Shown here piece by piece: positions 1 through 64,000 of a DNA stretch of 64,000 nucleotides (position 1 is its first letter; every line of letters starts with the position of its first letter). Source of the DNA: Salegentibacter salarius. GTDB taxonomy: Bacteria; Bacteroidota; Bacteroidia; Flavobacteriales; Flavobacteriaceae. Location of the stretch: contig NZ_FVZF01000001.1 of the NCBI RefSeq assembly GCF_900168265.1, forward strand, positions 124,001 through 188,000, read 5' to 3'. A program made the translations under genes and the position numbers. Below the pieces are notes generated by a model. It did not search any database and was not told the DNA's origin. It saw nothing but the letters and a program-made list of their open reading frames with translations.

Positions 1-2
1 TA

Positions 3-998
3 TTGCTTATCACGAATAAGCAAAGTATGGTAGACTGCGTACAGGAGGGGGTAAGTATGCACTTTGAGCTAACACAGGCTAATTCTTTACACACTGGCTT
101 TAACATAGCCCTTAATTTGTTACCTGATGTAATTCTTTTAGATTATTCTTCTTTTAGATCGGGTAGAAACTTTAAGAATATCGCCAATTTTAAATCTAAT
201 CATTTTCTTACAAAAGCCTGGCTCGTGGTTTACGCTGAAGAACGTTTTAGGGCTGAAGCGGAAAGCAGGTTCCGAAAAGTGGTAGACGAGTTTATTTATT
301 CACCAACGATAGAAGCTCTTTGCGGAAAAATCATAAAAATGGTTTATAGCAATCGTTCCCTTTCTAATTTTTGGAAAGACGCTTTTATGGGAATGTTTAA
401 TCTTATTTCAAAACCAGTTTTATTACTTGATCAAAATGAAATCGTGGCAATGAATGATGCTTTTAAACAAAGTTTTAGAGTAAGAAATAGTAAGGGTTTA
501 AAACTCACTGATTTTGTTAAATGCGAAAACGTGCAAAAAGTAAAAGATAGTTTACGAAATTTTGCAAGAGGTAAACATATTAAAGCTGCGACAAAAACTA
601 CCTTATTATTAAGAAATGATAAGCTAAGAAATGCGCGTATCAATTTTTCTAAGTTGAATAAGAATTTTGGACACCAATTTGTCATGTTTATAGATTTTGT
701 TGAAAAAAATGAAGAAATTAATGATGGCATTGGTACTTCCTCTGAAGAGGTAGAAAATTGCTTCAAGCAGAATAGCCAACTAACAGAATTTAAATTTACG
801 AATAGGGAGAAAGAGATTATTGAACTTCTAATAAAAGGCTATAAAACTAAAGACATCTCTGAAGCTTTATTTATTTCCCCAAAAACAATAGAAAAACATC
901 GTTCAAATATTATAAAGCGCACAAACTCTGATACTATATTAGAAAGTATCATTTATGCAATAAGTCATGATCTCATAGATTATCAAAAAGTGCAGTAA
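3..998 (+). CDS. LuxR-type response-regulator-like transcription factor (5' end probably outside window)
   Basis: The C-terminal part (about residues 265-325) is a LuxR/GerE helix-turn-helix: it reads TNREKEIIELL, then KDISEALFISPKTIEKH, the usual recognition helix pattern. Residues 1-105 resemble a degenerate receiver domain (PDVILLDY strand with an Asp near residue 47, a VVYAEE strand, but no clear switch Lys). Residues 115-235 look like a PAS-type sensor domain. The frame is open to the window edge and the first possible start is a TTG at position 3, so the true start probably lies upstream. It is the only regulator next to the lipoprotein cluster that follows in the same direction, after a 229-nt spacer with C-rich boxes. 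That it controls the cluster is inference. Confidence 0.8.
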   Translation: MLITNKQSMVDCVQEGVSMHFELTQANSLHTGFNIALNLLPDVILLDYSSFRSGRNFKNIANFKSNHFLTKAWLVVYAEERFRAEAESRFRKVVDEFIYSPTIEALCGKIIKMVYSNRSLSNFWKDAFMGMFNLISKPVLLLDQNEIVAMNDAFKQSFRVRNSKGLKLTDFVKCENVQKVKDSLRNFARGKHIKAATKTTLLLRNDKLRNARINFSKLNKNFGHQFVMFIDFVEKNEEINDGIGTSSEEVENCFKQNSQLTEFKFTNREKEIIELLIKGYKTKDISEALFISPKTIEKHRSNIIKRTNSDTILESIIYAISHDLIDYQKVQ

Positions 999-1024
999 CT
1001 TCTACTTTAGGTTGAAAATAGGAG

Positions 1025-1123
1025 AAAACCCCCATAGCTTTATAGGAAAGAATTGACCTACATTTATACTAGAAATTTTATCGAAAAGTAGTCACCCCAC
1101 TTCTCTACTTTTTATGCCCCCAA
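1025..1123 (+). promoter_or_regulatory. Paired C-rich boxes upstream of the first lipoprotein gene
   Basis: The AT-rich leader holds CCCCCATA at 1029-1036 and GCCCCCAA at 1116-1123, plus CACCCC at 1093-1098. The same two octamers, in the same order and at similar spacing, occur before the lipoprotein gene at 8028. C-runs this long are rare in the surrounding DNA. They could be binding sites for the adjacent LuxR-type regulator; this is inference. Confidence 0.4.
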
Positions 1124-1186
1124 TCTTACTTTAATCTTGTTCTTGAATGCAATTATTCTAGAAATAGAACCGTGTATATATATTAT

Positions 1187-1227
1187 TAACCATTCTTAAA
1201 TATTATTAACTAAAAAACTTTAGAGTT
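1187..1227 (+). repeat. Leader sequence shared with the lipoprotein gene at 4402
   Basis: The last 40 nt before the start codon contain AACCATTCTTAAATATT and AAAAAACTTTA. Nearly the same string, with small indels, precedes the start of the paralogue at 4402 (4364-4401). The similarity suggests that the leader was duplicated together with the gene, or is kept as a translation or regulatory element. Confidence 0.55.
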
Positions 1228-2580
1228 ATGAAAATTTTTAAAAATTACTTTATGGGTGTTGCGATAGTAGCGATGCTTTTTGCTTCCTGTAGCAAAGATG
1301 AAAATGCTGGTGAGCCCAAAGTAGGTGATGAGATGGCTACTATTTCATTGGGAGCGGTTCTAAATGATTTTATCAGAAATCAGGATGTATCGAAACAAAG
1401 TATACCTGAATGTTCTGATGACGCACCAATGTATGCAAGAGTAGTACTTACGCATGAGCTCGGAGAAGAAGATGTAGTAGTTCCTATCAACTTTGATGGT
1501 ACTACTTATTTTACCGATTATGATGAGGATTTAGCAATTCCTATTCCTGCGGGAGAAACCACCACTGCTGTTAGTCTAACCGATTTCTGGGTGTATTCCG
1601 AAGAACCAGGGGACACAACCTTGCCAATTTGGGTAGCACCAAAAGAAGGAAGTGATTATGAAAACTTTGTAAACGATCCTCTTCCAATTAATTTTGATCT
1701 TAGAGCTGGCTCAAAGAAATACGTAGATGTAGAAGTATTATGTTTTGATGATAGAGATGTAAACTTATACGGATATCAATTCTTTGATCTTGTACCAATC
1801 CCGCTGATTAAATTTTGTTTATTCGGAAACTTCTGTCCTTCAGAAGATGGAAGACACTATGTAGCCGGTTATACAGTAAATGTATGGATGGGCTCAGAAG
1901 CAGTTGGAGATCCAATTTACACTGAATCTAATACTGTAGAAGAAGATGAAACTACTGGCGATTATTATTCAGATCCATTATGTTTCTGGTTACCTGATAC
2001 AGCCGAAACTGATACTTACTATTTCCAGATTACTCTGAATAATACCGACGAGTATAGTTCAGATGATGCCGGAGAAGTTATTCTTGCAGGTGCAATTACA
2101 GATGATGAAATCAAAATGTTCTATAGTGAGGACGATGATTCAACTATGGATTACTACCACTTTAACTATGGATGTGGAAATGATAACCCTCCACCATTTG
2201 ATGACCCAAGAACAGAAGCTAAACGTTATAAGGCTTGTTTAAAGAATTTAGGTGATTCAAATGCTGTAGGATTTGCATATCTGAAATTACAAGGTAATCA
2301 ATTAACTGCTACTACTGCAGCTACTGAACTTACTCCAGGAGATGTGCCACAACACATTCATGAAAATGCAACCTGTGCAGATTATGGTTCGCCAATTTGG
2401 GACCTTGATTACACAGGAGATGTATGGCCAGAAGCAGACGCAGCTGGAAACTTATTCTATACCAGGACTTTTACTTTAACTCCTGCTCAGGTAGCAGCTG
2501 CTAATTTAGATCTAAGAACTGCAGTTTTGCATGAGGCAGATATGACACCACTTGCTTGTGGTGAGTTTGAAGAATATTAA
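1228..2580 (+). CDS. Surface lipoprotein of a five-member paralogous family, CHRD-like C-terminus
   Basis: 450 residues. The signal peptide ends in a lipobox with lipidated Cys21, followed by SKDE, which matches the acidic export signal that sends Bacteroidota lipoproteins to the cell surface. Residues about 30-320 form a domain shared with the genes at 2647, 4402, 8028 and 9671: landmarks are PECSDDAP, a TDYDEDLAIP strand, an FDLRAGSKKYV segment and the near-invariant CFDDRDVNLYGYQFFDL around residues 170-190. The remaining 120 residues contain LQGNQLTATT and PQHIHENATC, resembling CHRD-type domains, and may form a separate module. A terminator follows directly. I recognise no enzymatic motif; the function of the shared domain is unknown to me. 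Confidence 0.85.
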   Translation: MKIFKNYFMGVAIVAMLFASCSKDENAGEPKVGDEMATISLGAVLNDFIRNQDVSKQSIPECSDDAPMYARVVLTHELGEEDVVVPINFDGTTYFTDYDEDLAIPIPAGETTTAVSLTDFWVYSEEPGDTTLPIWVAPKEGSDYENFVNDPLPINFDLRAGSKKYVDVEVLCFDDRDVNLYGYQFFDLVPIPLIKFCLFGNFCPSEDGRHYVAGYTVNVWMGSEAVGDPIYTESNTVEEDETTGDYYSDPLCFWLPDTAETDTYYFQITLNNTDEYSSDDAGEVILAGAITDDEIKMFYSEDDDSTMDYYHFNYGCGNDNPPPFDDPRTEAKRYKACLKNLGDSNAVGFAYLKLQGNQLTATTAATELTPGDVPQHIHENATCADYGSPIWDLDYTGDVWPEADAAGNLFYTRTFTLTPAQVAAANLDLRTAVLHEADMTPLACGEFEEY

Positions 2581-2590
2581 AACACCCTAA

Positions 2591-2618
2591 AGGTGTCCCA
2601 TCCTGGGACACCTTTTTT
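2591..2618 (+). terminator. Rho-independent terminator after the lipoprotein gene at 1228
   Basis: A perfect 10-bp stem AGGTGTCCCA / TGGGACACCT (2591-2600, 2604-2613) with a TCC loop and six T residues. It lies 10 nt after the stop codon, so the next paralogue at 2647 must rely on read-through or its own promoter. Confidence 0.9.
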
Positions 2619-2646
2619 AAGTTTTAATTTTTTAAAAATATACTTG

Positions 2647-4314
2647 ATGAAATCACTATCAAAAATTTTAATGCCTTCTTTGGCTATCATTTTCTTTTTC
2701 TTTACCTCTTGTACTCAAGATGAACCGGTAGGAAAAGAAGAATTTGGTGATAATCTGGCGGTAATTGAAATAGGACCAATTTTAAATGATTTATTAAATA
2801 GACAAATGGAGGGGGATATTCCTGCATGTTCTGATGAAGTACCCACCTTTGCCCAAATAATGTTAACTCACGAATTGGGTAGCGTAGATGTAGTAGTTCC
2901 TATCCTGGCAGATGATTCAGGTTTGTTTACAGATTATGATGAAGAGCTGGCTATCCCAGTTCCAGATGGGGAAACCACAACGGAGGTTAGTTTAACAGAT
3001 TTTATGGTATATGCAGAAGAACCAGGTGCGGAAGTAATGCCAATATGGGTAGCTCCTAAAGAAGGTAGTGATTACGAAAATTTCGTTAATGATCCATTAC
3101 CTATTGTATTTGATCTTCGTGCAGGCTCTAAAAAATATGTGCCAGTTGAAGTACTTTGTTTTGATGATAGAGATGTAAACCTTTACGGTTATCAATTCTT
3201 TGACCTTATTCCTAAAGAACTTTACGAATTCTGTGTATTTGTAAACTATTGTACCGATAACGGAAGACATTATACAGGAAATTATAATTTAAGTATTGAC
3301 TATTTAATGGGTGATGAAGTTACTAACCTATATGATGGTGAATCTCCTTTAACAGGAAATACGGAAGAGGACGATTCAGGAGACTGGTATGCAGATCCAC
3401 TGTGTTTAGCCATTCCTGCGCCAATGTATGGTGAGGCTGATACTGATATTTATTTACGTGTTACCGTTACTTTAACTGCCTGGGATGATAATTATGGAGA
3501 TCCTGCAGGTGAGTATTCCGAGATTATTGAATTAAGCTGGAACGATGTTCAGGCATATTTCGGAGATGATGACACTATAGACTTCGAGCATATTTTCTTT
3601 AATTGTGGTGACGACCCAACACAGGATTGCCCAATAACCGAAGAAGATACCGATGGTGATTGTGTTCCTAATGAAGATGATGTGTGTCCTGGTTATGATG
3701 ACGAAGATGACATGGATGGCGATGGTGTTCCGGACGGATGTGATGCATGTCCTGAAGATTTCGGTGATCCTCTAGATGGTGGTTGTCCTGTTCAAGACTG
3801 TACTGGAGATGCAGATGGTGATGGAATTAATGATTGTGATGATGGATGTCCTTATCAAGCTGGTCCAGAATCAAATAACGGATGTCCTGAACAAGGAGGT
3901 GATTACTGTGAAACCGCTTATATGGAAGGTGATACAGAGCTTAACACCCTAGCAAATGCAAATCGTTGGGGCTGGGCTGAACGCTATCAAACCGGTATAG
4001 ATGGAGACAGTGAATCATTTGATATATGGGCTGGAGCAGGCCAAAATGATACCTCTAAAGGGGAACATGTAGGTACTGCAGTAATCTCGGTAGATGACGA
4101 TGACATCACATTGGTAATTACACTTGAACCTGGAGTAAGCTTAAATGAACTTCATGTTAATTTAAGTGAAGATGCACCATCAGGAAATAGCGTTTTTGCA
4201 CCTGGTCAATATAACCTGAATGATGAGGTTAGCCCAAGTACTTTGACTTATACCTGGGATAGAGACTATAGTGATGACTTCTATATTATAGTTCACGCTG
4301 TAGCTTGTTATTAA
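2647..4314 (+). CDS. Surface lipoprotein of the paralogous family with thrombospondin-3-like repeats
   Basis: The ATG at 2647 is chosen because it begins a proper signal peptide (lipidated Cys22, then TQDE); an in-frame GTG at 2593 lies inside the preceding terminator stem. 555 residues. The shared domain again carries CFDDRDVNLYGYQFFDL near residue 170 and a YADPLCLAIP strand. Residues about 328-418 are Asp/Cys-rich thrombospondin type 3-like repeats (DTDGDCVPNEDDVCPG, DGDGVPDGCDACPED), expected to bind calcium and act as a rigid spacer. The last 135 residues are a separate beta-rich domain starting CETAYMEG with an NRWGWAERY motif, a type often found at the ends of Bacteroidota surface proteins. 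A strong terminator follows. Binding partner unknown. Confidence 0.85.
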   Translation: MKSLSKILMPSLAIIFFFFTSCTQDEPVGKEEFGDNLAVIEIGPILNDLLNRQMEGDIPACSDEVPTFAQIMLTHELGSVDVVVPILADDSGLFTDYDEELAIPVPDGETTTEVSLTDFMVYAEEPGAEVMPIWVAPKEGSDYENFVNDPLPIVFDLRAGSKKYVPVEVLCFDDRDVNLYGYQFFDLIPKELYEFCVFVNYCTDNGRHYTGNYNLSIDYLMGDEVTNLYDGESPLTGNTEEDDSGDWYADPLCLAIPAPMYGEADTDIYLRVTVTLTAWDDNYGDPAGEYSEIIELSWNDVQAYFGDDDTIDFEHIFFNCGDDPTQDCPITEEDTDGDCVPNEDDVCPGYDDEDDMDGDGVPDGCDACPEDFGDPLDGGCPVQDCTGDADGDGINDCDDGCPYQAGPESNNGCPEQGGDYCETAYMEGDTELNTLANANRWGWAERYQTGIDGDSESFDIWAGAGQNDTSKGEHVGTAVISVDDDDITLVITLEPGVSLNELHVNLSEDAPSGNSVFAPGQYNLNDEVSPSTLTYTWDRDYSDDFYIIVHAVACY

Positions 4315-4326
4315 TTAAATAAAATT

Positions 4327-4361
4327 AAACTACCAGGATTTATTTACTCCTGGTAGTTTTT
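4327..4361 (+). terminator. Rho-independent terminator after the lipoprotein gene at 2647
   Basis: Stem AAACTACCAGGA / TCCTGGTAGTTT (4327-4338 and 4348-4359) with a 9-nt loop and a T run. It sits just upstream of the leader shared by the genes at 1228 and 4402. Confidence 0.88.
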
Positions 4362-4363
4362 AA

Positions 4364-4401
4364 ATAACCATTCTAAATATTTAATCCAAAAAACTTTAAT
4401 T
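4364..4401 (+). repeat. Second copy of the lipoprotein leader sequence
   Basis: Contains AACCATTCTAAATATTTAA and AAAAAACTTTA directly before the start codon, matching 1187-1227 apart from small indels. Confidence 0.55.
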
Positions 4402-5961
4402 ATGAAATTATTAAAAAAATATATGGCAGTTATTGCTGTATTCTCACTCGTATTTTCTTCCTGTACCAAGGAGGAAAACAATCTAACAGACGATCCAGCA
4501 TCTGAAAATTTTGCAGAACTTAGTTTAGGTGCAAGCTTAAATAGTTTTGTGAACAGAGCTGCTGTAAAGCAAAGCCTTCCTGAGTGTTCTTCAGAATCAC
4601 CGGCTTATGCTCATGTTGAACTTACTCATAACATGGGTACTGAACTAGAAGGAACTATAGAGATAAATGTTCCCATACTGGAAGAAGATGGAACTTATTA
4701 TACCGATTATGATGAAGGTTTAAAAATACCAGTTGCAAATAGTGAAACTAATACAGCTATGGTATCCTTAACCTCGTTTTTGGTTTACGATGGGGATCCA
4801 GAGGATGAAGCTTCAACTTTAATCTGGGCCACTCCAACCACAGCAAGTGATTATGGCAGCTTCGTTAGTCAGGGGCTTCCTTTTGATTTTACTATTCGGG
4901 CCGGTTCTAAAAAATATGTTGATATAGAAGTCTTATGTTTTGATGATCGTGATGTTAATTTATACGGCTATCAATTCTTTGATCTAATTCCAGAGGTACT
5001 TTATGAGCTATGTGTTTTTGCCAATTATTGCAATGATGCAGGCCGTCACTTTACCGCAAATTATAGTCTGGCTGTAACTTATATTGGAGGAGATGAGGAT
5101 ATGATACTTCATGAAACTGCAGATCTTCCCGTTACTGGTTATGATGAAGATACAGAAGATTACTTCGCTGATCCATTTTGCTTTGCTATTCCTGCTCCAC
5201 AGTATGATGAAGCAAGTGATGAGCCCTACATACGTTTAACCGCAACTTTACTTAATTGGGAAGGAAATTATCCTGATCCAGTAGGTGTACCTCCAATGGA
5301 AGTAGATCTTTCCTGGGATGATATTTCAGGTCACTTAAACGATGATGGAACTGTTGATTATGAGCATATTTTCTTCAATTGTAATGGAGACGATCCAGGA
5401 AATGGAAATGGTGAATGTGATCCTCAAAACCCAGCTGATGACTGTGATGGTGACACTATTCCGAATGGTCAGGATAATTGTCCTGAAACGGCTAATGCAG
5501 GTCAGGGTGATTTAGACGAAGATGGAATTGGAGATGTTTGTGATACAGATATTGATGGAGACGGAATTCTAAATGTTGATGAAAATGAAGGTTGTGTTAG
5601 AAATCCAGATCCAGAATGTGGTGAAACAGTGGTAGAACCTTGTTTGCCTGAAGCTGCTGACGGATGCGAATCTACAGATGCATTAAACATTAATCTTGAT
5701 AGTGCCGGTCCTAGTATTACCAATGTTTCTTATGGAGATTGGACAGTGCAAATTGTAGATGGTGAATTATTTGTAGGTGTTACGCCTATAATTCCATTCG
5801 AAATTTCAGACATAGAAGTTATAGTACTTCAAAGTGCTACTTGTGAAACTGTAACTGTTCCAGATGAAGGAGGTTCGGTTACAATACCTGGCATAACAGA
5901 AGATGATTTGCCACTTTCTATAAGTGTAAGAGCAAATATCTGCGATGTGTCAGGAGAATAA
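4402..5961 (+). CDS. Surface lipoprotein of the paralogous family with thrombospondin-3-like repeats and a distinct C-terminus
   Basis: 519 residues. Signal peptide with lipidated Cys21 followed by TKEEN, again a surface-export type signal. The shared domain has PECSSESP, an FTIRAGSKKYV segment and the invariant CFDDRDVNLYGYQFFDL near residues 175-195. It is closest to the paralogues at 1228 and 2647. From about residue 337 come Asp-rich thrombospondin type 3-like repeats (DCDGDTIPNGQDNCPET, DEDGIGDVCDTDIDGDG). The last roughly 100 residues form a different beta-rich module from that of the neighbour. So the same repeat spacer is joined to two unrelated ends in adjacent genes. Function unknown. 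Confidence 0.85.
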   Translation: MKLLKKYMAVIAVFSLVFSSCTKEENNLTDDPASENFAELSLGASLNSFVNRAAVKQSLPECSSESPAYAHVELTHNMGTELEGTIEINVPILEEDGTYYTDYDEGLKIPVANSETNTAMVSLTSFLVYDGDPEDEASTLIWATPTTASDYGSFVSQGLPFDFTIRAGSKKYVDIEVLCFDDRDVNLYGYQFFDLIPEVLYELCVFANYCNDAGRHFTANYSLAVTYIGGDEDMILHETADLPVTGYDEDTEDYFADPFCFAIPAPQYDEASDEPYIRLTATLLNWEGNYPDPVGVPPMEVDLSWDDISGHLNDDGTVDYEHIFFNCNGDDPGNGNGECDPQNPADDCDGDTIPNGQDNCPETANAGQGDLDEDGIGDVCDTDIDGDGILNVDENEGCVRNPDPECGETVVEPCLPEAADGCESTDALNINLDSAGPSITNVSYGDWTVQIVDGELFVGVTPIIPFEISDIEVIVLQSATCETVTVPDEGGSVTIPGITEDDLPLSISVRANICDVSGE

Positions 5962-6044
5962 TAATCTCAGCTAATTTTTACCGGGGGGTGACTAAGAAGC
6001 TGAGTAGTTTTTACTTCCCTCTTTCTTGAGAGATGTAAAAAGAG

Positions 6045-6077
6045 GCTGTGCGGACTTTCCGCACAGCTTTTCTTTTT
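6045..6077 (+). terminator. Rho-independent terminator after the lipoprotein gene at 4402
   Basis: Stem GCTGTGCGGA / TCCGCACAGC (6045-6054, 6058-6067), 3-nt loop, then TTTTCTTTTT. A weaker pairing CTCAGCT / AGCTGAG (5966-5972, 5998-6004) with a long loop that contains GGGGGG lies between it and the stop codon. Confidence 0.88.
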
Positions 6078-6291
6078 AAAAATCTTAGGAACTCAAAAAT
6101 AAGTTTATATGTTTAGCCAATAATTTTTGGATTTATTTAAATGATTTTCATCTTAAAAACTTCGAAACGGCAGTAAAATAGAAGCTTTCTACAATGAATT
6201 AAAAAGTATTTTTTAAGTATCAAATTAATTGAAAATTGTATTCAATCAATATGCTTGTAAATATTTGTAGGAATCTGACTATTAAATTATT

Positions 6292-6317
6292 AAACGCCTT
6301 CTGAGGGTGTTTTTTTT
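6292..6317 (+). terminator. Possible weak terminator or attenuator in the leader of the astacin gene
   Basis: AAACGCCT pairs imperfectly with AGGGTGTTT (one bulge, one G-T) and is followed by eight T residues. No gene ends just upstream; the rest of the 5962-6383 spacer is AT-rich without another recognisable feature. It could end a short leader transcript ahead of the gene at 6384. The pairing is weak. Confidence 0.3.
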
Positions 6318-6383
6318 GGAATGACCTTTGTAAATCAAAATGAAAATTTCAAATAATTTAATTTTAAAAAGAGAACCCTACTT

Positions 6384-7406
6384 ATGAAAAAAAGCAAATT
6401 CTTGTTACTACCTGTTCTAGCGATTTTGGCTTGTAGTAAAGATCCCATTGCAGAAAATGAAGAATCAGAAACGCAATTAAAACCTGAAGAAATTACCGAG
6501 CAACTTACCGAAGTAGCATACCCCGATGAACAAGGCCCTGTCTCAGAGATTTATTATGGGGGTCAAAAGATGCCTGTAGAGTCACATAACGGTAATTATG
6601 TTTATCAGGGAGATATTATGATCCCTGCAAATCAAACCAGTAAATCTCCGCAAAGTCTAATACTAGATAAGGATGAAACTCCTCAGAAAAGTACTGGGAG
6701 AACAAGTGGAATGTGGCCTGATAATACTGTTTATTATGCTATAGATAATAATCTATCAGATAAGAACCGTGTTTACGATGCCATAGATCATTGGGAGTCT
6801 AATACATCCCTTAAATTTGTTCAAAGATCTGGTCAGTCCAATTATATTTATTTCACCCCTGGCTCTGGCTGTTCTTCTTATGTTGGAATGATTGGAGGTC
6901 GTCAAAATGTAACATTGGCAAGTGCTTGTACCACAGGTAATACTATTCACGAGATTGGCCACGCGGTTGGACTTTGGCATGAGCAAAGTAGAGTAGATCG
7001 TGATAATTATATTAATGTTAATTTCGAAAATGTTCGAAGTGGTACTGAACATAACTTCCATACTTACGAAACCAGTGGCTTTGATGGTGATGAATTTACC
7101 AGTAGCTTGGATTTTGGTTCAATAATGATGTATAGTGCCTATTCTTTCTCTAAGAATGGTGAGCCTACAATTACCAGAAATAATGGTAGTATTTACCAGG
7201 TTCAAAGATCTGAACTTTCTTCTGGAGATATTAGAGGTATTGACGCAATGTATCCGGGAGATGGAGGTGCTCCATCTTATACAAATGGTGAATACTATAC
7301 TATTAGTGGAGTAACTGTGCTTAGAGCGAACGATCTTTGGTATTTCTGGACTAAATACGGATTCAAAAGAGTTGAATTGAAAAATGACCGTTGGTATTGG
7401 GTTTAA
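6384..7406 (+). CDS. Astacin-type (M12A) zinc metalloprotease lipoprotein
   Basis: 340 residues. Signal peptide with lipobox LAC and lipidated Cys17, followed by SKDP. The catalytic domain (about residues 105-295) has the astacin zinc signature HEIGHAVGLWHE with His189, Glu190, His193 and His199, and the Met-turn SIMMYS near residues 246-251. Residues 21-100 are an acidic propeptide-like segment. The last 40 residues (NGEYYTISG to DRWYWV) form a short extra beta unit. The enzyme should cleave proteins outside the cell or at the surface. It lies between members of the paralogous lipoprotein family; whether it processes them is open. It has its own terminator and probably its own promoter. Confidence 0.9.
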   Translation: MKKSKFLLLPVLAILACSKDPIAENEESETQLKPEEITEQLTEVAYPDEQGPVSEIYYGGQKMPVESHNGNYVYQGDIMIPANQTSKSPQSLILDKDETPQKSTGRTSGMWPDNTVYYAIDNNLSDKNRVYDAIDHWESNTSLKFVQRSGQSNYIYFTPGSGCSSYVGMIGGRQNVTLASACTTGNTIHEIGHAVGLWHEQSRVDRDNYINVNFENVRSGTEHNFHTYETSGFDGDEFTSSLDFGSIMMYSAYSFSKNGEPTITRNNGSIYQVQRSELSSGDIRGIDAMYPGDGGAPSYTNGEYYTISGVTVLRANDLWYFWTKYGFKRVELKNDRWYWV

Positions 7407-7431
7407 TGACTCAGTTTCTAATAAAATTAAG

Positions 7432-7459
7432 AACCCGGACAATCTTGTCCGGGTTTTTT
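7432..7459 (+). terminator. Rho-independent terminator after the astacin gene
   Basis: Perfect 10-bp stem AACCCGGACA / TGTCCGGGTT (7432-7441, 7446-7455), ATCT loop, six T residues. Confidence 0.92.
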
Positions 7460-7864
7460 ATATTATAAGACTTTTTGGCAGCAAAACTGTAGAAATACCT
7501 TCTACACAATTTGAGGTTGATTTCCCCAAATTTGTTTCATCAAAATCCGAAATAATTTGATGTATGTTATTTTTTAAAGATTAAAATAATCTTTAGTGAT
7601 TTAAAATGCAACTTTCCAAAGGGACTTTACGGTTTGAATATTTAGAAGAAATATGGGCCAGGAATTAAGCGAAAAATTCTTCAACTAGCGTTTTTTCATT
7701 TTTACTGAGATTTTGATTAATCGAATTTGTTTGCATTTTATCCAATTTTTGGGTGTTTCTACTACCTGGAAACTAGGGAATGCTTAAGTATGAGGGGCTA
7801 AGGTTTTGTATTTGTAAGAAAAGGACTAATAAAAATTTTACTTTGAATTTGTGAATCTTACGGG
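7460..7864. other. Long AT-rich spacer without a recognisable gene
   Basis: About 400 nt between the astacin terminator and the C-rich boxes of the next gene. I find no open frame of coding character, hairpin with T run, or repeat in it. The length suggests that the gene at 8028 has an independent promoter region here, but no convincing TAnnTTTG element could be placed. Confidence 0.4.
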
Positions 7865-7954
7865 TTTTCCCCCATACACAACAGAGTAACCTCATTATAA
7901 ATTAGTATTAAGATTGAAAGGCATTTCCTACCAGCCAGAAATCTTCGCCCCCAA
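7865..7954 (+). promoter_or_regulatory. Paired C-rich boxes upstream of the lipoprotein gene at 8028
   Basis: CCCCCATA at 7869-7876 and GCCCCCAA at 7947-7954, with TACCCCTACT shortly after. The same octamers in the same order, 88 nt apart there and 79 nt apart here, precede the gene at 1228. They are candidate operators for a shared regulator. Confidence 0.4.
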
Positions 7955-8027
7955 CCATTTTACCCCTACTATTTATACTATAATGCACCTGATTTATTTC
8001 AGGTTAGATAACTAAACTATTTAGGTC

Positions 8028-9581
8028 ATGAAAAAAATTATACGTTTTAGCCTGGGAATAATTCTAATATTATTTTGTGTTGTGTCCTGTACCAAGGAAG
8101 AAGTAGGTAAGGAATTAGAGGAATCCCATGCGGTTGGGAAACTCTCTTTTGGAAGTGTACTAAGCGACCTGGCTAATCGAAACCAACTAGTTAAACAAGG
8201 TAACTCTGATGCTTATGATATTCCACAATGTTCAGATGAAAACCCACTGTTTGTTAGAGTTGCTATTAAGGTAAAAGACCAAAATGGCGATTGGATTTGG
8301 TATAAAAATTCTCACCAGGAGAAGATAGAAATAGAAGTAAATCCCAATGGTACCGATTTGGATAACGATGGAAATTTGGACGCCTGGTTCACCCAGGAAT
8401 CTGCTGATCTTGAACTTGCGGAAGGAGAGTATAGAATAGAATATTTTGCGGTTACTACTGCTTCGGGAAATGAACAGGAAGACATTATTTATATGGCACC
8501 CCGAATTCCTGAAAACGAATTAGATTATAGTCAAAGTATACAATATCATAATTTTGTAAATAAACCTTTACCCATTGAGGTGAAAATTAGACCAGGGGTG
8601 AAATATTACCAGCCTGTAGAAGTCCTGTGTTATGAAGAGCATTATGCTTTCGCTTTTGGTTATTTATTCTTCGATTTTAATGCAACCAATTTAGTTTACC
8701 TATGCACTTACGGTAATGTGTGTGAAGAAGATCAAAAACATATGCCGGCCCAATTCAAAATGAAAGTATGGTCCGGTTCAGATGAAGGTGACCTTTTAGT
8801 AGTAGCTCAAAATGAAAGAAAAGCCTTTAATGATGATAACGGATCTCATTATTATGCTGATGCACTTTGTTTCCCACTTCCTGAAATAGAAGATTATTAT
8901 GCGAAAATATGGCTAATAGAAGACGAGACTGAAACACTTATTAGAGAAGGGAGTTTTAATGCTGAAGATCTTGCAAATATTTACCAGGAAGAACAGGAAC
9001 ATTACTACTATCATTTTAGGGAAGCTTGTTGTGGAAAAACAGACAATTCCAATTTACTGGAAGATATAACTGAAAATGAAGAGGATTGTGAAGAAGAACC
9101 GCAGGATCCAGAAGAACCAGTAGATTGTAACGTATGTGAAGATGAGGATGATGGAAAAGTAAATGAACTTCGATTAAGATATATAGGAGAAGAGGTAATC
9201 ACTTTAACAATTAAGAATAATATAACCGGTAATGATGTCATTTTATTAGAAAATGAATCTATCCAACCTGGAGAGATTATTAATATTCCTGCGGAATGGG
9301 AACACCAAGGTCACGGGGATGTAATAGGTAACAATTTGGAATTCATTATTGAAGAAGAAACCAATGAATATCTCCACGTAAGTTGTTCTCAAATCCTATA
9401 TCTCGGGAAATTAAGTAGCCAATCAAGTTCTAATAATGGTAACCAGGGCAATAATTCAAATAGCGGAAATAGAAATGGTCAATCTGGAAATAATAATAAT
9501 GAGAATGATCCTCAAAACGGAAATTTTGAAATAACATATATAAAAACTAGCGGAGGAGGAGAATGTCCTATCCCTAACTAA
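8028..9581 (+). CDS. Surface lipoprotein of the paralogous family, DUF7467-like module and Asn-rich tail
   Basis: 517 residues. Signal peptide with lipidated Cys21 followed by TKEE. The shared domain is of a second subtype, close to the gene at 9671: IPQCSDENP, a VEVLCYEEHYAFAFGYLFFDF core near residues 195-215, and YADALCFPLP. Residues about 340-370 are a Glu/Asp/Cys-rich linker. Residues about 372-460 (KVNELRLRYIGEE to SCSQILYLGKLS) resemble the DUF7467 domain known from large adhesins. Residues about 462-500 are a low-complexity Asn/Ser/Gly linker, and a short Cys-containing end follows. It has its own upstream region with paired C-rich boxes. The function is not known; an adhesive or binding role at the cell surface would fit. 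Confidence 0.82.
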   Translation: MKKIIRFSLGIILILFCVVSCTKEEVGKELEESHAVGKLSFGSVLSDLANRNQLVKQGNSDAYDIPQCSDENPLFVRVAIKVKDQNGDWIWYKNSHQEKIEIEVNPNGTDLDNDGNLDAWFTQESADLELAEGEYRIEYFAVTTASGNEQEDIIYMAPRIPENELDYSQSIQYHNFVNKPLPIEVKIRPGVKYYQPVEVLCYEEHYAFAFGYLFFDFNATNLVYLCTYGNVCEEDQKHMPAQFKMKVWSGSDEGDLLVVAQNERKAFNDDNGSHYYADALCFPLPEIEDYYAKIWLIEDETETLIREGSFNAEDLANIYQEEQEHYYYHFREACCGKTDNSNLLEDITENEEDCEEEPQDPEEPVDCNVCEDEDDGKVNELRLRYIGEEVITLTIKNNITGNDVILLENESIQPGEIINIPAEWEHQGHGDVIGNNLEFIIEEETNEYLHVSCSQILYLGKLSSQSSSNNGNQGNNSNSGNRNGQSGNNNNENDPQNGNFEITYIKTSGGGECPIPN

Positions 9582-9594
9582 AAATATTAAACCC

Positions 9595-9631
9595 ATAGGC
9601 CTGTCATTGGGTGGTTCTTTTACAGGCCTAT
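9595..9631 (+). repeat. Inverted repeat between the lipoprotein genes at 8028 and 9671
   Basis: ATAGGCCTGT (9595-9604) pairs perfectly with ACAGGCCTAT (9622-9631) across a 17-nt loop. An alternative pairing ACCCA / TGGGT (9591-9595, 9608-9612) overlaps it. No T run follows directly, so it may be a weak terminator, an attenuator or an mRNA-stabilising hairpin. Confidence 0.5.
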
Positions 9632-9670
9632 TAATCAAACCTTTTTATTAATTAATCTAAATTTTTTATT

Positions 9671-11347
9671 ATGAAAATCTTTAAAATTTATTTGGCTTAT
9701 GTCGCTTTATTAGCGATGATAATGACTTCCTGTAGTAAGGAAGACAACCCAGACAGTCCCGATGGACCGGCTGGAGAAGAGATGGTAGCTCTATCTTTTA
9801 ATTCGATCTTGAAAGATTTTAATGAGGGCAGAGCTCCTATTTATAAACAATCAGAAGCAAATCCAGTAAACCAGGGCGAAAATGCTATTCCAGCTTGTTC
9901 TGATGATGCTCCCACGGCTATAAGGGTAGCAATTTTGGATGAAAATGATGAGTGGGTTTCTGGAGATCAATTCTTTGAAATTCCTGTTATTCCAAATGGT
10001 GATGGCGGTTGGATGACCGAAGAAACAGACGATATTGAGTTACCAGAAGGTGAATATAGTCTTGAATATTTTGCTGTGTTGTCAGGTGAGAATATTGTTT
10101 ATATCGCTCCACGTGAAGATGACGATTATGGTCCAGCCGAATACCAAAATTTTGTAGATGACGCCTTACCAATTGACATTGATTTAAGAGAAGGAGTGAA
10201 AAAGTATGTTGATGTAGAGGTACTTTGTTATGATGAGCATTTCGTGTACTCCTATGGTTATTTATTCTTTGATTTCGAAGAAGTAGACATCGTTTACTTA
10301 TGCTTGTTCGGTAATTATTGTGATGAAGATGGTAGACATTATCCTGCAGAATTTAGATTTGACGTTTGGGCATTAAACGATGATGAAGCTGATCCGAAGG
10401 GCGACCTATTGTATAGTGATGAAAATGAAACTGGTACTTACGATAATGGAGATTTTTATGCAGATCCATTATGTATTGCATTACCTGATTACGGTGAAGG
10501 AGAGGAAGATGTTTATTATGGAGAGCTTTCTCTTTACAACCCAGAAACTGAAACTTGGTCACTAATAAGAATGGGAGCATTTAGCCAACATGATGTTGAA
10601 AGCCTAGAATTAACAGGGGAAGATATACCTGCCGGTTATGATAGCGCAAGTAATTACTATCACTTCAGAGAAGGAGCTTGTTCAAACCAGGATGATTCAG
10701 ACCCATGTTTATTTTCAGAACCAACAAATGAAGGAGAGCATTATTCTAATGATTTTGACGGAGATGACGAGAAAGATTTCATTAGTATAACCGGTATAGA
10801 TGGTAATTATGATAATGTTACTACTAATTCGCCCTCTAACACTCCTGGCAATGGTACAATGCAAGATGAAGGTACTTACGGTTTCTTTGCATCTCCTAGT
10901 GATGTCCACAGTAATTGGATTGGAACTTTACCAGACACAGGTAATATGCTAATTATTAATGGAGAGGATGATATAGCAAATACAGCTCCTTATTTTGTGA
11001 TTTCCGAATCCGAAGTTTGTCCTGGAGCCGATTACTTTGTAACCTTCAATCTAGTAAATGTTCTCGATGAAGATAATGGCGGAGCTGCCAATAACGTAGA
11101 TTTACAAGTTAGAGTTAATGGTTCTGTTCTTCCAGGAGTAACTATTACGGCGCCTTATGACAATGGAAACCAGCAATGGTTAAAAGTTGGATTAAGACTA
11201 AAAGCAAATGGGAACGGTGAATTTGAGGTTCGTTTTGAAAACGCTGAGACTGCTGCAAATGGAAACGATTTTGCAATAGATAATGTAGTTATCTCAAACG
11301 ACCCAGGAATTATTGATGGAACAGAAGATATTACGGTTGTTCAGTAA
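9671..11347 (+). CDS. Surface lipoprotein of the paralogous family with a lectin-like C-terminal domain
   Basis: 558 residues. Signal peptide with lipidated Cys21, then SKEDNPDSPDG. The shared domain (about residues 35-340) is of the second subtype: IPACSDDAPTA, VEVLCYDEHFVYSYGYLFFDF near residues 182-202 and YADPLCIALP. From about residue 345 to 550 there is a jelly-roll-type domain: it opens with a segment similar to gliding or secreted protein binding modules (NDFDGDDEKDF) and ends with FAIDNVVIS, a signature of galactose-binding-like folds. A carbohydrate-binding role is plausible for that module. The gene is 89 nt after its neighbour with an inverted repeat between, and is followed by a very strong terminator that closes the cluster. 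Confidence 0.83.
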   Translation: MKIFKIYLAYVALLAMIMTSCSKEDNPDSPDGPAGEEMVALSFNSILKDFNEGRAPIYKQSEANPVNQGENAIPACSDDAPTAIRVAILDENDEWVSGDQFFEIPVIPNGDGGWMTEETDDIELPEGEYSLEYFAVLSGENIVYIAPREDDDYGPAEYQNFVDDALPIDIDLREGVKKYVDVEVLCYDEHFVYSYGYLFFDFEEVDIVYLCLFGNYCDEDGRHYPAEFRFDVWALNDDEADPKGDLLYSDENETGTYDNGDFYADPLCIALPDYGEGEEDVYYGELSLYNPETETWSLIRMGAFSQHDVESLELTGEDIPAGYDSASNYYHFREGACSNQDDSDPCLFSEPTNEGEHYSNDFDGDDEKDFISITGIDGNYDNVTTNSPSNTPGNGTMQDEGTYGFFASPSDVHSNWIGTLPDTGNMLIINGEDDIANTAPYFVISESEVCPGADYFVTFNLVNVLDEDNGGAANNVDLQVRVNGSVLPGVTITAPYDNGNQQWLKVGLRLKANGNGEFEVRFENAETAANGNDFAIDNVVISNDPGIIDGTEDITVVQ

Positions 11348-11373
11348 TATTAAATGTAAATTTATTTTAATCT

Positions 11374-11406
11374 AAGAAGAGCCCAAATTTGGGCTCTTCT
11401 TTTTTT
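11374..11406 (+). terminator. Strong bidirectional terminator closing the lipoprotein cluster
   Basis: A perfect 14-bp palindromic stem (AAGAAGAGCCCAAA and its complement, 11374-11401) with T residues on the plus strand. It lies between the convergent genes ending at 11347 and 11405 and can serve both. Confidence 0.92.
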
Positions 11407-11986
11407 ATGGCTTAATTTCCAATTTCACATAACTTCTTAACTCCTCAAAAAACATCCTAAATTCATTCTCAAATTCGTCATAAAACTCACGTAATTCTTC
11501 AACGGCTAAATGCATTTTAGCACGGTATTTAATTCTTCGGTTCATTTGAAAAAGAATTTTCTCTATGCCATCTATTTTTCGATAATTAAAAAGCCAGTTA
11601 TCAGCGATCATATATGGAAGAAAATTTTGAACTGGTTTTGGTAAAACTTCAAAATTATCTTGAAGAAGTTTATAAAAATCTTCAGTATAAATCTTTAAAG
11701 GAATATCACTGTAATCTTTCCAGTTTGCTGCTAGAAAATGATCATATAAAATGTCTACGATAACACGGCTGTAGTGGCCATACCTGTCAAATAAACGTGC
11801 TACACTTTTGCTTACAATAGGATGGGTATCAGTAAAAGTATCAATAGCACGATGCAGTACAATTCCCTTTTGAATTTCCGGTGGATACTCTAAATACTGA
11901 TTTCCTTTAATCGAATCTGCGATAAAATTTCCGATTTTTAATTCGTCATTATCGCCCGAAAGGTATATGTGTGCTAAGAAATTCAT
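11405..11986 (-). CDS. Acyl carrier protein phosphodiesterase family protein
   Basis: 193 residues, the usual length of the AcpH/YajB (DUF479) family. It starts MNFLAHIYLSG and has GNFIADSIKG and HRAIDTFTDTHP, the family's conserved metal-binding and active-site segments (an HD-like fold). The E. coli homologue removes the 4'-phosphopantetheine arm from acyl carrier protein. In Bacteroidota this family is common, but the reaction has rarely been tested, so the product name is by family. It is transcribed toward the lipoprotein cluster and divergently from glmM. Cytoplasmic, no signal peptide. Confidence 0.85.
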   Translation of the reverse strand: MNFLAHIYLSGDNDELKIGNFIADSIKGNQYLEYPPEIQKGIVLHRAIDTFTDTHPIVSKSVARLFDRYGHYSRVIVDILYDHFLAANWKDYSDIPLKIYTEDFYKLLQDNFEVLPKPVQNFLPYMIADNWLFNYRKIDGIEKILFQMNRRIKYRAKMHLAVEELREFYDEFENEFRMFFEELRSYVKLEIKP

Positions 11987-12037
11987 CTTTGAAAGTTACA
12001 TAAATCCGGTAGTTTCCTGTTTAATTTTTGTTAAGTT

Positions 12038-12069
12038 TTGGCGCTACCTGACTGCTCCTTGTATATTTG
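12038..12069 (+). promoter_or_regulatory. Predicted sigma-A-type promoter of glmM
   Basis: TATATTTG at 12062-12069 fits the Bacteroidota -7 consensus TAnnTTTG, and TTG at 12038-12040 lies 21 nt upstream as a -33 element. The start codon follows about 48 nt later. Confidence 0.55.
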
Positions 12070-12117
12070 TTAAAATTTCAATTTTAAAGACAGACATATT
12101 CAAAATATAATAAACTT

Positions 12118-13503
12118 ATGAGTTTAATAAAATCAATTTCAGGAATACGGGGTACAATTGGAGGAAAAACGGGTGATAACCTTACCCCAATAGATACGGT
12201 GAAATTTGCCGCCGCCTACGGCACCTGGTTAAAAAATAATTCAGAGGATAAAAAATTAAAGGTAGTTGTAGGTCGTGACGCCAGGATCTCAGGAAAAATG
12301 GTCCAGGATTTAACGATGAATACCCTCACCGGTTTGGGAATAGACGTTATAGATATAGACCTTTCAACCACACCAACGGTAGAAATTGCCGTGCCTTCAG
12401 AAAATGCGGATGGTGGAATTATCTTAACCGCCAGCCATAACCCAAAGCAATGGAATGCCCTCAAATTATTAAATAGTAAAGGTGAATTTTTGGATGGGGC
12501 AGAAGGAGCGAAAATTCTGGAATATGCAGAGCAGGTTAATTTTGATTTTTCGGAAGTAGATGACCTCGGTATAATTACAAGGATAGATAATTATATGGAT
12601 ATTCACATAGAAGAGGTTTTGAAACTTAAACTTTTGGATGCCGAAAAGATAAGAAAGGCCGGTTTTAAAGTTGTGGTAGATGGAGTGAATTCTAGCGGCG
12701 GAATTGTAATTCCTGATCTTTTGAAGAAAATGGGCGTTGAGGTAGTAGAACTTTATTGCGAGCCAAACGGGCATTTTCCGCATAATCCGGAACCTTTAAA
12801 AGAACACCTTACCGATATTTGTGAATTAGTGAAAAAGGAAAAAGCCGATTTTGGGATCGTAGTAGATCCAGATGTAGATAGGCTTGCTTTTATTGATGAA
12901 AACGGAGAAATGTTTGGGGAAGAATATACCCTCGTGGCTTGTGCCGATTATGTGCTATCTAAAACTCCGGGAAATACTGTAAGTAATTTATCGTCTTCAA
13001 GAGCGCTTAGTGATGTCACTAAAAAGCACGGCGGGGAATACAATGCCAGTGCGGTAGGTGAAGTTAATGTCGTACAGCTAATGAAAGATTCTAATGCGGT
13101 TATTGGTGGAGAGGGCAATGGCGGAATTATTTATCCCGAATCTCATTACGGACGTGATAGTCTGGTGGGAGTTGGATTGTTTTTAACCCATTTAGCCGAA
13201 AAAAACATTAGCGTTTCTGAATTAAGAAAAGAATATACAGCTTATTATATGAGCAAAAATAAAATTCAGTTGACTCCTGAAATTGATGTGGACGGAATTT
13301 TAAAAGCTATGGAGGTGAAATATAAAGATGAACAAATCTCTACGGTAGACGGGGTGAAAATAGATTTCCCTGAAAACTGGGTGCATTTGAGAAAATCAAA
13401 TACCGAACCAATTATTAGAATTTATACCGAAGCAAAAAGTCAGGAAAAGGCAGATGAGCTAGCTGAAAATATGATTAAGGAAATTAAGAAAATTATAGCC
13501 TAA
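12118..13503 (+). CDS. glmM: Phosphoglucosamine mutase
   Basis: 461 residues of the alpha-D-phosphohexomutase family. The catalytic phosphoserine loop TASHNPK has Ser106, the magnesium loop DPDVDR lies at 250-255, the sugar-binding loop GEGNGG at 331-336 and the phosphate-binding RKSNTEP around 425-431. All four key loops are intact. In Bacteroidota this form converts glucosamine-6-phosphate to glucosamine-1-phosphate for UDP-GlcNAc, the precursor of peptidoglycan and lipopolysaccharide. A hexomutase acting on other sugar phosphates is the alternative. Its stop codon overlaps by 4 nt the end of the convergent acyltransferase gene. Confidence 0.9.
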   Translation: MSLIKSISGIRGTIGGKTGDNLTPIDTVKFAAAYGTWLKNNSEDKKLKVVVGRDARISGKMVQDLTMNTLTGLGIDVIDIDLSTTPTVEIAVPSENADGGIILTASHNPKQWNALKLLNSKGEFLDGAEGAKILEYAEQVNFDFSEVDDLGIITRIDNYMDIHIEEVLKLKLLDAEKIRKAGFKVVVDGVNSSGGIVIPDLLKKMGVEVVELYCEPNGHFPHNPEPLKEHLTDICELVKKEKADFGIVVDPDVDRLAFIDENGEMFGEEYTLVACADYVLSKTPGNTVSNLSSSRALSDVTKKHGGEYNASAVGEVNVVQLMKDSNAVIGGEGNGGIIYPESHYGRDSLVGVGLFLTHLAEKNISVSELRKEYTAYYMSKNKIQLTPEIDVDGILKAMEVKYKDEQISTVDGVKIDFPENWVHLRKSNTEPIIRIYTEAKSQEKADELAENMIKEIKKIIA

Positions 13504-14402
13504 CGTACCACAGCATTTTTGGGAATTTCTTTTCCAAGATGTTTCCAACGCTTGTGCGTCCAGAGATAAAGTTCTGGTTTTTCGCGAATCTGTTTTTCTA
13601 AATGCTGAATATAATCTAAGGTAATTTGATTGTTTCCAGTTTCAGCAGGATTATCAGAAATATTAATTAAAGAGGCTTTATAATAGCCTCTTTTTACTTT
13701 TTCTACGTGCAGGTAGAGTACTACCATATCAAATTCTTTAGCTATCCTTTCAGATCCTGTATAAAAAGGAACTTTTTTTCCCATAAAATCTGTCCAGAAT
13801 TTATAACTGGCTGTTTTAGGAGATTGGTCGGCTATCATGGCATAAGCGCCACGCAGGCCGGCATTTTCATTTCGGCTAATGCGCATATTGGCTTTAGAGT
13901 TTTGGATAAGTTCGGCGCCAAATCGTCGTCTTATATCATTAATAAGTTTATCAAAACCGGGATTTCTAATTTTTTTGTAAATCCCAAAAGCGCTGTGTTT
14001 AAGCTCATGGAGTTGTAAAGCAAAAAGCCATTCAAAACTGGCATAATGCCCACACATGAGCATAATACTTTTGTCGAGTTTTTCTATCCGTCTTATTTCT
14101 TCAATATTTGTATAAACAAAGCGTTTTTTAAGTTCTGCTTCAGAAATAGAAATACTTTTTACCATTTCCAGGAACATATCACACATATGTGCATAAAACT
14201 TCTTCCGTATTTTAATAATTTCTTCGGAAGACTTTTCGGGAAAAACCAGATTTAAATTATCTGTAACGGTTTTTTTTCTGTATCCAACGAGATGATAAAC
14301 TATAAAATAAACCACATCTGAAACACGGTAGAAAAGCCAAAAAGGAAGTATGGAAATAAGCCAAAGCAACGGATAAAACAACCAAAAAACTACAGCCTGC
14401 AT
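13500..14402 (-). CDS. Lipid A biosynthesis-type lysophospholipid acyltransferase
   Basis: 300 residues of the LpxL/HtrB superfamily. One N-terminal membrane helix (about 5-36) is followed by the cytosolic acyltransferase domain with the catalytic HX4E motif GHYASFEW (His119, Glu124) and a downstream ADQSP segment that usually binds substrate. The family adds a secondary acyl chain to lipid A precursors at the inner membrane; in Bacteroidota a related member acts on aminolipids, so the exact acceptor is not certain. Convergent with glmM (4-nt overlap) and divergent from the rhomboid gene. Confidence 0.85.
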   Translation of the reverse strand: MQAVVFWLFYPLLWLISILPFWLFYRVSDVVYFIVYHLVGYRKKTVTDNLNLVFPEKSSEEIIKIRKKFYAHMCDMFLEMVKSISISEAELKKRFVYTNIEEIRRIEKLDKSIMLMCGHYASFEWLFALQLHELKHSAFGIYKKIRNPGFDKLINDIRRRFGAELIQNSKANMRISRNENAGLRGAYAMIADQSPKTASYKFWTDFMGKKVPFYTGSERIAKEFDMVVLYLHVEKVKRGYYKASLINISDNPAETGNNQITLDYIQHLEKQIREKPELYLWTHKRWKHLGKEIPKNAVVR

Positions 14403-14427
14403 AAAATAATTTTCAGCAAATATATGG

Positions 14428-14435
14428 TATATTTG
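14428..14435 (+). promoter_or_regulatory. Predicted -7 element of the rhomboid gene
   Basis: TATATTTG fits TAnnTTTG and lies 19 nt before the start codon. No clear -33 TTG at the right distance, so only the -7 half is supported. Confidence 0.4.
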
Positions 14436-14454
14436 GCACTAAACTAAAGCTACT

Positions 14455-15102
14455 ATGGGAGAATTAAACCTGGTTACCCTTATAATTATTGGTGTAAATG
14501 TATTGGTTTCATTCAAAGGATTTAAAGACGATTCTTTTTTTCAGAAATATAAATTTAATATCGCCGATATTAATCGTGGGGCCATATATCAAATCCTTAC
14601 TTCCGGTTTTTTGCATGTAAATACTACCCACCTTTTGGTTAATATGCTTACCCTTTATTTTTTTGCGAATTCAGTAATCTTTTTCCTGGGGACTTTAGGC
14701 TTCATTTTAGTGTACCTGGCCAGTTTGGTTTTAGGGAATCTGCTATCTTATTATTTTCATAAAAAAGATATGCATTATACGGCTGTAGGAGCAAGTGGTG
14801 CGGTAATGGGCGTGCTTTATTCTGCAATTTTATTGAGGCCTGATATGATGCTTGGCCTGTTTTTTATTATTCCGGTGCCGGCTTATATTTTTGGAATAGG
14901 TTATTTGTTTTACACTATTTACGGGATGAAGCGGCAGTTAGGAAATATTGGTCACGATGCACATTTTGGTGGTGCGGTAGGCGGCTACTTACTAACCTTA
15001 TTGCTTGCTAGCTGGGTTTTTGAAGAACATTTGCTGATGGTAATTCTTTTAGCTCTTCCGATTCTAGTTTTATTTGTGCTACAAAAAATGGGTAAAATAT
15101 AA
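14455..15102 (+). CDS. Rhomboid family intramembrane serine protease
   Basis: 215 residues with about six membrane helices. The catalytic pair is visible: Ser114 in GASGAVMG (family GxSG) and His170 in GHDAHFGG. The conserved HLLVN segment (His59, Asn63) that stabilises the oxyanion is also present. Rhomboids cut membrane-spanning segments of client proteins within the inner membrane. No client can be named from the context. It lies downstream of a lone -7 element, between the acyltransferase and the SIMPL-domain gene. Confidence 0.9.
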   Translation: MGELNLVTLIIIGVNVLVSFKGFKDDSFFQKYKFNIADINRGAIYQILTSGFLHVNTTHLLVNMLTLYFFANSVIFFLGTLGFILVYLASLVLGNLLSYYFHKKDMHYTAVGASGAVMGVLYSAILLRPDMMLGLFFIIPVPAYIFGIGYLFYTIYGMKRQLGNIGHDAHFGGAVGGYLLTLLLASWVFEEHLLMVILLALPILVLFVLQKMGKI

Positions 15103-15154
15103 TTTGGTACTCTTCTTGTTTACTGGTACTGCATCAATATTATAACACAAAACC

Positions 15155-15847
15155 ATGAAAAAGATAATCTTACTTTTCGCTTTAGTTGCGGGGCTTGGAA
15201 TGCAAGCTCAAAATGATAATAGCAATCCCGGTATTCACGTGACTGGAGAAGGAATTGTAAAAGTAACCCCAGATAAGGTGACCATAAATTCCAGGATTGA
15301 ACACGAAGGCCAAAGCGCTACTTCGGTGAAATCTCAAAACGATGAGGTGGTAGATAAAGTGATTAAATTCCTGAAATCTGAAGGTGTAGCGGAAAAAAAC
15401 ATTAATACCGATTATATCAATTTGAATAAAAGATATAATTATAATGATAAAACCTATACCTATGTAGCTAGCCAGGCTATTTCTATTACGCTTGAGGATA
15501 TTAGTAAATATGAATCAATCATGAAAGGCCTATTGGAAAATGGTCTTAACGGAATTAGCGGAATTGAATTTGAATCTTCAGAAATAGAGAAGCATAAAGC
15601 AGAAGCGAGAAAAAGGGCAGTTTTGAATGCTAAAGAAAAAGCTGAAACTCTAGCGGAACCTTTAGGACAACGCGTTGGAAAAGCTTTTATGATAAGTGAG
15701 GGCAGTAGTAGTTATTATCAGCCCGTTTATCGTGCAATGGAGATGAAAGCTTCATCAGACCAGGCTTCAAACCAGGAGACGATTGCTCCCGGGGAAATGG
15801 AGGTTAATATTAAAGTGAACGTTGCTTTCCAATTACTTATGGAGTAA
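15155..15847 (+). CDS. SIMPL domain-containing (DUF541) secreted protein
   Basis: 230 residues. A Sec signal peptide (residues 1-19, cleavage after QAQ) precedes a SIMPL/DUF541 domain with ITVTGEG-like start (HVTGEGIVKVTPDK) and the helical repeat KAEARKRAVLNAKEKAETLA. Members form periplasmic oligomers in some bacteria and the function is generally undefined. It is 52 nt downstream of the rhomboid gene and may be cotranscribed. A bidirectional terminator follows. Confidence 0.88.
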   Translation: MKKIILLFALVAGLGMQAQNDNSNPGIHVTGEGIVKVTPDKVTINSRIEHEGQSATSVKSQNDEVVDKVIKFLKSEGVAEKNINTDYINLNKRYNYNDKTYTYVASQAISITLEDISKYESIMKGLLENGLNGISGIEFESSEIEKHKAEARKRAVLNAKEKAETLAEPLGQRVGKAFMISEGSSSYYQPVYRAMEMKASSDQASNQETIAPGEMEVNIKVNVAFQLLME

Positions 15848-15865
15848 AAGAAATAAGTTTTAAAT

Positions 15866-15892
15866 AAAAAAGCGCCAGAAAGGCGCTTTTTT
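15866..15892 (+). terminator. Bidirectional terminator between convergent genes
   Basis: AAAAAAGCGCC / GGCGCTTTTTT (15866-15876, 15882-15892) with a 5-nt loop; A run and T run make it usable from both strands, for the genes ending at 15847 and 15916. Confidence 0.9.
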
Positions 15893-15915
15893 ATTTTATG
15901 GAAAAATCAGAATAT

Positions 15916-17037
15916 CTAACCTTTATTAAGCAATTCTCCAATTTTGTTATCTAAAGCATCACCTCTAAGATCACGGGCTACAATGGTACCATCTTCATCT
16001 AATACAAAAGCGGCTGGGATAGCTTTAATTCCGTAGAGCTGTGCCACAGGATCCTGCCAGAATTGAAGGTTAGAGACCTGGTGCCATGGCAAACCATCTT
16101 CTTCAATAGCTTTTATCCAACGATCTTTTTGTCCGGGACGGTCTAAAGAAACGCCAATTATGCTTAAACCATCGTCTTTGTATTTATTGTATGTTTTAAC
16201 GAGGTTTGGATTCTCAACGCGGCAGGGTTTACACCAGGCTGCCCAAAAATCTATTACCGTAACTTTTCCCATGGCATCTTTTAAAGCAAGCTTATCACCA
16301 TCTGGAGTAGGGGCAGTAAAGTTTGGAGCTTTGCTACCAACGGCTACTTTATTTTCTTTTTCAAGGTTTTTAGCGATCTGTTTTCCGATAGCAGTATTCT
16401 TTATTTCTTCAGAAAGCCCTTCATACATTTCCTTGATCTCGTTTACCGGGTAAGATTTCATTCTAAGCATATCGCTTATCACCATTATAGATACAAAAGA
16501 ATCTGGGTTTTCCTGAACTATTTTTTTCTTAAAAACCTTATCGTTATCTATAATTTCTTTTTCGGTTTCCTTTAAGTTGGTAAGTTTAGTGCTGTCTTTT
16601 TGTTGAAAAGCAGAGCGCATAGCGGTACGGCCTTTCATCACCTTTTCATTTACCTTGGTCAAGTGGCCTAAATATTCCTGTAATAAACGATTTTCCTTTC
16701 CACCGCTTACTTCAGAAGCACGTAAACTATCTTTATAAACTTTAAAGTTTATTTCTTCATTTTCAGAAATAAAAATCACATTTCCCTGGGTACCTTCAAA
16801 TTCAAGAAAGCTTAAATTAGGAGTTTCAGGATCTTCCATATCCAGTTCAAAATGTCCGTCTTTAATTTTAGTAGAGTCTACCCGGTTTGGACGGTTGGTA
16901 TTTTCGTCAATTTCAGAAATATATACCATTTTGCCGTCTTCCATTTTAGGAGCCTCTCCCGAGATAGAATAACCTTTATCTTCCTGGCAGGAAGTAAACG
17001 CTGCTGCAACAGCAAGCATAATTATTATTTTACGCAT
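15916..17037 (-). CDS. TlpA-like thioredoxin lipoprotein with DUF4369 domain
   Basis: 373 residues from the ATG at 17037, chosen because it begins a lipoprotein signal (lipobox FTSC, Cys17, then QEDKG); an upstream in-frame start at 17118 would add 27 residues before it. Residues about 22-115 are a DUF4369-type beta domain, 120-230 a charged helical linker, and 235-373 a thioredoxin-like domain of the TlpA/ResA group with the redox motif WCKPC (Cys269, Cys272) and a cis-Pro near AIPAAF. Such proteins reduce disulfides in the periplasm, for example in cytochrome c maturation or stress defence. The client is not evident here. Confidence 0.88.
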   Translation of the reverse strand: MRKIIIMLAVAAAFTSCQEDKGYSISGEAPKMEDGKMVYISEIDENTNRPNRVDSTKIKDGHFELDMEDPETPNLSFLEFEGTQGNVIFISENEEINFKVYKDSLRASEVSGGKENRLLQEYLGHLTKVNEKVMKGRTAMRSAFQQKDSTKLTNLKETEKEIIDNDKVFKKKIVQENPDSFVSIMVISDMLRMKSYPVNEIKEMYEGLSEEIKNTAIGKQIAKNLEKENKVAVGSKAPNFTAPTPDGDKLALKDAMGKVTVIDFWAAWCKPCRVENPNLVKTYNKYKDDGLSIIGVSLDRPGQKDRWIKAIEEDGLPWHQVSNLQFWQDPVAQLYGIKAIPAAFVLDEDGTIVARDLRGDALDNKIGELLNKG

Positions 17038-17174
17038 AAAATTTGTTTTGTTTAAGGCAAAAATAAGCATCTGGCCTTGCAATACCACCGTAATTTTATA
17101 AAAAATTGTTAATTTCAACTCTGTTAATTTGTAAGCCTTGGGGAATATGTAATTTTAACTGATATTACCTTTTT

Positions 17175-19544
17175 ATGACAGAACAGAAAGAAGATTTACC
17201 TTTTGAGATCCAGATTAGTTTTCATAAAGTTGTTGAGCAATATAAGAAGCAACTGGAGCATGAAGAAAGTGAGGTTGCCCGTAATTATATAAAAAGCATT
17301 TTAGAGCATGTAAAATCTTTTCCTGCATTAACCGAAGGAATTAATGATTTTGATGAGCTCAAGAAATACAAAGAACCGGTAAGGGTTTTACTAGACGATC
17401 TTTTTCCCAGCGTGCTTACCAATAATGAAATAAAAGCTGCTTCTATACCTTTTCAAAATTTCTTATTTAATAGATCTAAGCGTTTTAAAAAAATAATGGA
17501 GGCCACTCCAGATGATTTTGAACTGGAAATAAGAAACCTTGATAATAAAACTATTTACGTACAGGAATGCATTAATATCTTGAACGATTATTATGGTTAT
17601 AATATTGATTATTCCAGGCCTTTATATTTTGATATTCCGGATGAACAGGGTATAATAAGGCGTTACCGTATTGCATTAAACGGCGATTTTATTGATATTT
17701 TCCCTAAGGATAAAGCCAAAAAGATCACCGATGACGATGTAGATGAATTATTACAGAATGTTGAGAATATAGATTTGTGGAAAGAAAAATTCCCGCCCCA
17801 AAGCTGGGTATTTAAAGGCTTTACCATAGTAAATCTTACCGATGTTACTATGGATGACGCCATATCTGAATTAAAAACGGCCTTGCTTTTTGAAAAATCT
17901 TCAGAACAGGACGAACTCTTAAAACTGGAAGAAATTTTTAGATCTATTTACAAAATTCCCGATCTAAGAGTAGGTTTTACAGTTTATAATCCGCAGGATG
18001 AGATGTTTGAAAAAATGGAATATAAAGATGCCAATAGTTATATTCTAAATGATGAATTGGTGAGTGAGTGCAGGGAAGGGGTTTGTGAAGAAGGTTTCAA
18101 TAACATTTTTAAAGATTATAGTTTCTTTAGTATTGCTAATGTGGAAGAATATGCCAAAAAAACTAAGAATAATATTCTTTCCAGGCGGTTAAAGGAAAGT
18201 GATGTAAAAAGTTGTATTCTGGCCCCGGTGGTAAAAAACAATCGTTTGCTGGGGGTTTTAGAATTGGTAGCTAAGAAGAAAAATCAACTTAACAGTATTA
18301 ATACGATTAAGTTAGATGAGATTTTACCTTATATCGCTACTGCGGTAGATAGAAATAGAAGCGATTTTGAAAATAGGGTTAAAGCTGTTATTCAAAGTGA
18401 GTGTACTTCTATACATCCTAGTGTTTTATGGGTATTTGAGAAGGAAGCGAAAAAATATATTCGGGATTATGATGAAGACGGACTTGCTTCTTTTAAAGAT
18501 ATTGTTTTTAAAGATATTTATCCGCTTTACGGGCAAATAGATGTGGTAGCTTCTTCAGATGCCAGAAACGATGCGATTCAAAAAGATTTACTGCATCAAT
18601 TAGAAGAAATTCAATCTATAATAGATAAGGCGTATAAATTGGAGGAGCTTCCAATTTATGAACAGGTGAAATTTAGAATTTCCGATTTTATGGAAGACCT
18701 GGAAAGTAGCCTGAATGCTTCCAGTGAACAGAAGGTATTTAATTTACTTCAGAAGGAAGTGAATCCTATAATGAGCCATTTACGAAAGCAGTCTTCAGAA
18801 TTAAAAGACCTGGTAGAGGAATATCAGCATAAACTCAATCCGGAAACAGGAATAATCTACAATCATCGTAAAGACTACGATAAAACCGTGCAACAAATAA
18901 ACCGTACGATGTCTCGTTTTTTAGACCGGAAACAAATTGATGCGCAAAAGATCTATCCTCATTATTTTGAACGCTATAAGACAGATGGGGTAGACCATAA
19001 TATTTACATTGGCGCTTCTATGGTAAAGGATAGGCCTTTCAATAAGGTATATCTTTATAATTTAAGGCTTTGGCAGTTGAGTACCATGTGTGAAATGGAA
19101 AATCGTTTTTACCAGCTGCAACAAACCACACCTATTAAGCTAGACGCTGCTTCTCTAATTTTGGTTTATAATTCCACCATGTCTATTCGATATCGAATGG
19201 ATGAAAAGAAATTTGATGTAGATGGGACTTATAACGCGCGTTACGAAATTATTAAAAAGCGTATAGATAAGTCGTTTATAAAAGGAACTGAAGAGCGTGT
19301 GACCAAAAAGGGAAAAATAGCAATAGTTTATAGCCAGCGAGCAGACGAAAAAGAGTATCTAAGGTATATTAAATACCTGCAGACTAAACACTACCTTGGT
19401 GATGAGGTAGAATTGTTAGATCTTGAAGATGTACAGGGTGTAGTTGGGCTCAAGGCTATTAGGGTAGAAGTGTTATATACGCCCAATAGCAATGAACCCG
19501 ATAGAACTATTAATTATGAAAATTTAATGGAAGAATTACATTAG
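17175..19544 (+). CDS. Large cytosolic GAF domain-containing protein
   Basis: 789 residues with no signal peptide or membrane segment. Residues about 235-395 resemble a GAF sensor domain (SCILAPVVKNNRLLGVLELVAKK is its last strand pair). The N-terminal 230 residues and the long, mostly helical C-terminal part have no motif I recognise. No kinase, cyclase, phosphodiesterase or DNA-binding output domain can be seen. Proteins with this layout are found across Flavobacteriia without known function. Its 3' end overlaps by 9 nt the end of the convergent HD-domain gene. Confidence 0.75.
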   Translation: MTEQKEDLPFEIQISFHKVVEQYKKQLEHEESEVARNYIKSILEHVKSFPALTEGINDFDELKKYKEPVRVLLDDLFPSVLTNNEIKAASIPFQNFLFNRSKRFKKIMEATPDDFELEIRNLDNKTIYVQECINILNDYYGYNIDYSRPLYFDIPDEQGIIRRYRIALNGDFIDIFPKDKAKKITDDDVDELLQNVENIDLWKEKFPPQSWVFKGFTIVNLTDVTMDDAISELKTALLFEKSSEQDELLKLEEIFRSIYKIPDLRVGFTVYNPQDEMFEKMEYKDANSYILNDELVSECREGVCEEGFNNIFKDYSFFSIANVEEYAKKTKNNILSRRLKESDVKSCILAPVVKNNRLLGVLELVAKKKNQLNSINTIKLDEILPYIATAVDRNRSDFENRVKAVIQSECTSIHPSVLWVFEKEAKKYIRDYDEDGLASFKDIVFKDIYPLYGQIDVVASSDARNDAIQKDLLHQLEEIQSIIDKAYKLEELPIYEQVKFRISDFMEDLESSLNASSEQKVFNLLQKEVNPIMSHLRKQSSELKDLVEEYQHKLNPETGIIYNHRKDYDKTVQQINRTMSRFLDRKQIDAQKIYPHYFERYKTDGVDHNIYIGASMVKDRPFNKVYLYNLRLWQLSTMCEMENRFYQLQQTTPIKLDAASLILVYNSTMSIRYRMDEKKFDVDGTYNARYEIIKKRIDKSFIKGTEERVTKKGKIAIVYSQRADEKEYLRYIKYLQTKHYLGDEVELLDLEDVQGVVGLKAIRVEVLYTPNSNEPDRTINYENLMEELH

Positions 19545-20720
19545 GTAAAATGCTCCCACAAATGCAATTACCGAGATAATGATACCTATCATGAATACTG
19601 TATAGGTAATCCTCAGTATTTTATATTTTCTATGCAAAACCTTACCAAGTAAATGGAGGTCTAGCATTAAAGATTCGTAGACGTAATCTTTATCTTTTAT
19701 TATTTCTTTCATTCCCCATTTGAATTGTTCAAACGGCATTTTATGGCTATTCCCAAAAAATAAAAGGTTTACTTCCCGATTCTTTACCTGTTCTTTTGTA
19801 AACTCTCCGCTTGTAACCTGCGGACGTGTAGATAATACCGAAAGAATAATTGAAGCTACACTAAATAAAATCAGGATAAGGGTTGGAATCAATAAGTGCT
19901 TATTACTGGCAGCATCCAGTTTCGGGATCATATTTGCCAGCGCCAGTGAAATAATAATTGCGTTTACCGATAGCAATATGTTGGCTTTAGTATCGGCAAT
20001 ATCACTTAATTTTATGTGGTTTCTAAGCGTTACCCTAAAAAGTGTTTGGATACTCCTTTCTGGATTATCATTCTTGTAACGCGCCTTCATTCGCGCCTTA
20101 GCTTCCTCTTTCTTAAGTTTTTTCTGTTGTTTATTTTTGTCTTCAATAAGTTCCAGCAGGTTTTCTTCCTTTGCCGGCCCCCATTCCTCGATAGCGTAAT
20201 CGGTGTAGAATTGATGTTTTTCGGTAAACATTCTTATGTTTTCCTGTATCCATTCTGCAGTAGTGAAATTCTTAATGTTATGAAGTTCCAATTCCTGTCT
20301 TAAAAGTTCACTGGTTTCTTCAAAATAATCTTTTGCAAAATGAGAAGAATCTGCATCTTTTATGATTTTTTCAGAAATAGTCTTTGGTGTAGAATCAAAC
20401 TTGGTGGCTTTAATGTTATTTACTACCTCTTCAATTAAGTCTGGAGTGGCATTATTTTGCTCCAGGAAGTCTTTTGCAATATTTACACTTTCCTCTTCAT
20501 GTCCTTTAAAAGTACGAGTGTATCCGGTGTCATGTAACCAGGCAGCAAGTAATAGTGCTTCCTCTTGTTTAACATTAATTTCGGATTTGGCAATTAATTC
20601 TTTAGTACTTTTAACGACGCGTTGTGTATGCTTATAGTTGTGGTATATATACGTGTTCGGTAGTTTTTCCTTAAAAAGATTTAAAACAAAATCATCTGCT
20701 TTCTCAATGAGATTATTCAT
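19536..20720 (-). CDS. HD-domain phosphohydrolase fused to a Pycsar-effector-like (DUF5706) membrane domain
   Basis: 394 residues. Residues 1-165 are an HD domain with His31, the His63-Asp64 pair in WLHDTG, His74 and Asp122/Asp124, so the metal site appears complete. A basic helical linker (about 195-220) leads to a C-terminal region with predicted membrane helices at about 245-265, 276-297 and 371-393, matching the DUF5706 domain that acts as the membrane-damaging effector (PycTM) of Pycsar anti-phage systems. No nucleotide cyclase lies next to it. The HD domain could hydrolyse a nucleotide signal. The fused form is widespread in Bacteroidota, so a housekeeping role is also possible. Confidence 0.78.
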   Translation of the reverse strand: MNNLIEKADDFVLNLFKEKLPNTYIYHNYKHTQRVVKSTKELIAKSEINVKQEEALLLAAWLHDTGYTRTFKGHEEESVNIAKDFLEQNNATPDLIEEVVNNIKATKFDSTPKTISEKIIKDADSSHFAKDYFEETSELLRQELELHNIKNFTTAEWIQENIRMFTEKHQFYTDYAIEEWGPAKEENLLELIEDKNKQQKKLKKEEAKARMKARYKNDNPERSIQTLFRVTLRNHIKLSDIADTKANILLSVNAIIISLALANMIPKLDAASNKHLLIPTLILILFSVASIILSVLSTRPQVTSGEFTKEQVKNREVNLLFFGNSHKMPFEQFKWGMKEIIKDKDYVYESLMLDLHLLGKVLHRKYKILRITYTVFMIGIIISVIAFVGAFYLM

Positions 20721-20774
20721 ATATTTTAGCTTGTTTTTGTTTAGCCAAAGTACAAAAAATGTTCAATACCCCTT

Positions 20775-23700
20775 ATGAAAAAAACTAACATCTTTATATC
20801 ACTAACAGCCCTGTTAGTGATTTTTTCGTGTGTATCTACAGATCCCAAATATCGCGAAGGTGAACCTACTTCCAATTTTGGATATCCTGAAAACAAAGAT
20901 ATAGAGAAATCTTTCTACCTGTTAGGAGACGGTGGTTATTCTCCAATTGGAGGAAGTTCCGATGGTCTTATTGCTTTTAAAAGTTATTTAGATTCGGTGA
21001 AGCAATCAGACAATTACACCATTTTTCTAGGCGATAATATTTATCCTGACGGAATGCCTGAAAAAGACTCCCCAGATAGGGAAGCTGCCGAATATAGAAT
21101 TGATGCCCAGTTAGATGCCATTGAAGATTATGATGGTAATGTGCTCTTTATTCCCGGAAACCACGATTGGTACAACGAACGTATTGAAGGTTTAAAAAGG
21201 GAAGAGGATTACTTAAAAGAAAAGTTTGGTGAAGATTTGATCTGGAGTCCAAAAACAGGCTGCGGATTGGAAATTATGGATATTGGTGAAGAAATTACTT
21301 TAATTGTAATAGATTCCCAATGGTATTTGGAAGACTGGAATAATAATCCTACAATAAATGATAACTGCGCCGAAATTAAAACGCGGGAGGCAATGTTTCT
21401 TGAAGTTGAAACCGAACTTAAAAAGAGCCAGAACAAAACCGTTATTGTAGCACTACACCATCCCTTATTTACTAACGGAATTCACGGAGGTCAGTATAAT
21501 TTTAACAGTCATATTTATCCTTCTCAAAAGAAAATTCCGATTCCAATTTTAGGATCTTTAGCCACATTAATTAGAACTACGGGAGGAGTTTCTATCCAGG
21601 ATGCTCAGAACGAAAGGTATAAATCTCTGGTTAAACGTCTTGAAACTTTAGGGCATGATTCAGATCGTTTACTGTTTGTAAGCGGGCACGAACATTCATT
21701 GCAGTATATTAAGCACGGGAAAATTAATCAAATTGTTTCTGGATCTGCTTCCAAAGCAACTTACGCAACCTTAAGCAACGATGGCCTTTTTGCTTATCCC
21801 GAGCAGGGATTTGTAGTTTATGATGTTTTTAAAGATGGTTCTTCCTGGGCTAGTTTTTATGGAAATGAAAACAATAAACCCAAACTATTATATCAGAAAG
21901 AAATTTTTAAGGCACCAAAGGAATTTGATGTTTCAGATTTCAAGGAGGAATTTGAAAAAACGATTACTACCTCAGTTTATCCAAAAGATGATACCGAAAA
22001 AGGAACTGTCCACCGAACTGTTTGGGGGCAACGCTATCGCGAACTTTATGGTACAGATATCAATGTAAAAATCGCAGATCTTGATACGCTTTATGGAGGG
22101 CTTACTCCAATGCGTGCAGGTGGTGGTCACCAAACTATTTCTATTCGGTTAAAAGATAGTTTAGGTAGGGAATATAACATCAGGAGAATTAAAAAGAAAG
22201 CCGTTCAGTTTTTACAAACGGTTGCGTTTAAAGATACGCCTATAGAGACCCAACTGGAGAATACGGTAGCAGAAGACGTTATATCAGATTTTTATACGGC
22301 TGCCCATCCTTATGCCTTTCTAGCCATCCCAACTATGGCAGATGCTATTGGGGTTTATCATACCAATCCAGAAATCTACTATTTGCCCAAACAACCTAAG
22401 TTAGGAAAATACAACGAAGAGCACGGGGATGCTATCTATATGATAGAGGAAAGACCTGAAGATCATTGGTTGGGAGCAGAAAGTTTTGGCTCTCCTAATC
22501 ACGACATTCAAAGTACGGCGGGAATGTTTGACCGTTTGCGCAGAGACGAGAAGTATTCTTTAGATGAACCTGCTTATGTTAAAGCCAGAATTTTTGATAT
22601 GCTTATTGGCGATTGGGACAGGCACCAGGATCAATGGCGCTGGGCTGAAATTGAAGATGAAGAAGGTAATCGCACATTCGAACCAATTCCAAGAGATAGG
22701 GATCAGGTATTTTCAAATTTTGACGGTGCATTTTTCGGGACTTTAAGGGCTCTAACAGGTTTTGCCTCGCAATTTGCGGTCTATGATGATGATATTAATG
22801 ATGTAGAGTGGTTTAATGTTTCAGCAACCGGTTTAGACCGTTCTCTACTGCAAAATGTAGGAAAAGAAACCTGGAAGGAGCAAGCCGAATTCATTAAAAA
22901 GAATATGACCGATGAGGTTATTGAAAAAGCTTTCCAAAAACTTCCCCCGGAAACTTACGATGAAACAACCGAAGAATTAATTGAAAAAGTAAAAGCACGA
23001 AGAGATAATATTGTAGATATCGCCTTAAGATATTACGATCACTTTGCAGATCTTGCCATTATTACAGGAACAGATAAAGACGATTTTGTAGATGTTACCC
23101 GAATGAAAGACGGGAAGACTAAAATTAAAATTAGCAGAAATAAAGATGGCGAAAGAGGCGAGGTAGTAAGCGAAAAAGTTTACCATAGGGATGAAACGGA
23201 GGAAATTTGGCTATACGCCCTAGATGATGATGATGAAATTTTGGTTGAAGGAGAGGGCGACGATTATATTTTCCTTAGAATAATTGGTGGACAGAATAAT
23301 GATATATATACTATTAAAAATGGAAACAGGCTTAAGATATACGATCATAAATCCAAACCCAATACTGTAAAAGAAGCCGGGGATGCTAAATTCAGGTTTC
23401 GGGATAATTATGAGATAAATACTTACGATAAGGATAAGAAAATCTTTACCGGCGGTGCCATTGTACCGGCCTTTGGTTTTAATCCAGACGACGGGTTTAA
23501 GATTGGTCTGGAAATGGTTACCACAAAAAATGCTTTTAAAAGAAATCCGTTTACTACGCAGCATACCTTCGGTGGGGGTTATTATTTTGCCACCAACGGA
23601 TTTGATTTATATTATGAAGGTGAATTTGCACTTATCCTTGGGGAGTATAATCTAAAAGTTGGAGCTAATTATGCCAGTCCTAATTTTGCGAGTAACTTTT

Positions 23701-24494
23701 TTGGCTACGGTAATGAAACTCCAAATTTCGACGAAACTCTGGACTTTGATTACAATAGGGTGAAAATTAGTCGTTTTGGAGTAAAAGCAGGTTTTGAAAA
23801 CCAGACGCCATTTGGTAGTATGTTTAGGTATATGGCTAGTTTTGAAGGAAACCAAGTTGATCCTACAGATGGAAGATTTATCACTGAAGACTTTACTACC
23901 GATGACCCGGAATTCTTTGACAGGAAATATTTTGCCGGCTTAGATGCATTATATCGTTACGAAAGTTATGATAATAGGCTTAACCCAAGTAGAGGAATGA
24001 AATTTGAATTGAACCTTGGTGGACAAATGAATACCGCTGAAACTTCACAGGTTTATGGATATTTCAAGCCTTATTGGGGCTTCTATAATGCACTTACCAG
24101 GAATAGAAAACTGGTTTTAAAAACTCGCGTACAGGCTCAATTAAACATGGGAGATGATTATGAATTTTACCAGGCTGCGCAATTAGGTGGAAACACCGGC
24201 TTAAGAGGTTATCGCTTGCAGCGTTTCACCGGTAAAAGTGCTTTTGCCACAGGTGCCGATCTAAGGTATGGTTTCGACCAGTTTACAACCAGATTCCTGC
24301 CACTACAAATTGGTGTTTTTACTGGTTACGATTTAGGTAGAGTCTGGAACGACTTTGAAGATAGTAGCAAATGGCACGATAGCTATGGTGTAGGATTTTG
24401 GGTTAATAGCGCGGAAGCTGTAAATGGAACCTTCAGTTTATTTAAAGGAAGTGAAGGCTATAGATTTTTCTTTGGTTTCGGATTTGAATTTTAA
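20775..24494 (+). CDS. Calcineurin-like phosphoesterase fused to an outer-membrane beta-barrel (BamA/TamA superfamily)
   Basis: 1239 residues. Signal peptide with probable lipidated Cys19. Residues about 45-320 are a metallophosphoesterase with all metal motifs: GDGGYS, GDNIYPDG, GNHDWYN, HHPLF and GHEHSLQ. The middle (about 380-860) includes DWDRHQDQW (613-621) and PRDRDQVF (639-646), reminiscent of the catalytic loops of Fam20C/HipA-like kinases. The C-terminal 350 residues are a beta-barrel of the Omp85 type, with the lid-like signature GGNTGLRGYRLQRF and a terminal aromatic FEF. The phosphoesterase should be held at the outer membrane. Substrate unknown. A strong terminator follows. Confidence 0.85.
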   Translation: MKKTNIFISLTALLVIFSCVSTDPKYREGEPTSNFGYPENKDIEKSFYLLGDGGYSPIGGSSDGLIAFKSYLDSVKQSDNYTIFLGDNIYPDGMPEKDSPDREAAEYRIDAQLDAIEDYDGNVLFIPGNHDWYNERIEGLKREEDYLKEKFGEDLIWSPKTGCGLEIMDIGEEITLIVIDSQWYLEDWNNNPTINDNCAEIKTREAMFLEVETELKKSQNKTVIVALHHPLFTNGIHGGQYNFNSHIYPSQKKIPIPILGSLATLIRTTGGVSIQDAQNERYKSLVKRLETLGHDSDRLLFVSGHEHSLQYIKHGKINQIVSGSASKATYATLSNDGLFAYPEQGFVVYDVFKDGSSWASFYGNENNKPKLLYQKEIFKAPKEFDVSDFKEEFEKTITTSVYPKDDTEKGTVHRTVWGQRYRELYGTDINVKIADLDTLYGGLTPMRAGGGHQTISIRLKDSLGREYNIRRIKKKAVQFLQTVAFKDTPIETQLENTVAEDVISDFYTAAHPYAFLAIPTMADAIGVYHTNPEIYYLPKQPKLGKYNEEHGDAIYMIEERPEDHWLGAESFGSPNHDIQSTAGMFDRLRRDEKYSLDEPAYVKARIFDMLIGDWDRHQDQWRWAEIEDEEGNRTFEPIPRDRDQVFSNFDGAFFGTLRALTGFASQFAVYDDDINDVEWFNVSATGLDRSLLQNVGKETWKEQAEFIKKNMTDEVIEKAFQKLPPETYDETTEELIEKVKARRDNIVDIALRYYDHFADLAIITGTDKDDFVDVTRMKDGKTKIKISRNKDGERGEVVSEKVYHRDETEEIWLYALDDDDEILVEGEGDDYIFLRIIGGQNNDIYTIKNGNRLKIYDHKSKPNTVKEAGDAKFRFRDNYEINTYDKDKKIFTGGAIVPAFGFNPDDGFKIGLEMVTTKNAFKRNPFTTQHTFGGGYYFATNGFDLYYEGEFALILGEYNLKVGANYASPNFASNFFGYGNETPNFDETLDFDYNRVKISRFGVKAGFENQTPFGSMFRYMASFEGNQVDPTDGRFITEDFTTDDPEFFDRKYFAGLDALYRYESYDNRLNPSRGMKFELNLGGQMNTAETSQVYGYFKPYWGFYNALTRNRKLVLKTRVQAQLNMGDDYEFYQAAQLGGNTGLRGYRLQRFTGKSAFATGADLRYGFDQFTTRFLPLQIGVFTGYDLGRVWNDFEDSSKWHDSYGVGFWVNSAEAVNGTFSLFKGSEGYRFFFGFGFEF

Positions 24495-24517
24495 TAGATA
24501 GTAAGAAATAAACATTC

Positions 24518-24556
24518 AAAAAAGCTCCCGGGAAAAAAAATCCCGGGAGCTTTTTT
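24518..24556 (+). terminator. Strong terminator after the phosphoesterase-barrel gene
   Basis: A-rich 5' arm plus GCTCCCGGGA paired with TCCCGGGAGC and a T run (24518-24533, 24541-24556), loop of seven A residues. Confidence 0.92.
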
Positions 24557-24884
24557 ATTTTCTGAGATTTAGGTTTTTATTTTCTCTGAGTAACGATAGC
24601 TTAAATCTTTTCCCTTTCTCTCTATGCTTGTATGCTTGATCTTTTAAGGTTATTAAGTTTTAAATATTGGCTTCTTTGGAATAGATTCTGATATAAAAAG
24701 AATCCCTGCAGAGCTGATAGTAAGCAAAATCCATAGGTCTTAATGATAGTTATTTCCTAGTTCAGTAAAGAAAAAGCAATGACTTTATCTTGATAAGTAA
24801 GTCTAATTAAAGTTCCTTTGAAGCTAGAACACCTAAAGTAAAATCAACTTAAAGCTGAAATGAAATAAGCTGGGATTATTCCCC
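24557..24884. other. AT-rich spacer between convergent genes, nothing recognised
   Basis: About 330 nt between a terminator and the 3' end of the mechanosensitive channel gene. No open frame of coding character, repeat or RNA-like hairpin stands out. Confidence 0.4.
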
Positions 24885-25766
24885 TTAATCCGGCTTCTTC
24901 ATATTAAGAGTGTTCGAGAAATCGATAGTTCGAATAGGGAATGGGATGTTGATACCATTCTTATCGAAAGTTTTCTTGATTTCTATAATAGCGATGTCTC
25001 TAGCGACTAGTAGATCCCGGTTTTTAGTAGCATCAGTCCAGAAGCGCACTACAAAATTGATAGAACTATCACCAAATTCGGTAAACATAAATTCAACCTG
25101 TTCGTTTCCGCGGGAAGGGAAATGTTCAGAAATGGTTTCTATGGTCATTTCTTTAACCTTTTCAAGGTTGGAAGAGTATCCTACACCGCAATTTAGCATA
25201 ACCCGGGACCGGGTAGTCCTGGAAAAATTTTTAAAAGGCTCTTCCACAATTTTAGAATTGGGAATTACCACGTAGTTATTGTCAGATTGTTTTACCACAA
25301 TATTCCGGAGATTAATTTCAGTAACTTCTCCGGCATAGGAATTTGTTTCTATCCAATCTCCAATTTGAAGTTCAGGTAGGAAACTTAAGATAATTCCTGA
25401 AAAAGTATTGTTTAAAGTACCTTGTAGGGCTAGACCTATAGCTAAACCAACAACACCTGCACCCGCAAGCACCGATGTAAGGATCTTGTTGAGGTCTAGA
25501 ATACCAAGGGCAATAAAAAAACCGATAAGGATCACAATTGCCTTGCTCACCTTAACGGTTATCTGTCTAATGGAATCTTGTTTAACCCTATTCCCAAGAA
25601 GCTTGTTTAGTAATTGTCCGGTGTATTTCGCAAGAAATACGAATATTACAAAAACAAGAATTGCTAATAAAAAGTTTGGCAAATTCAATATCAATGAATC
25701 AAGCCAGCTTATTAATTTTGCGCTAATTCCCTCCAGAGATTCTTTAAGGTTAAATTTTTCTTCCAA
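24885..25766 (-). CDS. Small-conductance mechanosensitive channel (MscS family)
   Basis: 293 residues. Three membrane helices (about 30-52, 70-88 and the pore helix 95-120). The pore helix is Gly/Ala-rich (AGAGVVGLAIGLALQG) as in MscS, and the following beta domain has PELQIGDWIE and a VVIPNSKI strand. These channels open on membrane tension to release solutes during hypo-osmotic shock. It begins 10 nt after the dps gene, so the two are probably one operon; both are stress-protection functions. Confidence 0.9.
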   Translation of the reverse strand: MEEKFNLKESLEGISAKLISWLDSLILNLPNFLLAILVFVIFVFLAKYTGQLLNKLLGNRVKQDSIRQITVKVSKAIVILIGFFIALGILDLNKILTSVLAGAGVVGLAIGLALQGTLNNTFSGIILSFLPELQIGDWIETNSYAGEVTEINLRNIVVKQSDNNYVVIPNSKIVEEPFKNFSRTTRSRVMLNCGVGYSSNLEKVKEMTIETISEHFPSRGNEQVEFMFTEFGDSSINFVVRFWTDATKNRDLLVARDIAIIEIKKTFDKNGINIPFPIRTIDFSNTLNMKKPD

Positions 25767-25776
25767 TATTTATATG

Positions 25777-26268
25777 TTAGCTGGATTTATGAGAATCGGT
25801 TGTTTTCATTTTCCAGGCATCTAGCATCCAACTGGTTTTTTCCAGTTCTCTAATGTAGGCACCAATAAGATCTATAGTACCTTCATCTCCAGCTTTATCT
25901 GCGGTTTCTACTACAGATCGCATTTGTTTTAATAATGTTCCATGATCTTTTAGCAGCGTTTCAATCATTTCATAATCGGTTAGATCTGCCTTAGATTCTT
26001 TAATATTTGAAGCCTCTAGATAATCGGTTAAATTACTAATAGGAGTGTATCTTAAAGTAAGAATACGCTCTGCAATTTCATCTACCTTTAATTTAGCTTC
26101 ATCGTATAATTCCTCAAATTTTTCGTGTAGATCAAAGAAATTTTTACCGATTACATTCCAGTGAAAATTTCTAAGTTTTTGATAATACAAGTGGTAATCT
26201 GCAAGAAGAACATTCAGTTCGTCTACGGTTTTACCTGTTTTTTCTTTATCGAGTCCTAAATAGCTCAT
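25777..26268 (-). CDS. dps: DNA starvation/stationary-phase protection ferritin Dps
   Basis: 163 residues, typical for Dps. The intersubunit ferroxidase ligands are in place: His36 in FHWNVIG, His48 and Glu52 in DLHEKFEELYDE, then Asp63 and Glu67 in DEIAERI, with the same spacing as the Listeria prototype. It forms a 12-subunit shell that oxidises iron with peroxide and stores it. No long Lys-rich N-terminal tail, so DNA binding is not obvious. First gene of a likely dps-mscS operon. Confidence 0.92.
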   Translation of the reverse strand: MSYLGLDKEKTGKTVDELNVLLADYHLYYQKLRNFHWNVIGKNFFDLHEKFEELYDEAKLKVDEIAERILTLRYTPISNLTDYLEASNIKESKADLTDYEMIETLLKDHGTLLKQMRSVVETADKAGDEGTIDLIGAYIRELEKTSWMLDAWKMKTTDSHKSS

Positions 26269-26366
26269 AGTTTTATTTTATTGATTTTTAAATTTCAATA
26301 CGAAAATATGATAGTTTGGTGATTCAGCCAATAAATTCAGCTGATTTAATAGAAGTTTAACGAAGC

Positions 26367-26687
26367 TTAATTAATAGGACGATTGTCCTTTAAATCTAAC
26401 TTTTTAATCATTTCTTTTGAAACCTGACCACTGGAAACACCGTAGCCATCAACTAATACTCCTTTGTAACCTTTAGAAGTGGTAATAGCATAAAGAATAG
26501 CATTATCATCAGGATTACTCATTCCTTCAAATCTAAGAACTTTATCAACATCAAAATCTTCAACCCCAAAGGTTTCATCTTCAGATTTAAGTTCTATTTC
26601 TTCGTCCAGAAGGTTGAAGTCGTGTTCATAACCTTCTTCTAGTTTTAGTTTGTTTATCGCTTGGGAAAGCGTTCCGTAATCTTTCAT
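26367..26687 (-). CDS. Small acidic conserved protein of unknown function
   Basis: 106 residues, no signal peptide. It starts MKDYGTLSQAINKL, has an acidic middle and the segments FRFEGMS-like (LRFEGMSNPDDNAILYAI) and GVLVDGYGVSSG. Similar small proteins in Flavobacteriia are sometimes labelled phosphoribosylpyrophosphate synthetase, but it is far too short for that enzyme and lacks its motifs. I would call it conserved hypothetical. It lies 98 nt upstream of dps in the same direction. Confidence 0.65.
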   Translation of the reverse strand: MKDYGTLSQAINKLKLEEGYEHDFNLLDEEIELKSEDETFGVEDFDVDKVLRFEGMSNPDDNAILYAITTSKGYKGVLVDGYGVSSGQVSKEMIKKLDLKDNRPIN

Positions 26688-26847
26688 TTTAAATTGTTTG
26701 ACTGATTAATAATGTTAAATTACGTTGACAAGCCCTGATATGCAAATATTAAAACCTGTTTAGGATAAGTTTAACTCCTAAACGAAGGCACGTTTTTAAA
26801 AGGCTCACAAGGGGTTTTAGGTGTTTGTAGTTACCCAGAAAATTGAC

Positions 26848-26997
26848 TTAATTATCCTCGTCATTTTTCTTCTTTCCCAGGTTGAAAAGTCCGAGAGGGA
26901 AAACGAGTAGAAGGAAAAAATACCAGCCCGTAACTAATCCTACAATTGTAATAATTGCAGCAATAATATAAAACCAGTATGAGGTATGGAATTTCAT
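26848..26997 (-). CDS. 49-residue small membrane protein
   Basis: An open frame with ATG at 26997 and TAA at 26848. It encodes a short soluble start (MKFHTSYW), two closely spaced hydrophobic stretches (about residues 8-24 and 26-40, broken by TGW) and a charged tail GKKKNDEDN. The hydrophobic core with positive-then-acidic end looks like a real inner-membrane microprotein rather than noise. It is alone between the small acidic gene and the LacI-type gene, in the direction of the former. Function unknown. Confidence 0.6.
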   Translation of the reverse strand: MKFHTSYWFYIIAAIITIVGLVTGWYFFLLLVFPLGLFNLGKKKNDEDN

Positions 26998-27349
26998 AGT
27001 TTGATAAATTGAAAACTAGATGCAAACTTAATAAATAGCCTTTTATTTAAAAGTTGAGGCTTCGATTATCAGGGAAAACATTAGTTGAATTTTTCAACTT
27101 CGAAAAAGCTTTTATAATTTATTCAGTTAGCTCTCGGAGCAGGCGTTTGGTTTGTGAAATTAGTTTATAATTTTATAACCGTCTAAAAAACATTTATGAA
27201 TTTGGGGGTTTCTTAGCTCACGAATTTATTGGATATTTGCAGATTAGCGATTTTTCTAAAAGAAATTAAGAGGGAAATAATTGATTTCTAAGAATTCAAT
27301 AATGGAAACCAGCGTAGTGCGGAACGCAATAAAAGCTAACAAAAAGGAG
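26998..27349. other. Spacer upstream of the LacI-type gene, no gene recognised
   Basis: About 350 nt. It holds a small palindrome AGTTGAA / TTCAACT (27083-27099) without a T run, and a 21-codon open frame (27302-27367) that runs into the 27-nt repeat; neither is convincing as a feature. The promoter of the LacI-type gene should be here, but no clear TAnnTTTG was found. Confidence 0.35.
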
Positions 27350-27376
27350 ATGATTATAAGCCTGTGATAAATTCCC
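27350..27376 (+). repeat. 27-nt direct repeat, copy 1 (upstream of the LacI-type gene)
   Basis: ATGATTATAAGCCTGTGATA followed by AATTCCC; identical at 26 of 27 positions to 29579-29605. Both copies stop about 25 nt before an ATG. The repeat begins with a five-codon mini-frame closed by TGATAA. The two copies bracket the LacI-type gene and rfbB in direct orientation. Confidence 0.7.
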
Positions 27377-27400
27377 TCAGCAGGATTAAATAATAAATAG

Positions 27401-28408
27401 ATGAAAAATAAAATCACTTTAAAGGAACTGGCGAAATTGCTTAATGTATCGGTTTCTACAGTTTCCAAGGCGTTGCACGATAGTCCTGAAATTAGTCCTA
27501 AAACTGTGGAACGGGTTAAGGAACTCGCAAAGTTGCATAAATACCGACCGAATCCTGTAGCGGTGAATTTGAAGAGTAGTAAAAGTGGAACTATTGGAGT
27601 AATTATACCAAATATTGCTAATACATTTTTTGCTAATGTTTTATCGCGCATTGAGGCCCGGGCTCAAAAAGCTGGTTTGCAGGTTATCACTTATATTTCT
27701 AATGAAAGTTTAGCAAGAGAGCAACAAATTACCGAAATGCTAACTTCAGGTTTTGTTGATGGAGTGCTTATAGCTATTTCAGAGGAAACGCAGCGTAAAA
27801 AAGAATATGAACACCTTTTTAATTTGGTAGATTACGATATTCCGGTGGTGCTTTATGACAGGGTTAATTTGGATCTTCCGGTAGATAAAATTGGGATAGA
27901 CGATGAACATAGTTTTGGAGATGCTACTCGTTTATTACAAACCCGTGGTATAAAAAAAATAGGAATTGCAACCTCAATTCATCATTTGGGAGTGGGGAAG
28001 CTTAGAATTACAGGCTACAGGAATGCGTTGAAAGATGAAAAGGACTTTTATATAGCGAACTCTTCCAAGCCTGATACTTTAAGAGAAAAAACCAGGAAAC
28101 TTCTGGTAGAGGATAAAGTTGAAGCCATACTTTGTTCAGATTTTGAAAGTACAATGCTGGTTTATCGAATGGCCTATGAGAATAAAATCAAGATTCCGGA
28201 AGACCTGAAAGTTATCGGCTTCATAAATGGTGATGTGGCTCGTTATTTAACTCCTTCAATAAGTTACGTGGAGCAATTTCCGGGAGAAATTGGAGAAGAA
28301 GCTGTTGAACTATTGGTGGACCGTATAGAAAATAGAGTCGCCGGAAAACCTCCAATTAACAAAACCATACACACTAAGTTGATTCATATGGAATCTACAG
28401 GGTTTTAA
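27401..28408 (+). CDS. LacI family transcriptional regulator
   Basis: 335 residues. The N-terminal helix-turn-helix is canonical (ITLKELAKLLNVSVSTVSKALHDS), followed by the hinge RPNPVAVNLKSSKS and a periplasmic-binding-protein-like effector domain (IGVIIPNIANTFFANV, DGVLIAIS, and an IGFINGD segment near the end). It should bind DNA as a dimer and respond to a sugar or sugar derivative. The target cannot be named. It stands directly before rfbB but rfbB has its own -7 element, so control of the polysaccharide locus is only a possibility. Confidence 0.9.
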   Translation: MKNKITLKELAKLLNVSVSTVSKALHDSPEISPKTVERVKELAKLHKYRPNPVAVNLKSSKSGTIGVIIPNIANTFFANVLSRIEARAQKAGLQVITYISNESLAREQQITEMLTSGFVDGVLIAISEETQRKKEYEHLFNLVDYDIPVVLYDRVNLDLPVDKIGIDDEHSFGDATRLLQTRGIKKIGIATSIHHLGVGKLRITGYRNALKDEKDFYIANSSKPDTLREKTRKLLVEDKVEAILCSDFESTMLVYRMAYENKIKIPEDLKVIGFINGDVARYLTPSISYVEQFPGEIGEEAVELLVDRIENRVAGKPPINKTIHTKLIHMESTGF

Positions 28409-28450
28409 ATTTAAAAATTTGAGACATTTTTAGGGAATAGCCAGAAAAAC

Positions 28451-28458
28451 TATCTTTG
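28451..28458 (+). promoter_or_regulatory. Predicted -7 element of rfbB
   Basis: TATCTTTG matches TAnnTTTG and lies 22 nt before the start codon. No good -33 TTG at 19-21 nt. Confidence 0.4.
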
Positions 28459-28480
28459 AAAGGTATTTTATATTTTGTAA

Positions 28481-29545
28481 ATGAAAGATAATCCTTTAGA
28501 AAAAAACATACTTATTACCGGCGGGGCTGGGTTTATTGGCTCTCACGTGATCCGACTTTTTGTAAATAAATATCCCAATTATCGGATATTCAATTTAGAC
28601 GCATTAACCTACGCGGGAAATCTTGAAAATATTAAGGATATTGAGAACGCTCCCAATTATCACTTTATAAAAGCTAATATCACCGATGCTAAAACAATAA
28701 AAGCTTTATTTCAAAAGCATCAGTTTGATAGTGTTATCCATCTCGCTGCAGAGTCTCATGTAGATCGTTCTATTTCCAACCCCAAAATATTTGTAGATAC
28801 CAATGTAACCGGCACTCTTAATTTAATGGAAGCGGCCCTGGAAACTTGGCAGGGTAATTTTAAGAATAAAATATTCTACCATATTAGTACAGACGAAGTG
28901 TATGGCACGCTAGGAGAAACAGGATTGTTTACCGAAACTACTTCTTATGCACCTAACTCCCCTTATTCGGCTTCAAAAGCAGCTTCAGATCATTTTGTAA
29001 GAGCTTACGGCGAAACTTATAATTTGCCGTATGTAATTTCTAATTGTTCGAATAACTACGGTCCAAATCAATTTCCTGAAAAATTGATTCCTCTTTTTAT
29101 CAATAATATAATCGAAAACAAAGCTTTACCGGTTTATGGAGACGGAAAATATACCCGCGATTGGTTGTATGTTCTGGATCACGCCAAAGCGATAGACCTG
29201 ATCTTTCATAAAGGCAACAATAAATCAACTTACAATGTAGGTGGGTTTAACGAGTGGCAGAATATTGATTTAATTAAGCTATTATGTGAGATAATGGACA
29301 AAAAATTGGATAGAAACGAAGGTGACTCTGAAACGCTTATCACTTTTATAAAAGATCGTCCCGGCCACGATAAACGCTATGCTATAGATGCAAGTAAAAT
29401 TAATAAAGAACTTGGCTGGGAGCCTTCGGTAACTTTTAAAGAAGGTTTAATGAAAACCGTAGATTGGTATCTACAGAATCCCGCTTGGATAGAAGCAGTG
29501 GTTTCCGGGAGTTACCAGGAATATTATAAAATGCAGTATTTATAA
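28481..29545 (+). CDS. rfbB: dTDP-glucose 4,6-dehydratase
   Basis: 354 residues of the extended short-chain dehydrogenase family. NAD-binding GGAGFIGS (14-21), ISTDEVYG with the catalytic Asp-Glu pair, and the YSASK motif (Tyr162, Lys166). LDALTYAGN and SNNYGPNQFPEKLIP are specific to RfbB/RmlB. It converts dTDP-glucose to dTDP-4-keto-6-deoxyglucose in the cytoplasm. Its partner rfbA is 4 kb downstream, separated by a block with its own genes; a truncated rfbA start right after rfbB suggests they were once adjacent. No rfbC or rfbD is in the window. Confidence 0.93.
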   Translation: MKDNPLEKNILITGGAGFIGSHVIRLFVNKYPNYRIFNLDALTYAGNLENIKDIENAPNYHFIKANITDAKTIKALFQKHQFDSVIHLAAESHVDRSISNPKIFVDTNVTGTLNLMEAALETWQGNFKNKIFYHISTDEVYGTLGETGLFTETTSYAPNSPYSASKAASDHFVRAYGETYNLPYVISNCSNNYGPNQFPEKLIPLFINNIIENKALPVYGDGKYTRDWLYVLDHAKAIDLIFHKGNNKSTYNVGGFNEWQNIDLIKLLCEIMDKKLDRNEGDSETLITFIKDRPGHDKRYAIDASKINKELGWEPSVTFKEGLMKTVDWYLQNPAWIEAVVSGSYQEYYKMQYL

Positions 29546-29578
29546 CGCTGCACCCATAGGTGCTATATGTAAGGTTTA

Positions 29579-29605
29579 ATGATTACAAGCCTGTGATAAA
29601 TTCCC
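29579..29605 (+). repeat. 27-nt direct repeat, copy 2 (upstream of the rfbA remnant)
   Basis: Differs from 27350-27376 only at the eighth base (C instead of T). It is followed by a short hairpin TCCCG / CGGGA (29602-29614). A second small hairpin GCACC / GGTGC lies at 29550-29563, between the rfbB stop and this repeat. Confidence 0.7.
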
Positions 29606-29630
29606 GTTTCGGGAGATAATTTATAAAAGA

Positions 29631-29744
29631 ATGAAAGGAATAATTTTAGTGGGCGGAACTGGTTCACGTTTGTATCCCATTAATCATATCAATAGGGAAA
29701 ATTTAATAAATTTCTCTATTGTAATTTTAAAAATAAGAAGATAA
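29631..29744 (+). pseudogene. Truncated 5' end of rfbA (recombination scar)
   Basis: The first 52 nt match the start of the complete rfbA at 33594 at 47 positions: both encode MKGIIL, then a GGTGSRLYP nucleotidyl-transferase loop. After codon 16 the similarity stops and the frame runs through unrelated AT-rich sequence to a stop at codon 38. The next gene starts on the last base of that stop codon. This is what remains when a new block is inserted between rfbB and rfbA, or when rfbA is duplicated and partly lost. Confidence 0.8.
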
Positions 29745-30511
29745 TGAGTTGGATTGAACTTTTAGGACCTTCAGGTATTGGTAAATCTACTTTCTTATCA
29801 CTTTTACAAAAAAATAGAGTACACAGAGTATGGGTTACTGAACAAGAAGCATTAAAAGAAATAATATCCAAAAAGAATTATAGAGGACTAAAGCAAAAGG
29901 CTTTACAGTATTATTTAAACCAAAATTTTATAAATTTTCATAAATCCTACTTGCAAGATTTAGTATTACAAAAAGAACAGGCATATGAAGCAGAAGCCTA
30001 CAAATATAACGCTATAATCAGATTATTTTTTCATTTCCTTCTTCAAGATGAAAAATTACTAGCAGAATTAGGAGAAAGAGAATGGAGTGAAAAAGCATAC
30101 TGGAATTGTTGGTATAAATCACTGATAGGAAATTTATGTGTTTTTAATTATTATAAATTTGAAAAGCCAATAGTAGTTGATGAAGGTGTAATTCAAAATA
30201 ATCCGTATATATTTTATTTAGACAAAACATACAAAGGAAAATTACCCAAAGGATTAATCTTTATTAAATCGGATGTAGAGAGTATATATGAAAATTTAAT
30301 TCATAGAAAAAATGATATTGGGAAAAGGCGTATTCATAAAAATATGGATGAAAATTCACTAAAAATTTTCATAAATCAAGAATTAGAAAATTATTCAAAG
30401 AAATTGGATTTTGCTAAGAAATTAAATATTCCATATATCGAAATAGATTTTAGTCACGCTCAAGAGGAAAATATTAAAAGGGCGAATGGTTTTTTAAACC
30501 AATTAGCCTGA
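29744..30511 (+). CDS. P-loop NTPase/kinase-like protein of a polysaccharide locus
   Basis: 255 residues. The Walker A motif GPSGIGKST is at residues 8-16. A hydrophobic strand PIVVDEGV near residue 145-152 may be the Walker B equivalent, and RKNDIGKRRIH looks like a lid with several Arg residues, as in small-molecule kinases. No family name can be assigned with confidence. Small P-loop proteins of this kind occur in lipopolysaccharide clusters and may phosphorylate a sugar or lipid-linked acceptor. The gene begins on the stop codon of the rfbA remnant, so it came with the inserted block. Confidence 0.55.
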   Translation: MSWIELLGPSGIGKSTFLSLLQKNRVHRVWVTEQEALKEIISKKNYRGLKQKALQYYLNQNFINFHKSYLQDLVLQKEQAYEAEAYKYNAIIRLFFHFLLQDEKLLAELGEREWSEKAYWNCWYKSLIGNLCVFNYYKFEKPIVVDEGVIQNNPYIFYLDKTYKGKLPKGLIFIKSDVESIYENLIHRKNDIGKRRIHKNMDENSLKIFINQELENYSKKLDFAKKLNIPYIEIDFSHAQEENIKRANGFLNQLA

Positions 30512-30764
30512 AACCAAAGTTCTACGAAAAATAATTGAGTTTAGTGATTTTTTTGAAAAATCTTGAAAATCTAAAGAATTCAAGTATAATAAATTAGTTA
30601 TTTAGTTTGTTAAGGGGGGTAAATATTTACTTTTTTGTTTATAAACACTCAAAAATATGAGGATACCATTAGTCTTTAATTTCTAATTAAAAATCTCTGG
30701 CAGATTATTAATAAAAGAAATACTCTAAAAATCACTTTAAATTAAAATGCTAAATAAATAATTA

Positions 30765-32207
30765 ATGTCCAGTCGCAATAGAGTATTTTCTGGTTTAGTA
30801 TGGACCTTTTCTCAGCAATTTGGAAATCTTCTAATTGGTTTTGTAGTTTCTCTCGTTTTAGCAAGAATTTTACTTCCTGAAGAGTTTGGTTTAATAGCTA
30901 TGGTAGTCGTGCTCGCGAGTTTTGCCGAAGTACTTGTAGATTCGGGGATGACACAATCTTTGATTAGGAGTGAAAATTTAGATAAAGAAGATTATTCTAC
31001 AGTTTTTTATTTTAATGTATTAGTAAGTATTATCTTATATCTTTTGTTTTTTTTATTGGCTCCATTGATATCTTCATTTTATGATGAAAAAAGTCTTATT
31101 GCTATCACCAGGGTATATTGCATTGTTTTTATAATAAATGCATTCTCAAGTGTACAACAAACTAGGTTAACGCGTCGGATGGATTTTAAAATTCAGGCGT
31201 TAATATCTATCCCGGCTAAAGTAGTTGGAGGAATAATAGGAATTATGCTAGCATACTTGGGTTTTGGTGTATGGAGTCTGGTATGGAGCTATGTATCTTT
31301 CTCCGTAGTCAACACAATTCAAATTTGGTACTATTCGAAATGGATACCCAGTAAAATTTTTAATTTTACGAAGCTGAAGAAACATTTATATTTTGGATAT
31401 AGACTGACGATTTCTGGTGTAATTAATAAACTTTTTAATAATGTTTATCTCATTGTTATAGGTAAATTTTTTAATCCTACAGTTTTGGGTTTTTATACAC
31501 GGGCCGAAACGGTAAACCAATTGGCCGTTTCCAGTATCTCAGGGGCTCTTAACAAGGTTACTTTTCCTTATTTTGCTAAAATTCAGAATGATAGAGTTAA
31601 ATTAAAAAAGGTTTATAAGGATTTGATGAAAATGGTTGTGTTTATAGTTTCTCCAATTCTGATTTTTGCGGGAGTTTTAGCTGAACCTTTATTCATCGTT
31701 CTATTTACCGAGAAATGGTTGCCTGCTGTACCTTTTTTTCAAATTTTATGCTTAACAGGAATTCTGCATCCCATTCATGCATATAATCTCAATATATTAA
31801 AAGTAAAAGGACGTAGTGATTTATATCTTAAAATAGCCATATTTAAAAAGATTTTAATAGTTATTGGGATTATAATCGGAATTCAATTTGGGATATATGG
31901 ATTACTTTATGCACAGGTAATTTTATCATTTTTATTTCTCTTAATAAATGGTTATTATACCAAAATCTTTATAGATTATGGCCCTTTAGAGCAATTTAAA
32001 GATATTTCAATTTTTATTTTTATAGCTATTATTGGGGGAGCGGTTATATATTATTTGGATTCATCATTTTTTAAAATGAGACACAATATTTTTAGGTTGA
32101 TTACGGGTTCCTTTATAGGAGTAATCGTGTACATTGCTCTGACATTAAAGTTTCAAAACTCAACTCTTAAACAATTGAAAGCTATTTTAAAAAGAAGTAA
32201 GTTTTAG
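30765..32207 (+). CDS. Wzx-type lipopolysaccharide/polysaccharide flippase (first of two)
   Basis: 480 residues with about 12-14 membrane helices, of the MOP exporter superfamily (TuaB/WzxC-like group). The start SRNRVFSGLVWTFSQQFG, the LARILLPEEFGLIAMV segment and GFYTRAE are typical. It should move an undecaprenyl-linked repeat unit across the inner membrane. A paralogue with the same landmarks lies at 54576. It follows a 253-nt spacer that has a GTAAATATTTAC palindrome after a G run but no recognised promoter. Confidence 0.88.
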   Translation: MSSRNRVFSGLVWTFSQQFGNLLIGFVVSLVLARILLPEEFGLIAMVVVLASFAEVLVDSGMTQSLIRSENLDKEDYSTVFYFNVLVSIILYLLFFLLAPLISSFYDEKSLIAITRVYCIVFIINAFSSVQQTRLTRRMDFKIQALISIPAKVVGGIIGIMLAYLGFGVWSLVWSYVSFSVVNTIQIWYYSKWIPSKIFNFTKLKKHLYFGYRLTISGVINKLFNNVYLIVIGKFFNPTVLGFYTRAETVNQLAVSSISGALNKVTFPYFAKIQNDRVKLKKVYKDLMKMVVFIVSPILIFAGVLAEPLFIVLFTEKWLPAVPFFQILCLTGILHPIHAYNLNILKVKGRSDLYLKIAIFKKILIVIGIIIGIQFGIYGLLYAQVILSFLFLLINGYYTKIFIDYGPLEQFKDISIFIFIAIIGGAVIYYLDSSFFKMRHNIFRLITGSFIGVIVYIALTLKFQNSTLKQLKAILKRSKF

Positions 32208-32433
32208 CTTTAAATTAGTTTTGACATTGATTGGATTATTGAAATTTCCTGAATAATTAACCTTATTAACAATTCGCATTTATTGTGATATTATAGTTAA
32301 AGACTTTATGGCTATTCAGGTTGACTATCAGTTAGAAGGGATATTCATTAAATACTAAAAGAAATAATTGGATTCCCCCTGTATATTAATTTTATCTTTA
32401 TTTTCTTTCCTTTATTAACTAATTTTTTGAAAA

Positions 32434-33513
32434 ATGATTCCGGTAACTAAAACATTTTTGCCTCCTAAGCATGAATACACGCAAGTAATCCAACAAATTT
32501 GGGAAAGCAACCAGATTGCAAATGGCGGGGAACTTTTATTTGGTCTGCAAAAAGAATTAAAAATTAAATTGGGATGCACAGATCTTATTCTTACTGCCAA
32601 CGGAACAATTGCTATTCAAATAGCTCTTAAAAATATGGCCAAAAGTGGGGAGGTGATTACTACACCATTTAGTTACGTAGCTACTACTTCGAGTATTGTT
32701 TGGGAGAATTGCACTCCTGTGTTTGTTGATATTCATCCTGAATATCTCACGATTGATGAAAATAAAATTGAAGCTGCTATTACAAATAGAACTACAACGA
32801 TACTCGCAACACACGTTTTCGGGAATCCTTGTAATGTTGATGAAATTGAAAGAATCGCCAAGAAATATAATTTAGAAGTAATTTATGATGCTGCACATTG
32901 CTATGGTGTGAATTATAAAGGTCAGTCCCTTTTTAATTATGGAGATATAAGTACGTGTAGTTTTCACGCAACAAAGATTTTTCATACAGGGGAAGGAGGG
33001 GCTTTGTTTTGTAAAGATAAAGATCTATATCATAAGCTATTTTATAGCCATAATTTTGGTCATAAAGCCGAACTGGAATTTTATGGTTTGGGGATAAATG
33101 GTAAAATGAATGAATTGCAAGCAGCAATGGGGTTGGCAGTTTTACCTTACGTTGATGATCTAATTCAAACCCGAAAAAAGCAGGTTGAACTTTATAACAA
33201 AATTTTGGACTTTGAAAATTTAAAAAAAATTATAATACGGGAGAATACAGATTGGAATTACAGTTACTATCCGGTTATTTTTAAAAGCGAAAGCCATTTG
33301 TTGCGGGTTCAGAGGGCCTTGAACGAAGAGAAAATTTTCCCAAGAAGATATTTTTATCCTTCTCTAAATACCTTAGACTATGTTAAATTTGAAGAAATGG
33401 AAATATCACAAGATATTTCCAAAAGTATTTTATGTTTGCCACTGTATGCTGAGCTTAGAAATGATGAGATAGGTTTTATTTCTAAAATAATAAATAAAAC
33501 TTTAAGCTTGTAA
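32434..33513 (+). CDS. DegT/DnrJ/EryC1/StrS-family sugar aminotransferase, probably VioA-like
   Basis: 359 residues, PLP-dependent. The active Lys is in FHATKIFHTGEGG, and DAAHCYG carries the Asp that contacts the cofactor ring. The opening IPVTKTFLPP and ESNQIANGG resembles VioA, which aminates dTDP-4-keto-6-deoxyglucose to dTDP-4-amino-4,6-dideoxyglucose (viosamine). That substrate is exactly the product of RfbB, and rfbA follows 80 nt downstream, so this assignment fits the context. A 3-amino product (FdtB-like) is the main alternative. Confidence 0.75.
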   Translation: MIPVTKTFLPPKHEYTQVIQQIWESNQIANGGELLFGLQKELKIKLGCTDLILTANGTIAIQIALKNMAKSGEVITTPFSYVATTSSIVWENCTPVFVDIHPEYLTIDENKIEAAITNRTTTILATHVFGNPCNVDEIERIAKKYNLEVIYDAAHCYGVNYKGQSLFNYGDISTCSFHATKIFHTGEGGALFCKDKDLYHKLFYSHNFGHKAELEFYGLGINGKMNELQAAMGLAVLPYVDDLIQTRKKQVELYNKILDFENLKKIIIRENTDWNYSYYPVIFKSESHLLRVQRALNEEKIFPRRYFYPSLNTLDYVKFEEMEISQDISKSILCLPLYAELRNDEIGFISKIINKTLSL

Positions 33514-33593
33514 AAGTCTTAAGTTTATGGATAAAATTTTAAATGGTTCAGGTCATAAAAGCTATTATTTTAAATAGAAAATTATAATCACAA

Positions 33594-34466
33594 ATGAAAG
33601 GAATAATTTTAGCCGGCGGAACTGGTTCACGATTGTATCCGCTTACCAAAAGCGTATCAAAACAGTTATTGGCGGTTTATGATAAACCAATGATCTACTA
33701 TCCGTTATCTGTATTAATGTTAGCGGGAATTAGGGAAATTCTAATTATTTCCACTCCTGAAGATCTTCCTAATTTTCAGAATTTATTAGGTGATGGAAGA
33801 GACTGGGGTTTAGACTTGTCTTACGCTGAACAAGCTAAACCAAATGGACTGGCTGAAGCGTTTATTATAGGTGAAGATTTTATAAATAACGATGATGTAT
33901 GCCTGGTTCTCGGGGATAATATATTTTATGGCCAGGGTTTTAGTAATTTGTTAGAAAATGCGGTTAAAAATTGTAAGGAATTTGGTGAAGCTACAGTTTT
34001 TGGCTATTACGTAAATGAGCCAAAAAGATATGGAGTTGTAGATTTTGATGAAACAGGAAATGCGCTTAGCATAGAAGAAAAACCGGAAAAGCCCAGAAGT
34101 AATTTTGCAGTTACCGGACTTTACTTTTATCCGAATTCAGTTATTGAAATCGCTAAAAAATGTAAACCCAGTGCTCGCGGAGAATTGGAGATCACTAGTA
34201 TCAACCAGGAATATTTAAAGCTGAAGGAATTAAAAGTAGAGGTTATGGGTCGTGGTTACGCCTGGCTGGATACAGGAACCCATGATTCTATGTTAGAAGC
34301 TTCTAACTTTGTACAAACCATAGAAAAACGACAGGGCTTAAAAATTGCCTGTCCCGAAGAAATTGCTTTTCGTAAGAAATATATCAATAAAGATCAATTA
34401 CAAAACCTGGCTACTGATCTTGAAAAAAGTGAATATGGAAAGTACTTAATGAAATTAATGCAATAA
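33594..34466 (+). CDS. rfbA: Glucose-1-phosphate thymidylyltransferase
   Basis: 290 residues, the full family length. [18 protein letters not shown] is the nucleotide-binding loop, followed by [19 protein letters not shown] and [19 protein letters not shown], all diagnostic of RfbA/RmlA. It makes dTDP-glucose from glucose-1-phosphate and dTTP. A second, broken copy of its 5' end lies after rfbB at 29631. It is the last gene of the dTDP-sugar block. Confidence 0.94.
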
Positions 34467-34697
34467 TTTCACTGAAGCTCCTGAATCTTGTTTATCTCTT
34501 ATTTGCTTCTGAAGTCTATGGACGATATAATCAAATTGGTGTAGGAACCTTTCGCTAATTTAATTAAGAGATTCTTATTTTCCTTATCCTGAGTATGGAG
34601 TTCTAATATATTCTGCAAGAAAACTCCTTCTGTAATAAGAACCTGAAAAATCTAATATTTTAAAACCCTATTAATTCGATAGACTAACAGGAAATAT

Positions 34698-34705
34698 TAT
34701 ATTTG
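34698..34705 (+). promoter_or_regulatory. Predicted -7 element of cysQ
   Basis: TATATTTG matches TAnnTTTG and lies 25 nt before the start. The -33 half is not clear. The rest of the 264-nt spacer after rfbA shows nothing else. Confidence 0.42.
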
Positions 34706-34730
34706 CGATGTAGTAATACATTATCTAAAG

Positions 34731-35576
34731 ATGAAAAGCGAAATCCAAAATAAAATTCTATCAGACTATCTTGTGGCAATAAAAGCCGCCATTAGTTCTG
34801 GATCAGAAATAATGAGGATTTATGAGGATAGTAATTTTGAAATTGAATCAAAGGAAGATAATTCACCAATAACCCTTGCCGATAAATCTGCGAATATCGT
34901 GATTAATGAGTTTTTAAAACCTACCGGTATTCCAATTATAAGCGAAGAAAATGTTGAAGCTGAATTTTCAGAAAGAAAACAATGGGATTACTGTTGGATT
35001 GTTGATCCCCTGGATGGTACTAAAGAATTTATAAAAAAAAGTGGTGAGTTTACAGTAAATATTGCACTTGTAGAAAATAACAAGCCGGTTTTTGGGGTGA
35101 TTTATATTCCTGTGAGTAAGGAGCTGTATTTTGGTAATGTAAAGGCAGGAAGATCTTTTAAAGTTTTTGTTGATGATAAAATCGAAATAGAAGATTTATT
35201 AAAAAATGCTGAAGAAGTATTTCCAAAGCGGGCAGAGGGAATGATACACGTTGCCGGAAGCCGCTCGCATATTAACGAGGAGACCCTAAAGTTTATTGAT
35301 GGGATTAAAGAAAAATATTCTCAGGAAGTAAAAGTTATTCCAAAGGGAAGTTCTCTCAAATTTTGCTTAATAGCGGATGGGACTATTGATATTTATCCCA
35401 GAATAGGTACTACAATGGAATGGGATACAGCGGCAGGCCACGCTATTTGTAAAGCGGTAGGGCTTAGGGTTATTGACATGCAAACCAATAGAGAGATGGT
35501 TTACAATAAACAAAACCTAAGAAACAACTCTTTTGTCGTTTCCAATCTTTTAGGTGCAAGTTTAAAAACTATTTAG
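34731..35576 (+). CDS. cysQ: 3'(2'),5'-bisphosphate nucleotidase
   Basis: 281 residues of the inositol-monophosphatase-like phosphatase family. The metal-binding motifs are present: EEN in the PIISEENVE segment, DPLDGTKEFI, and the C-terminal EWDTAAGHA. CysQ removes the 3' phosphate from PAP or PAPS and so relieves product inhibition after sulfotransfer. Its place just upstream of cysD and cysN supports a role in sulfation of the polysaccharide rather than in cysteine synthesis alone. APS kinase (cysC), usual in such clusters, is absent here. Confidence 0.9.
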   Translation: MKSEIQNKILSDYLVAIKAAISSGSEIMRIYEDSNFEIESKEDNSPITLADKSANIVINEFLKPTGIPIISEENVEAEFSERKQWDYCWIVDPLDGTKEFIKKSGEFTVNIALVENNKPVFGVIYIPVSKELYFGNVKAGRSFKVFVDDKIEIEDLLKNAEEVFPKRAEGMIHVAGSRSHINEETLKFIDGIKEKYSQEVKVIPKGSSLKFCLIADGTIDIYPRIGTTMEWDTAAGHAICKAVGLRVIDMQTNREMVYNKQNLRNNSFVVSNLLGASLKTI

Positions 35577-35756
35577 AAGGGAATGAGAATAAGAAAGGTT
35601 GGACCAGGAATTGAAAATGAATAAATAGTTGATGGACTATAGATTAAGGCATTATTATTTTGAAGATTTTGATACCTAAACGTTGCGGTAAAAAAAAGGG
35701 AAAACCTTATGGAATTAATTAAAAAAAATTTCTGAAAAAACTTGAATTAAAGCAAA

Positions 35757-36662
35757 ATGAGCAAGTATTATTTAAATTATTTAGATGAATTAGAATCAGA
35801 AGCGATCTATATTTTACGCGAAGTTTGGGCGCAATTCGAGAATCCTGTGATTCTTTTTTCAGGAGGAAAAGATTCTATTCTAGTAACCCATTTGGCGAAG
35901 AAGGCTTTTTATCCCAGTAAAATTCCGTTTGCGCTGATGCATGTAGATACTGGTCATAATTTCCCGGAAACTATTCAATTCAGAAATGATTTAGTTAAGA
36001 AACTTGATGTAAAATTAATTGTTGGTTCTGTCCAGAAGTCAATAGATCAGGGACGCGTAGCTGAAGAAAGAGGAAAAAATGCAACCAGGAATTCACTACA
36101 GATAACAACTTTGCTCGATGCTATTGAAGAAAACAAAATTGATTGTGCCATTGGTGGCGGAAGAAGAGATGAAGAAAAAGCACGTGCAAAAGAACGTTTT
36201 TTTAGTCATAGAGATGATTTTGGGCAGTGGGACCCTAAAAATCAACGTCCGGAATTGTGGAACATTCTAAACGGAAAACATTTCGAAGGGGAACATTTTA
36301 GAGCATTTCCTATTAGTAATTGGACAGAGATGGATGTGTGGAATTATATTAAACGTGAAAATATAAGTATTCCGAGTTTATACTTTGCTCATGAGCGTGA
36401 AGTAGTTTTTAGAAGTAATTCATGGATACCGGTTTCAGATTATCTTAACCTCGAAGAAAGTGAGCAAATAGAAAAAAAGAAAATACGTTTCCGTACGCTT
36501 GGTGATATTACCATCACCGGTGGAATAGAATCTCAAGCAGATAATCTGGATAAAATAGTACAGGAAGTTTCCGCGATGCGCAAAACAGAAAGAGGAGATC
36601 GCTCTGATGATAAACGAAGCGAAACAGCAATGGAAGATCGCAAAAAACAAGGATATTTTTAA
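35757..36662 (+). CDS. cysD: Sulfate adenylyltransferase subunit 2
   Basis: 301 residues of the PAPS-reductase/PP-loop family. The ATP-binding PP-loop is FSGGKDSI (about residues 36-43). HVDTGHNFPET and GGGRRDEEKARAKER are specific to CysD. With CysN it forms ATP sulfurylase, which makes APS from sulfate and ATP. It is normally followed immediately by cysN; here a four-helix-bundle gene and heptamer repeats separate the two by about 500 nt. Confidence 0.93.
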   Translation: MSKYYLNYLDELESEAIYILREVWAQFENPVILFSGGKDSILVTHLAKKAFYPSKIPFALMHVDTGHNFPETIQFRNDLVKKLDVKLIVGSVQKSIDQGRVAEERGKNATRNSLQITTLLDAIEENKIDCAIGGGRRDEEKARAKERFFSHRDDFGQWDPKNQRPELWNILNGKHFEGEHFRAFPISNWTEMDVWNYIKRENISIPSLYFAHEREVVFRSNSWIPVSDYLNLEESEQIEKKKIRFRTLGDITITGGIESQADNLDKIVQEVSAMRKTERGDRSDDKRSETAMEDRKKQGYF

Positions 36663-36665
36663 AAT

Positions 36666-36721
36666 TTAGCTGTATGCATTAGGCTGTAAGCTGTAACTCT
36701 AAAGCTAATAGCCTATTACTT
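36666..36721 (+). repeat. Degenerate heptamer tandem repeat, left of the four-helix-bundle gene
   Basis: Seven to eight units of 7 nt: TTAGCTG, TATGCAT, TAGGCTG, TAAGCTG, TAACTCT, AAAGCTA, ATAGCCT, ATTACTT. The array starts 4 nt after the cysD stop. The last units are closer to the complementary orientation. Confidence 0.65.
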
Positions 36722-36727
36722 TTAATT

Positions 36728-37078
36728 ATGAGAGATTTTAGCAAATATGATGTTTGGAAGTTAAGTCATGAATTGGTATTGCGTGTTTACAAAATAACTT
36801 CCTCTTTTCCCGATTCGGAAAAATATCAGCTAATTTCTCAAATGCAGCGAGCCGCTTATTCAATACCTTCTAATTTTAGTGAAGGTTGTGGAAGAGGTTC
36901 AGACAAAGACTTTAATAGGTTTGTGCAGATTTCACTTGGTTCAGCTCATGAATTAGAATACTTTTTCATACTGAGCAAAGACTTAAAATTTATTGATGAG
37001 CGAACATTTGAGGTTTGTTTTGATGAGGTCAATGAAATAAAGAAAAAATTATACAGGTTAAGTCAAAGATTACAGTGA
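36728..37078 (+). CDS. Four-helix-bundle protein (S23/IVP family)
   Basis: 116 residues, full family length. Landmarks are YDVWKLSHELVLRVY, SFPDSEKYQLISQMQRAA, the signature SIPSNFSEGCGRGSD and ISLGSAHELEYF. Members are pentameric helical bundles. They were first seen in insertions within bacterial 23S rRNA genes, and free-standing copies are very common in Bacteroidota. No enzyme activity is established. It splits the usual cysD-cysN pair and is bracketed by heptamer repeats, so it probably arrived as a unit. Confidence 0.85.
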   Translation: MRDFSKYDVWKLSHELVLRVYKITSSFPDSEKYQLISQMQRAAYSIPSNFSEGCGRGSDKDFNRFVQISLGSAHELEYFFILSKDLKFIDERTFEVCFDEVNEIKKKLYRLSQRLQ

Positions 37079-37124
37079 TAGTTCATAAATCAAAGACTTT
37101 AATCGACAACTAAAATACATTTTT

Positions 37125-37159
37125 GGCCTATAGCATAAAGCCTAAGGCCTAAAGCATAG
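37125..37159 (+). repeat. Degenerate heptamer tandem repeat, right of the four-helix-bundle gene
   Basis: Five clean units: GGCCTAT, AGCATAA, AGCCTAA, GGCCTAA, AGCATAG. They end 5 nt before the cysN start. Orientation is opposite to the units at 36666-36700 (GCCTAAR against GGCTGTA). Confidence 0.7.
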
Positions 37160-37164
37160 AAACA

Positions 37165-38421
37165 ATGGAAATAAATAACAACCAATTATTAAGATTTACC
37201 ACCGCTGGGAGTGTAGATGATGGGAAAAGTACTTTGATAGGAAGACTTTTATACGATTCGAAATCTATTTTTGAAGATCAATTAGATTCGGTGAGTAAAA
37301 CCAGTGCGAAGAAAGGCCACAACGGAGTAGATTTAGCACTTTTCACCGATGGATTAAAAGATGAGCGCGAACAGGGAATAACTATTGACGTGGCCTACCG
37401 CTACTTCACTACGCCTAAGCGTAAATTTATAATTGCCGATACACCTGGGCATATTCAGTACACTCGCAATATGGTGACTGGAGCTTCAACTGCTAATGCG
37501 GCTGTGATTTTAATTGATGCCAGGCATGGGGTGATAGAACAGACCAAAAGGCATTCTTTTATTGCCTCTTTGCTGAATATTCCTCATCTAATTGTGTGTA
37601 TCAATAAAATGGACCTGGTAGATTATTCCGAAGAAATTTATAATAGTATTATTACACAATTCGAAGAGTTTTCTTCTAAACTTATAACGAAAGATGTATG
37701 TTTTATTCCTATTAGTGCACTTTTGGGAGATAACGTTGTGAATTATTCTAAAAATATGGACTGGTATCACGAAGGCACATTATTGAGCGTACTGGAAAAT
37801 CTACATATTAGTAGTGATATTAATAAAATAGATGCTCGTTTTCCAGTACAGACTGTTTTACGACCTCAGAGTGAGGAGTATAGAGATTACCGTGGTTATG
37901 CCGGGAGAATTGCTAGTGGAATTTATCGGGTAGGGGATGAAGTGGCTGTTTTACCATCTGGTTTTCAGTCTAAAATCAAGTCGATAAATACCGGGGAGCA
38001 TGAAATTCAGGAAGCTTATGCACCTATGAGTGTTTCCATCACGCTTGAAGATGATATTGATGTAAGTAGGGGTAATATGATAGTGCGAAAAAACAATCAG
38101 CCTGAAATGGAACAGGAGTTTGACGTGATGTTATGTTGGTTGGCAAATGAAGCCGCTAAATCCAGAGCTAAATATACAATTGTACATACTTCCCATGAGG
38201 AGCGTGCCATAATTAAGGATGTGGTCTACAAAATGGATATCAATACTTTTGAACGAGATAGCGAAGATTCAAATTTAAGCATGAATGATATAGCAAGGGT
38301 AAAAATAAGAACTACAAGAAGAATGATGCTAGATGCCTATAGAGATAATCGAAATACTGGAAGTATAATTCTAATAGACGAAAGTACAAACGAAACCGTG
38401 GCTGCAGGAATGGTGGTGTAA
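37165..38421 (+). CDS. cysN: Sulfate adenylyltransferase subunit 1 (GTPase)
   Basis: 418 residues of the translation-factor GTPase family. P-loop GSVDDGKST (15-23), switch region with GITIDVAYRYF, DTPGH and NKMD are all intact, and the C-terminal beta-barrel domains are present. GTP hydrolysis by CysN drives APS formation by CysD. It is a plain CysN with no fused APS-kinase domain. A long heptamer repeat array starts right after its stop codon. Confidence 0.93.
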   Translation: MEINNNQLLRFTTAGSVDDGKSTLIGRLLYDSKSIFEDQLDSVSKTSAKKGHNGVDLALFTDGLKDEREQGITIDVAYRYFTTPKRKFIIADTPGHIQYTRNMVTGASTANAAVILIDARHGVIEQTKRHSFIASLLNIPHLIVCINKMDLVDYSEEIYNSIITQFEEFSSKLITKDVCFIPISALLGDNVVNYSKNMDWYHEGTLLSVLENLHISSDINKIDARFPVQTVLRPQSEEYRDYRGYAGRIASGIYRVGDEVAVLPSGFQSKIKSINTGEHEIQEAYAPMSVSITLEDDIDVSRGNMIVRKNNQPEMEQEFDVMLCWLANEAAKSRAKYTIVHTSHEERAIIKDVVYKMDINTFERDSEDSNLSMNDIARVKIRTTRRMMLDAYRDNRNTGSIILIDESTNETVAAGMVV

Positions 38422-38424
38422 CTG

Positions 38425-38557
38425 AGCTATAAGCAGTAGGCCTTAAGCTTTTAAGTCAAAAGCTACCGCTTAGAGCTTAGAGCCTATTGCTTAAAGCTTT
38501 ACCGCCTAAAGCTTAAACCTATCCCTACAATCTACCGCCTGCTGCCTACCGCCTAAC
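38425..38557 (+). repeat. Nineteen-unit degenerate heptamer array downstream of cysN
   Basis: An unbroken period-7 series, for example AGCTATA, AGCAGTA, GGCCTTA, AGCTTTT at the left, AGCTTAG, AGCCTAT, TGCTTAA in the middle and GCCTGCT, GCCTACC, GCCTAAC at the right. The consensus turns from a GCTRTAA type to its complement-like GCCTAMM type along the array, so the two halves can pair as a long imperfect hairpin. It fills most of the spacer to the next gene. Confidence 0.75.
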
Positions 38558-38636
38558 ATCACAACCGTCTTTCAAATAAATCTTAACGTTTTTCAAGCTT
38601 TAAGGTTTCTTTAGCAATAGGCTCATAAAGAAATTC

Positions 38637-38644
38637 TATCTTTG
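38637..38644 (+). promoter_or_regulatory. Predicted -7 element of the UDP-sugar epimerase gene
   Basis: TATCTTTG matches TAnnTTTG, 32 nt before the start codon. A weak TTTA is about 22 nt upstream. Confidence 0.42.
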
Positions 38645-38676
38645 CCGCCGATAAAAAGTTGAATTAAAATTCTCAA

Positions 38677-39690
38677 ATGACTGAATTTCAGGAGAAATTA
38701 GAAAATAAAAGAATACTCGTAACAGGAGGGGCGGGGTTTATTGGTTCCAACTTATGTGAAACCTTATTAGGCTTAAATGCAAAAGTGGTCTGTCTGGATA
38801 ATTTTGCTACCGGTCATAAACATAATCTAGAGGTATTTGAAAATCACGAAAATTTTAAATTGATTGAGGGGGATATTCGTAACCTTGAGACTTGTCATAA
38901 GGCCTGTGAAAATGTCGATTATGTATTACACGAAGCAGCTTTAGGTTCTGTGCCGCGGTCTCTGGCCGATCCTATTACCAGCAACGAAGTTAATATTTCC
39001 GGATTTTTAAATATGCTGGTGGCTGCTAGAGATGCCGGTGTTAAAAGATTTGTATATGCGGCAAGTTCTTCTACTTATGGGGATTCAGAAAAACTGCCAA
39101 AGATAGAAGATGAAATAGGAAAGCCACTTTCTCCCTATGCAATTACTAAATACGTAAATGAATTATATGCTGATATCTTTCAGGACGCCTATCAATTAGA
39201 TACCATCGGATTAAGATATTTCAATGTTTTTGGAAGAAAACAAGATCCAAATGGAGCTTATGCTGCTGTTATTCCAAAATTTGTGATGCAGTTTATGAAG
39301 CACGAAAGTCCGATAATTAATGGTGATGGCACTTACTCACGTGATTTTACTTATATAGATAATGTTGTTCAAATGAATTTACGGGCAATAACTTCTGAAA
39401 ATGAAAAAGCCGTAAATCAAGTTTATAACACGGCTGTTGGGGATAGAACCAATTTGGTAGAGCTTACTCAATTACTGAAAAAACATCTTTCTGAATTTGA
39501 TCCTGAGATTGCCAATGTGGAAGTAAAACACGGACCTAACAGAGCCGGGGATATTCCTCATTCTTTGGCTTCGGTAGAAAAAGCAAAAAAATTATTGGGC
39601 TATAATCCAAGTCACCGAATTGATGACGGTTTAAAAGAGGCGGTGGCCTGGTATTGGAAAAATTTAGACCCTGAGGCTCAAACGAAATAA
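38677..39690 (+). CDS. UDP-N-acetylglucosamine 4-epimerase-like NAD-dependent epimerase (WbpP/TviC type)
   Basis: 337 residues of the extended short-chain dehydrogenase family. GGAGFIGSN, DNFATGHKHN, HEAALGSVPRS, SSSTYGDS and the catalytic YAITK are present; the last three are typical of the WbpP/TviC group that interconverts UDP-GlcNAc and UDP-GalNAc (or their uronates). The next gene is a UDP-sugar 6-dehydrogenase of the matching WbpO/TviB type, so together they should supply a UDP-HexNAc uronate. Confidence 0.82.
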   Translation: MTEFQEKLENKRILVTGGAGFIGSNLCETLLGLNAKVVCLDNFATGHKHNLEVFENHENFKLIEGDIRNLETCHKACENVDYVLHEAALGSVPRSLADPITSNEVNISGFLNMLVAARDAGVKRFVYAASSSTYGDSEKLPKIEDEIGKPLSPYAITKYVNELYADIFQDAYQLDTIGLRYFNVFGRKQDPNGAYAAVIPKFVMQFMKHESPIINGDGTYSRDFTYIDNVVQMNLRAITSENEKAVNQVYNTAVGDRTNLVELTQLLKKHLSEFDPEIANVEVKHGPNRAGDIPHSLASVEKAKKLLGYNPSHRIDDGLKEAVAWYWKNLDPEAQTK

Positions 39691-39751
39691 ATCAAGACTT
39701 AATTAGTTATGAATTTAAACTTCAATTTTATTCCCAATTAATAATTGAAAA

Positions 39752-41038
39752 ATGAACAATAAAAAGTTAGCCATTATAGGCTTGGGTTATGTAGGTTTGC
39801 CTCTTGCGAGATTATTTGCAACTAAATATCCTGTAGTTGGTTTTGATATCAATAAAGCCAGAGTTAAGGAACTAATGAGCGGACACGACTCTACTTTAGA
39901 GGTAGAAGATAATGTTTTGCAATCAGCTTTAGTTCAAAAGGAAAAACTAAAGGATGAGAACGGTTTATACTGTTCGGCAGAACTTGAAGATATTGCAGAT
40001 TGTAATTACTATATAATTACCGTTCCTACTCCCGTAGATAAAAATAACAGACCAGATCTTACTCCGCTGTATAAAAGTAGTGAAACTGTTGCTAAAGTTC
40101 TTAAACAAGGGGATATAGTTATTTATGAGTCTACTGTTTATCCTGGGGTTACTGAAGATGAATGTGTTCCCGTATTAGAGAAACATAGCGGACTAACCTT
40201 TAACGAAGATTTCTTTGTGGGATATTCTCCTGAAAGAATTAATCCGGGCGATAAGGAGCATACGGTAGATAAGATTTTAAAAGTTACTGCCGGCTCTACT
40301 CCAGAGATTGGGAAAAAAGTTAATGAACTTTATGCTGAGGTAATCACTGCCGGAACTCACCTGGCACCTACAATTAAAGTTGCTGAAGCTGCTAAAGTTA
40401 TTGAAAATTCACAAAGGGATATCAATATCGCTTTTGTAAACGAACTGGCGAAGATCTTCAATATGATGGGGATAGATACCCAGGATGTTCTGGAAGCTGC
40501 CGGAACAAAATGGAATTTCCTTCCATTTAAACCCGGACTTGTTGGTGGACATTGTATCGGGGTAGATCCTTACTACCTGGCTCAAAAAGCACAGGAAATT
40601 GGTTATCATCCTGAAATCATCCTTGCCGGACGAAGAATGAATGATTCTATGGGGCAATATGTTGCTTCAGAAGTAGTTAAATTAATGCTGCAAAACGACC
40701 AAAAGGTAAAAGGTGCTAATATTCTGGTGATGGGAATTACCTTTAAAGAAAATTGCCCAGATGTTAGAAATACTAAAGTGGTAGATGTTATAAAGAACCT
40801 GAAGGAATATGGAACCAATGTGACCATTTATGATCCGCTTGCGAATCCGGATGAAGTTAAACATGAATACGGACTTACAACTGTAAAAGAAATACCGGGC
40901 GAAAAATTTGACGCTGTTGTTTTAGCCGTTGCCCATAAAGAATTTTTAGAAATGAACCTGGATCAGTTGAAAAACGGGAATACTGTTGTATACGATGTAA
41001 AGGGAGTGCTTGGGGATAGATGCGATAAGAAGTTGTAA
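39752..41038 (+). CDS. UDP-N-acetylhexosamine 6-dehydrogenase (WbpO/TviB type)
   Basis: 428 residues of the UDP-glucose/GDP-mannose dehydrogenase family. NAD loop GLGYVGLPLA, ESTVYPGVTEDECVP (typical of the WbpO/TviB/Vi-type group), and the catalytic Cys268 in GGHCIGVDPYY. It oxidises the C6 hydroxyl of a UDP-HexNAc to a carboxylate. Neighbour of the matching 4-epimerase. Its stop codon lies in the first unit of an octamer repeat array. Confidence 0.87.
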   Translation: MNNKKLAIIGLGYVGLPLARLFATKYPVVGFDINKARVKELMSGHDSTLEVEDNVLQSALVQKEKLKDENGLYCSAELEDIADCNYYIITVPTPVDKNNRPDLTPLYKSSETVAKVLKQGDIVIYESTVYPGVTEDECVPVLEKHSGLTFNEDFFVGYSPERINPGDKEHTVDKILKVTAGSTPEIGKKVNELYAEVITAGTHLAPTIKVAEAAKVIENSQRDINIAFVNELAKIFNMMGIDTQDVLEAAGTKWNFLPFKPGLVGGHCIGVDPYYLAQKAQEIGYHPEIILAGRRMNDSMGQYVASEVVKLMLQNDQKVKGANILVMGITFKENCPDVRNTKVVDVIKNLKEYGTNVTIYDPLANPDEVKHEYGLTTVKEIPGEKFDAVVLAVAHKEFLEMNLDQLKNGNTVVYDVKGVLGDRCDKKL

Positions 41039-41082
41039 TGATGTGATGCAGTGACGATGTAAAGAAGTGATCTTGTGGTAGA
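41035..41082 (+). repeat. Degenerate octamer tandem repeat, left of the split four-helix-bundle gene
   Basis: Units of 8 nt: GTAATGAT, GTGATGCA, GTGACGAT, GTAAAGAA, GTGATCTT, GTGGTAGA. The first unit contains the stop codon of the preceding dehydrogenase gene. Confidence 0.68.
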
Positions 41083-41267
41083 ATTTCGTTATGTAACCTT
41101 TAAATTTTAATAGAATGAAATCACATAAAGATTTAACCGTTTACAAGACAAGTATTGACCTGGTTATAGATATTTATCAACAAAGCCAGAATTTTCCGGA
41201 TTCAGAAAAATTTGGATTAACGAGTCAGATAAGAAGAGCTTCAGTTTCCATTCCATCTAATATAGCT

Positions 41268-41557
41268 TGCCCTGTGTAATAAAATTTTAATGATGTTTTT
41301 TTATACTTATGTTTTACTTAGTTTGAAAGACAAAAGAATGTATACAGGTTATACGTCTGATTTAGATTTAAGAATAATACAACATAATAAGGGGAATGTA
41401 GTATCAACTAAGGATAGAAGACCTTTAAAATTAATTTATTATGAAGCTTGTTTAAGCCAAAGTAGTGCCTTAAAAAGAGAAAAGTACTTAAAGACCACCT
41501 ACGGTAAAAGATATTTAAAGAATCGTATTAATTTTGAAGAAATAATTACACAGGGTA
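41268..41557 (+). mobile_element. 290-bp GIY-YIG insert with 13-nt terminal inverted repeats
   Basis: The left end reads TGCCCTGTGTAAT (41268-41280) and the right end ATTACACAGGGTA (41545-41557): inverted repeats with one mismatch in 13. The insert lies within the conserved SNIA-EG codons of a four-helix-bundle gene and carries one gene, a small GIY-YIG nuclease. There is no transposase. No clear target duplication is visible, although AGCT occurs on both sides of the insert. Layout recalls a homing or minimal selfish element. Confidence 0.75.
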
Positions 41558-41571
41558 AAGGGAGCTGCTAG
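41290..41571 (+). CDS. Small GIY-YIG nuclease superfamily protein carried by the insert
   Basis: 93 residues, a stand-alone GIY-YIG domain of the UvrC-nuclease/YhbQ-like type. The first strand YTYVLLS, the YTGYT strand, the Arg in DLRIIQHN, STKDRRPLKLIYYEA with the metal-binding Glu, and LKREKYLK are all in place, so the nuclease looks active. An ATG at 41293 is an equally good start. The last codons read through the right terminal repeat and stop just inside the flanking gene. It has no DNA-binding extension of the kind found in phage homing enzymes. Confidence 0.85.
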   Translation: MMFFYTYVLLSLKDKRMYTGYTSDLDLRIIQHNKGNVVSTKDRRPLKLIYYEACLSQSSALKREKYLKTTYGKRYLKNRINFEEIITQGKGSC

Positions 41572-41748
41572 GAGTAGTAAAAAGGAATTTATTAGGTTTC
41601 TTTATATCGCTTTGGGTTCCATGGCAGAAATAGAAACTCAACTTGAGATTGCATATAGATTGAAGTTTATAAAAGACACTCCAGAAGTTGTGGAGAAAAT
41701 AATATATATCAGAAGAATGATTCTGAAATTAATACAAAGTTTGAAAGA

Positions 41749-41835
41749 GTAATGAAGTAACGAAGTGATGCTGTGATGAAGTAACCAAGTAATAATTGGC
41801 TCCGTTACTCCATCACAAGATTACTCCGTTACATA
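41749..41835 (+). repeat. Octamer arrays in inverted orientation, right of the split gene
   Basis: Six forward units from 41749 (GTAATGAA, GTAACGAA, GTGATGCT, GTGATGAA, GTAACCAA, GTAATAAT), a short centre, then reverse-type units GTTACTCC, ATCACAAG, ATTACTCC, GTTACATA to 41835. GTGATGAAGTAAC (41773-41785) pairs with GTTACTCCATCAC (41804-41816) with one mismatch. The first unit holds the stop codon of the four-helix-bundle gene. Confidence 0.78.
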
Positions 41836-41894
41836 TAACAAGCAGGCGCATTGTTTTAATAAACCATTACTTGATCAAAAAATAGAATATAAAC

Positions 41895-43292
41895 ATGACA
41901 AGAATTAAGAACATCTGCTGTATAGGAGCTGGATACGTAGGAGGACCAACAATGGCGGTGATCGCTCAGAAATGTCCTGAAATTAACGTGACTGTCGTAG
42001 ATATAAATGAACAAAGAATTGCGGCCTGGAACGATGAAGATGTAGAGAATATTCCAATTTATGAACCCGGTTTATCGAAAATAGTAAAGGAGGCTCGGGA
42101 TAGAAATTTATTCTTCTCAACCGATGTGGACGCAGCAATCGATAAAGCAGATATGATCTTTATTTCGGTGAATACGCCAACCAAAACTTATGGTATTGGG
42201 AAAGGAATGGCTGCGGATTTAAAATACATCGAACTTTGTGCCCGGCAGATAGCAAGAGTCTCCAAGACCGATAAAATTGTTGTTGAAAAATCTACCTTAC
42301 CGGTTCGTACTGCTGAAGCTTTGAAAAATATTCTTGATAATACAGGCAATGGAGTAAATTATCAAATTTTATCTAATCCGGAGTTTCTTGCGGAAGGTAC
42401 CGCGGTAGATGATTTGATGAATCCAGATCGGGTTTTGATTGGTGGAGATTTAGATAACTCCGAAGGTAAAGAAGCCGTGGAAGCTTTAGTAGATATCTAT
42501 GCGCACTGGATTCCTCGCGAACGTCTGCTCACTACCAATGTTTGGTCTTCTGAATTGTCTAAGCTTACTGCTAATGCTTTCTTGGCTCAGCGTGTTTCTA
42601 GTATAAATGCAATGAGCGAACTATGTGAGAAAACAGGTGCTGATGTAAATGAAGTTTCTAAAGCCGTAGGCATGGATTCCAGGATTGGTTCAAAATTCTT
42701 GAAATCCTCGGTTGGTTTTGGAGGTTCTTGTTTCCAGAAAGATATTTTAAATTTAGTGTATATTTCCAAGTCTTTCGGATTGCATGAGGTAGCCGATTAC
42801 TGGGAACAGGTAATCCTGATGAATGACCATCAAAAAAGAAGGTTTGCCGCAAAAATTGTACAGACCTTATTTAATACGGTATCGGGAAAGAAAATCGCTT
42901 TACTGGGTTGGGCCTTTAAAAAAGACACCAACGATACAAGAGAATCTGCTGCCATTTATGTCGCAGACTACCTATTAAATGAGCAGGCAGAAATTGTAGT
43001 CTACGACCCTAAAGTAAAAACTGAACAAATCTATGCTGACCTTGACTATTTAAATACTCGCGCTTCGAAAGAGAATCGTGCCCGGGTGAAGGTGGTAGAC
43101 ACACCGTATGAAGCCACCAAAGATGCTCACGCCGTAGCGCTTTTAACCGAATGGGAAGAGTTTAAAGATCTTGACTGGAAAAAAATATATAATAAAATGT
43201 TAAAGCCAGCTTTTCTTTTTGATGGTAGAAGACTATTGGAAAGAAAAACAAAAGAAGAGATAGGTTTTGAGTTTTATGCAATAGGAAGTTAA
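41895..43292 (+). CDS. ugd: UDP-glucose 6-dehydrogenase
   Basis: 465 residues, close in length and motif to the animal-type UGDH group: [46 protein letters not shown], and the catalytic Cys279 in [10 protein letters not shown]. It oxidises UDP-glucose to UDP-glucuronate, a common component of acidic surface polysaccharides. It is separated from the related WbpO-type gene by the split four-helix-bundle gene. Two distinct 6-dehydrogenases indicate two different uronic acids in the product. Confidence 0.9.
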
Positions 43293-43383
43293 CATCATTA
43301 GATTGTATGAAATTAAATGAAATTTCGATTTATAGTCTTAGTTCAAGAGACTTAAAATATTCTTAAAAATCATTCCAGAAATA

Positions 43384-44766
43384 ATGAAAAAGTTATTAAA
43401 TATTTACATACTAAATACTCCTCATGATACCTGGGAGAATTATCTTATAAAAAATTTTAAGAAAAAAGGTATTATAAAGAATGCGATAGTTCATAAAACC
43501 GCTAAGGAAAGTAAAAAAAGATTTTTAAATCTTGGAAAGGAAGGATTGGAAGGCGAATACGTGGCCGTTCCTATTAAAGTTTATAATCGTATGTATGAAC
43601 ATTTACCAAGGTTTATCGATATGTATTGTAGGGTGACACCTTATCATTCCGGGACCTATAGCGAATTAAATTTCCATCAATATCTCGATCATTTTAATTT
43701 AATTTTAAATTATTATTATAAATTATTTATTGAAAATGAAATCGATTTATTTATCCATAATAATTCTCCTCATGTAGGTTATGATTATATACCCAATATA
43801 TTGGCAGAAGAATTAGGAATTAAGACATTATATTTAGAACAGACTACTTTTCCAAATAGATTTTTTTATTACTGGAAGTTTAAAGATTTCGGAGTTTTTA
43901 AAACTGCTGAAAATTTATTTGAATCAGATCCTATTAAAATTGAAAATAAATTTGAAAAGGATTTGCCTTATATGAATAAAAAATTATTAAGGCAAGGATT
44001 TAAATTTTCAAATATTAAGAATTTTAGTTCCTTGAATAAGGAGTTCACTACTTACGTTCCGGGTTATCAATTTGTAAAAGAACTTTTTAAACCTGAATAT
44101 AGAGGTCAGGCATACTATCGATATAAGTTGAAAAAGAAATATGAGGAAAATCAAAAGAAATTATCTTCATCAATTGATTTAGGGAAACCTTTTGTCTATT
44201 TTGCGCTACATTTACAACCCGAAAAAACAACATCTTCATGGGGAGACCAATACACCGATCAGGCTTTGGCAATAGAGCATTTATCTTCAGTTTTACCCAA
44301 AGACTGGAAGATTTATGTAAAAGAAAACCCCAAACAAACCTATTTTATGAGAAATCCTGAATTTTACAGAAGATTGGAAAGGATTCCTAATCTCGAACTT
44401 GTATCTCCTGCATATAACACATACGATTTAATTAAAAAATCTAAATTATGTGCAACCATTACCGGCACAGTGGGCTGGGAGGCTATTACAGGCGGTAAAC
44501 CTGCTTTAGTTTTTGGCCGACCCTGGTATAAGACATTACCCGGAGTTTATGATTTTTCTCCCGATCTTGACCTGGAAAGTATAAGTTCTAAAAAAGTGGA
44601 TTTTGAAAAACTTCAATCTGAATTCAATTCGCTGGCCAGTAAGTTAGCTCCTGGTGTAATTTATAATGAAAATTACCCACGATATTATAAGGACTATAAT
44701 GTTGAAGAAAATAATGTATTAGTCGCTAGCACTCTCGAAACAATCATACGTACTAAATTTGATTAA
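43384..44766 (+). CDS. Capsule-biosynthesis glycosyltransferase of the KpsS/KpsC-like family
   Basis: 460 residues, no signal peptide. The C-terminal half contains YFALHLQPEKTTSSWG, WKIYVKENPKQ and TITGTVGWEAITGGKPALVFG, which match the capsule polysaccharide synthesis family (KpsC/KpsS-like retaining beta-Kdo transferases). The N-terminal half is less conserved. Known members use CMP-Kdo. Here the gene sits 2 nt upstream of pseB, at the head of the pseudaminic-acid block, so transfer of a CMP-activated nonulosonic acid is a reasonable guess. The assignment rests on motif resemblance only. Confidence 0.62.
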   Translation: MKKLLNIYILNTPHDTWENYLIKNFKKKGIIKNAIVHKTAKESKKRFLNLGKEGLEGEYVAVPIKVYNRMYEHLPRFIDMYCRVTPYHSGTYSELNFHQYLDHFNLILNYYYKLFIENEIDLFIHNNSPHVGYDYIPNILAEELGIKTLYLEQTTFPNRFFYYWKFKDFGVFKTAENLFESDPIKIENKFEKDLPYMNKKLLRQGFKFSNIKNFSSLNKEFTTYVPGYQFVKELFKPEYRGQAYYRYKLKKKYEENQKKLSSSIDLGKPFVYFALHLQPEKTTSSWGDQYTDQALAIEHLSSVLPKDWKIYVKENPKQTYFMRNPEFYRRLERIPNLELVSPAYNTYDLIKKSKLCATITGTVGWEAITGGKPALVFGRPWYKTLPGVYDFSPDLDLESISSKKVDFEKLQSEFNSLASKLAPGVIYNENYPRYYKDYNVEENNVLVASTLETIIRTKFD

Positions 44767-44768
44767 AT

Positions 44769-45779
44769 ATGTTAAAAGATAAGAATATATTAATTACCGG
44801 TGGAACCGGATCTTTGGGTAATGCTTTAGTAACTCATATTTTGAAAAAGCATCCTAAAGTCAAAAGACTTATAATATTTTCCCGGGATGAACAAAAGCAA
44901 TTTCAGATGGCCCAAGACTTTCCTGTTGACAAATTTCCCCAATTAAGATTTTTTATTGGAGATGTAAGGGATGAGGCCAGGTTAAAAAGAGCTTTAAAAG
45001 GAGTAGATTATGTTATTCACGCTGCTGCTATGAAGCACGTTCCAATTGCCGAATATAATCCTATGGAATGTGTGAAAACAAATATCATGGGTGCGGAGAA
45101 TATTATTAATGCCTGTCTGGAAACAGAAGTTACACGGGTAGTAGCACTTTCTACCGATAAAGCGGCTGCACCGATTAACCTGTATGGGGCAACTAAACTG
45201 GCTTCAGATAAATTATTTGTTGCGGCCAATAATATTACCGGGTGGAATCCAATAAAATTCTCTGTAGTGCGTTACGGCAATGTAATGGGATCTAATGGGT
45301 CTGTAATTCCGTTTTTCCTGAAAAAGAAGAAAGAGGGCGTATTGCCAATTACCGATCCTACTATGACAAGATTCAATATTTCCCTCCAGGGAGGAGTCGA
45401 TATGGTGATGCACGCTTTGGAACATGCCTGGGGTGGGGAAATCTTCGTACCCAAAATTCCTTCTTATAAAATCACTGATATTGCGGAAGCTATAGGTCCT
45501 GAATGTGAAAAGCCGATAGTAGGAATCAGGCCGGGGGAAAAGATTCATGAAGAAATGATTACCGATTCAGATTCTTATTATACATATGATCTTGGGAAAT
45601 ATTATACTATTCTCCCTTCAACTCATAAATGGAAATTAGATGATTTTATCAAGGAGTTTAAAGCTAAGAAAGTAAGTCCGGGTTTCCAGTATAATTCAGG
45701 GGAAAATGAAGAATGGGAATCCGTAGGAAACCTGAGAGAATTAATTAAAGAACATGTTGATCCAACCTTTGAAGTTTAA
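44769..45779 (+). CDS. pseB: UDP-N-acetylglucosamine 4,6-dehydratase (inverting)
   Basis: 336 residues of the short-chain dehydrogenase family, PseB/FlaA1 group. GGTGSLGNAL is the cofactor loop; FSRDEQKQFQM, AAAMKHVPIAEYNP, ALSTDKAA with the catalytic Asp-Lys pair and YGATK follow. It is the first step of pseudaminic acid synthesis and gives UDP-2-acetamido-2,6-dideoxy-beta-L-arabino-hexos-4-ulose. pseC starts 3 nt downstream, so the two are translationally close. Confidence 0.93.
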   Translation: MLKDKNILITGGTGSLGNALVTHILKKHPKVKRLIIFSRDEQKQFQMAQDFPVDKFPQLRFFIGDVRDEARLKRALKGVDYVIHAAAMKHVPIAEYNPMECVKTNIMGAENIINACLETEVTRVVALSTDKAAAPINLYGATKLASDKLFVAANNITGWNPIKFSVVRYGNVMGSNGSVIPFFLKKKKEGVLPITDPTMTRFNISLQGGVDMVMHALEHAWGGEIFVPKIPSYKITDIAEAIGPECEKPIVGIRPGEKIHEEMITDSDSYYTYDLGKYYTILPSTHKWKLDDFIKEFKAKKVSPGFQYNSGENEEWESVGNLRELIKEHVDPTFEV

Positions 45780-45782
45780 CCT

Positions 45783-46997
45783 ATGAATAACCCAATTCCT
45801 TACGGGCGTCAAAATATCACGGAAGAAGATATTGAAGCTGTGGTAAGCACCTTAAAATCCGATTACCTTACACAAGGCCCCAAAATTGATGAATTTGAAG
45901 AAGCCTTTGCAGCTTATGTGGGTAGTAAATATGCTGTGGCGGTTTCGAATGGTACTGCTGCACTTCATCTTTGTGCGCTGGCATTAAAGGTTCAGCCAGG
46001 TGACAAGGTAATAACCACGCCTATCACTTTCGCAGCTTCAGCAAATTGTGTGCGTTATTGTGGAGGGGAAGTCGTATTTGCAGATATAGATCCCGAAACT
46101 TATTTATTGGATATTGATAAGGTTAGACAGTTGCTCGAAAATGCACCTAAAGGCTCTTATAAAGGCATTATTCCAGTAGATTTTGCCGGAAGAGCGATAG
46201 ACCTCGAAGCTTTTAGAAAATTAGCCGATGAGTTTGGTCTTTGGATTATTGAAGATGCCTGCCATGCTCCAGGGGGGTATTTCCATGATTCTAAAAAGGA
46301 AAAACAATTTTGTGGAAACGGAAAATTTGCCGATTTAGCTATATTTTCCTTTCATCCTGTTAAACATCTTGCTAGTGGCGAAGGTGGAATGGTGACTACC
46401 AACGATCAAGAACTTTACGAAAAATTATTGCAGTTAAGAACACATGGTATTGTAAAGGACGAAAAAAGATATAAAAATACTCCGTCTTTTGCCAACGGGC
46501 TTGAAAAATCTCAATACTCAATACTCGATACTCAAGACTATCCGCAGTGGTATATGGAAATGCAGGAATTAGGTTATAATTATCGCTTAACAGATTTTCA
46601 GGCGGCATTGGGAAGCAGCCAATTAAAACGAGCCGATGATGGACTTGAAAAGCGTAGAGCGATCGCTTCAAGATACCAGGAAGCATTTGAAAATAAAAAT
46701 TTTATAAAAGGCCAGTCTGGAGTAATTGAAGGTCATGCTTATCATTTGTATGTAATAGAAGTAGAAGATCGTTTAGGCCTATATAATTGTTTAAGGGAGC
46801 ATAAAATTTTTACACAAATCCATTATATCCCTTGTCATTTAATGCCTTATTATCAGGATCTGGGATGGCGGGAGGGAGATTTACCCGTAGCAGAGCAATA
46901 TTACAAAAACTGTATTAGTTTACCGATGTTCCCTACTTTAAGAAATGAAGAGCTGGATTTTGTTATTGATTGTGTTAAGAATTTTTACCAGCGATGA
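45783..46997 (+). CDS. pseC: UDP-4-amino-4,6-dideoxy-N-acetyl-beta-L-altrosamine transaminase
   Basis: 404 residues, PLP-dependent DegT-family enzyme. The Schiff-base Lys194 is in FHPVKHLASGEGG; SNGTAALHLCALAL and DACHAPGG bind the cofactor; YNYRLTDFQAALG is present. It aminates the PseB product at C4. Between KNTPSFANGL and YMEMQELGYNYR there is an extra stretch of about 15-20 residues compared with what I know of PseC. That stretch is encoded by four tandem heptamers (46510-46537). Catalytic residues are not affected. Confidence 0.92.
   Translation: MNNPIPYGRQNITEEDIEAVVSTLKSDYLTQGPKIDEFEEAFAAYVGSKYAVAVSNGTAALHLCALALKVQPGDKVITTPITFAASANCVRYCGGEVVFADIDPETYLLDIDKVRQLLENAPKGSYKGIIPVDFAGRAIDLEAFRKLADEFGLWIIEDACHAPGGYFHDSKKEKQFCGNGKFADLAIFSFHPVKHLASGEGGMVTTNDQELYEKLLQLRTHGIVKDEKRYKNTPSFANGLEKSQYSILDTQDYPQWYMEMQELGYNYRLTDFQAALGSSQLKRADDGLEKRRAIASRYQEAFENKNFIKGQSGVIEGHAYHLYVIEVEDRLGLYNCLREHKIFTQIHYIPCHLMPYYQDLGWREGDLPVAEQYYKNCISLPMFPTLRNEELDFVIDCVKNFYQR
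46510..46537 (+). repeat. Four tandem heptamers inside pseC
   Basis: CTCAATA, CTCAATA, CTCGATA, CTCAAGA. The repeat encodes SQYSILDTQD and keeps the reading frame together with its flanks. It has the same 7-nt period as the intergenic arrays near cysN but a different consensus. Confidence 0.65.
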
Positions 46998-47512
46998 ATC
47001 CTGTCAAGGCGATAAAATCAGATAGAATTGGGCCAGATATATTTTGGACACATTGGATGTTATTTTTTGAAACCACTTCAAATTTTCTTGGGAGAAAAAA
47101 GCTAAAAGCTTTCGGTGAAAATTCCAGTTTGAGGCCCTACGCTACTATTGTGGGGAGCAGGAATATTTCTGTCGGCAAGAATGTGGTTATAAGGTCTTTT
47201 AGTCAGATTCATTGTGGAAAAAATGGAATCATTACAATTGAAGACGATGTCCTAATTGCACCTAATGTTTTTATTACTACCAATAATCATTTTTTTAGCG
47301 ATATTAGAACACCTATTAGACTGCAAGGAGGAAGTGCGAAAGATATTTTAATCAAAAGTGGTTCGTGGATATCAACAGGTGCAGTGATTTTACCGGGAGT
47401 TACGGTAGGAAAAAATAGTGTAGTTGCTGCCGGAGCCATAGTAAATAAGGATGTGCCAGATAATACTGTCGTTGCTGGGGTGCCGGCAAAAATTATTAAA
47501 AAGATTTTATGA
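46994..47512 (+). CDS. Left-handed beta-helix (hexapeptide) acyltransferase
   Basis: 172 residues. Hexapeptide repeats run from about residue 45 to 165 (VGSRNISVGKNVVIRS, IEDDVLIAPNVFI, GSWISTGAVILPGVTVG), with the His of TNNHFF as a likely catalytic base, and the family ending VPAKIIKKI. It should O- or N-acetylate a sugar. It overlaps pseC and pseF by 4 nt each, so it belongs to the pse operon. It could stand in for the missing PseH, or modify the final sugar. Confidence 0.8.
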   Translation: MNPVKAIKSDRIGPDIFWTHWMLFFETTSNFLGRKKLKAFGENSSLRPYATIVGSRNISVGKNVVIRSFSQIHCGKNGIITIEDDVLIAPNVFITTNNHFFSDIRTPIRLQGGSAKDILIKSGSWISTGAVILPGVTVGKNSVVAAGAIVNKDVPDNTVVAGVPAKIIKKIL

Positions 47513-48177
47513 GTAATTTATGTATAATACCTGCACGGGGAGGGAGTAAACGTATTCCGAGAAAAAATATTAAAGATTTTCTTGGAAAACCTATTATAGC
47601 CTATTCCATTGAAACTGCCTTACAATCAGGTTTATTTGAGGAGGTGATGGTTTCCACTGATGATGAGGGAATTGCTAAAGTGGCAGAGAAACTTGGAGCC
47701 AGGGTGCCCTTCTTAAGGTCAGAAGCAAATGCAAATGATCATGCAACCTTGGCTGATGTTGTGGATGAGGTATTGTTACACTATAATTCAAAATTTAAAT
47801 ATGTATGCTGCTTATTAGCCACTTCCCCACTGGTTCAAGAGAAACATCTAGTCGACGCTCTTACCATATTACAAAATGAAGACTTTGATTCAATAAGACC
47901 TATTGCTAAATTCTCTTATCCTATTCAAAGAGCCATGAAAATATCAAAAGAGGGCGCCGTTGATTGGTTTTATCCTGAGTTTATAAAATCAAGGTCACAG
48001 GATTTAGAAGAGGCATATCATGATGCGGGACAGTTTTACTGGATGAAATCTGAAAAGGGTTTGAGATCGACTAAAAGAGGTGGAATAATAATTGAAGAAA
48101 AATATGTACAGGATATAGATACTGAAGAAGACTGGGAAATTGCTGAAATGAAATACAACTTTTTAATAAAGGAATGA
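47509..48177 (+). CDS. pseF: Pseudaminic acid cytidylyltransferase
   Basis: 222 residues of the CMP-nonulosonate synthetase family. The CTP-binding IPARGGSKRIPRKNIKDF is canonical; EVMVSTDDEGIAKVAEKLGA and a DIDTEEDWEIAE metal site near the end follow. It activates pseudaminic acid or its derivative to the CMP form used by the transferase. A CMP-legionaminate synthetase is the alternative, but the PseB, PseC, PseG and PseI neighbours favour Pse. Confidence 0.87.
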   Translation: MSNLCIIPARGGSKRIPRKNIKDFLGKPIIAYSIETALQSGLFEEVMVSTDDEGIAKVAEKLGARVPFLRSEANANDHATLADVVDEVLLHYNSKFKYVCCLLATSPLVQEKHLVDALTILQNEDFDSIRPIAKFSYPIQRAMKISKEGAVDWFYPEFIKSRSQDLEEAYHDAGQFYWMKSEKGLRSTKRGGIIIEEKYVQDIDTEEDWEIAEMKYNFLIKE

Positions 48178-49016
48178 AGAGCTATTTTTTTATTCCAGCA
48201 AATAAGGAAAAATTCCTCCAGCAGGCAGCTAAGATAGGGTCAGACGAAGTTATATTAGACTTAGAGGATGCTATTCACAACACTAATTTAGAGGACGCCA
48301 TTGCTAACATATTACATTATAATTTACCCATTCACTCTTATTTAAGAGTAGTAAATTTATTTAATGTAATTAATGGAGATTATAAATATCTAATACCATT
48401 GCTAAAAAAGGGTTTTCATAGGTTTGTTTTTCCGAAAGCTGAGCGTTTAATTGAAATTGAAGAATTCGTCAATTTTGTTTCTAAAAATTTATTAAAAGGA
48501 TCTAAGCTTAGTATAATTGTTTTGATAGAAAACCCAAAGTCTCTATATTTTCTAAATGAATTCACTCAAGCAGATTATGTCGAAGCAATTGGACTTGGTA
48601 GCCACGATTATTGCGAAGCAATGGGAATGGAACATACTGCGGAAAATATTTTATGGGCAAGGATGAAACTTCTAAATATTGCCAAAGTATTTGAAAAAAA
48701 GACAATAGATATTGCTTCTATGAATATTGATTCTGAAAAAGAATTTAAGGAAGAATGTCTTGACGGGATTAGTAAAGGGTTTAATGCGAAATTTATTATC
48801 CATCCATGGCAGTTGAATATCTTGAAGAACCTTTCTGCCTTTAGTAAAGAAGAAGTTCTCTTCGCAGTTAAAGTAAAGAACCACATCGATAAGCTAGGCG
48901 GAGTGGCCAAATTTTCAATAGCAAAAATAGATGGCAGAATAGTGGAAAAGCCTCATCTAAAAAGAATCAATAATATTTTAAATTCAACTGGATATGAAAC
49001 CATCAATAATGGGTAA
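48174..49016 (+). CDS. HpcH/HpaI aldolase / CitE-like lyase family protein (first of two)
   Basis: 280 residues with the TIM-barrel motifs of the CitE/malyl-CoA lyase family: SYFFIPANKEKF, ILDLEDAI, a LIENPKSL strand with the metal Glu and GLGSHDYCEAMG with the metal Asp. Members cleave or form C-C bonds of acyl-CoA thioesters such as malyl-CoA, or hydrolyse them. It is more divergent than the second copy at 49455. With the MaoC-like gene between, the trio could make a hydroxy-acyl-CoA used to decorate the sugar. It overlaps its neighbours on both sides. Confidence 0.75.
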   Translation: MKSYFFIPANKEKFLQQAAKIGSDEVILDLEDAIHNTNLEDAIANILHYNLPIHSYLRVVNLFNVINGDYKYLIPLLKKGFHRFVFPKAERLIEIEEFVNFVSKNLLKGSKLSIIVLIENPKSLYFLNEFTQADYVEAIGLGSHDYCEAMGMEHTAENILWARMKLLNIAKVFEKKTIDIASMNIDSEKEFKEECLDGISKGFNAKFIIHPWQLNILKNLSAFSKEEVLFAVKVKNHIDKLGGVAKFSIAKIDGRIVEKPHLKRINNILNSTGYETINNG

Positions 49017-49458
49017 TTACTATGAAGATTTTGAAATTGGTGCAGTAATTAAGCACCAGCTTTCGAAAACTATCTTTGAAAGTGACAACAATTTATTTAG
49101 CTTACTTACAATGAACCATCACCCTGTTCACCTCAATGTAAATTACTGTAAAGATGAGAAGTACGGAGAAATTTTAGTAGTAGGAACTTTAGTGTTCAGT
49201 TTGGTTGTAGGGATAACCGTTCCTGACATTAGTGGTAAGGCAATTGCAAACCTCAATTATGAGGAGATAAATCATCTTGGCCCCGTATTTATAGGTGATA
49301 CAATTTACGCTTCAACTACTGTGGTTGATAAAAGAGAATCGAAATCCAATACAAATGCTGGAATAGTATATGTTGAAACTGTTGGAATGAATCAAAAAGA
49401 GGAAAAAGTGATCTCTTTTAAGAGAAACGTTTTGATTAAAAAACAAGAAGCTTTATGA
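48994..49458 (+). CDS. MaoC-like acyl-CoA hydratase (mesaconyl-CoA hydratase-like)
   Basis: 154 residues, a single hot-dog domain. YYEDFEIGAVIKH and SLLTMNHHPVHLN form the active-site region; DTIYASTTVVDKRESKS and GIVYVETVGMNQ match the mesaconyl-CoA hydratase-like branch better than ordinary enoyl-CoA hydratases. The start at 48994 overlaps the previous gene by 23 nt; an ATG at 49009, giving MGNYYEDF, would reduce the overlap to 8 nt. The chemistry (adding water to an unsaturated acyl-CoA) pairs with the two CitE-like lyases around it. Substrate not known. Confidence 0.78.
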   Translation: MKPSIMGNYYEDFEIGAVIKHQLSKTIFESDNNLFSLLTMNHHPVHLNVNYCKDEKYGEILVVGTLVFSLVVGITVPDISGKAIANLNYEEINHLGPVFIGDTIYASTTVVDKRESKSNTNAGIVYVETVGMNQKEEKVISFKRNVLIKKQEAL

Positions 49459-50348
49459 AAGACAAGGAATTTTTCTTGATGAGAAGTTTAATGTTTGTGC
49501 CAGCGCATAATTCAAAATTAATGGAAAGTGCTAGCACCAGAGATGCTGATGTTCTATTGTTGGATTTAGAAGATTCAGTTCAACCTGCTGAAAACAAGCC
49601 CATTGCTAGAGAAAGCATTAAAAAATGGATTGAATCTGGACGCTTTGGTAATAAAAAGATATTTCCTAGAGTAAACGATAGGGAAAGCGGACAATTGCTG
49701 AAAGATATTTATCAACTTACTATTGAGGGAATCGATGGATTTATGTACCCTAAAGCAAAGAATGGGGACGATATCTATTTCATTGATAAATTACTTGAAA
49801 CTATTGAATATGAAAAAGGAATGCCTATTGGGACTTTCCAGCTTATACCGTTAATTGAGACGACAGCGGCCGTTTTAAATGCGCAAGAAATATGTAAAGC
49901 ATCTTCTCGTGTTATTGCAATAGCATATGGTTGCGAAGATTTTATCTCGGATTTAGGAGGCATTCACGATAAGGAGGGTCAGAGCTTGTTTACCCCCAGA
50001 TCAATTATTGCGATGGCAGCAAAAGCAAATAATGTTATCCCTATCGATACTGTTCATATTAATGTTCATGATTTAGATGAACTTGAGGACAATCTTAAAA
50101 TAGCTAAAATTTTAGGTTTCGAAGGAATGATGGTACTTAATCCAAAAGAAATTCCATTGGTTCATCAATATTTCTCACCTACAGATGAAGAAGTAAAGAA
50201 TGCTAATGAAATATTAGAATTAGCAGAAGCTGCTAAAAAAGAAGGAAAAGGAGTGGCATTAGTGAATGGTAAATTTGTAGGACCTCCAATGATAATTGCT
50301 GCAAATAAAACTATTAAAAAAAACAACCTAATCAAGAATAAGACTTAA
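49455..50348 (+). CDS. CitE/malyl-CoA lyase-like protein (second of two)
   Basis: 297 residues with fuller family motifs than the first copy: RSLMFVPAHNSKLM, LLDLEDSVQPAEN, FPRVND with the CoA-contacting Arg, LIPLIETTAAVLNA and AYGCEDFISDLGG. It may form or cleave beta-hydroxyacyl-CoAs such as (methyl)malyl-CoA. Overlaps the MaoC-like gene by 4 nt. Two CitE-like genes around a MaoC-like gene inside a nonulosonic-acid operon is unusual and argues for a special acyl group. Confidence 0.8.
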   Translation: MKDKEFFLMRSLMFVPAHNSKLMESASTRDADVLLLDLEDSVQPAENKPIARESIKKWIESGRFGNKKIFPRVNDRESGQLLKDIYQLTIEGIDGFMYPKAKNGDDIYFIDKLLETIEYEKGMPIGTFQLIPLIETTAAVLNAQEICKASSRVIAIAYGCEDFISDLGGIHDKEGQSLFTPRSIIAMAAKANNVIPIDTVHINVHDLDELEDNLKIAKILGFEGMMVLNPKEIPLVHQYFSPTDEEVKNANEILELAEAAKKEGKGVALVNGKFVGPPMIIAANKTIKKNNLIKNKT

Positions 50349-50381
50349 ATTAATAAATGAGTTAACATATATAATCAAAAA

Positions 50382-51059
50382 ATGAAAACTTACATTATTC
50401 TTTCAAATAGAGTTTGGAGTAAATTTCTTTATCAAGATTTAGCAAAGCAAATTGAAGCCAATTGGATATTTATAGATGACAAAAATGAAGTCAATTTTGA
50501 TTATCTTTCCAGCCTGAATCCTGAGTACATTTTCATTCCAAATTGGTCTCATATTATAGAAGAACCTATAATAAGAAAGTTTAAATGTATTGTTTTTCAT
50601 GAAACGGACCTACCCTTTGGGAGGGGAGGAAGTCCGATTCAAAATCTAATAGTTAAGGGCTACGAGAGCACTGTTGTATCTGCAATACGAGCCTCAGAAA
50701 ATATTGATGCTGGACCAATTTATCTAAAAAAAGAGGTTTCTCTTTTGGGAGGAATAGAAGAAATATTTTTAAGAATTTCTAATGTTGTGCAGGAGATGAT
50801 TGTAGAAATCATTAGTAAAAATATTGATCCTGTCCCTCAGTCAGGGGAAGGTACTATTTTTAAAAGAAGAGGCCCTAAAGATAGTTTAATAAAAGAATTC
50901 GAATCAATTGAGAAAATATTTGACAAAATAAGAATGTTAGATTCAGACTATTACCCTCACGCCTATTTCGAAAGTGAAAAATTAATTTTTGAATTTACAC
51001 GACCTACTTTAAGAGGAAACAAAACAATAATTGCAGATGTTAGAATCATTAAAAAATAA
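50382..51059 (+). CDS. Formyltransferase-like protein, probably a sugar N-formyltransferase
   Basis: 225 residues. The segment FHETDLPFGRGGSPIQNLI corresponds to the active-site region of methionyl-tRNA/sugar formyltransferases (HxSxLPxxRG, with Glu-Thr-Asp for the usual loop), followed by AIRASENIDAGPIYLKKEV as in the folate-binding fold. The length fits only the catalytic domain. It would transfer a formyl group from N10-formyltetrahydrofolate to an amino sugar. The Asn expected two strands upstream is not certain from reading, so activity is probable, not proven. Confidence 0.7.
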   Translation: MKTYIILSNRVWSKFLYQDLAKQIEANWIFIDDKNEVNFDYLSSLNPEYIFIPNWSHIIEEPIIRKFKCIVFHETDLPFGRGGSPIQNLIVKGYESTVVSAIRASENIDAGPIYLKKEVSLLGGIEEIFLRISNVVQEMIVEIISKNIDPVPQSGEGTIFKRRGPKDSLIKEFESIEKIFDKIRMLDSDYYPHAYFESEKLIFEFTRPTLRGNKTIIADVRIIKK

Positions 51060-51753
51060 AAAAATACTGGTAATAGTAGCTCATCCAGATGATGAACTCC
51101 TAGGGCAAGGAGCAACTATTAACTTATTGTCAAAAAAGTTTAATTGTAATATTAAAACAGTAATACTTGGAGAAGGAATTACTTCAAGGGCCAACGAGCG
51201 GGATACAGATAAATGGTCACAAGAGCTAATACAACATAAAAGCAACATCACGAACGCCTGTGAAAAAGTTGGATACAAATCATTCAGTACATATGATTTC
51301 CCTGACAATAGGTTTGATCAAGTAAATTTACTTGATATTGTAAAAGTCATAGAAAGTGAAATTGAAACTTTCAAACCTTCGGTAATTTTTACTCACCATC
51401 CGGGTGATACTAATATTGATCATAGGTTAACCCATGATGCTGTATTACCAGCTATTAGACCTATGAAAGGACAGACCGTGGAAACATTAATTACCTTTGA
51501 AACACCGTCGAGTACAGAATGGCAATCGCCAGATCATGAAAATTCCTTTATCCCTAATTTTTTTGTTGAAGTTGAGGAAAAAAATATTGATGCTAAAATT
51601 GAAGGAATGCAATCTTATTATTTTGAAAAACGTGAGTATCCTCACCCGCGGTCTCCAGAGTCGCTGAAAATCCTTTCTAAAAGATGGGGCATAGTCATAG
51701 GGACTGAATTTGCTGAAGCATTTAGAGTAATAAGAACAATTTCTAGAATATAA
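51037..51753 (+). CDS. PIG-L/LmbE family deacetylase
   Basis: 238 residues from the ATG at 51037; a TTG two codons earlier is less likely. Zinc-binding AHPDDELLGQG (His, Asp, Asp) and THHPGDTNIDHRLTHDAV are intact, so it should be a metal-dependent N-deacetylase. It overlaps the formyltransferase-like gene by 23 nt, suggesting tight coupling: remove an N-acetyl group, then add a formyl or other acyl group to the free amine. Confidence 0.87.
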   Translation: MLESLKNKKILVIVAHPDDELLGQGATINLLSKKFNCNIKTVILGEGITSRANERDTDKWSQELIQHKSNITNACEKVGYKSFSTYDFPDNRFDQVNLLDIVKVIESEIETFKPSVIFTHHPGDTNIDHRLTHDAVLPAIRPMKGQTVETLITFETPSSTEWQSPDHENSFIPNFFVEVEEKNIDAKIEGMQSYYFEKREYPHPRSPESLKILSKRWGIVIGTEFAEAFRVIRTISRI

Positions 51754-51758
51754 GAACT

Positions 51759-52418
51759 ATGAAAAAACTTATCATTATTGGTGGACATGGAAATGGTACC
51801 GTTGCAGCCTCTACCGTCGAAGATTTAAATAAAAGAAAAAAAGAATGGGAAATTATAGGTTTTCTGAACGACTTTGAAGAATCTATATATCATTATCCAG
51901 TTTTAGGCCCTATTTCAAAAGAGTCGGTTAATAAATATATAAATGATTTTAATATCTTTTTTTTGTACACTTTAATCACACCTAAGTTTCGTGAAAAGAG
52001 CTTGAATAAACTATTGGATCTGAAGATCCCAAAAGAAAAGTTTGCAACGGTCATTCATCCAACTGCTGTAGTTTCAGAATTCTCAAAAATTGGTTACGGT
52101 TGTGTTATACAACCCTTGGTTTCAGTTGGCCCAGGTGTTGAAATCGACAATTTTGTACAAATATTCGCTCAATCATTAATAGGACACGACGCTAGAATAA
52201 AAGACTATGGATATGTTGCTAATAATGCTTGTGTTGGGGCAAAAGTGATTTTAGAGGAAGGGGCTTATCTAGGTACAAATTGTTCTCTTTTGGAAAATAT
52301 AGTTATAGGTAAATGGGCTTTTGTTGGAATGGGTAGTGTGGTTATTAAGCATGTATCAAATTATACAAAGGTTGTTGGTAATCCTACAAGAGAAATTGGA
52401 ATGATAGATCAAGCATGA
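51759..52418 (+). CDS. NeuD/PglD-like sugar acyltransferase
   Basis: 219 residues. An N-terminal Rossmann-like part (IIIGGHGNGTVAASTVEDL) precedes a left-handed beta-helix from about residue 100 with HPTAVVSEFSKIGYGCVI, the likely catalytic His in IGHDARI, and VVGNPTREI at the end. The family acetylates UDP-4-amino sugars (PglD) or O-acetylates sialic acids (NeuD). In this operon it may replace PseH as the N-acyltransferase on the PseC product. It overlaps pseG by 4 nt. Confidence 0.84.
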   Translation: MKKLIIIGGHGNGTVAASTVEDLNKRKKEWEIIGFLNDFEESIYHYPVLGPISKESVNKYINDFNIFFLYTLITPKFREKSLNKLLDLKIPKEKFATVIHPTAVVSEFSKIGYGCVIQPLVSVGPGVEIDNFVQIFAQSLIGHDARIKDYGYVANNACVGAKVILEEGAYLGTNCSLLENIVIGKWAFVGMGSVVIKHVSNYTKVVGNPTREIGMIDQA

Positions 52419-53407
52419 AATTTTTGTTTCGAGTTGATGCGGGTGGAAAAATTGGGTTAGGTCACTTTTTTAGATCAATAAATTTGGCTAAAAAGTTAAC
52501 TAAAAGAGGGCACAGTGTTATTTTCGTGCATAAAGAGTCTTTGTTTTGGAAAGAACAAAAGAATAATAATTTTCCATTTGAAGCCTTTCAAATATTAACT
52601 TCTCAGACTGAATTAGAGATAATCAAAAAATATAAAATAGATAAATTTTTCGTAGATGGTATAATTAACTTTAGTACCGAATTCGTTGAGGAAATAAAAC
52701 TACATTCTGAAATAATCTTTTATCAGAATTTGTCTGATTCAAAATTCTTTGCAGATAAATTTATTCTACCGTCAATACATCAAAGCGATTCATTTTTTAA
52801 TAATTTCAACAAATCAACAAAAATTTACCAAGGATTACAGTATTTTACGTTTAATGAAAATATTGAAAAGCTAACTGAAAAGAAGCCAGTAGAAAAGGTT
52901 AAAAATATAGGTGTGATAGCAGGAGGTTCCGATCCTAAGAACACATTAGAAAAAATTTTATCTATGCTCGAACATTTTGATTCAGAGTATGTGAATTTTA
53001 TATTTTTCTACGGGGTGGACAGCTCCTTTGATAAAATTTTTAGGCATTCAAAATTAAAAAACTCTAATATTTCTTGCTTGCCTTATGATCATAGTAAAAT
53101 ATTAAATTGTGATCTATTAATTTCTGCTTTTGGGGTAAGCACTTATGAGTTTATGGTGCTAGGAATGCCGATAATAGCGTATGGTCACCAGTTATCAAAT
53201 AGCATTGCAGCAAATTATTTAGCATCAAATACAAAAGGATTGGTAAGCTTAGGGTTTATTGAAGATGTGAGTCAGGAATATTTGTTTCAAGAATTAAGAA
53301 AACTTATACAAAACAAAGAAAGTAGAGACCAATTAGTTAATAATGCGAAATTATCAATTGACCTTTTTGGAATTGAGAGAGTTATTAAAATTATAGAAAA
53401 TGAGTAA
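52415..53407 (+). CDS. pseG: UDP-2,4-diacetamido-2,4,6-trideoxy-beta-L-altropyranose hydrolase
   Basis: 330 residues of the MurG-like GT-B fold. It opens FRVDAGGKIGLGHFFRSINLA, where His in GLGHFFR is the catalytic base region of PseG, and has GGSDPKNT and SAFGVSTYEFMVLGMP in the nucleotide-binding half. It removes UDP to free the altrose sugar for PseI. The sequence outside these motifs is divergent, which would fit an altered acyl substituent. Confidence 0.87.
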   Translation: MKFLFRVDAGGKIGLGHFFRSINLAKKLTKRGHSVIFVHKESLFWKEQKNNNFPFEAFQILTSQTELEIIKKYKIDKFFVDGIINFSTEFVEEIKLHSEIIFYQNLSDSKFFADKFILPSIHQSDSFFNNFNKSTKIYQGLQYFTFNENIEKLTEKKPVEKVKNIGVIAGGSDPKNTLEKILSMLEHFDSEYVNFIFFYGVDSSFDKIFRHSKLKNSNISCLPYDHSKILNCDLLISAFGVSTYEFMVLGMPIIAYGHQLSNSIAANYLASNTKGLVSLGFIEDVSQEYLFQELRKLIQNKESRDQLVNNAKLSIDLFGIERVIKIIENE

Positions 53408-54392
53408 GAATAATACATTTATAATAGGTGAACTGTCAGCAAATCATAATAATGATTTTGATATAGCAGTGAGAACTATTGAAGCAATAGCTGAAGCAGG
53501 AGCAGATGCTGTTAAAATCCAGACTTATAAACCTGAATCAATGACTTTAAACATTGATAATAAATATTTTGGTCCAAGAACAGAAGGTTTATGGAAAGGT
53601 CGAAAGCCTTACGAACTCTTTATGGAGGCAGGCATGAACTATGACTGGCAACCTAAATTACAAAAGGTTGCGAAGGACTTAGGATTAACGTTCTTTAGCT
53701 CCCCATTTGATTTACCTGGTGTTGACTTCTTGGAGGATCTAAATGTTCCAATGTATAAGATCGCGTCTTTAGAAATTACACATATTCCTCTTATTGAATA
53801 TGTCGCATCTAAAGGTAAACCAATTATTCTATCGACCGGAGCAGCAAAGCTATCAGATATTGAATTAGCTATCGAAACTTGTAGAAATGCTGGCAATAAT
53901 GACATTACAATTCTCAAATGTACTGCGGAATACCCTGCTCCTTTTGAAGAGGCTAACCTTAAAACGATACCTAATTTAATTGATACTTTTGGAGTAAAAG
54001 TTGGAGTCTCGGACCATACAATGGGCAGTACTGTTCCTATTGTTGCCGTTGCTTTAGGTGCTACAGTGGTTGAGAAACATTTTATTTTGGATCGTAGCAT
54101 GGGCGGTCCAGATTCAGCATTTTCAATGGAACCAGATGAATTTAAATTTATGGTAGATTCAATAAGAGAAGCTGAAAAAGCAATAGGTACTATTAATTAT
54201 AATGTTCCCCAAAAAAGAGCTTTAAAAAGACGATCTATATTTGTCTCTGAAGAGATCAAAGAAGGAGATATTCTTACTGAAAACAATATAAAAGTATTAA
54301 GACCAGGAAACGGAATGCACCCTATACACTATAAAAACTTGTTAGGATCTAAAGCTATAAAAGGCTTTAAAAAAGGTGAGCCTTATATTTAA
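53400..54392 (+). CDS. pseI: Pseudaminic acid synthase
   Basis: 330 residues of the NeuB family. TIM-barrel residues 1-265 with FIIGELSANHNNDF, ADAVKIQTYKP, FSSPFD, KIASLEITHIPLIEY, LKCTAEYPAP, GVSDHTMGSTVP and EKHFILDRSMGGPDSAFS, followed by a C-terminal antifreeze-like SAF domain (KRRSIFVSEEIKEGD to LLGSKAIKGF). The GGPDSAFSMEP segment is typical of PseI rather than NeuB. It condenses the 6-deoxy-altrose sugar with phosphoenolpyruvate. Last gene of the pse operon. Confidence 0.93.
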   Translation: MSKNNTFIIGELSANHNNDFDIAVRTIEAIAEAGADAVKIQTYKPESMTLNIDNKYFGPRTEGLWKGRKPYELFMEAGMNYDWQPKLQKVAKDLGLTFFSSPFDLPGVDFLEDLNVPMYKIASLEITHIPLIEYVASKGKPIILSTGAAKLSDIELAIETCRNAGNNDITILKCTAEYPAPFEEANLKTIPNLIDTFGVKVGVSDHTMGSTVPIVAVALGATVVEKHFILDRSMGGPDSAFSMEPDEFKFMVDSIREAEKAIGTINYNVPQKRALKRRSIFVSEEIKEGDILTENNIKVLRPGNGMHPIHYKNLLGSKAIKGFKKGEPYI

Positions 54393-54575
54393 TAGGGCAT
54401 CTAAAAATATTATGATTAAGCAGGGAAACTTATGAAGAATATTTTCATTATTAGAATAAATTGGTTGATTAAAAAATTAATATAATTGTATTAATCCACT
54501 TAAATTTACGGTATATCTATAGACTTCTTTCTTCACTCTAAAAATCTTTTTTTTTTCACTCGATTAATATAATTT

Positions 54576-56051
54576 ATGTCATTACAGAGTAAGACACTCT
54601 CAGGTATTAGCTGGACATTTCTTGAACAATTTGGGAGTAAAGCAATAGGTTTTATTGTTCAAATTATTTTGGCAAGATTAATTGAACCTGAAGAATTTGG
54701 TCTATTGGGAATGATATTGATTTTTAATGCTGTCGGAAATTCCTTATCCGATTCTGGCATGAGTCAATCTTTAATTAGGTCGGATAATCCGGATGAAAAG
54801 GATTTTGCTACCGTTTTCACTATGAATTTTGTGATTTCAATGTTCCTGTACCTTGTTTTTTGGTTTACCGCACCATTAATTTCAGAATTTTATGATCAAC
54901 CAAGATTAACTAATCTTATACGCGTTTATAGTCTTGTAATTGTAATAAACAGCTTATTCACTATTCAAAAAACAAGATTAACTTATAATCTAAATTTTAA
55001 ATATCAAATGAAAGCTCAGTTGCCTGCTTTATTAATTGCTGGTTCAATTGGTATCCTTTTAGCTTTTTTGGATTTTGGAGTATGGGCTTTGGTTTATATG
55101 GAAATAGTTACTGGTTTAGCACTTACTATTATTTATTTTTTTCAAACCAGATGGATACCAAAGTTTACATTATATAGGGAAAAATTAAGTGAGCATTTTT
55201 CTTTTGGTTATAAAATTACATTGGCAGGAATTCTAAGTCGTATTGTTAGAAATATTTTTCCGATGATTATCGGAAAATATTTCTCTGCAGCAATGGTCGG
55301 TTATTACACCCGTGCCAGTACCATGAAAGAATTCCCGGTTGCCACTATTTCTGGTACTCTGGACAAAGTCTTTTATCCGTTGTTTTCTAAGATTAAGAAT
55401 GATACAATTAAGTTAAAAAAGGCCTATCAAAGAGCACAGATCCTGGTTTTGTTGGTTCTGAGTACAATTATGTTATTATTAATTTTGACTGCTCATCCTT
55501 TATTTGGTGTTTTGCTCGGTGAGAAATGGTTGCCTGCAGTTCCTTATTTCCAATTACTTTGTATAACAGGAATTTTTTATCCTTTAAATAAGTATAACTC
55601 TAATATTTTAAAAATTAAAGGGCGAACCGATTTATATCTGAAAATGGCAGTTATCACTCAAGTTACCTTAATTTTAGGCATTATTTTAACTGTTAGATAT
55701 GGCATTATACCATTAATCTTATCTCAGGTGGTGAACAGCTTTATTGGGGCCTTGATCAATATTCATTTTGCGAATAAGTTTATTGACTATTCTTTTAAAG
55801 AACAATTTACAGATGTCTTTAAAACGGTTTTTCCCGGCTTAGTTGTTTTTACGATATTATTTTCAATAATTAAGCTGTCTCCAATATTTGATGATATTCA
55901 TTACTTTTTTCAGTTGATTACACTTGGAAGCGTATTTCTGGTTTTACTAGTATTTATCCATCTAATATTTAAAACCCGGTCTATCCAGGAACTATTAGGA
56001 CTTATTAAAACAAGTCATATAGGAAAACCATTACAAAAATTTTTAAAATGA
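54576..56051 (+). CDS. Wzx-type polysaccharide flippase (second of two)
   Basis: 491 residues with 12-14 membrane helices, same MOP/TuaB-like group as the gene at 30765. Shared landmarks are SGISWTFLEQFG, LARLIEPEEFGLLGM, DSGMSQSLIRSDN, GYYTRAS and GEKWLPAVPYFQLLCITGI. The two are clear paralogues at moderate divergence, so they may serve two different glycans or result from cluster mergers. A 183-nt spacer with no recognised promoter precedes it. Confidence 0.88.
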   Translation: MSLQSKTLSGISWTFLEQFGSKAIGFIVQIILARLIEPEEFGLLGMILIFNAVGNSLSDSGMSQSLIRSDNPDEKDFATVFTMNFVISMFLYLVFWFTAPLISEFYDQPRLTNLIRVYSLVIVINSLFTIQKTRLTYNLNFKYQMKAQLPALLIAGSIGILLAFLDFGVWALVYMEIVTGLALTIIYFFQTRWIPKFTLYREKLSEHFSFGYKITLAGILSRIVRNIFPMIIGKYFSAAMVGYYTRASTMKEFPVATISGTLDKVFYPLFSKIKNDTIKLKKAYQRAQILVLLVLSTIMLLLILTAHPLFGVLLGEKWLPAVPYFQLLCITGIFYPLNKYNSNILKIKGRTDLYLKMAVITQVTLILGIILTVRYGIIPLILSQVVNSFIGALINIHFANKFIDYSFKEQFTDVFKTVFPGLVVFTILFSIIKLSPIFDDIHYFFQLITLGSVFLVLLVFIHLIFKTRSIQELLGLIKTSHIGKPLQKFLK

Positions 56052-56216
56052 TATAATCGTACATATGTCAAATCATACAATATATGATTTTATGAAACTA
56101 TGGCATAAGAAGATAGAACATTTGAAGAATTTTTTAAACTGATATCTAAAATAATGCGTTTTGTTACTTATTACTTTAATTAAACTGCATAGTTTTCTAA
56201 ATTAGCACATCGAAAT

Positions 56217-56804
56217 ATGATTAAAAAGCCTGTAAAAGAAGAAATACTCGCAGATCTTTACCGTTCTAGGCCGGAAAGACTTTCGAAAAAAGGAATTATA
56301 AAGGTGATTTTGTCAGATCCCTGTGTGAGATATATGTTTGCATATAGGCTGGCATCATCTTATCACAAAACGCACTTCTATGGTTTTTTTAGCCGGGTGT
56401 GGCTCCATTTTCTAAAGCCGAAATTTAATATTCAAATTTATTTAGGAGCGAAAATAGGGAAAGGGTTCAAATTAAATCATTATGGACATATTTTAATAAA
56501 CCAATGTGTAAAGATTGGTGAAAACTGTAATGTTGCTCAGGGAGTATCTATTGGTAATGTTAGCCGTGGAAGACTGAAGGGTTGTCCTACAATAGGGGAT
56601 AGGGTATGGATAGGCCCCAATGCGGTAGTTGTTGGTAAGATAAATATTGGGGACGATGTTTTAATTGCCCCGCTAACCTATGTAAATATGGATTTACCAG
56701 ATGGTGCGGTCGTGTCAGGAAACCCGTGTAAAATTCATAATTATAATGGGAGTGGGGTTTACGTAAAGAATGTTTATGAACCCCAGAATTACAATAAAGT
56801 ATAG
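56217..56804 (+). CDS. Serine acetyltransferase-like hexapeptide acyltransferase
   Basis: 195 residues. A helical N-terminal part (YRSRPERLSKKGIIKVILSDP) is followed by a left-handed beta-helix with LNHYGHILINQCVKIGENC, VSIGN, and GDRVWIGPNAVVVGKINIG as in LbH-SAT proteins. In exopolysaccharide clusters these enzymes act on sugars rather than serine. His of NHYGH is the likely base. A polysaccharide deacetylase follows 5 nt downstream. Confidence 0.82.
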   Translation: MIKKPVKEEILADLYRSRPERLSKKGIIKVILSDPCVRYMFAYRLASSYHKTHFYGFFSRVWLHFLKPKFNIQIYLGAKIGKGFKLNHYGHILINQCVKIGENCNVAQGVSIGNVSRGRLKGCPTIGDRVWIGPNAVVVGKINIGDDVLIAPLTYVNMDLPDGAVVSGNPCKIHNYNGSGVYVKNVYEPQNYNKV

Positions 56805-56809
56805 AGATC

Positions 56810-57610
56810 TTGGTTGTTTTAACATATCATAAAATAAAACAGAAATCTGAATTTGAAAAGCAAATTCAATATTTGAGTGAACACTATCAAATAGTAGATG
56901 AATTCACTGAAAGTAAGACAGCTCAACGACAATTAATAATTACTGCCGATGACGGTGACCCTAGTTTTTATTACCATGCTTTTCCAATTTTAAAAAAATA
57001 TAAAATTCCTGCAATTCTCTTTGTAATTACCGATTTAATAAACAGCCAGAAAGCATTTTGGTGGGATGAGTTTGAATATTATTTAGGAAGGGAAGAAGGG
57101 AATAAAAAAGCCTGGGAGGTAAAAACCTGGGCTAATAGTAAACGGGAAGCTTTTTTAGAGGAACTACGAAATACTTCTTCTAAACCACTTTTAAAATATA
57201 AACAACTCACTACAGCCCAACTTAAGGAAATGCAGGAGGCTGGTATTAGGATAGCTAATCATTCGCATACCCATCCCATGTTTGATCAATGTACTGATCA
57301 AGAACTCGAATGGGAAATAAAAAGTTCTATTGAAATACTTAAAGATTTAGGGTTTACTCATGATGTTTTTGCATATCCTAATGGGAACTATTCAGAATTG
57401 GCAGAAGAGAGACTTAAAGAATTTGGAATTAAACAGGCATTTCTTTTTGATCACAAAATCCACAAAAGCAGCCTTAATCTTTTACGTATTTCCAGATTAG
57501 CAGTCAATGATAATACTCCAATGTGGAAGTTTAAATTAATTTTGAGTGGTTGGCACACTAAACTATTGCCCATAACTAAAGGCTTTGCCAAATTGAAAAA
57601 TAAGCTATGA
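56810..57610 (+). CDS. NodB-like polysaccharide deacetylase
   Basis: 266 residues. Starts at a TTG so that MVVLTYHKI, the usual first strand, is complete; no ATG is available upstream because of an in-frame stop at 56795. The metal motifs are ADDGD (Asp-Asp pair of TFDDG in other members) and HSHTHP (HxxxH). FAYPNGNY is the third motif. It should N- or O-deacetylate a sugar at the membrane or in the periplasm, though no signal peptide is evident. Overlaps the next glycosyltransferase by 4 nt. Confidence 0.85.
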   Translation: MVVLTYHKIKQKSEFEKQIQYLSEHYQIVDEFTESKTAQRQLIITADDGDPSFYYHAFPILKKYKIPAILFVITDLINSQKAFWWDEFEYYLGREEGNKKAWEVKTWANSKREAFLEELRNTSSKPLLKYKQLTTAQLKEMQEAGIRIANHSHTHPMFDQCTDQELEWEIKSSIEILKDLGFTHDVFAYPNGNYSELAEERLKEFGIKQAFLFDHKIHKSSLNLLRISRLAVNDNTPMWKFKLILSGWHTKLLPITKGFAKLKNKL

Positions 57611-58716
57611 AGATATTATTTGTAATTGATTCACTTGGAGGTGGTGGTGCTGAAAGATCTACTCAGGTTTTATGTGATTACCTTCATGAACACAATGTTG
57701 ATTTTAAAATTGTTTGCCTTTATTTTTATCCTGATGGGTTTCATCAGGAAATGATAGATAAAGGATACGATATTCGGTTTCTTAAAGAGAAGAGCTTTTT
57801 GGGGCAAACTAAAGAAATTGTAGGTATAATCAAGGAAGGAGACTATGATATTGTTCATAGTATTTTATTCAAATCTAATTTAAGAACCAGATTTGCAAAA
57901 TTGTTTACAAAATTCCAACATTTAGAAAGCCTGGTTAATACAACTTATTCTGAGGAAAGAAAGCTGGATAAAAAGGTTAACCAGAATTTGCTTTCGCTAT
58001 ATAAGGTTTTAGATAAATATTCTGCTAAATTGTTTGTGGATCATTTTCATAGTATAACAAATACTGTAAAAAAACACTATATAGACCATTTGGGTTTGAA
58101 CTCAAAAAAGATCACTGTGGTGTACAGAGGGAGAAAACCGATTAAATTAGGTACAGTTAGAAAAAAATCCTCCCCTGAGTTCATCCTTTTAAATGTGGCT
58201 AGACAGGATTATCAAAAAGGGCAGATATTTCTTCTTCAGGCTATGAACGAATTGAAAGCCCAAAATGAGAAAAATATAAAGCTCATTATTTTAGGTGTTG
58301 AAGGTAGTGTGACATCAACTTTAAAAGATTATGTGAAACAAAAGGAACTACAAAATATGGTTAATTTTGCAGGGTTTTCTAATAATGTAGAAAAGTATTT
58401 CTCAGAAGCTGATGTTTTTACTTTTTCTTCTCTTTTTGAAGGACTTGGAGGGGCCTTAATTGAAGCACAATCTGCAGGCCTGCCTATTATTGCTAATGAT
58501 CTAGAAGTGTTGAGAGAAGTAGCTGTAGATAATAAGAATGCAATTTTCGTTGATATTAAAGATTCATCATCTGTAGCGCAGGCCATATTAAAACTCAAAA
58601 ATTCTTCTTTGTTGAGATCTGAATTCTCACAAAATAGTTTTGAGAATTATGATGAAAAATTTAGAGAAGAAGTTAGTAATCGGGGTATGCTTAAATTATA
58701 TAAGGAATTATGTTAG
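57607..58716 (+). CDS. GT4 family glycosyltransferase
   Basis: 369 residues, GT-B fold. The start DSLGGGGAERSTQVL is the acceptor-side Gly-rich loop; VARQDYQKGQIFLLQAM and SSLFEGLGGALIEAQSAGLPIIA (EX7E-type donor site) mark the C-terminal Rossmann domain. It should transfer a hexose from a nucleotide sugar to the growing repeat unit at the cytoplasmic membrane. Overlaps the GNAT gene by 7 nt. Confidence 0.88.
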   Translation: MKILFVIDSLGGGGAERSTQVLCDYLHEHNVDFKIVCLYFYPDGFHQEMIDKGYDIRFLKEKSFLGQTKEIVGIIKEGDYDIVHSILFKSNLRTRFAKLFTKFQHLESLVNTTYSEERKLDKKVNQNLLSLYKVLDKYSAKLFVDHFHSITNTVKKHYIDHLGLNSKKITVVYRGRKPIKLGTVRKKSSPEFILLNVARQDYQKGQIFLLQAMNELKAQNEKNIKLIILGVEGSVTSTLKDYVKQKELQNMVNFAGFSNNVEKYFSEADVFTFSSLFEGLGGALIEAQSAGLPIIANDLEVLREVAVDNKNAIFVDIKDSSSVAQAILKLKNSSLLRSEFSQNSFENYDEKFREEVSNRGMLKLYKELC

Positions 58717-59600
58717 AGTTTAGACCTTTAAATTATGATGATGAGATCGATGAAGTAGTTAAACTAATTCAACTAAATCTACAACCAAATTATTCCAGGG
58801 ACTTCCTTATTTGGAAACATCTAAATAACCCATTTGGCCCATCTCTATCTTTAGTTGCAATACATGAGGAAGAAATTGTAGGAGTTGTATTTTATATGCG
58901 GTATAACTTCTATAATAAAGAGGGGGAGATGATAAAATGTATAAGACCCTTTGATGCCTGTACCTCGCCTAAAATGAGAGGAAAAGGCATTTTTAAAAAA
59001 TTAATGACCAAAGGTCTTGAAAGATATAAGAATGATTATCAAATTCTGTTGGCTAATCCAAACTCCAATAGTCACCCGGAATTTTTAAAATTGGGTTGGA
59101 AAGAGCCCAGACATAATTATGTATATAAATTTGGTTTTATTGTGTCTTCAAAATTAAGAAAGGGAGAAAGCTTAAACAATCTCCCAAAATCAGAAAATTC
59201 TCCAGACATAATTTCAACCAGTCACCTTTTCCAGGTTGGTAATTCTCTTGAATTTATACAATGGCGTTATGAGGATCCTAATTACCAGAAAGTAAAGTTT
59301 AAAACTCCTAACGAAAAAATACTTTATGTGGTTTATCGCAGGGATCGGATCAAAGGTATACCATCAATTGTATTATGTGATACCTATGGTGATAATGATA
59401 TATTGCAGAAAGCAATAAAAAGAATACTGGCCAAAGAGAATACTCCTTTTGTATATTTTCTAGAGAATCAAATTAATAAAAAGATTTCATCTTTATTTTC
59501 ACTAAAACATAGGAAGGCATTAATTGTTTTTAAGGGAAATGACTCCCACATTCCAGATAACTTTATAATATCTCTAGGTGATCTTGAAGGTAAACTTTAA
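58710..59600 (+). CDS. GNAT family N-acetyltransferase-like protein
   Basis: 296 residues. The GNAT core is in the first half: a WKHLNNPFGPSLSLVAIHEEEIVG strand pair, and the acetyl-CoA loop with CTSPKMRGKGIFKKLM. The second half (about 165-296) is a further, less conserved domain, as in FemAB-like proteins with two GNAT folds. The partial gene at 63240 has the same layout. Substrate unknown; an amino sugar is possible given the position between glycosyltransferases. Confidence 0.78.
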   Translation: MLEFRPLNYDDEIDEVVKLIQLNLQPNYSRDFLIWKHLNNPFGPSLSLVAIHEEEIVGVVFYMRYNFYNKEGEMIKCIRPFDACTSPKMRGKGIFKKLMTKGLERYKNDYQILLANPNSNSHPEFLKLGWKEPRHNYVYKFGFIVSSKLRKGESLNNLPKSENSPDIISTSHLFQVGNSLEFIQWRYEDPNYQKVKFKTPNEKILYVVYRRDRIKGIPSIVLCDTYGDNDILQKAIKRILAKENTPFVYFLENQINKKISSLFSLKHRKALIVFKGNDSHIPDNFIISLGDLEGKL

Positions 59601-59604
59601 CTAG

Positions 59605-61836
59605 GTGAAAAAATTAAAGGTTCTTTATATAATAGATACTCTTGAAGGCTATGGAGCGGAAAAAAGCCTGGTGGAAATCACCAGTAATCTGAATAAAGTG
59701 ACTCCTGTTTTTGTTCATGTATATCAGGGAGATATGTTGAAGGCAAAATTAGAAGATGCCGGAATAAAAGTGTACTCGTTAGATTTAATGAAGAAATACG
59801 GTTTCCGTGAAGCAGTAAAAAAGTTAATCCCCTTAGTGAATAGAGAAGAACCAGATTTAATACATGCCACCTTATTTAGATCTGAAATTATTGCACGAAA
59901 ACTAAAGAATTATTTCCCAGGTATTCCTCTGGTGGGCAGTTTTGTAAGTAATGCATATTCCAAAGTTCGTTACCACAATAAAACTTTTGTAGAGCGGCTT
60001 AAACTTGCTTATATCTTTCGATTAGATAAAAATTCGGTTAAAAAAGTAGACTTTTTTATTTCTAATTCTCATGCTATAAAAGACAAGACGGGAAAAAAGT
60101 TGGGAATCGACTCCAAAAAAATTAAGGTTATTTATCGCGGGCGAGATAGTAAATCTTTTAGTAAATCTTTAGATAGTTTAGATATTCCAGGATTAAGAAA
60201 TGATCATAATTCTTCCTTAATTTTAAACGTAAGTAGATTAATTCCTCTAAAAGGCCAATTAGATATTATTAGAGCTTTTGGGCTAGTAATTAAACATATT
60301 CCTGAAGTAAAGCTCTTGTTTGCGGGGCACGGGCCTTCTAGAAATGAATTAGAGAAAGAGGTGTCTAAACTTAAACTGCAGGAGAATGTTGAATTTTTGG
60401 GAAGAGTAGATCATATTAATAAATTATTAGTATCTGCTGATATTTTTGTTTACCCATCTTATTCTGAAGGTCTGCCAGGGGCGCTTATTGAAGCTATGAT
60501 GGCTGGTAAGATTATTATAGCCTCTAATATTCCTGAGAATCTGGAATGTGTGAATAAGGATTGTGCCCTCATTTTTGAAAAAGGGAATATCGAAGATCTT
60601 GCCAATAAGATTATAGCTGTATTGCGAAATCCTTCAGAATATAAAGTTAAAGCTGAGCGTGCAAGAGAACTTGCAATAGAAAAATTTGCAATAGAAAAAA
60701 TTGTTATGGAATATGAAGAGGTTTACAAAAACTTTTCTGATGCATTTCATAAATCTGGTATGAAGATCTTGCATCTAATTCAAAAACCTCAACATCGTGG
60801 TGCCGAAATTTTCACCTGTCAGTTAGCGAAGCATCAAAAAGAGGCAGGCCTTCAGGTTAAAATTGCTTGTATTTTTAACGGAGATGCCCAATTAGTTTGG
60901 GATGAAGGAATTATTAATATGGAGGGTAATCCTAATTCTCGATTCGCTGACTATAATGCATGGAGAAATTTATCTCAATTAATTAAAGACTTTAAACCAG
61001 ATATCATTCAGGCCAACGCTGGTGACACATTAAAATATGCAGTATTTTCGAAAAAAGTCTTTGGTTGGAATACGCCTATAATTTTTAGAAACGCCAGTGA
61101 GGTGGGCAGGTATTTAAAATCGGGCTTACAGAAGAAATTCAATAGCTATTTATATAAGAATGTGGCAGGAGTGGCTTCTGTGTCGAAAGCTTCGGAAATA
61201 GATCTTTTAGAGCATTTTCCTTTTTTAGAAGGAAGAACTGGAATAATCCCAATTGGACTTGAGGAGAAAAAAGTAAGTAACCTTTTTAAATTTGAGCCGC
61301 AATCTCATAAACACATAGTTCATGTTGGAGGTTTTAGTTTTGAAAAAAATCATAAAGGCTTATTAGAGATCTTTAAAGAAATTAAGATTCAACAGCAGGA
61401 TGTTACATTACATCTAATAGGAGACGGGGTCTTAAGGCCTGAAATTGAAAGTTTAGTTCAAATAGAAAATTTACAGGACCATGTGAGGTTCTATGGTTTT
61501 GTAAATAACCCGTTAGATTTTATAGCTGCAGCAGATGTATTGGTTTTACCAAGTATTATTGAAGGGCTGCCCGGCGTAATTTTGGAAGCTATGTATTGTA
61601 AAACTCCAGTTGTTGCTTATAATGTTGGCGGGATTAGCGAAATTCTTGATTCTGGAACTGGTCATATAATTCTCAAAAATGACAATAATAGTTTTGCTCA
61701 GGCTGTTATAGAAGTTTTAAAGGAGCAAAATGAGGGACAAACAGAGAAGGCCTTTACTTTGGTAAAGGAAAAGTTTATGAATAAACAAATTTCCAAAAAG
61801 TTCATGGAAATGTATAAAGAGGTAGTTAAATTATGA
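59605..61836 (+). CDS. Tandem GT4 glycosyltransferase (two fused GT-B enzymes)
   Basis: 743 residues, about twice the length of a GT4 enzyme. The GTG start at 59605 gives KKLKVLYIIDTLEGYGAEKSL. Domain 1 (1-385) has SRLIPLKGQLD and YSEGLPGALIEAMMAGK. Domain 2 begins at Met386 (MKILHLIQKPQHRGAEIF), and has VGGFSFEKNHKG and SIIEGLPGVILEAMYCKTP. Both donor sites look intact, so one protein may add two sugars in turn. The internal ATG at 60760 marks the likely point where two genes were fused. Confidence 0.88.
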   Translation: MKKLKVLYIIDTLEGYGAEKSLVEITSNLNKVTPVFVHVYQGDMLKAKLEDAGIKVYSLDLMKKYGFREAVKKLIPLVNREEPDLIHATLFRSEIIARKLKNYFPGIPLVGSFVSNAYSKVRYHNKTFVERLKLAYIFRLDKNSVKKVDFFISNSHAIKDKTGKKLGIDSKKIKVIYRGRDSKSFSKSLDSLDIPGLRNDHNSSLILNVSRLIPLKGQLDIIRAFGLVIKHIPEVKLLFAGHGPSRNELEKEVSKLKLQENVEFLGRVDHINKLLVSADIFVYPSYSEGLPGALIEAMMAGKIIIASNIPENLECVNKDCALIFEKGNIEDLANKIIAVLRNPSEYKVKAERARELAIEKFAIEKIVMEYEEVYKNFSDAFHKSGMKILHLIQKPQHRGAEIFTCQLAKHQKEAGLQVKIACIFNGDAQLVWDEGIINMEGNPNSRFADYNAWRNLSQLIKDFKPDIIQANAGDTLKYAVFSKKVFGWNTPIIFRNASEVGRYLKSGLQKKFNSYLYKNVAGVASVSKASEIDLLEHFPFLEGRTGIIPIGLEEKKVSNLFKFEPQSHKHIVHVGGFSFEKNHKGLLEIFKEIKIQQQDVTLHLIGDGVLRPEIESLVQIENLQDHVRFYGFVNNPLDFIAAADVLVLPSIIEGLPGVILEAMYCKTPVVAYNVGGISEILDSGTGHIILKNDNNSFAQAVIEVLKEQNEGQTEKAFTLVKEKFMNKQISKKFMEMYKEVVKL

Positions 61837-61982
61837 TTTCTCTTAAGGCTTATAATTTGGTATTTTTCAATTAGATTGAGGCTCTTGTGAGAAATAAACG
61901 ATTAATACTTTTAAAATTTGGGTGGTTTTTTTAAGTATTAACTGGTGGCTCAGTAGTTCTTTCTTAATAAAATTCAAATTTC

Positions 61983-62012
61983 TTGTTTAGGGTATAGAAT
62001 GGCTTAACTTTG
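61983..62012 (+). promoter_or_regulatory. Predicted sigma-A-type promoter of the glycosyltransferase gene at 62029
   Basis: TTG at 61983-61985 and TAACTTTG at 62005-62012 are 19 nt apart, the ideal arrangement for TTG-N19-TAnnTTTG. The start codon is 16 nt after the -7 element, so the transcript leader would be very short. Confidence 0.62.
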
Positions 62013-62028
62013 CCATATTAATTAAGTT

Positions 62029-63138
62029 ATGGCTAAAATAAAAATTCTTCATATCATTAAATCCTTGGGTAGAGGCGGTGCTGAAATGTTATTGCCCGAA
62101 ACTTTAAAGCTTCATAATAAAGAAAAATTCGAATTTCATTATATTTATTTCCTTCCCTGGAAGAACCAAATGGTTGAAGCCCTAACGGAAGCTGGTGCTA
62201 ATGTTAACTGTTTCGAAGCGAAAGATAATATTAGGTTGATCCTACAGTATAAAAAAATAATCGCTTATTGCAAAGAACAGGAAATAGCACTAATACATTG
62301 TCATTTGCCTTGGGCTGGCTTTTTAGGCAGGCTGGTGCATAAAAAGACTGGCCTTCCGGTTTTATATACGGAGCACAATATGCAAGAGCGTTATCATATA
62401 GCGACTAAAACAATAAATAAGTTAAGTTTTAATTCTCAAAACCTTGCTTTCGGTGTTTCTGATGACGTCTCAAATTCCATAAAAAAGAATATAAAGCCTA
62501 ATATACCTGTTAAAACCTTACTTAATGGCGTTAATACAAATTCGTTTGTAAGAACTTCAGATTCGAAAGTCCGCAAAGAATTAGGTATTCCAGATGATGC
62601 TATAGTTATCGGTAATGTAGCCGTGTTTAGATTTCAGAAAAGGCTTGTGGAATGGTTAAGAGTGATTAATAAAATACGGGAAGAGAATCCAAATGTATAC
62701 GGAATAATTGTGGGTGCCGGACCTTTGGAGGAGGAAATAAAAGAAGAATGGAAACGTTTGAAATTACAGAATGTGGTATTCTTTCCGGGACTTAAAACCG
62801 ATGTGAAACCTTATTTTGAAGCCATGGATATTTTTATGATGTCTTCTTCTTTTGAAGGTTTACCCGTCGCGTTATTAGAGGCTATGAGCATGGAATGCGC
62901 AGTGGTTTCTACTGATGCAGGTGGAATTAAAGAAGTGGTAAGAAATGGAAAAGACGGACTAACTTTACCGGTGGAAGAGTGGAGAGAATTAAGTGAAAAG
63001 TTAACAATATTAGTTCAAGATATAGCAAAACTCAAAAAATTCCAAAAGGCAGCCAGGAATAGGGTAAAAGAAAGCTTTAGTCTTCAGCGAATGGTAGGGG
63101 AACTGGAAGAATATTATGTGGAAGCGGTGAAATTATGA
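62029..63138 (+). CDS. GT4 family glycosyltransferase
   Basis: 369 residues, GT-B fold. IKSLGRGGAEMLLPETL at the start, FRFQKRLVEWLRVI before the donor site, and SSSFEGLPVALLEAMSMECAVVSTDAGG as the EX7E donor motif. It starts a new transcription unit with its own promoter. An octamer repeat array follows its stop codon. Confidence 0.88.
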   Translation: MAKIKILHIIKSLGRGGAEMLLPETLKLHNKEKFEFHYIYFLPWKNQMVEALTEAGANVNCFEAKDNIRLILQYKKIIAYCKEQEIALIHCHLPWAGFLGRLVHKKTGLPVLYTEHNMQERYHIATKTINKLSFNSQNLAFGVSDDVSNSIKKNIKPNIPVKTLLNGVNTNSFVRTSDSKVRKELGIPDDAIVIGNVAVFRFQKRLVEWLRVINKIREENPNVYGIIVGAGPLEEEIKEEWKRLKLQNVVFFPGLKTDVKPYFEAMDIFMMSSSFEGLPVALLEAMSMECAVVSTDAGGIKEVVRNGKDGLTLPVEEWRELSEKLTILVQDIAKLKKFQKAARNRVKESFSLQRMVGELEEYYVEAVKL

Positions 63139-63150
63139 AGGTGTAAAAAA

Positions 63151-63220
63151 GTAAAGTAGTGATGAAGTTATAAATTGATGAGGACAAGGTTACAATATTA
63201 TAGCATCACAACATAACAAT
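63151..63220 (+). repeat. Degenerate octamer array with inverted arms after the glycosyltransferase gene
   Basis: Forward units GTAAAGTA, GTGATGAA, GTTATAAA, TTGATGAG from 63151, then reverse-type units GTTACAAT, ATTATAGC, ATCACAAC, ATAACAAT to 63220. GTGATG (63159) pairs with CATCAC (63204). Same unit type as 41035-41082 and 41749-41835. Confidence 0.68.
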
Positions 63221-63239
63221 CTGAAATAAAGAAAGAATA

Positions 63240-64000
63240 ATGCAGGTTAGGGAGGCAACAGATAATGATATACCAGAAATCCTGAAAGTTTTAAAAGCAA
63301 GCTTAGGAGAAGTTTCTTCACAGAAAACAGAGAAGGTCTGGAGATATAAACATATAGATAACCCCTTTGGTAAATCTTTAGTGCTGGTGGCCGAAGAGAA
63401 TAATAAACTTATTGGAGTTAGGGCTTTTATGCGGTGGCAATGGCAAAAAGGGGAGCAGGTTTATTCTACATTTCGTGCTGTAGATACTGCTACTCATCCA
63501 AATCACCAGGGAAAAGGAATATTTAAGAAGCTAACTTTAAGAGCATTAGAGATAGCTAAAGAGCAGGGGGATCACTTTGTATTTAATACACCGAATTCTA
63601 AAAGTAAACCGGGTTACCTAAAAATGGGATGGAAGGAAGTGAATAAACTAAAAATCCAATTACGTCCATTAAATCCATTAAAAACGGTTAAGAATCAATT
63701 TGAATATAAGATTATAGGTGAAAAATCGGCTAGTGAAAAGGTTGTGAATTCTTTTTTTGAAAAGCAAAAAGGGATCAATAGCCTTTTTACTCCTAAAAAT
63801 ATTAATTATCTATTGTGGCGATATGTCAATAATCCTTTACAAAATTATTCGGTAATTTTTGATAGGGAATATTTTGTCGCAGGATATGTTAAAAAGCGAA
63901 ATAGATTGGAGGAATTTAGGGTTTCTGAAGTTATATTTTCTGAAGCTGGAGAAAAAGAAGCAAAAGCGGCTATGTTGAAAATGGCAAATACTTCTGGAGC
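63240..64000 (+). CDS. GNAT family N-acetyltransferase-like protein (runs off the window)
   Basis: Open from the ATG at 63240 to the window end, 253 codons so far. It reads MQVREATDNDIPEIL, then WRYKHIDNPFGKSLVLVAEE, and the acetyl-CoA loop THPNHQGKGIFKKL. This is a close match in layout to the gene at 58710, including the HxxNPFGxSLxLVA pattern and a second half with LLWRYVNNPL. So the second half repeats a W(R/K)Y-NP motif, suggesting two GNAT-like folds. Probably another sugar acetyltransferase of this locus. The 3' end is missing. Confidence 0.8.
   Translation, partial: MQVREATDNDIPEILKVLKASLGEVSSQKTEKVWRYKHIDNPFGKSLVLVAEENNKLIGVRAFMRWQWQKGEQVYSTFRAVDTATHPNHQGKGIFKKLTLRALEIAKEQGDHFVFNTPNSKSKPGYLKMGWKEVNKLKIQLRPLNPLKTVKNQFEYKIIGEKSASEKVVNSFFEKQKGINSLFTPKNINYLLWRYVNNPLQNYSVIFDREYFVAGYVKKRNRLEEFRVSEVIFSEAGEKEAKAAMLKMANTSG

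Follow-up and report, generated by a model that had tools for sequence, protein, structure and literature searches.

A gene of the S23/23S-IVP family in Salegentibacter salarius is split by 290 bp of DNA that carry inverted ends and a small GIY-YIG nuclease gene, which raises the question of what kind of unit has entered it: a mobile element with ends of its own, a homing gene, an intron, or no unit at all. The locus lies in a 64,000-nucleotide stretch of contig NZ_FVZF01000001.1 (positions 124,001 to 188,000), hereafter the window, whose coordinates are used unless another locus is named. A preliminary description, drawn from the letters of this stretch, had read the insert as a minimal element of homing type with transposon-like ends and had extended the idea to stand-alone small GIY-YIG genes in general.

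The insert in the S23 gene

The coordinates and sequence of the insert were verified (Table 1), and its ends, TGCCCTGTGTAAT and ATTACACAGGGTA, do form the 13-bp inverted repeat with one mismatch that had been reported. Of 63,600 start positions scanned in the window at 290-bp spacing, no other has arms of 13 bp that pair with one mismatch or fewer. The insert codes solely for a small GIY-YIG nuclease (Pfam GIY-YIG, E 1.5e-16), also as first described, and no known transposase (DDE, HUH, or tyrosine or serine recombinase) was found between the ends. Both halves of the host gene match Pfam 23S_rRNA_IVP, the left at profile positions 1–47 and the right at 49–104, and the intact paralog matches this family too. 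Excision of the insert restores an open 115-aa frame resembling the intact copy in the window, as had been described, with 40.5% identity over 116 columns (E 3e-27), and the split point is indeed the conserved SNIA|EG motif of S23. The conserved Glu codon 3′ of the insertion is Lys in the window and in Salegentibacter lacus.

Table 1. Features of the split S23 locus and of the intact paralog, in window coordinates.
Feature	Position	Strand	Remarks
Intact S23/23S-IVP paralog, 116 aa	36728–37078	+	Motif unbroken (..PSNFSEG..)
5′ part of split S23/23S-IVP gene	41115–41267	+	51 codons, up to ..SNIA
Whole element, 290 bp	41268–41557	+	Inverted ends and GIY-YIG gene alone; missing from syntenic G010 locus
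Left terminal inverted repeat TGCCCTGTGTAAT	41268–41280	+	Outside nuclease ORF
GIY-YIG nuclease ORF	41290–41571	+	Alternative ATG at 41293
Right terminal inverted repeat ATTACACAGGGTA	41545–41557	+	Within 3′ end of nuclease reading frame
3′ part of split S23/23S-IVP gene	41558–41752	+	64 codons plus stop, KGAARSS..

The nuclease frame overruns the right arm by 14 nt, ending with TAG. The left frame of the host stops within the left arm (41279), 10 nt ahead of the nuclease ATG, which suggests that translation of the nuclease is coupled to that of the host left frame. The intact paralog has an odd position inside a likely operon, between genes that presumably encode proteins resembling sulfate adenylyltransferase subunits.

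The nuclease

Tyr18, Arg28 and Glu64 are invariant among 44 relatives and Tyr7 is at least 90% conserved; we take these four to be the catalytic residues. The predicted structure (pLDDT 92) is a bare 85-aa GIY-YIG fold with no additional domain. The structures closest to it were UPF0213 BH0048 and the branched-DNA nuclease Slx1, not a sequence-specific homing enzyme, and PDB 1zg2 came out best by sequence profile (1e-10) and first by fold. By sequence profile, the closest solved structures belong to UPF0213/YhbQ-like small GIY-YIG proteins (PDB 1zg2 and 1ywl). Those proteins are products of ordinary small genes, whereas in the group studied here the gene lies between inverted ends and has entered another gene. 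The window protein had no match in NCBIfam at E ≤ 0.01; its relative at locus L079 weakly matches the NCBIfam group I intron endonuclease model (E 0.0078, below cut-off). If the enzyme shared the taste of Slx1 for branched DNA, this would, speculatively, suit a role at hairpins or recombination intermediates.

Recurring ends across the family

A genome search returned 211 relatives, of which the best 80 were retained. These 80 are 56–89% identical over their best segments and come from Bacteroidota, many CPR lineages, Thermodesulfobacteriota, Planctomycetota and others. An inverted repeat with a score of at least 10 surrounds the ORF at 62 of 81 loci (the 80 retrieved plus the window), compared with 13 of 405 shuffled-flank controls. 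With loci from further searches the set grew to 128 distinct GIY-YIG genes, after 138 of 139 profile matches had been kept and ten duplicates removed (L001, L087, L101, L088, L099, L146, L156, L147, L150 and L153); L145 is absent from the 138, though by eye its left end resembles the family type. Family-type ends were sought with a regular expression that was written after the data had been viewed and that was used unchanged on the shuffled control. They occur at 89 of the 105 genes scoring at least 119 bits, at 2 of the 23 below 119 bits and in 11 of 625 Markov-shuffled flanks; of the 16 high-scoring genes in which the script found none, L140 at least has them by eye.

The 91 units bounded by inverted repeats measure 269–328 bp. 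Their ends share the core CCCTGTnAAAT, often within TTYA/TTG..TRAA, and many members have a coding right arm, since their ORF ends in ..SYLTG plus stop. Conserved ends around unrelated insertions had been named as one of two observations that would support an element, and CCCTGT-type ends were found in unrelated target genes; the terminal inverted repeats of this family mark the insertion boundary, as is expected of DNA transposons. The broader proposal, that stand-alone small GIY-YIG genes may be inverted-end elements, is supported for one group and not for GIY-YIG genes generally. Nine genes of a sister group (L110–L118) lack family ends, and none were seen by eye at five other GIY-YIG genes of the window's genome. 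Five loci came from IMG/VR, with family-type ends by eye in L140 alone, and plasmid and phage records held no relative of the L079 nuclease (E ≤ 1e-15 and 1e-12).

That the repeat arose by chance, or as a terminator hairpin next to a resident nuclease gene, is hardly credible. Folded as RNA, the whole insert is no stabler than shuffles (z −1.0; 19 of 100 shuffles equally stable), as such a reading allows, but the family-wide ends and the empty sites described below contradict it, and we regard it as already refuted. A terminator-like hairpin unique to this locus was likewise ruled out: the same kind of ends occurs around relatives elsewhere, and the insert folds no better than its shuffles.

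Co-variation of the arms

Of the 91 units, 88 could be anchored and 87 were counted for co-variation. The nine core arm positions are Watson–Crick pairs in 761 of 783 cells, where the number of mismatches is a lower bound because the arms were chosen for complementarity. One position is G–C in 42 of the 87 elements, T–A in 38 and C–G in five. The left arm is non-coding, yet it tracks the right arm. When left and right flanks were exchanged between loci, 70 of 240 pairs still passed the inverted-repeat threshold; since the ends share a motif, this control is silent on co-variation, which the count by arm position does show.

G·T pairs were compared with A·C mismatches as an indication of the level at which the arms act. 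Over all 17 arm positions there are 79 G·T and 82 A·C, and over the nine core positions 5 and 11, whereas the two innermost positions have 22 and 3. As G·T is not commoner than A·C overall, the evidence leans toward a DNA-level rather than an RNA-level role.

Short units without the nuclease gene

Eight distinct palindromes of 41–114 bp with family ends and no GIY-YIG ORF were found in 518,595 bases, all from loci fetched because of these elements, and none in shuffled sequence. One of the eight, a 41-bp palindrome, stands in frame within the S23 genes of L043 (797–837) and L021 (1992–2255) and adds about 15 codons, in which it resembles a Rickettsia palindromic element. At L052 (3226–3307), a gene-less unit shares its neighbours on either side with the GIY-YIG element found there, as if the gene had been lost from one unit or two landings had occurred in a duplicated target. 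The exact GTGAAAT-type version of these units is rare in Bacteroidota, since it is present in 2 of 395 genomes; a backward control gave no match among the matches listed. The window's own genome holds none of this type.

Empty sites and junctions

The preliminary description had called for an uninterrupted orthologous site in related genomes, and one was found in a congener (G010), syntenic on both sides. The empty locus reads SNIAEGAARSS and has the same two neighbour genes as the window, presumably nucleotide-sugar-dehydrogenase-like, at 79–80% nucleotide identity. In Salegentibacter lacus (L007), the insertion occupies the identical place. A second empty site bears out the same expectation for an unrelated target: the tyrosine-integrase gene of L125 reads LLGHKNV, element, KTTMIYTHV, and its ortholog in G526 (86–89% nucleotide identity) reads straight through. 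A paralog of this integrase in the L125 genome is also free of the element, and the insertion is exact save for an ambiguity in a run of A. For L129, no empty site was found among nine genomes, three of them from its genus.

Junctions were read by hand against family motifs. Some are exact, while others have lost approximately 1–5 nt or carry a 4-nt repeat (L010 and L064), and they revealed no fixed-length target duplication. The leftover between the conserved codons and CCC..GGG, also read by hand and not scripted, is of phase 1 in 17 cases, phase 2 in nine and phase 0 in three.

Target genes

Insertions lie at conserved codons of S23, GxxExxY, tyrosine-integrase, HepT-like, ParE and MazE-like genes. 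S23 is the commonest target, with 27 rows in 25 genes by eye. The right-hand S23 piece starts at Pfam profile position 47–49 in five of eight tested (L017, L057, L079, L119 and L128), as it does in the window; L025, L039 and L070 use other positions in S23. All three split GxxExxY genes tested have right pieces starting at profile position 26–28, and integrase genes are broken at several motifs. Pfam matched nine of ten host pieces in one set, the tenth being L127, whose host we take from its motif to be a HUH transposase (a label that enters no count), and all ten in a second set, with four of eight S23 pieces below the Pfam cut-off. In NCBIfam, the L016 piece scored above cut-off as GxxExxY, and L106 (epimerase), L048 (glycosyltransferase) and L024 (YchF) had fragments that matched below whole-protein cut-offs. 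No location in an rRNA gene came to light: Rfam had no match in the window at curated thresholds and found tRNAs alone at 20 other loci.

Sugar-epimerase genes are entered at Rossmann-fold codons and have a distinct arrangement, in which a duplicated 5′ fragment ending ..GGAGF is followed by the element and then by the complete gene. In L042, two elements that are 97.8% identical lie in tandem, and a repeated epimerase gene start comes after each of them, which looks like repeated invasion of a restored target.

Descent of the nuclease, choice of target and copy number

The nuclease tree (128 rows, 85 columns) has weak support. Target labels, assigned by eye from translations, were mapped for the four main targets (55 rows) and require 5 changes on it; in 200 shuffles the mean was 25 and no value fell below 19. 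Host phylum, taken for the 50 rows with inverted repeats and a named phylum (19 NCBI phyla), requires 25 changes, where shuffles average 29 and go no lower than 26. Target choice therefore follows nuclease descent closely, clade by clade and across phyla, and the signal from host phylum is slight, though not fully random.

Elements are also more alike than the sequences around them. Those of L021 and L043 are 99% identical, with S23-gene flanks at 74 and 88%; those of L137 and L138, in integrase paralogs of one genome, are 98.7% identical against flanks at 86 and 92%; and those of L048 and L051 share 95% identity, with same-side flanks that have no similarity. Copy number is low and the distribution in Bacteroidota patchy. 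A clear member (at least 130 bits) was present in 8 of 299 Flavobacteriaceae genomes, the 18 Flavobacteriaceae genomes listed had one match each, and a match at E ≤ 1e-30 was found in 16 of 395 Bacteroidota genomes, as a single copy in 14, two copies in one and five in another (G450).

The inverted ends and gene-less versions would both be expected of a non-autonomous, MITE-like unit that is moved by an unrelated transposase and carries the GIY-YIG gene as a passenger. We consider this very improbable, because the junctions have no fixed-length target duplication, copy number is very low and target choice tracks the phylogeny of the GIY-YIG gene itself. The transposon-like nature proposed at the outset therefore stands as far as the ends are concerned, but site choice, low copy number and the pattern on the tree suit homing better than random transposition. 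The nuclease belongs to a superfamily of homing enzymes, its target is conserved and is known in the empty state, and the target is inherited with the nuclease lineage while crossing hosts. We class the family with homing elements since it follows their logic; the defined ends and the gene-breaking insertion do not.

A plain stand-alone homing endonuclease gene, with inverted ends that are merely transcription or translation signals carried along by co-conversion, is unlikely. Clade-specific conserved targets and lateral spread, both observed here, are standard for homing genes, and the coding right arm of many members is also in keeping with such a gene. Against it, the left arm, which is not part of the ORF, stays complementary to the right through double changes, insertions into unrelated targets are delimited by these ends, and short units with the same ends exist without the gene.

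The locus is most probably explained by a recurrent, homing-like element without an intron or intein, bounded by inverted repeats. The family would consist of mobile elements of approximately 270–330 bp with precise inverted-repeat ends and a GIY-YIG nuclease as sole gene. The nuclease of each clade would cut the empty site at conserved codons of the gene family that it targets. The break would then be mended, probably by the host, with insertion of the unit in the sense orientation, and the ends would be recognised or needed in this process. Where the host gene is dispensable and multi-copy (S23, GxxExxY, integrase and toxin–antitoxin genes), it would simply be interrupted. At epimerase loci, the duplicated 5′ fragment may serve as left homology arm for the next round of homing, and could also drive expression of the nuclease.

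State of the split S23 genes

An alternative to simple interruption is a new protein-assisted intron, in which the inverted ends would pair in the RNA, the 290-nt piece would be removed and the host gene would stay functional. Several observations agree with it. Insertions are in the sense strand at conserved motifs, and 22 of 25 split S23 genes have no further stop in the pieces read, including L070, where one gene holds two elements. The S23 halves of the window and Salegentibacter lacus, which share the insertion, differ by a dN of 0.11 and a dS of 1.0 (dN/dS approximately 0.11). Identity at fourfold sites between the same two genomes is 0.50 in the element (n = 18), close to the 0.48 and 0.37 of neighbouring genes. 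The excess of G·T over A·C at the two innermost arm positions points the same way, as do the GIY-YIG insertions reported from CPR rRNA genes (PMC11270868), which fit no known intron.

Open halves with these dN and dS values are in tension with interruption, because a gene long dead should not show them. Two explanations offer themselves: recent, independent acquisition of the element by these two genomes, or a split gene that remains functional, which would imply removal of the element at the RNA level. The right S23 half of the window is 87% identical to the empty G010 gene and 80% identical to that of S. lacus, a weak hint of separate recent gains. Adjacent to this half, the intergenic region 41753–41894 has 94% identity to its counterpart in S. 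lacus (L007), against approximately 80% in the surrounding coding genes, a sign of local recombination.

An intron would explain insertion at conserved codons, the double element of L070 and purifying selection on both S23 halves. We nevertheless judge it decidedly unlikely. Since junction phase differs between insertions in the hand reading, no single splice rule restores all frames. There is no excess of G·T over the 17 arm positions, the window contains no Rfam family at curated thresholds, and the unit has little space beyond its ORF. The epimerase insertions retain a full gene copy. Stops occur in the S23 pieces of L079 and L102 and, between the two elements, in that of L039, and L016 is without a segment that is present in L010, L059 and L064. 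Recent lateral arrival, as at L021 and L043, could by itself account for open halves. In L039 (2260–2500), the S23 gene has approximately 40 extra codons and the in-frame stop between the two elements.

Comparison with known systems

For the homing-like element that we prefer, close counterparts are the GIY-YIG homing endonucleases of group I introns and phages, such as I-TevI and the Seg/Mob enzymes, with which it shares the catalytic domain, a conserved target, patchy lateral spread and low copy number. It differs from I-TevI-type homing in that no intron or intein and no separate DNA-binding domain were found, and in that the ends are precise inverted repeats and the host frame is broken. 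REP/RAYT, IS200/IS605 and Rickettsia palindromic elements are likewise small palindrome-ended units, and the in-frame gene-less unit of L021 and L043 is a further likeness; here, in contrast to REP/RAYT and IS200/IS605, a GIY-YIG nuclease takes the place of a HUH transposase, copy number is low and targets are codon-specific. To our knowledge, a unit of approximately 285 bp with one gene of 85–90 codons would rank among the smallest autonomous mobile elements.

IStrons, as parts of PMC4227781 portray them, also combine an intron-like with a transposon-like feature; no ribozyme and no known transposase were found in the elements described here. The authors of PMC11270868 place the GIY-YIG insertions of CPR rRNA genes outside homing in their main text, where a word search for "inverted repeat" finds nothing. 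Those insertions sit in rRNA genes and the present elements in protein genes; the two may be the same thing. Searches of open-access PMC listed no description of elements of the present kind.

Homing genes usually reside in introns, inteins or neutral gaps; the present elements depart from this pattern and unite targeting of the homing type with ends of the transposon type. Their nucleases form a natural collection of minimal enzymes with a target choice that tracks phylogeny. The elements also provide a possible motor for small palindromic repeats and explain why S23, GxxExxY and integrase genes are found broken in public genomes.

Neighbouring groups of small GIY-YIG genes

Several members of the L110–L118 group, a Flavobacteriaceae subfamily, have similar sequence nearby in the form of variants of GCTCTACTTTACTGCGAT and of a GGCCAGG-rich stretch. 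In another sister group (L013 and, from IMG/VR, L139, L141, L142 and L143), the small GIY-YIG genes adjoin tRNA-like sequences; those of L013 were included in the Rfam search, which found tRNAs alone. In L013 and L141, the copy upstream is partial and the one downstream complete, and L141 has a CTGCC/GGCAG palindrome on the left side.
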